Part shown: positions 1 to 12,111 of the stretch, piece after piece
How the letters are laid out: each line of letters opens with the position of its first letter
How positions within the stretch are numbered: the first letter of the stretch is position 1
From: Acidimicrobiia bacterium
GTDB lineage: Bacteria > Actinomycetota > Acidimicrobiia > Spongiisociales > UBA5794
NCBI GenBank assembly: GCA_013001485.1
Contig: JABDMN010000266.1
Location: 1-12,111, forward strand
Direction of reading: 5' to 3'
DNA: 12,111 bases
Translations under genes and position numbers: made by a program
The notes under the pieces: generated by a model
The model's database searches: none
The model's input: the letters and a program-made list of their open reading frames with translations, nothing else
What the model was told of the DNA's origin: nothing

Positions 1-1
1 C

Positions 2-112
2 ATTCCCGGAGCCGAGGAACTGGAGCTGGTCGAGGATGCCGGCCACTTCCTCCAGGAAGACCAGGGAGAGGTGGTCGGAGGACGGATCGCCGACTTCCTC
101 GACCGGACCTAG
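2..112 (+). CDS. Alpha/beta hydrolase, C-terminal fragment (haloalkane dehalogenase-like)
   Basis: Only the last 36 codons lie in the window; the gene enters from the left edge and stops at TAG 110-112. The visible protein begins IPGAEELELVEDAGHF and continues LQEDQGEVV, ending in a short helix. The IPGA strand followed by AGHFLQED is the typical C-terminal end of haloalkane dehalogenases and close epoxide-hydrolase-like enzymes. There the His (codon 44-46 here) completes the catalytic triad and the following QED is conserved. The nucleophile Asp and cap domain are off-window, so substrate class cannot be confirmed. The stop codon shares the bases CTAG (109-112) with the stop of the convergent NUDIX gene. 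Hydrolase fold is fairly sure; dehalogenase assignment is an inference from this short tail. Confidence 0.7.
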   Translation: MPGAEELELVEDAGHFLQEDQGEVVGGRIADFLDRT

Positions 113-648
113 CCGAGATACGTCGTCAGGACCGAGTAGGCGGCGGCCGTGAAGGCCTCCGGGTCGTCGGCCAACAAGCCCTTCACATCGTCGACGTGCC
201 AGAACCGCGGCTCGAACGATTCGCCGGGGCTCGCCACTGGCTCCCCTTCTGCCTCGACGACAAATGCGGCGATCAGAGCCGGGTACGCCCCTTCGACTCC
301 CACGGTCACGGCAAACGGGCGGTCGACCACGAAGGGACGATTCGGAGTGGGCTCGAAGCGCACCGACCCGGGCTCCGACACAACCCGGAGCCCGGTTTCC
401 TCTGCGACCTCCCGAGCGACGGCGTCGGCAGCCGACTCGCCGGCGCGCCAGCGACCCCCCGGAGTCTCCAAACGTCGATAAACGGGCTCATCCGGCTTGT
501 CGCGGCGCTGCAGCAGGATCTGGGAACGATCGCCTACTGGATGAACCAACGCAGTGACGTTGGGAACGACAACGGCCTCACCGCCGGATGTGGGCACCTC
601 GACCTCAGCCCACCCGGCTCCGTCCCACACCCGATAGCGGCTGGTCAC
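109..648 (-). CDS. NUDIX hydrolase
   Basis: A 179-residue protein with an intact NUDIX box: G65, E71, then R79-E80 and E83-E84-T-G86-L87, matching Gx5Ex7REUxEExGU. The glutamates bind the divalent metal that drives hydrolysis of a nucleoside diphosphate linked to some other group. The box lies after a strand (ILLQRRD, about 44-50) and PGG (63-65), as expected of the fold. The substrate cannot be read from the sequence; a housecleaning or ADP-sugar/NDP role is possible. The start is GTG at 648-646, chosen because it overlaps the TGA of the upstream lipoprotein gene as GTGA, which suggests translational coupling. It is the last gene of a four-gene minus-strand operon and ends in a 4-bp CTAG overlap with the convergent hydrolase. 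The family is certain, the specificity unknown. Confidence 0.93.
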   Translation of the reverse strand: MTSRYRVWDGAGWAEVEVPTSGGEAVVVPNVTALVHPVGDRSQILLQRRDKPDEPVYRRLETPGGRWRAGESAADAVAREVAEETGLRVVSEPGSVRFEPTPNRPFVVDRPFAVTVGVEGAYPALIAAFVVEAEGEPVASPGESFEPRFWHVDDVKGLLADDPEAFTAAAYSVLTTYLG

Positions 649-1031
649 GAGCGATCCGGAAGGTTGACGATGCTGGTCGCACCGCAGTAGCCCGCCACCG
701 AATCACGCGCCGCCACCTCGACCTCGGTGATGCCATCGGGAACTGCGACCGCTGTCAGCGACCGGGTGAAGGGCTGTTCGTCGACGTGAGGGTGAGCGAG
801 CGCTCGCGTGCCAAACACTGCCCCATCCAGTGACCGCACCTGCCACTCGTCCGCATACTTGTCCCATCCGGTGTCCGGGGAAGCGACCGTCACATCGAAC
901 CGATAGGTGCCGTCCGCCCCGGCAACGTCGACACCAACAACATCGGCGCAGCCAGTCAGACCGGAGGCCTCCCCGTCGCTCGTCGCGCAAGCCGCAAGGA
1001 GAAAGGCGAGCATCAACAGCATCACCCTCAC
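645..1031 (-). CDS. Small predicted lipoprotein, conserved but uncharacterised
   Basis: A 128-residue protein whose N-terminus, MRVMLLMLAFLLAAC, is a short type II signal peptide with a lipobox ending at Cys15, so it should be lipidated and anchored outside the membrane. The mature part is beta-rich and contains GWDKYADEW (about 55-63) and HPHVDEQPFTRSL (about 79-91), which look like the signature of a small conserved family with no function I can name. Two further cysteines (in LTGC and GYCG) could form a disulfide. The start is GTG at 1031-1029, overlapping the exporter's TGA as GTGA; an in-frame ATG three codons later is an alternative. Its stop in turn overlaps the NUDIX start, so it is tightly coupled to the transporter on one side and the NUDIX enzyme on the other. 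It might be an envelope accessory of the transporter, but that is inference from position. Confidence 0.85.
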   Translation of the reverse strand: MRVMLLMLAFLLAACATSDGEASGLTGCADVVGVDVAGADGTYRFDVTVASPDTGWDKYADEWQVRSLDGAVFGTRALAHPHVDEQPFTRSLTAVAVPDGITEVEVAARDSVAGYCGATSIVNLPDRS

Positions 1032-2935
1032 CCGGCTACCGGGTCACCCAGGTTGCGGAACTGCGTCTCGTACAGATCTGCATACAAACCGCCCCGCGAC
1101 ACCAACTCCTGGTGGGTGCCCGAGTCGACAAGCCGGCCGCCCTCGATCACGAGAATGCGGTCGGCCGCGAGCACGGTCGAGAGGCGGTGAGCGATCACCA
1201 GCGACGTGCGCCCCTCCATCACGCGCTCGAGCGCTTCCTGGATCAGGGCTTCGTTCTGGGCGTCGAGGTGCGATGTCGCTTCGTCGAGAATCAGGATCTC
1301 GGGGTCCTTCAGCACGACCCGGGCGATAGCAACGCGCTGCTTCTCACCGCCCGACAACCGGTACCCGCGCTCACCAACGACCGTGTCGTATCCGGCGGAC
1401 AGCGACATGATGAAGTCATCGATGTTGGCAACCCGGGCTGCTGCCCGGAGCTCGTCGAGAGTCGCCTCGGGCTTGGCGTACCGCAGGTTGGCGGCGATCG
1501 AGTCGTGGAAGAGATAGGACTCCTGGGTCACCACGCCAATCGCCGATGCGAGGCCCTGGAAGGTGAGGTCACGGACGTCGTGGCCATCGATGCGAATGAC
1601 TCCCTCGGTGACGTCGTACAACCGCGGCACCAGGTAGGTGGTCGTTGTCTTTCCCGCTCCCGAGGGCCCCACCAGCGCCACCAGCTCGCCGGGTTCCACG
1701 TTGAACGAGACGTCGCGCAACGCCCACTCCCGTGTGGAGGGGTGCGGGGTCTCGAGGCCCTGGAGCTCGGTGGGCGTTCTCGATGAGTAGCGCTTCACCT
1801 GGGACAGCCCCTCGGTGGTACCTACGCCATACGAGAACCCCACGTCATCGAACTCGAGCGAGCCGACCACGTTGGCCAGGTCGTGGGCGCCTGGCCGCTC
1901 CTCGATGTCGCGTGGCATGTCGACGACCTCGAACACCCGCTCGAAGGACACCAGCGAGGTAGCGAACTCAACACGAGCATTCGACAGCGCAGACAGAGGT
2001 CCATACAAGGCGGTCAGATACGCAGACAGAGCGACGATCGTGCCAATGGTGATATCGCCGTTGATCGCCATCCAGGCTCCGAACCAGAAGACAAGTGCAG
2101 TGCCGACGGCCGAAGCGATCCCGAGACCCATGAAGAACCACCGGCCGATGAGCGCCTGACGGATCCCGGTGTCACGCACCGAACCTGCGCGGTCGGCGAA
2201 GCGCTCGTCCTCATCGGGGATCCGCCCAAACAGCTTGGCAAGGAGGGCACCGGAGACGGACAGCACCTCCTGCATCAGGGAGTTCATGCGCGCGTTGTGC
2301 TCCATCTGCTCCCGTCGGACCACGCGCAACAGCTTGCCGACCCGCCGCGACGTGATGATGAACACAGGGAGCACAGCGATAGCGATCAAGGTCAGTCGCC
2401 ACTCGAGGCCCAGCATGACGGCCAGCGTCAGGATCGTTGACACCGTGTTCGAGGCGAGGTTCACGAAGGTTCCCGTGACGGCCTGCTGGGCACCAACCAC
2501 ATCGTTGTTGAGCCGCGACATCAACTCACCGGTACGAGTGCCGGTGAAGAAGCCGACCGACATCCGCTGGAGGTGGCCAAAGAGCTGACGGCGGAGGTCG
2601 TAGATGATCCCCTCGCCGACCGCGGCGGTGGCCCAGCGCTGGAGGACGCCAATGATCCCATTGATGATTGGCACGAGCACCATGCCGATTCCCAACATGG
2701 TGACCATTCCGAGGTCGCCTTCGGGTATCGCCACGTCGAGGAGACGACGCATCAGGAGCGGGGGCACGACCGACACCCCCGAGATGATCAGGATCGTCAC
2801 CAGGACCAGGGTCAACCGGTTGCGGTACGGGCGGCCATACGACAACACCCGACGCAAAAGGGCTCGATCTACCTCCGGGCGGTCCTGTTCCTCGTCATAT
2901 CGGACGTAGGACCACCAGCTGCCTCCGTGAAACAT
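1028..2935 (-). CDS. ABC exporter half-transporter (membrane domain fused to ATPase domain)
   Basis: A 635-residue protein with the layout of type IV (MsbA/LmrA-like) exporters: six membrane segments in roughly residues 35-320, then a nucleotide-binding domain. Visible ATPase motifs are the A-loop Tyr369, Walker A GPSGAGKTT with Lys429, signature LSGGE with Ser528, Walker B ILILDEAT with catalytic Glu552, and H-loop His583. All are canonical, so the ATPase should be active; it would work as a homodimer. About 35 residues (370-404) separate the A-loop from the next strand (ALRDVSF), more than the usual handful. The start is ATG 2935-2933 because the protein then opens MFHGGSWWSYVRYDEE, a common N-terminus in actinobacterial members; a longer frame back to 3079 would overlap the upstream lipoprotein gene. 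TATCGT lies 6 bases upstream. Substrate unknown: lipid, peptide or drug are all possible. Confidence 0.95.
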   Translation of the reverse strand: MFHGGSWWSYVRYDEEQDRPEVDRALLRRVLSYGRPYRNRLTLVLVTILIISGVSVVPPLLMRRLLDVAIPEGDLGMVTMLGIGMVLVPIINGIIGVLQRWATAAVGEGIIYDLRRQLFGHLQRMSVGFFTGTRTGELMSRLNNDVVGAQQAVTGTFVNLASNTVSTILTLAVMLGLEWRLTLIAIAVLPVFIITSRRVGKLLRVVRREQMEHNARMNSLMQEVLSVSGALLAKLFGRIPDEDERFADRAGSVRDTGIRQALIGRWFFMGLGIASAVGTALVFWFGAWMAINGDITIGTIVALSAYLTALYGPLSALSNARVEFATSLVSFERVFEVVDMPRDIEERPGAHDLANVVGSLEFDDVGFSYGVGTTEGLSQVKRYSSRTPTELQGLETPHPSTREWALRDVSFNVEPGELVALVGPSGAGKTTTTYLVPRLYDVTEGVIRIDGHDVRDLTFQGLASAIGVVTQESYLFHDSIAANLRYAKPEATLDELRAAARVANIDDFIMSLSAGYDTVVGERGYRLSGGEKQRVAIARVVLKDPEILILDEATSHLDAQNEALIQEALERVMEGRTSLVIAHRLSTVLAADRILVIEGGRLVDSGTHQELVSRGGLYADLYETQFRNLGDPVAG

Positions 2936-2941
2936 GCTCCG

Positions 2942-2947
2942 ACGATA
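2942..2947 (-). promoter_or_regulatory. Candidate -10 box (TATCGT) directly upstream of the ABC exporter start
   Basis: On the minus strand TATCGT is followed by six bases and then the exporter ATG. This spacing would place the transcription start at or near the A of the ATG, giving a leaderless mRNA. It lies in the 32-base gap after the upstream lipoprotein, so it would be an internal operon promoter. No convincing -35 is visible, and a GGAG next to the ATG is too close to be a good Shine-Dalgarno site. Confidence 0.4.
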
Positions 2948-2967
2948 CCCCTGCCCACCGACAAGCC

Positions 2968-3660
2968 TTACGGCAGCAACAGCTTGAGCGGTGCTGCGGT
3001 CTCCGCCATGCGCCAGCACTGCGGATCCGGAAGACCGGTGCGACAGAACAGCTCGTAGCTGTAGGCGTCGTCCGACCACGTAAGGCTGAGGCCTTCGTCA
3101 ACCGGCTCAGCAGCTATGGGTACGACTTCGTCATCAGGACCGAGGATGCCCACTCGCAGCACAGCGATCTGGCCCTGGCCGCGGGTCACGGTGTACGGCT
3201 CGTAGGCCCAGAGCCCAAAGGCCGCCGCGGTCTCGGTGTCCAGGGCAGCCGCCGACGGCTCGAAGACCAGCTGACTGGTCACCCAGCCCACCTGGTCGGG
3301 GACGAGCTCAGGGAAGGTGACCTCGGGCAGCGCAGCGGCGATCTCTGACCGCGTGGCCTGGATGAAGCCCTCGCCGCCGCCACGAGTCCACACTGCGGCG
3401 ACCACGTCGTCCACGCTTCCCGTGACCGACGCACTGATGCTGTCGTTGGTCCACTCGGCGTCCGTGGAAAGAGCACTGCCGTCGGGAAGCTCGCCACCGT
3501 CTTCGTCGGGATCGATCGTCACCAGGCTCGTCGATGTCGAGTCGCCGTGCACGTAATCGCGAGAGAAGTCGCCGAGGTTGGAGAAAGGCTCGCTGTCGCT
3601 ACAGGCCGACACGAGCACCAAGACTGCTGCCAGCACGACGAGGATCCGGGAGGTACGCAC
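2968..3660 (-). CDS. Predicted lipoprotein of unknown function
   Basis: A 230-residue protein beginning VRTSRILVVLAAVLVLVSAC: positive N-terminus, hydrophobic core, and lipobox LVSAC with lipidated Cys20. After a Ser/Asp-rich linker (about 20-65) comes a mixed alpha/beta region with a Gly-rich stretch (WTRGGGEGF), a Pro/Glu-rich segment, and a C-terminal strand region. I recognise no family. Start: the GTG at 3660-3658. A frame open to 3717 would place 19 extra residues before the signal peptide and run into the divergent promoter, so it was rejected. It is the first gene of the minus-strand operon and ends 32 bases before the ABC exporter start. An exported, membrane-anchored product encoded just ahead of an exporter suggests a related envelope role, but this is inference only. 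Confidence 0.8.
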   Translation of the reverse strand: MRTSRILVVLAAVLVLVSACSDSEPFSNLGDFSRDYVHGDSTSTSLVTIDPDEDGGELPDGSALSTDAEWTNDSISASVTGSVDDVVAAVWTRGGGEGFIQATRSEIAAALPEVTFPELVPDQVGWVTSQLVFEPSAAALDTETAAAFGLWAYEPYTVTRGQGQIAVLRVGILGPDDEVVPIAAEPVDEGLSLTWSDDAYSYELFCRTGLPDPQCWRMAETAAPLKLLLP

Positions 3661-3718
3661 GGTGCGAGTTTCCCAGAGCCCCGGATTTGAGCCAACAACC
3701 CTTGTCCCGAACGGCACC

Positions 3719-3724
3719 TACAGT
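3719..3724 (+). promoter_or_regulatory. Candidate leaderless -10 box (TACAGT) for the lipoate-ligase-family gene
   Basis: TACAGT is followed by seven bases and then the ATG at 3732, with no Shine-Dalgarno sequence in between. This matches the arrangement of leaderless actinobacterial genes. No -35 at standard spacing is evident. The box lies in the 71-base divergent gap shared with the minus-strand lipoprotein operon, whose own promoter is not clear (GAAACT just before its GTG is a weak candidate). Confidence 0.5.
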
Positions 3725-3731
3725 TCGCTCG

Positions 3732-4502
3732 ATGCTCACCGTCATCCGCGATGCCGGCAACCCCGACCGGCCCGGCCTCGACACTGCCATTGCACGAGCC
3801 ATGTTGCTCGCAGCCGACTCTGGCGACGCCGGGGCGATGTTCCGACTCCACGTTCCAGGACGGGTTGTGGCCTTCGGGAAGCGCGACGTGGTGTCCGCCG
3901 GGTACGACGCCGCGGTGCGAGCAGTCCAGGCAGAAGGCTTCACTGCGGTGCGGAGATTGGCCGGTGGCAGGGCTGCCGTGTTCCACCCCGGAACGATCGC
4001 GTTCTCCTGGACCTCGCCGGAACCATCCCCACGCACCACCACAACCGCGCGATTCGAAGCGATCTCCGGATTGATGGCACGGGCGTTCGGCCGTCTTGGC
4101 CTCGACGCCCGGATCGGTGAGATCCCCGGGGAATACTGCCCTGGGGAGTGGTCGGTGAACCTGAACGGCGAAACGAAAGTCATGGGCGTCGGTCAGAGAC
4201 TGACGGCGAGAGCCGCCCACGTCGGTGGTGTCGTCGTGGTCTCCGACGCATCCGAAGTCAACCGTCCACTCGTTGGCGCCTACGACGCGCTGGGTTTGAC
4301 CTGGCGACCGGACGCCACCGGTGCGCTCGACGAAGAGCTGCCGGGGCTCAGCGTGGCTGACGTGACCGCGGCGATCGTGGCTGAATTGGGAAGCATCGGC
4401 GAACCAACTCCTGGGGAACTGCCTCCTGCCGTGTTGAGCCACGCCGAGACACTGCTGCCTGACCATCTCGAGGCGCAGCGAGAAACGACAGGAATGCGGT
4501 AG
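3732..4502 (+). CDS. Lipoate-protein ligase A / octanoyltransferase family protein
   Basis: A 256-residue protein of the BPL/LplA/LipB fold, which transfers lipoyl or octanoyl groups to a lysine on E2 and H-protein lipoyl domains. It shows the adenylate/acyl-binding motif RRLAGG (74-79) followed by AVFH (82-85), and later GETKVMGVGQR (146-156), where Lys149 matches the catalytic Lys of the KxxG motif. Between them is EYCPGEWSVN (134-143) with Cys136, a position reminiscent of the reactive Cys of LipM-type octanoyltransferases. The length suits a single catalytic domain without the extra C-terminal domain of E. coli LplA. The start at 3732 is taken because of the -10 box just upstream and because N-terminal residues then align with the fold; a frame open to 3534 is a shadow of the divergent gene. 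The family is clear; ligase versus octanoyltransferase is unresolved. Confidence 0.87.
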   Translation: MLTVIRDAGNPDRPGLDTAIARAMLLAADSGDAGAMFRLHVPGRVVAFGKRDVVSAGYDAAVRAVQAEGFTAVRRLAGGRAAVFHPGTIAFSWTSPEPSPRTTTTARFEAISGLMARAFGRLGLDARIGEIPGEYCPGEWSVNLNGETKVMGVGQRLTARAAHVGGVVVVSDASEVNRPLVGAYDALGLTWRPDATGALDEELPGLSVADVTAAIVAELGSIGEPTPGELPPAVLSHAETLLPDHLEAQRETTGMR

Positions 4503-4510
4503 AGGTCCGA

Positions 4511-4516
4511 TAGCCT
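4511..4516 (+). promoter_or_regulatory. Candidate leaderless -10 box (TAGCCT) for the dehydroquinase fusion gene
   Basis: TAGCCT lies in the 20-base gap after the lipoate-ligase-family stop codon and is followed by six bases and the ATG at 4523. No Shine-Dalgarno sequence is present between them. The gene may therefore be transcribed from its own leaderless start as well as by read-through from the gene upstream. No -35 is recognisable. Confidence 0.45.
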
Positions 4517-4522
4517 CGGCTC

Positions 4523-5692
4523 ATGGAGCGCGTGCTGGTCATCCATGGCCCCAATCTGAATCTTCTGGGATCGCGGGACCCCGGCATCTACGGGAATCGA
4601 ACCCTCGCCGAGCTGGACGAGGAGATAGCCGGCTGGGGTCGTGACCTCGGAGTCGACGTCGAGACCTTCCAGTCGAACCACGAAGGCGAGATCCTCGATC
4701 GGATCCAGCGTGCCGACCACGACGGAGTCATCATCAACGCCGGTGCGCTCACGCACTACTCGTTCAGCCTGCACGACGCCATCGAGGCGATCAGCCCACC
4801 CGTCGTCGAGGTGCACATCTCGAACGTTCGTGCCCGCGAGCACTGGCGGCGCCGATCGGTCATCGCCGCGGCCTGCGTGGCCTCCATCTATGGGCGCGGC
4901 GCCCGCAGCTACCACGATGCTTTGCGTCACCTCGTACATCGGTCCCGGTGGCCAGCCGAAACTCGGCGCTACGGAGACGACGCCGATGACCAGATCGGCG
5001 ACCTTCGCCTCCCCGACGGCGAGGGCCCATTCCCCGTGGCCGTCATCATCCACGGAGGGTTCTGGGCCGATGTTTGGCAGCGAGACCTCATGGACGCCGT
5101 CGCCATCGATATCTCTCGCCGGGGTTGGGCTACCTGGAACATCGAGTACCGGCGAGTGGGCTCCGGTGGAGGCTGGCCCGGCACCCAGGCCGATGTGGCC
5201 GCGGCCATCGATGCGATCCCGACACTGTCCGACCGCCTCGATCCGCAACGGGTCATCGTGGTCGGGCATTCAGCCGGCGGGCAACTGGCTTTGTGGTCGG
5301 CCGGCAGGCACCCGGACTCCTCGGCGGTGGTACCGATGGGAGTCGTCGCTCTGGCGCCAATCACCGATCTCACCCAGGCTCATCGACTCGGCCTCGACGA
5401 CGGGGCCGTGGAGCGCTACCTGCGCAGGTCACCCGACAAGGACGGTGCCCGCTACCGCGAGTCGTCTCCTGTGTCGCTGCTACCGCTTGGGGTCCCCCAG
5501 GTGATCGTGCATGGCGATCTCGACGATCGGGTACCGGTGCAAATGAGCCGGGCATATGCGGGCGAGGCCGCCGACGCCGGCGACGAGGTTCGCTATCACG
5601 AGTTCGAAGGTTCAGGTCACTTCGAGGTCATCGACCCCGGCCACATCGTGTGGTCAAAGATCGCCGACGAGATCGACCAGTTCCTCAGCTGA
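4523..5692 (+). CDS. aroQ: Fusion of type II 3-dehydroquinate dehydratase with an alpha/beta hydrolase
   Basis: A 389-residue, two-enzyme protein. Residues 1-141 are a whole type II dehydroquinase (third shikimate step, 3-dehydroquinate to 3-dehydroshikimate). Asn11, Arg18, catalytic Tyr23, Asn72, His78, Glu96, His98, Ser100, Arg105 and Arg109 are all in place (motifs [29 protein letters not shown]). Residues from about 146 on are a complete alpha/beta hydrolase resembling BD-FAE esterases and kynurenine-formamidase-like enzymes: oxyanion motif HGGFW (177-181), nucleophile Ser250 in GHSAGGQ, Asp334 in HGDLDDRVP, and His366 in GSGHFE. Almost no linker separates the two; [14 protein letters not shown], where such hydrolases normally begin, follows directly. 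Both domains look active. The hydrolase substrate is unknown, possibly an ester or amide. It ends in an 8-bp overlap with the convergent aminotransferase. Dehydroquinase is normally a separate dodecamer, so the fusion is notable. Confidence 0.93.
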
Positions 5693-6869
5693 CCAGGTCT
5701 CGGAACCGGCTCAGACCTTCGACCAGGTCGTCATCGCCCAGCGCAAAGCTCAGCCGTGCGTAGCCGGGAGCCCCAAACGCTTCGCCCGGCACGAGAGCTA
5801 CGGCGATCTCATCGAGCAAGAGGTCGGCGAGCTCCAGGGTTGTTGCTGCCGATCTCCCCTGCAGGTCCCGTCCCAGCAAACCGGAGAGGTTGGGGAATGC
5901 ATAGAACGCTCCCTCGGGCTCGAGGCACGAGACGCCGGGGATCGATCGCAGCATCTCAACCATCTTCAGCCGACGGCGGTCGAAAGCGGCTCGCATCTGG
6001 TCGACGTCGGCGAGAGGCCCCGTTACTGCCGCCAGTGCCGCTCGTTGGGAGACATTTGCGACGTTCGAAGTTGCGTGCGATTGCAGGCGGATCGCAGCCT
6101 TGGCCACCTCTGGGGGTCCGATCATCCAGCCCACTCGCCATCCCGTCATCGCATAGGTCTTGGCGACGCCATTGACGACGACACATCGTTCGAGCTCAGG
6201 CGCAGCCACTGGCATCGAGGCGTGAGTGGCATCTCCGTAGACGAGGTGTTCGTAGATCTCATCCGTCATCACCCAGACGCCACGGTCAGCGGCCCAGCGA
6301 CCAATGGCCTGGATCTCGTCAGGCGAGTAGACGGCTCCTGTGGGATTGGACGGCGAAACAAAGATCAGGGCCTTGGTGCGATCGGTGACCGCGGCGTCGA
6401 GCTGCTCCACCGTGACCCGATAGCCGGCCGTGTCGTCGGTGGGGACGATCACAGGCGTGCCACCGGCGAGCTTGATGACTTCGGGATAGGTCACCCAGTA
6501 CGGCGCGGGGAGAAGGACCTCGTCACCCTCATCCACAAGCACCTGCATCGTCGAATAGACGGCGTGCTTGCCGCCGTTCGTCACGACGACCTGCTCGGGC
6601 TCGACCTCATACCCCGAATCGCGGCGGGTCTTCTCGGCGATCGCAGCACGCAATTCAGGAAGCCCACCAGCTGGGCTGTAGCGATGATTCTGCGGATCGG
6701 CTGCAGCAGCCTGGGCAGCTTCGACGATGTGAGGCGGCGTGGGGAAGTCGGGCTCACCCGCACCGAACCCGATGACGGCGCTCCCGGCGGCCCGCATGGC
6801 TTTGGCCTTGGCGGTGATCGCCAACGTGGCGGACTCGGTGATTGTTTCGACTCGGCGTGACAGTTTCAT
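5685..6869 (-). CDS. Class I PLP-dependent aminotransferase (aspartate aminotransferase type)
   Basis: A 394-residue fold-type I aminotransferase of the Ib aspartate aminotransferase kind, which moves the amino group between aspartate and 2-oxoglutarate. Visible residues are SNPTG with Asn175, Asp203 in [10 protein letters not shown] (pyridine-nitrogen partner), Tyr206, Schiff-base Lys237 in [12 protein letters not shown], Arg245 (phosphate), and Arg372 in GYARLSFA (substrate carboxylate). The N-terminal [12 protein letters not shown] and C-terminal GEAFGAPG are typical of the subfamily; length is normal. Start: ATG 6869-6867, with AGGA seven bases upstream as a plausible ribosome site. A longer frame to 7451 is a shadow of serC. 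It is divergent from serC with only 27 bases between start codons, and convergent with the fusion gene by 8 bp. Aspartate is the likely substrate; related enzymes also take prephenate or other amino acids. Confidence 0.94.
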
Positions 6870-6896
6870 GTTCCTATCCTGCGGCACCCTACCGCC

Positions 6897-8015
6897 ATGA
6901 CAGACCTTCCAAACATCCGCCTCCCCGTCGACCTGAAACCGACCGATGGCCGCTTCGGGAGCGGACCATCCAAGGTCCGCGTCGAAGCCGTCGAACGCCT
7001 GGCGGCAACGGGGAAGACCCTCCTCGGAACCAGCCATCGGCGCCCTGCTGTGGTCGGTTTGGTCGAGAAGCTGCGCGACGGCCTCGGGGACCTGTTCTCG
7101 CTCCCCGATGGGTATGAGGTGCTGGTCGGTCTTGGTGGGGCGACCGCCTTCTGGGACGCAGCGACCTTCTCGCTGATCGAACGCCGCTCGCAGCATGTGG
7201 TCATCGGCGAGTTCAGTTCGAAGTTCGCTGCAGCCGTCTCCGGTGCCCCCCACCTCGAGACGCCCGAGGTGATCCAAGCCGAGTACGGCCACGTCGAGCG
7301 CCCCGTTGCGTCCGACGAGATCGACACTTACGCGCTCATCCACAACGAAACCTCGACGGGAGTGATGGTGCCCATCGAACGCCCCGCGACCGACGGGCTG
7401 GTCGTTGTCGACGCCACGTCTGCCGCCGGGGCGTTGCCCGTCGACCCCCACCAGTTCGACGCCTACTACTTCTCCCCGCAGAAGGCGTTCGGTTCAGAAG
7501 GTGGCATGTGGGCGGCCCTCTGCTCACCGGCGGCCATCACGAGGATCACGGAACTCACGGGTGGCGACCGCTGGATACCTCCGTTCCTCGACCTCGGGAT
7601 CGCTCTCACCAACTCACGAAAGAATCAGACCTACAACACCCCGGCGCTGGCGACGCTTGCCCTATTCGTCGATCAGGTGGAGTGGATGAATGACAGCGGT
7701 GGCCTGACCTGGGCGACCGAGCGCTGCGCATCGTCGGCGCGGACGATCTACGGGTGGGCCGAGGCGGCGGGGTATGCCCAGCCGTTCGTCACCGACCCCG
7801 ACGCCCGATCGGCGACCGTCGCGACGATCGACTTCGACGATTCGGTGCCGGCCGCCGAGGTGTCCGGGGTACTTCGGGCCAACGGAATCGTCGATACCGA
7901 GAGCTACCGCAAACTGGGTCGCAACCAGCTCCGGATCGCACTCTTCCCCGCCATCGATCCACATGACGTGGAGATCCTGACAGCAGCCATCGACCACATC
8001 GTGGAGCGGCTCTGA
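6897..8015 (+). CDS. serC: Phosphoserine aminotransferase
   Basis: A 372-residue class V aminotransferase of the actinobacterial SerC type. It converts 3-phosphohydroxypyruvate and glutamate to phosphoserine in serine biosynthesis, and can act in vitamin B6 synthesis in some bacteria. Key features are the opening [10 protein letters not shown] (19-28), GTSHRRP (44-50), the cofactor-stacking region GGATAFWDA (80-88), HNETSTGV (149-156), Asp172 in VVDATSAAG, and Schiff-base Lys196 in [13 protein letters not shown]. Length and the absence of the E. coli-type WNYN features fit the mycobacterial subgroup. No clear Shine-Dalgarno site precedes the ATG; TATCCT at 6875-6880 could serve as a -10 giving a leader of about ten bases. 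It is followed after 4 bases by the SRPBCC-like gene, probably in the same transcript. Confidence 0.95.
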
Positions 8016-8019
8016 CCGC

Positions 8020-8532
8020 ATGCGGATCGACGAGTTTCTGCCCGAATCCGATGCCACACACTCCTACGAGATCCGGATCGAAGCTCCACCGACTGCAGTT
8101 CGCCGTGCCTTGCTCGAGGTCAATCTCGCCGACGATCTCGTGGTTCGCACCCTGCTGCGGTTGCGCGGTCTGCCGCGACGGGCGACCACGTGGGCGGGAC
8201 TGGAGCAACTCGGTTTCATCCGGCTTGCCAACGAGCCCGACGAGTTGCTGCTTGGCATCATCGGACGGTTCTGGACGCTGACAGGCCACCTGGTCGCAGT
8301 CGACGCTGACGGCTTCCGGGAACACAAAGACCCGGGGTACGCCAAAGCGGCCTGGAACTTCACGATCCTTCCGGACGGGAACGGGACCCGCCTTGGCACT
8401 GAGACAAGGGTGCTGTGCTCCGATGAAGCCTCACGAGTCAGGTTCAGGCGCTACTGGAAGGTGGTCGGACCGTTCAGCGGGTTGATCAGGAAGCGGATCC
8501 TGCGCCAGGCGACAAAGGGACTCGACCGCTGA
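8020..8532 (+). CDS. SRPBCC-like (START/polyketide cyclase fold) protein, function unknown
   Basis: A 170-residue soluble protein. The pattern fits an SRPBCC-type helix-grip fold: an early strand HSYEIRIEAP then a helix (PTAVRRALLEV), a central run of strands including FIRLANEPDELLLGIIG, the strand TRLGTETRVLC, and a final amphipathic helix RFRRYWKVVGPFSGLIRKRIL. The ETRV...R.RF..YW..V.PFSG..R end is seen in small uncharacterised actinobacterial and proteobacterial members of this superfamily. These proteins bind hydrophobic ligands in a pocket; no ligand can be inferred. It starts 4 bases after the serC stop, so is probably co-translated with it, but a serine-related role is unsupported. Its last 47 bases overlap the end of the convergent membrane-protein gene. 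Fold assignment is by eye and moderate in confidence. Confidence 0.78.
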   Translation: MRIDEFLPESDATHSYEIRIEAPPTAVRRALLEVNLADDLVVRTLLRLRGLPRRATTWAGLEQLGFIRLANEPDELLLGIIGRFWTLTGHLVAVDADGFREHKDPGYAKAAWNFTILPDGNGTRLGTETRVLCSDEASRVRFRRYWKVVGPFSGLIRKRILRQATKGLDR

Positions 8533-9061
8533 CCGCGCGGCGGGTGAATGGCCAGGCGAGAAAGCCCGGGTACGAGAACCGGCCAGCTGAGATCACGAGA
8601 CCTGCTCCGACGACCGCAAGCGCCACCCACGACCAGGTCACAACGACGCCTGCGATCCGTGCGTAGGCCCGGATCAGGTCGGCAAAGGGACCCGAGGCGG
8701 TGAGCATCTCGCCGGCCCACCCCAGCGACAAGAGCATCAAGACTGTCAGGTTGTAGTCGAGCACCATCCGCGCCTGGTCGTCGAGGACCGGGTCCCGCCG
8801 ATGGCGAAACCACATGAATGCCGGGAAGAGCAACATGATGAAACCCGCGACCAGGGTCGTCGTCGCCCAGGCCGAGACAACACCGCCCACTCCCCCCATG
8901 CCATCACCTGAGGAGTACTCGGGCCACCCGGAGACCACGACAACGGCGACGAGGAAAGCCAGGAAGGGAAGAATCGCCCCGACGTGCATGAGAGCCACGG
9001 TGCGCCGGTCGGGGTTCTCGACCTCGGTCGCGTCGGAGAGAAGAATCGATGGAATGGCCAT
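8486..9061 (-). CDS. Four-helix membrane protein (DUF4870-like)
   Basis: A 191-residue integral membrane protein with about four hydrophobic helices: around VALMHVGAILPFLAFLVAVV, TTTLVAGFIMLLFPAFMWF, LTVLMLLSLGWAGEM and VVVTWSWVALAVVGAGLVI. Between helices two and three lies RRDPVLDDQARMVLDYNLTV, reminiscent of the 'D..A...LNFQ' element of DUF4870/Tic20-like proteins, whose role is unknown. The start is set at ATG 9061-9059; an upstream in-frame GTG at 9100 would add 13 residues (VTLVSRRLCRYSD) and cannot be excluded. The C-terminal 15 codons overlap the convergent SRPBCC-like gene by 47 bp, so this tail may be weakly constrained. It is divergent from the YhhN-family gene. Membrane nature is sure; the family name is tentative. 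Confidence 0.78.
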   Translation of the reverse strand: MAIPSILLSDATEVENPDRRTVALMHVGAILPFLAFLVAVVVVSGWPEYSSGDGMGGVGGVVSAWATTTLVAGFIMLLFPAFMWFRHRRDPVLDDQARMVLDYNLTVLMLLSLGWAGEMLTASGPFADLIRAYARIAGVVVTWSWVALAVVGAGLVISAGRFSYPGFLAWPFTRRAVSGRVPLSPGAGSAS

Positions 9062-9101
9062 GTCGCTGTATCGGCACAAACGACGAGAAACCAAAGTCAC
9101 C

Positions 9102-9107
9102 TAGCGT
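9102..9107 (+). promoter_or_regulatory. Candidate -10 box (TAGCGT) for the YhhN-family gene
   Basis: TAGCGT lies in the divergent gap with the membrane-protein gene. A start of transcription about seven bases downstream would leave a leader of roughly 18 bases that just contains the strong ribosome site at 9121-9127. No convincing -35 is seen. Support is the motif match and position only. Confidence 0.3.
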
Positions 9108-9120
9108 GGTCACCGAGATC

Positions 9121-9127
9121 GGAGGTG
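9121..9127 (+). promoter_or_regulatory. Strong Shine-Dalgarno site (GGAGGTG) that decides the YhhN start
   Basis: GGAGGTG is a perfect complement to the 16S anti-Shine-Dalgarno CACCTCC. The bases AAT bring it, after a short spacer, to an in-frame CTG at 9132. The first conventional start in this frame, GTG 9144, lies 16 bases beyond the site, too far for good pairing. No ATG, GTG or TTG exists between the upstream stop (TAG 9102-9104) and 9144 in this frame, so the site argues for a CTG start. Confidence 0.6.
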
Positions 9128-9131
9128 GAAT

Positions 9132-9791
9132 CTGACGGGTCTGGTGCTTGCCTGTGCATTGGCCGTGGTCGCCCTGGTGATGGCGGATCGCTCCGGTAGC
9201 CCGGCTCGGGCCCCAGCCAAGATCGTTGCGTCATCCTGCTTCGTTGCGATCGCCGTCATCGGCGGAGCCACCGACACGACGTTCGGCACCTGGATCCTCG
9301 TCGGGCTGGCTCTCTCCTGGCTGGGCGACTTCGCCTTGCTTGGCAAAGGGCGGGCGCCGTTCGTCAGTGGCCTGTCGTTCTTCGTGCTCGGCCACGTTGC
9401 CTACGTCGTTGCGTTCGCCGCCCGCCCGGCAGGGACCGGCTGGTTGCGCGGTGAAGGTTCACTCAACACCGCTCTCCTCATCAGCGCCGCCTTTGTCGTC
9501 CTCGTGGCGGGGGTCTTCATCGCTCGGTGGCTCCTACCCGGCGTCGACTCGGCCCTTCGCGTACCCGTGCTGGCGTACATGGCTGTGATCTCGACGATGG
9601 TCATCGCTGCCGTCGGGACGACCTCTGTGGAATGGGACACCCGGGTCCTGGTGGGGGCCATCTTGTTCTATCTCTCGGACATCGCTGTTGGTCGCGATCG
9701 ATTCGTCAGCCCCGGCTGGGACAACCGGATCGTCGGGCTGCCGGTGTACTACGCGGGTCAGGTGTTGCTCGCGCTCGCCGCCGGCGGCTGA
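9132..9791 (+). CDS. YhhN/TMEM86-family membrane protein (lysoplasmalogenase-like)
   Basis: An integral membrane protein of 219 residues (215 if started at GTG 9144) with about eight hydrophobic helices. Two conserved family elements are visible: LSWLGDFALL in the third helix, followed by SGLSFFVLGHVAYVVAF, and FYLSDIAVGRDRF in the seventh. The paired acidic residues (GD and SD) are typical of the YhhN/TMEM86 family. Human TMEM86B hydrolyses the vinyl-ether bond of lysoplasmalogens; the bacterial substrate here is not established. The proposed start is CTG 9132, supported by the GGAGGTG site and by a full-length first helix (TGLVLACALAVVALVMA); the GTG start would leave that helix short. It converges on the GNAT gene with 4 bases between stop codons. 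Family confidence is high, start confidence moderate. Confidence 0.85.
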   Translation: MTGLVLACALAVVALVMADRSGSPARAPAKIVASSCFVAIAVIGGATDTTFGTWILVGLALSWLGDFALLGKGRAPFVSGLSFFVLGHVAYVVAFAARPAGTGWLRGEGSLNTALLISAAFVVLVAGVFIARWLLPGVDSALRVPVLAYMAVISTMVIAAVGTTSVEWDTRVLVGAILFYLSDIAVGRDRFVSPGWDNRIVGLPVYYAGQVLLALAAGG

Positions 9792-9795
9792 GCGG

Positions 9796-10209
9796 TCAAG
9801 CAGAACCTGACTGTCGCTCGTAGTTGCGCAGCATCACGGCTCGGGCCGAGGCCATTCCGAGATGCCGGTAGAACGGCTCGACATCGGGGTCGATGACGGC
9901 ATCCACGGCATAGAGGTCGCCGATCTCCTCGAGCAGGCGTTGCACCAGCTCTGTGCCGATTCCGCGGCGTTGATAGTCGGGCAGGACTTCGAGCTGTGGA
10001 ATGAACGCGCTCAACACCCCATCGCTGATCGCGGTGACGTAACCGACGACCCGCCCCGTGGCCTGATCGACTGCAAGCACGACGTGGTCGGAGCCTTCGA
10101 GCAGACGAAGGTGGGTCTTGGCGTCGGGCGGGTTGGGCCAGCCGACGAAGAATGGCCCCTCCAGCTGGTCGGGACTCAACCCCGACGTCCCGGTTCGGAA
10201 CTCGATCAT
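9796..10209 (-). CDS. GNAT-family N-acetyltransferase
   Basis: A 137-residue GNAT-fold acetyltransferase. The acetyl-CoA-binding motif A is clear: strand LEVLPDY then QRRGIGTELVQ (80-90, Q/RxxGxG/A), followed by helix and the motif B region FYRHLGM (113-119). The preceding strand (DHVVLAVDQATGRVVGYV) and the N-terminal PPFF-like substrate side (GPFFVGWPNPP, 18-28) fit small single-domain family members. The acceptor substrate is not predictable. Start ATG 10209-10207 was chosen over an in-frame start at 10314 because the latter reads through the divergent promoter and into sixA. GGAG lies close before the ATG, and TACGCT eight bases before it. It is divergent from sixA with 39 bases between. 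Confidence 0.92.
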   Translation of the reverse strand: MIEFRTGTSGLSPDQLEGPFFVGWPNPPDAKTHLRLLEGSDHVVLAVDQATGRVVGYVTAISDGVLSAFIPQLEVLPDYQRRGIGTELVQRLLEEIGDLYAVDAVIDPDVEPFYRHLGMASARAVMLRNYERQSGSA

Positions 10210-10217
10210 CTCTCCGG

Positions 10218-10223
10218 AGCGTA
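10218..10223 (-). promoter_or_regulatory. Candidate -10 box (TACGCT) for the GNAT gene
   Basis: Read on the minus strand, TACGCT is followed by CCGGAGAG and the ATG at 10209, an eight-base spacing that would place transcription start at or one base before the start codon. It is arranged back to back with the sixA -10 box at 10236-10241 inside a 39-base divergent gap. Confidence 0.45.
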
Positions 10224-10235
10224 CTGGCGTCGCAG

Positions 10236-10241
10236 TATCGT
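10236..10241 (+). promoter_or_regulatory. Candidate leaderless -10 box (TATCGT) for sixA
   Basis: TATCGT followed by CTCCGGC and the ATG at 10249. The hexamer is the same as that before the ABC exporter gene. No Shine-Dalgarno sequence lies between box and start. The -35 region would overlap the first bases of the divergent GNAT gene's control region, and no good -35 match is seen. Confidence 0.5.
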
Positions 10242-10248
10242 CTCCGGC

Positions 10249-10758
10249 ATGAAGCGGCTGATCATCATGCGACATGGAAAGTCCGACTGGAAGTCGGCGA
10301 CAGCTACCGACCATGGCCGCCCCTTGGCCAAGCGCGGTCGCGTCGCCGCCAAGACCATGGGTCTGGTGCTGACCAGAGCCAATGAGCAGCCCGACCTCGT
10401 CATCACCTCCACTGCCACAAGAGCTCGTGACACCGCATCACTGGCTGCGAAGTCCGGCGAATGGGATTGCGAGGTCGAGGAAACTGAACGTCTGTACCTG
10501 TCTGGCCCCGACGAGATGATCAAGATCGCTTCGGCTGCCGGCGACAACGTCAACCGGCTCCTTCTCGTTGGCCACCAGCCCACGTGTGCCGATCTGATCT
10601 ACCGCCTCACGGGCGGAATCGTGCAGGTGAAGACAGCCACCGTTGTCGGCCTCGATGTGGGCATCGACGCTTGGGAAGAGCTTCCCGGGGCAGAGGCGAC
10701 GATCGGGTGGGTGCTCCAGCCCCGGATGTTTACCGACTACGACATCGCCGTCGAGTGA
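10249..10758 (+). CDS. sixA: SixA-type histidine phosphatase (phosphoglycerate mutase superfamily)
   Basis: A 169-residue single-domain histidine phosphatase. The catalytic RHG is at 8-10 with His9 as the phosphorylated residue; Arg58 in STATRARDTA and His109 in LLLVGHQPT complete the pocket. Small size and the C-terminal GWVLQPRMF element fit the SixA subgroup. In E. coli SixA dephosphorylates phosphohistidine on ArcB/NPr; the partner here is unknown, and other small members act on small phosphoesters. Start at 10249 because the family begins MKRLxxxRHG and a -10 box lies just upstream; the longer frame to 9862 is a shadow of the GNAT gene. The last four codons and stop (IAVE, TGA) form the first unit of an 18-bp tandem repeat that continues past the gene, so the C-terminus lies in unstable sequence. 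Confidence 0.93.
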   Translation: MKRLIIMRHGKSDWKSATATDHGRPLAKRGRVAAKTMGLVLTRANEQPDLVITSTATRARDTASLAAKSGEWDCEVEETERLYLSGPDEMIKIASAAGDNVNRLLLVGHQPTCADLIYRLTGGIVQVKTATVVGLDVGIDAWEELPGAEATIGWVLQPRMFTDYDIAVE

Positions 10759-10852
10759 CGGTTCGCCGTTGAATAACGGTTCGCCGTCGAGTGACGGTTC
10801 GCCGTCGAATGACGGTTCGCCGTCGAATGACGGTTCGCCGTCGAGTAACCGG
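10746..10852 (+). repeat. 18-bp tandem repeat, six units, forming a row of TTCG-loop hairpins
   Basis: Units begin at 10746, 10764, 10782, 10800, 10818 and 10836, with consensus CGCCGTCGAGTGACGGTT; the last is degenerate at its end. Each junction reads GACGG-TTCG-CCGTC, a 5-bp stem (4 bp, or with a wobble pair, in the first two) closing a four-base loop, giving five hairpins in a row at about 10757-10770, 10776-10787, 10793-10806, 10811-10824 and 10829-10842. Unit 1 is the end of sixA. In that frame every unit carries a stop (TGA or TAA) at the same place, and all differences between units 1-5 are transitions. A 10-bp palindrome, CGGATATCCG, follows at 10850-10859. There are no spacers, so this is not CRISPR. 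Possible roles are 3'-end protection, transcription slowing or none. Confidence 0.9.
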
Positions 10853-10867
10853 ATATCCGAAGTAACT

Positions 10868-10898
10868 AGTCACTACTTGACCGCGGCCAGTAGTCACT
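10868..10898 (+). promoter_or_regulatory. Imperfect dyad over the DivIVA-like promoter, candidate operator
   Basis: AGTCACTACT (10868-10877) and AGTAGTCACT (10889-10898) are inverted copies with one C/C mismatch, separated by 11 bases. The octamer TAGTCACT also occurs as a direct repeat at 10867 and 10891, 24 bases apart. The arms flank and enter the -35 and spacer, where a bound regulator would block RNA polymerase. No regulator can be named, and a chance origin is possible. Confidence 0.4.
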
Positions 10899-10906
10899 GA
10901 TACACT
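10877..10906 (+). promoter_or_regulatory. Sigma70-type promoter for the DivIVA-like gene
   Basis: TTGACC (10877-10882) and TACACT (10901-10906) are separated by 18 bases, the best -35/-10 pair in the window. Transcription would begin near 10913, leaving a leader of roughly 40 bases that carries AGGAG nine bases before the ATG. This differs from the leaderless arrangement of its neighbours. It is the only promoter here with both hexamers in standard register. Confidence 0.7.
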
Positions 10907-10954
10907 CTCGGTGGGCGTGCGGTAGGCGGAAGGCGGAACCAGGAGCCAACCGCG

Positions 10955-11698
10955 ATGCCGAACCCATTGTTCGAACTCGTACGCCGGGGATATGACCCGG
11001 ACACAGTCGACACCCACCTCACCGCGCTCGAAGGCGCCCTCAAAGATCTGCGTGGTCAGGCCAAGGAAGCGACGGTCCGCGCCAACACGCTGCAGCGTCA
11101 GATCGAGACAGCAGGCCTCGCCGAGATATCGGTCGAGTCGGCGTTCCTGGAGCTGGCCGACACGAAGGCATCGATGCTCGAAGACGCCCGAGGTCGCGCC
11201 GCCGCCATCATCGCCGAGGCCGAAGCGAAAGCCGAGCAGTTGACCGAACAGCCTCAGGACACCCTCGACAAGGCCTGGGTCGAGGTGGACGCGATGCTCG
11301 AGGGTGCCCGCAAGGAAGTAGCCAAGGCTCGCGAAGAGGCTGCAACGATGCTCGAGCACGCTCATCGCAAAGCTGACGGGACTGTCACCGAGGCCCGCCA
11401 CGAAGCGCTCCGGCTGCTCACCCAGGCCAAAGCGGAGGCTGAGTCGGTGGTGAGCCAGGCACACATAGACCAAGAGACCCTGATGCAGAGCCTTCGCCAG
11501 CTGCAGCAGACCGTGATCTCCATGCTCGAGGTCGGCCGGCGCTCGAACCCCGACGTGGGCCGGGCGCTTGCCAAGGACGCCGCTTCCCACAAAGCCGCTT
11601 CCCACAAATCCGGCTCTCAGGGAGCCGCATCTCAGGACTCCGCTTCTCAGGATGCGGCTTCTCAGATCATCCAGTTGGACACCGAACCGGTCATCTGA
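10955..11698 (+). CDS. DivIVA-domain coiled-coil protein with repeat C-terminal tail
   Basis: A 247-residue soluble protein. The N-terminus FELVRRGYDPDTVDTHLTAL (6-25) matches the DivIVA/Wag31-type RGY.P..VD..L module that helps dock these proteins at membranes, followed by a long, charged, Ala/Glu-rich helix (about 25-200) predicted to form a coiled coil. Residues 209-238 are six pentapeptide repeats of the form (A/S)(A/G)S(H/Q)x; the last 9 residues are IIQLDTEPVI-like. Related proteins mark poles or septa and guide growth and division in actinobacteria. It is shorter and more divergent than Wag31 and may be one of several accessory DivIVA-like proteins. Expression is from the 10877-10906 promoter with a leader and AGGAG ribosome site. 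It ends in an 8-bp overlap with the convergent polymerase gene. Confidence 0.85.
   Translation: MPNPLFELVRRGYDPDTVDTHLTALEGALKDLRGQAKEATVRANTLQRQIETAGLAEISVESAFLELADTKASMLEDARGRAAAIIAEAEAKAEQLTEQPQDTLDKAWVEVDAMLEGARKEVAKAREEAATMLEHAHRKADGTVTEARHEALRLLTQAKAEAESVVSQAHIDQETLMQSLRQLQQTVISMLEVGRRSNPDVGRALAKDAASHKAASHKSGSQGAASQDSASQDAASQIIQLDTEPVI
11579..11668 (+). repeat. 15-bp in-frame tandem repeat inside the DivIVA-like gene
   Basis: Six 15-base units begin at 11579, 11594, 11609, 11624, 11639 and 11654. The first two are identical (GCCGCTTCCCACAAA); the rest diverge toward a CTTCTCAG-type unit. They encode pentapeptides AASHK, AASHK, SGSQG, AASQD, SASQD, AASQI. The tail is low-complexity and likely disordered. 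The identical first pair suggests recent duplication, so length may vary between strains. Confidence 0.9.
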
Positions 11699-12111
11699 AG
11701 TCGCGCGACCGCCAGCCCTCGGGGGTCATCGGCCACTCTGAAAAACGGTGCGCGACGAAATTGGTGACACCGTCGCGGTACTCGATCACACCGTCGATCA
11801 CGACCCCGATCGCTTTCCTGGCCACTTCGTAGTTGGCGTCCCAGATGGGTGGCAACACAACGACGTTCAAGAGCCCTGTCTCGTCCTCGAGGTTGAGGAA
11901 GCGCACCCCATTTGCGGTTCCGGGCCGTTGCCGATGAGTGATGACTCCCCCGACTCTCGCCCGCACCCCATGTCGGCGATGTGCCAGGGCGGTCGCGATG
12001 TTCTGACAACCTGCATCGGTGAGGTGATCTCGAACGAACGACACAGGATGCGTGACGGTGATGCCGGTGGACCACAGATCTGCCTGCATCGACTCATGGG
12101 GACCAATACCG
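11691..12111 (-). CDS. dnaE2: Error-prone DNA polymerase III alpha subunit, C-terminal fragment (DnaE2/ImuC)
   Basis: The final 139 or so residues of a gene that enters from the right edge on the minus strand. The visible part reads ADLWSTGITVTHPVSFVRDHL, then the OB-fold element VGGVITHRQRPGTANGV and FLNLEDETGLLNVV, and ends WRSRDFR. THRQRPxTAxG..FLNLEDETG and the RSRDFR terminus are characteristic of DnaE2-type polymerases, the damage-inducible translesion enzymes that act with ImuA'/ImuB in actinobacteria. The catalytic PHP and palm domains are off-window. The OB fold looks intact. It ends at TGA 11693-11691, overlapping the convergent DivIVA-like gene by 8 bp. Whether an imuAB operon lies upstream cannot be seen. 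Identification is strong from the tail; active status is not testable here. Confidence 0.9.
   Translation of the reverse strand, partial: GIGPHESMQADLWSTGITVTHPVSFVRDHLTDAGCQNIATALAHRRHGVRARVGGVITHRQRPGTANGVRFLNLEDETGLLNVVVLPPIWDANYEVARKAIGVVIDGVIEYRDGVTNFVAHRFSEWPMTPEGWRSRDFR

Follow-up and report, generated by a model that had tools for sequence, protein, structure and literature searches.

A dehydroquinase-hydrolase fusion in Acidimicrobiia with reciprocal loss of active-site residues among its relatives

In the 12,111-nucleotide stretch of Acidimicrobiia DNA analysed here (the window), one gene joins a type II 3-dehydroquinate dehydratase (AroQ) in frame to an alpha/beta hydrolase. Both halves come from known families; the surprising part is the reciprocal loss, in which some close fused relatives have lost the Ser nucleophile of the hydrolase with AroQ intact, and members of other classes have lost the active site of AroQ with the hydrolase triad kept. 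On balance, we lean towards reading this protein as a rigid two-enzyme unit that is held together by structure and is not a metabolic pair.

According to this reading, an old in-frame fusion, probably a single event, would have given rise to a rigid two-domain protein. Its N-terminal half, the sole dehydroquinase found, would work in the shikimate pathway, and its C-terminal half would act as a carboxylesterase-type hydrolase on a separate small ester; the two would be tied by a dedicated interface comprising Arg125 of AroQ and Arg162, Asp188 and Asp191 of the hydrolase. Where a second AroQ is present, the fused AroQ would lose its active site and persist as a folded support on which the hydrolase rests. 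Certain lineages, few in number, would have a hydrolase that lost its Ser nucleophile yet is still selected as a piece of the AroQ protein, and in a few others it would have been dropped. Scaffolding or stability may be the reason for keeping the fusion.

The fused gene and its two domains

The features of the gene are as follows.

4523..5692, + strand: fused gene, type II 3-dehydroquinate dehydratase plus alpha/beta hydrolase, 389 aa; frame shared with the congener G199
4523..4942, + strand: AroQ half, residues 1-140, from Pfam/NCBIfam, PDB dehydroquinases (E 2.3e-37) and conservation
4895..4897, + strand: Arg125 of the GRG motif, proposed domain interface, from the contrast between fused and free proteins
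4943..4960, + strand: junction, residues 141-146, from the final AroQ helix to the first hydrolase strand (AlphaFold2 model)
4958..5689, + strand: alpha/beta hydrolase half, residues 146-389, HSL/BD-FAE-like carboxylesterase fold
5006..5008, + strand: Arg162, hydrolase side, commoner in fused than in free proteins (frequency contrast)
5084..5086, + strand: Asp188, hydrolase side, commoner in fused than in free proteins (frequency contrast)
5270..5272, + strand: catalytic Ser250 (nucleophile, GHSAGG), with Gly, Glu or Asp at this site in part of the relatives
5522..5524, + strand: catalytic Asp334, present in 119/119 fusions
5618..5620, + strand: catalytic His366, present in 118/119 fusions

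The initial annotation had read one uninterrupted frame of 389 codons at 4523-5692, and this was borne out: the plus-strand frame has zero internal stops. Residues 4-137 match DHquinase_II (Pfam, E 4.8e-52), and the protein scores above the cut-offs of both PF01220 (175.8 bits against 23.3) and TIGR01088 aroQ (170.1 bits against 169.85). N11, R18, Y23, N72, H78, H98 and R109, which we take to be the lid Arg and Tyr plus the active-site Asn, His and Arg, are all found. Judged by family score and residues, this half is an intact type II dehydroquinase, an enzyme that normally forms a dodecamer; a dodecamer of the fusion might, as the initial annotation proposed, carry twelve hydrolase domains. 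Residues 163-376 match BD-FAE/abhydrolase families in Pfam and NCBIfam; the score against PF20434 (BD-FAE) is 65.2 bits, above the cut-off of 26.8, with the triad and the HGG oxyanion motif present, and that against the NCBIfam hormone-sensitive-lipase equivalog NF058665 is 43.9 bits, below the cut-off of 320. The triad (Ser250, Asp334, His366) lies at the positions first assigned to it, as does HGGFW, and the earlier reading of the dehydroquinase active-site residues holds too. In the AlphaFold2 model of the single chain (pLDDT 95.6, pTM 0.93), helix 128-142 closes AroQ and strand 146-149 opens the hydrolase, which agrees with the earlier statement that there is almost no linker at about residues 141-146.

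The hydrolase half also carries an HGGFW motif, presumably typical of the kynurenine formamidase family, and the solved kynurenine formamidase 4e15 appears at Foldseek rank 45 for the model of P0122, a relative with a decayed AroQ half (see below). A formamidase-type hydrolase (HGGxW) acting on N-formylkynurenine is nevertheless extremely improbable: tryptophan dioxygenase, which is needed for N-formylkynurenine, occurs in 36 of the 138 genomes of the order, mostly in family f3, and a PF03301 search found none in the window genome (G000, a draft that is 82.85% complete) or in G199 (79%). Short tryptophan-dioxygenase-like ORFs of approximately 240-300 aa, which match the ends of PF03301 and not its middle, were seen in G117, G202, G225, G166 and other genomes.

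Distribution of the fusion and loss of the hydrolase nucleophile

Matches were found in 132 of the 138 genomes of the order, and sorting them by hand, with several fused genes cut at contig ends and second matches listed for only part of the genomes, gave 101 with the fusion, 25 with AroQ alone and 6 with fragments or remote hydrolases; the domain pair, which the initial annotation had proposed searching for in related genomes, is present in most sampled genomes of the order. The fusion occurs in families f1, f3, f4, f5, f6 and f7. Since f2, f8, genus g8 and two g6 genomes have an AroQ with no hydrolase attached, the union is dispensable. Elsewhere in the class, the AroQ matches listed from the sampled genomes are free. 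The other genome of the genus, G199, has the gene open in the same frame, 84% identical and without an internal indel, although the C-terminal ends differ; this, together with the fusion in 101 genomes of the order, excludes an assembly or frameshift artefact, and the original reading of a true fusion holds. Between the two congeners, dN/dS is 0.11 for AroQ and 0.067 for the hydrolase (NG86; dS near saturation), and both halves are under purifying selection.

As far as the drafts tell, the fused protein is the housekeeping dehydroquinase, because no second AroQ (G066 excepted) and no type I enzyme accompanies it. In a PF01220 search, G066 was the only fused genome of the order with a second full-length AroQ; the AroQ of G212 itself lies in pieces on two contigs, and an additional AroQ fragment of 41 residues was seen in G058. 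Type I dehydroquinase was found in 0 of the 138 genomes of the order, with control genomes positive as expected, and the fused AroQ is the sole dehydroquinase found in the window genome (82.85% complete). Of the 69 fused loci compared within the order, 67 have all seven AroQ active-site residues, the two exceptions being G232, in which one site differs in an unsure alignment, and the interrupted gene of G066.

When the query and its 120 listed homologues were compared, 119 of the 121 proteins were full-length fusions. The remaining two, P0007 and P0027, hold the hydrolase half only and were left out. P0007 (232 aa) is a predicted protein encoded in the window that starts inside the fused gene; P0027 (257 aa), from an NCBI MAG record and listed for the gene of G199 (contig C37, L125:5977-7383), likewise has an inside start. 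The source names of the close relatives P0027 and P0053 give Acidimicrobiia. Since such predicted starts skip the AroQ half, genomes annotated in this manner would appear to be without a dehydroquinase.

At position 250 the 119 full-length fusions split into 83 with Ser, 30 with Gly, 5 with Glu and 1 with Asp; the nucleophile is thus replaced in 36 of 119 close fusions in which AroQ is intact, a share that belongs to this neighbourhood, as these are the fusions nearest to the window protein. On a tree built without the nucleophile columns, four changes are needed to account for the loss of Ser, and starred branches force at least three. Within the order, Ser is absent from 7 of 69 fused loci, in genera g88 and g89. 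For the Ser-less hydrolase half of g89, dN/dS is 0.24 in one of seven pairs and 0.08-0.16 in the other six, compared with 0.07-0.30 in 11 pairs of the Ser type (NG86 throughout); given this continuing constraint, the Ser-less g89 domains appear to keep a role, with their chemistry changed or absent. Ser is kept in all 34 free hydrolases and in all 44 hydrolases with a decayed AroQ half that were compared.

These members might use a changed nucleophile, be it the replacement residue (Asp or Glu) or, in GHGSGG, the Ser next to it. Asp nucleophiles occur in other alpha/beta hydrolases, and the retention of His366 and Asp334 and the low dN/dS are consistent with such a change; however, Gly, aligned at the nucleophile position, is the commonest replacement (30/36), and we consider this explanation quite unlikely. 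Under the reading of a structural unit, the Ser-less half would be kept for its place in the protein.

Decayed dehydroquinase halves and second copies of AroQ

A search of the phylum revealed ORFs in other classes with an AroQ-like N-terminal half that lacks the active site, and a homologue search from one such ORF returned many proteins of approximately 370 aa, with Euzebyales, Gaiellales and Conexibacter stalactiti among the source names. From the 120 listed, 49 decayed proteins were picked by hand, their N-terminal half being about 100 aa or more and without the GPN motif. None of the seven active-site residues is present in 46 of them and one is present in 3; not one of the 49 retains the lid residue R18 or Y23. 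An hhalign comparison of 40 decayed halves with 80 free AroQs gave Prob 98.6 and E 1.1e-15, compared with Prob 0.10 for a reversed control and 0.11 for a hydrolase control, and the 14 halves nearest P0122 gave Prob 96 and E 3.3e-9 by themselves. In sequence terms, the decayed halves are thus AroQ homologues by profile and are not dehydroquinases by residues.

The decayed half with the highest AroQ score, that of G501, lies above the Pfam AroQ cut-off (55.7 against 23.3 bits), and all 39 of its PDB matches (best 1.4e-13) are to dehydroquinases or to I3-A6, which has a match to AroQ of its own. With Pfam, DHquinase_II is recognised at E up to 0.1 in just 6 of the 49 proteins. A profile built from six decayed halves, with G501 left out, matches ribose-binding proteins at 5e-5 and, more strongly, a dehydroquinase at 5.9e-8. 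Selection on the decayed halves is relaxed, with a dN/dS of 0.36-0.53 in seven pairs (NG86), still below 1. The model of the decayed P0122 (pLDDT 96.4, pTM 0.94) has helices and strands that, compared by eye, follow the AroQ order of the window model save for the missing lid region. In searches with both whole models, the matches listed (Foldseek, best 50; VIA) are all hydrolases, and these searches neither back nor exclude an AroQ fold for the decayed half. In P0225, G417 and G480 the decayed half is shortened, an outcome that plain erosion would give likewise; P0157, which has no HGG motif, was left unscored.

Decay goes together with the presence of another AroQ. In the class to which genome G329 belongs, 11 genomes have a decayed fused half and 10 of these also hold a separate intact AroQ; ten of the 11 were recognised by the AroQ profile (G417 weakly, E 0.0027) and G495 by its GRG motif. 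The exception is G497, which is 53% complete and has a decayed half with no AroQ found. G488 and G489, of the same class, have an intact fused AroQ, and no other AroQ was found in either. In the order, the sole fused genome with a second AroQ is G066, whose fused AroQ half is interrupted by an in-frame TAA. In total, a second AroQ accompanies 0/102 intact halves (100 of the order and two of the other class) and 11/12 decayed or interrupted ones (Fisher 2e-14, with genomes treated as units; they are not independent, and few events are possible, namely one class plus G066). G427, which is 92% complete and has a hydrolase with an unrecognisable N-terminal half and no AroQ found, fits this pattern poorly. 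Of the two AroQ loci of G066 (L181, L182), the second AroQ is of a different lineage and groups with that of G156.

The initial annotation had also speculated that the hydrolase might feed AroQ by acting on a quinate or shikimate ester. A pathway fusion, in which cleavage of an ester of quinate, shikimate or dehydroquinate by the hydrolase gives a product for AroQ or its pathway, would suit a sole AroQ that is so tightly fused, and chlorogenic acid esterases are among the distant PDB sequence matches (E 6.6e-4). Many other esterases, however, match equally well or better. The idea is poorly supported because the halves lose active-site residues independently: the Ser nucleophile was lost at least three times while AroQ was kept, and the active site of AroQ was lost while the triad was kept. 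Moreover, some members of the order, in f2, f8, g8 and part of g6, keep AroQ alone within a shared gene neighbourhood. We therefore regard a pathway fusion as very unlikely.

A bolder proposal, which we put forward tentatively, is that the central metabolic enzyme and the esterase might have become obligate structural partners, each persisting as a folded pseudo-domain that bears the interface after its chemistry was lost; two reciprocal kinds of pseudoenzyme, a dead dehydroquinase beside a live hydrolase and a live dehydroquinase beside an altered hydrolase, would then descend from one fusion.

Fusion-linked residues, origin and relation to known families

Arg125 lies in a GRG motif immediately before the final AroQ helix. 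All 67 intact fused halves have Arg here, as do 48 of the 49 decayed ones, whereas among the free AroQs it is found in 3/18 of the order, 0/2 of the class and 2/80 from elsewhere (the last being an outside sample from a contig search, among the matches listed, that includes L085). The three of the order are those of G105 and G221, both likely to have lost the hydrolase, and G054 (f2); the two from outside are L063 and L085, whose AroQ equals that of G221. L085 (QQUL01000161.1) is titled Armatimonadetes bacterium, and with an AroQ identical to that of G221 on the tree it is probably a mislabelled MAG. His136 behaves similarly (47/67 intact fused, 36/49 decayed, 2/18 free of the order, 1/80 outside). 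L158 (motif not found) and L182 (interrupted) were kept out of the AroQ residue table and tree. On the hydrolase side, the frequency of Arg162 is 0.98 in fusions with intact AroQ (n=84), 0.82 in those with decayed AroQ (n=44) and 0.26 in free relatives (n=34); the corresponding values for Asp188 are 0.99, 0.95 and 0.44, and D191 is likewise much commoner in fused than in free relatives. The Arg125 contrast suggests a domain interface, and because fused and free proteins differ on both sides, we infer that Arg125 contacts the hydrolase.

Alternatively, the fusion may be a neutral passenger that arose by accident and persists through inertia, its halves having no tie in structure or function. 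In favour of this, some lineages drop the hydrolase half or change its nucleophile, and selection on decayed AroQ halves is relaxed. A hydrolase frame of the same kind also follows SmpB within one ORF of G480, in line with accidental joining. This explanation nonetheless seems rather unlikely to us, as six families of the order, plus two genomes from another class, have kept the fusion, Arg125 is near-invariant in fused halves, whether intact or decayed, and rare in free AroQs, and the Ser-less hydrolase halves are still constrained.

In this ORF of G480 (L263:4581-5705), SmpB, the tmRNA-binding protein (Pfam E 3.4e-54), comes before the initial portion of the hydrolase, the reading of which stops short of its end; the ORF may be a real fusion or an error.

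The free AroQs of G105 and G221 nest within a starred clade of fused ones, and the hydrolase half was accordingly most likely lost in these two genomes. The fusion itself probably has a single origin, and the direction of change is probably the one outlined above; deep nodes are poorly resolved in both trees, so that a single fusion is not proven, and a few free hydrolases fall among fused ones. An origin from adjacent genes was considered and rejected: the near hydrolases that are free, in four genomes of the class (G110, G114, G027 and G051), lie on another contig or more than 2 Mb from AroQ.

Of the neighbouring ORFs in the window, the ABC transporter has direct BLAST partners in 39 other loci (at most 66 compared), the lipoyl-ligase-like ORF in 33, the aminotransferase in 28 and SerC in 17. 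Fused and free AroQ share neighbours in part of the order, and since these stand beside both alike, they give no hint at the hydrolase substrate. Also in the window are a 170-aa ORF right after SerC (8020-8532, + strand) with no match in Pfam or NCBIfam, and short GSPSSD/GSPSND-like repeats inside an 85-aa ORF (10643-10900).

A full-text literature search, with most subscription journals and preprints outside its coverage, found no description of the fusion or of dehydroquinase-derived pseudo-domains among the papers listed. The relatives form a natural series that runs from two intact halves, through loss of the active site in one or the other, to a dropped hydrolase, which makes it possible to test pathway against structural reasons for fused enzymes staying joined. 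The series suggests a route from a housekeeping enzyme to a pseudo-domain once a second copy exists, and it brings to light a group of domains derived from dehydroquinase, most of which go unrecognised by Pfam.

Like known AroQ proteins (PF01220/TIGR01088), the window protein has the whole domain with all seven active-site residues and is the sole dehydroquinase found; unlike them, it adds a C-terminal hydrolase and has Arg125, which is rare in free AroQ, and other classes hold decayed fused versions that Pfam mostly misses. From the BD-FAE/HSL-like carboxylesterases (PF20434; 6xyc, 6tkx, 6nkf) it differs in its identity of approximately 20%, in being fused to AroQ and in that some members are without the nucleophile. 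The solved sequence closest to the window hydrolase is a stand-alone relative, the 'carboxylesterase' of PDB 9x6a (E 1.8e-36), for which a full-text search with the code 9X6A found no paper. The stand-alone relatives are free proteins in which R162, D188 and D191 are much rarer, but they resemble the window hydrolase in N206, E208 and R211, which are common to 32-33 of the 34 free relatives compared.
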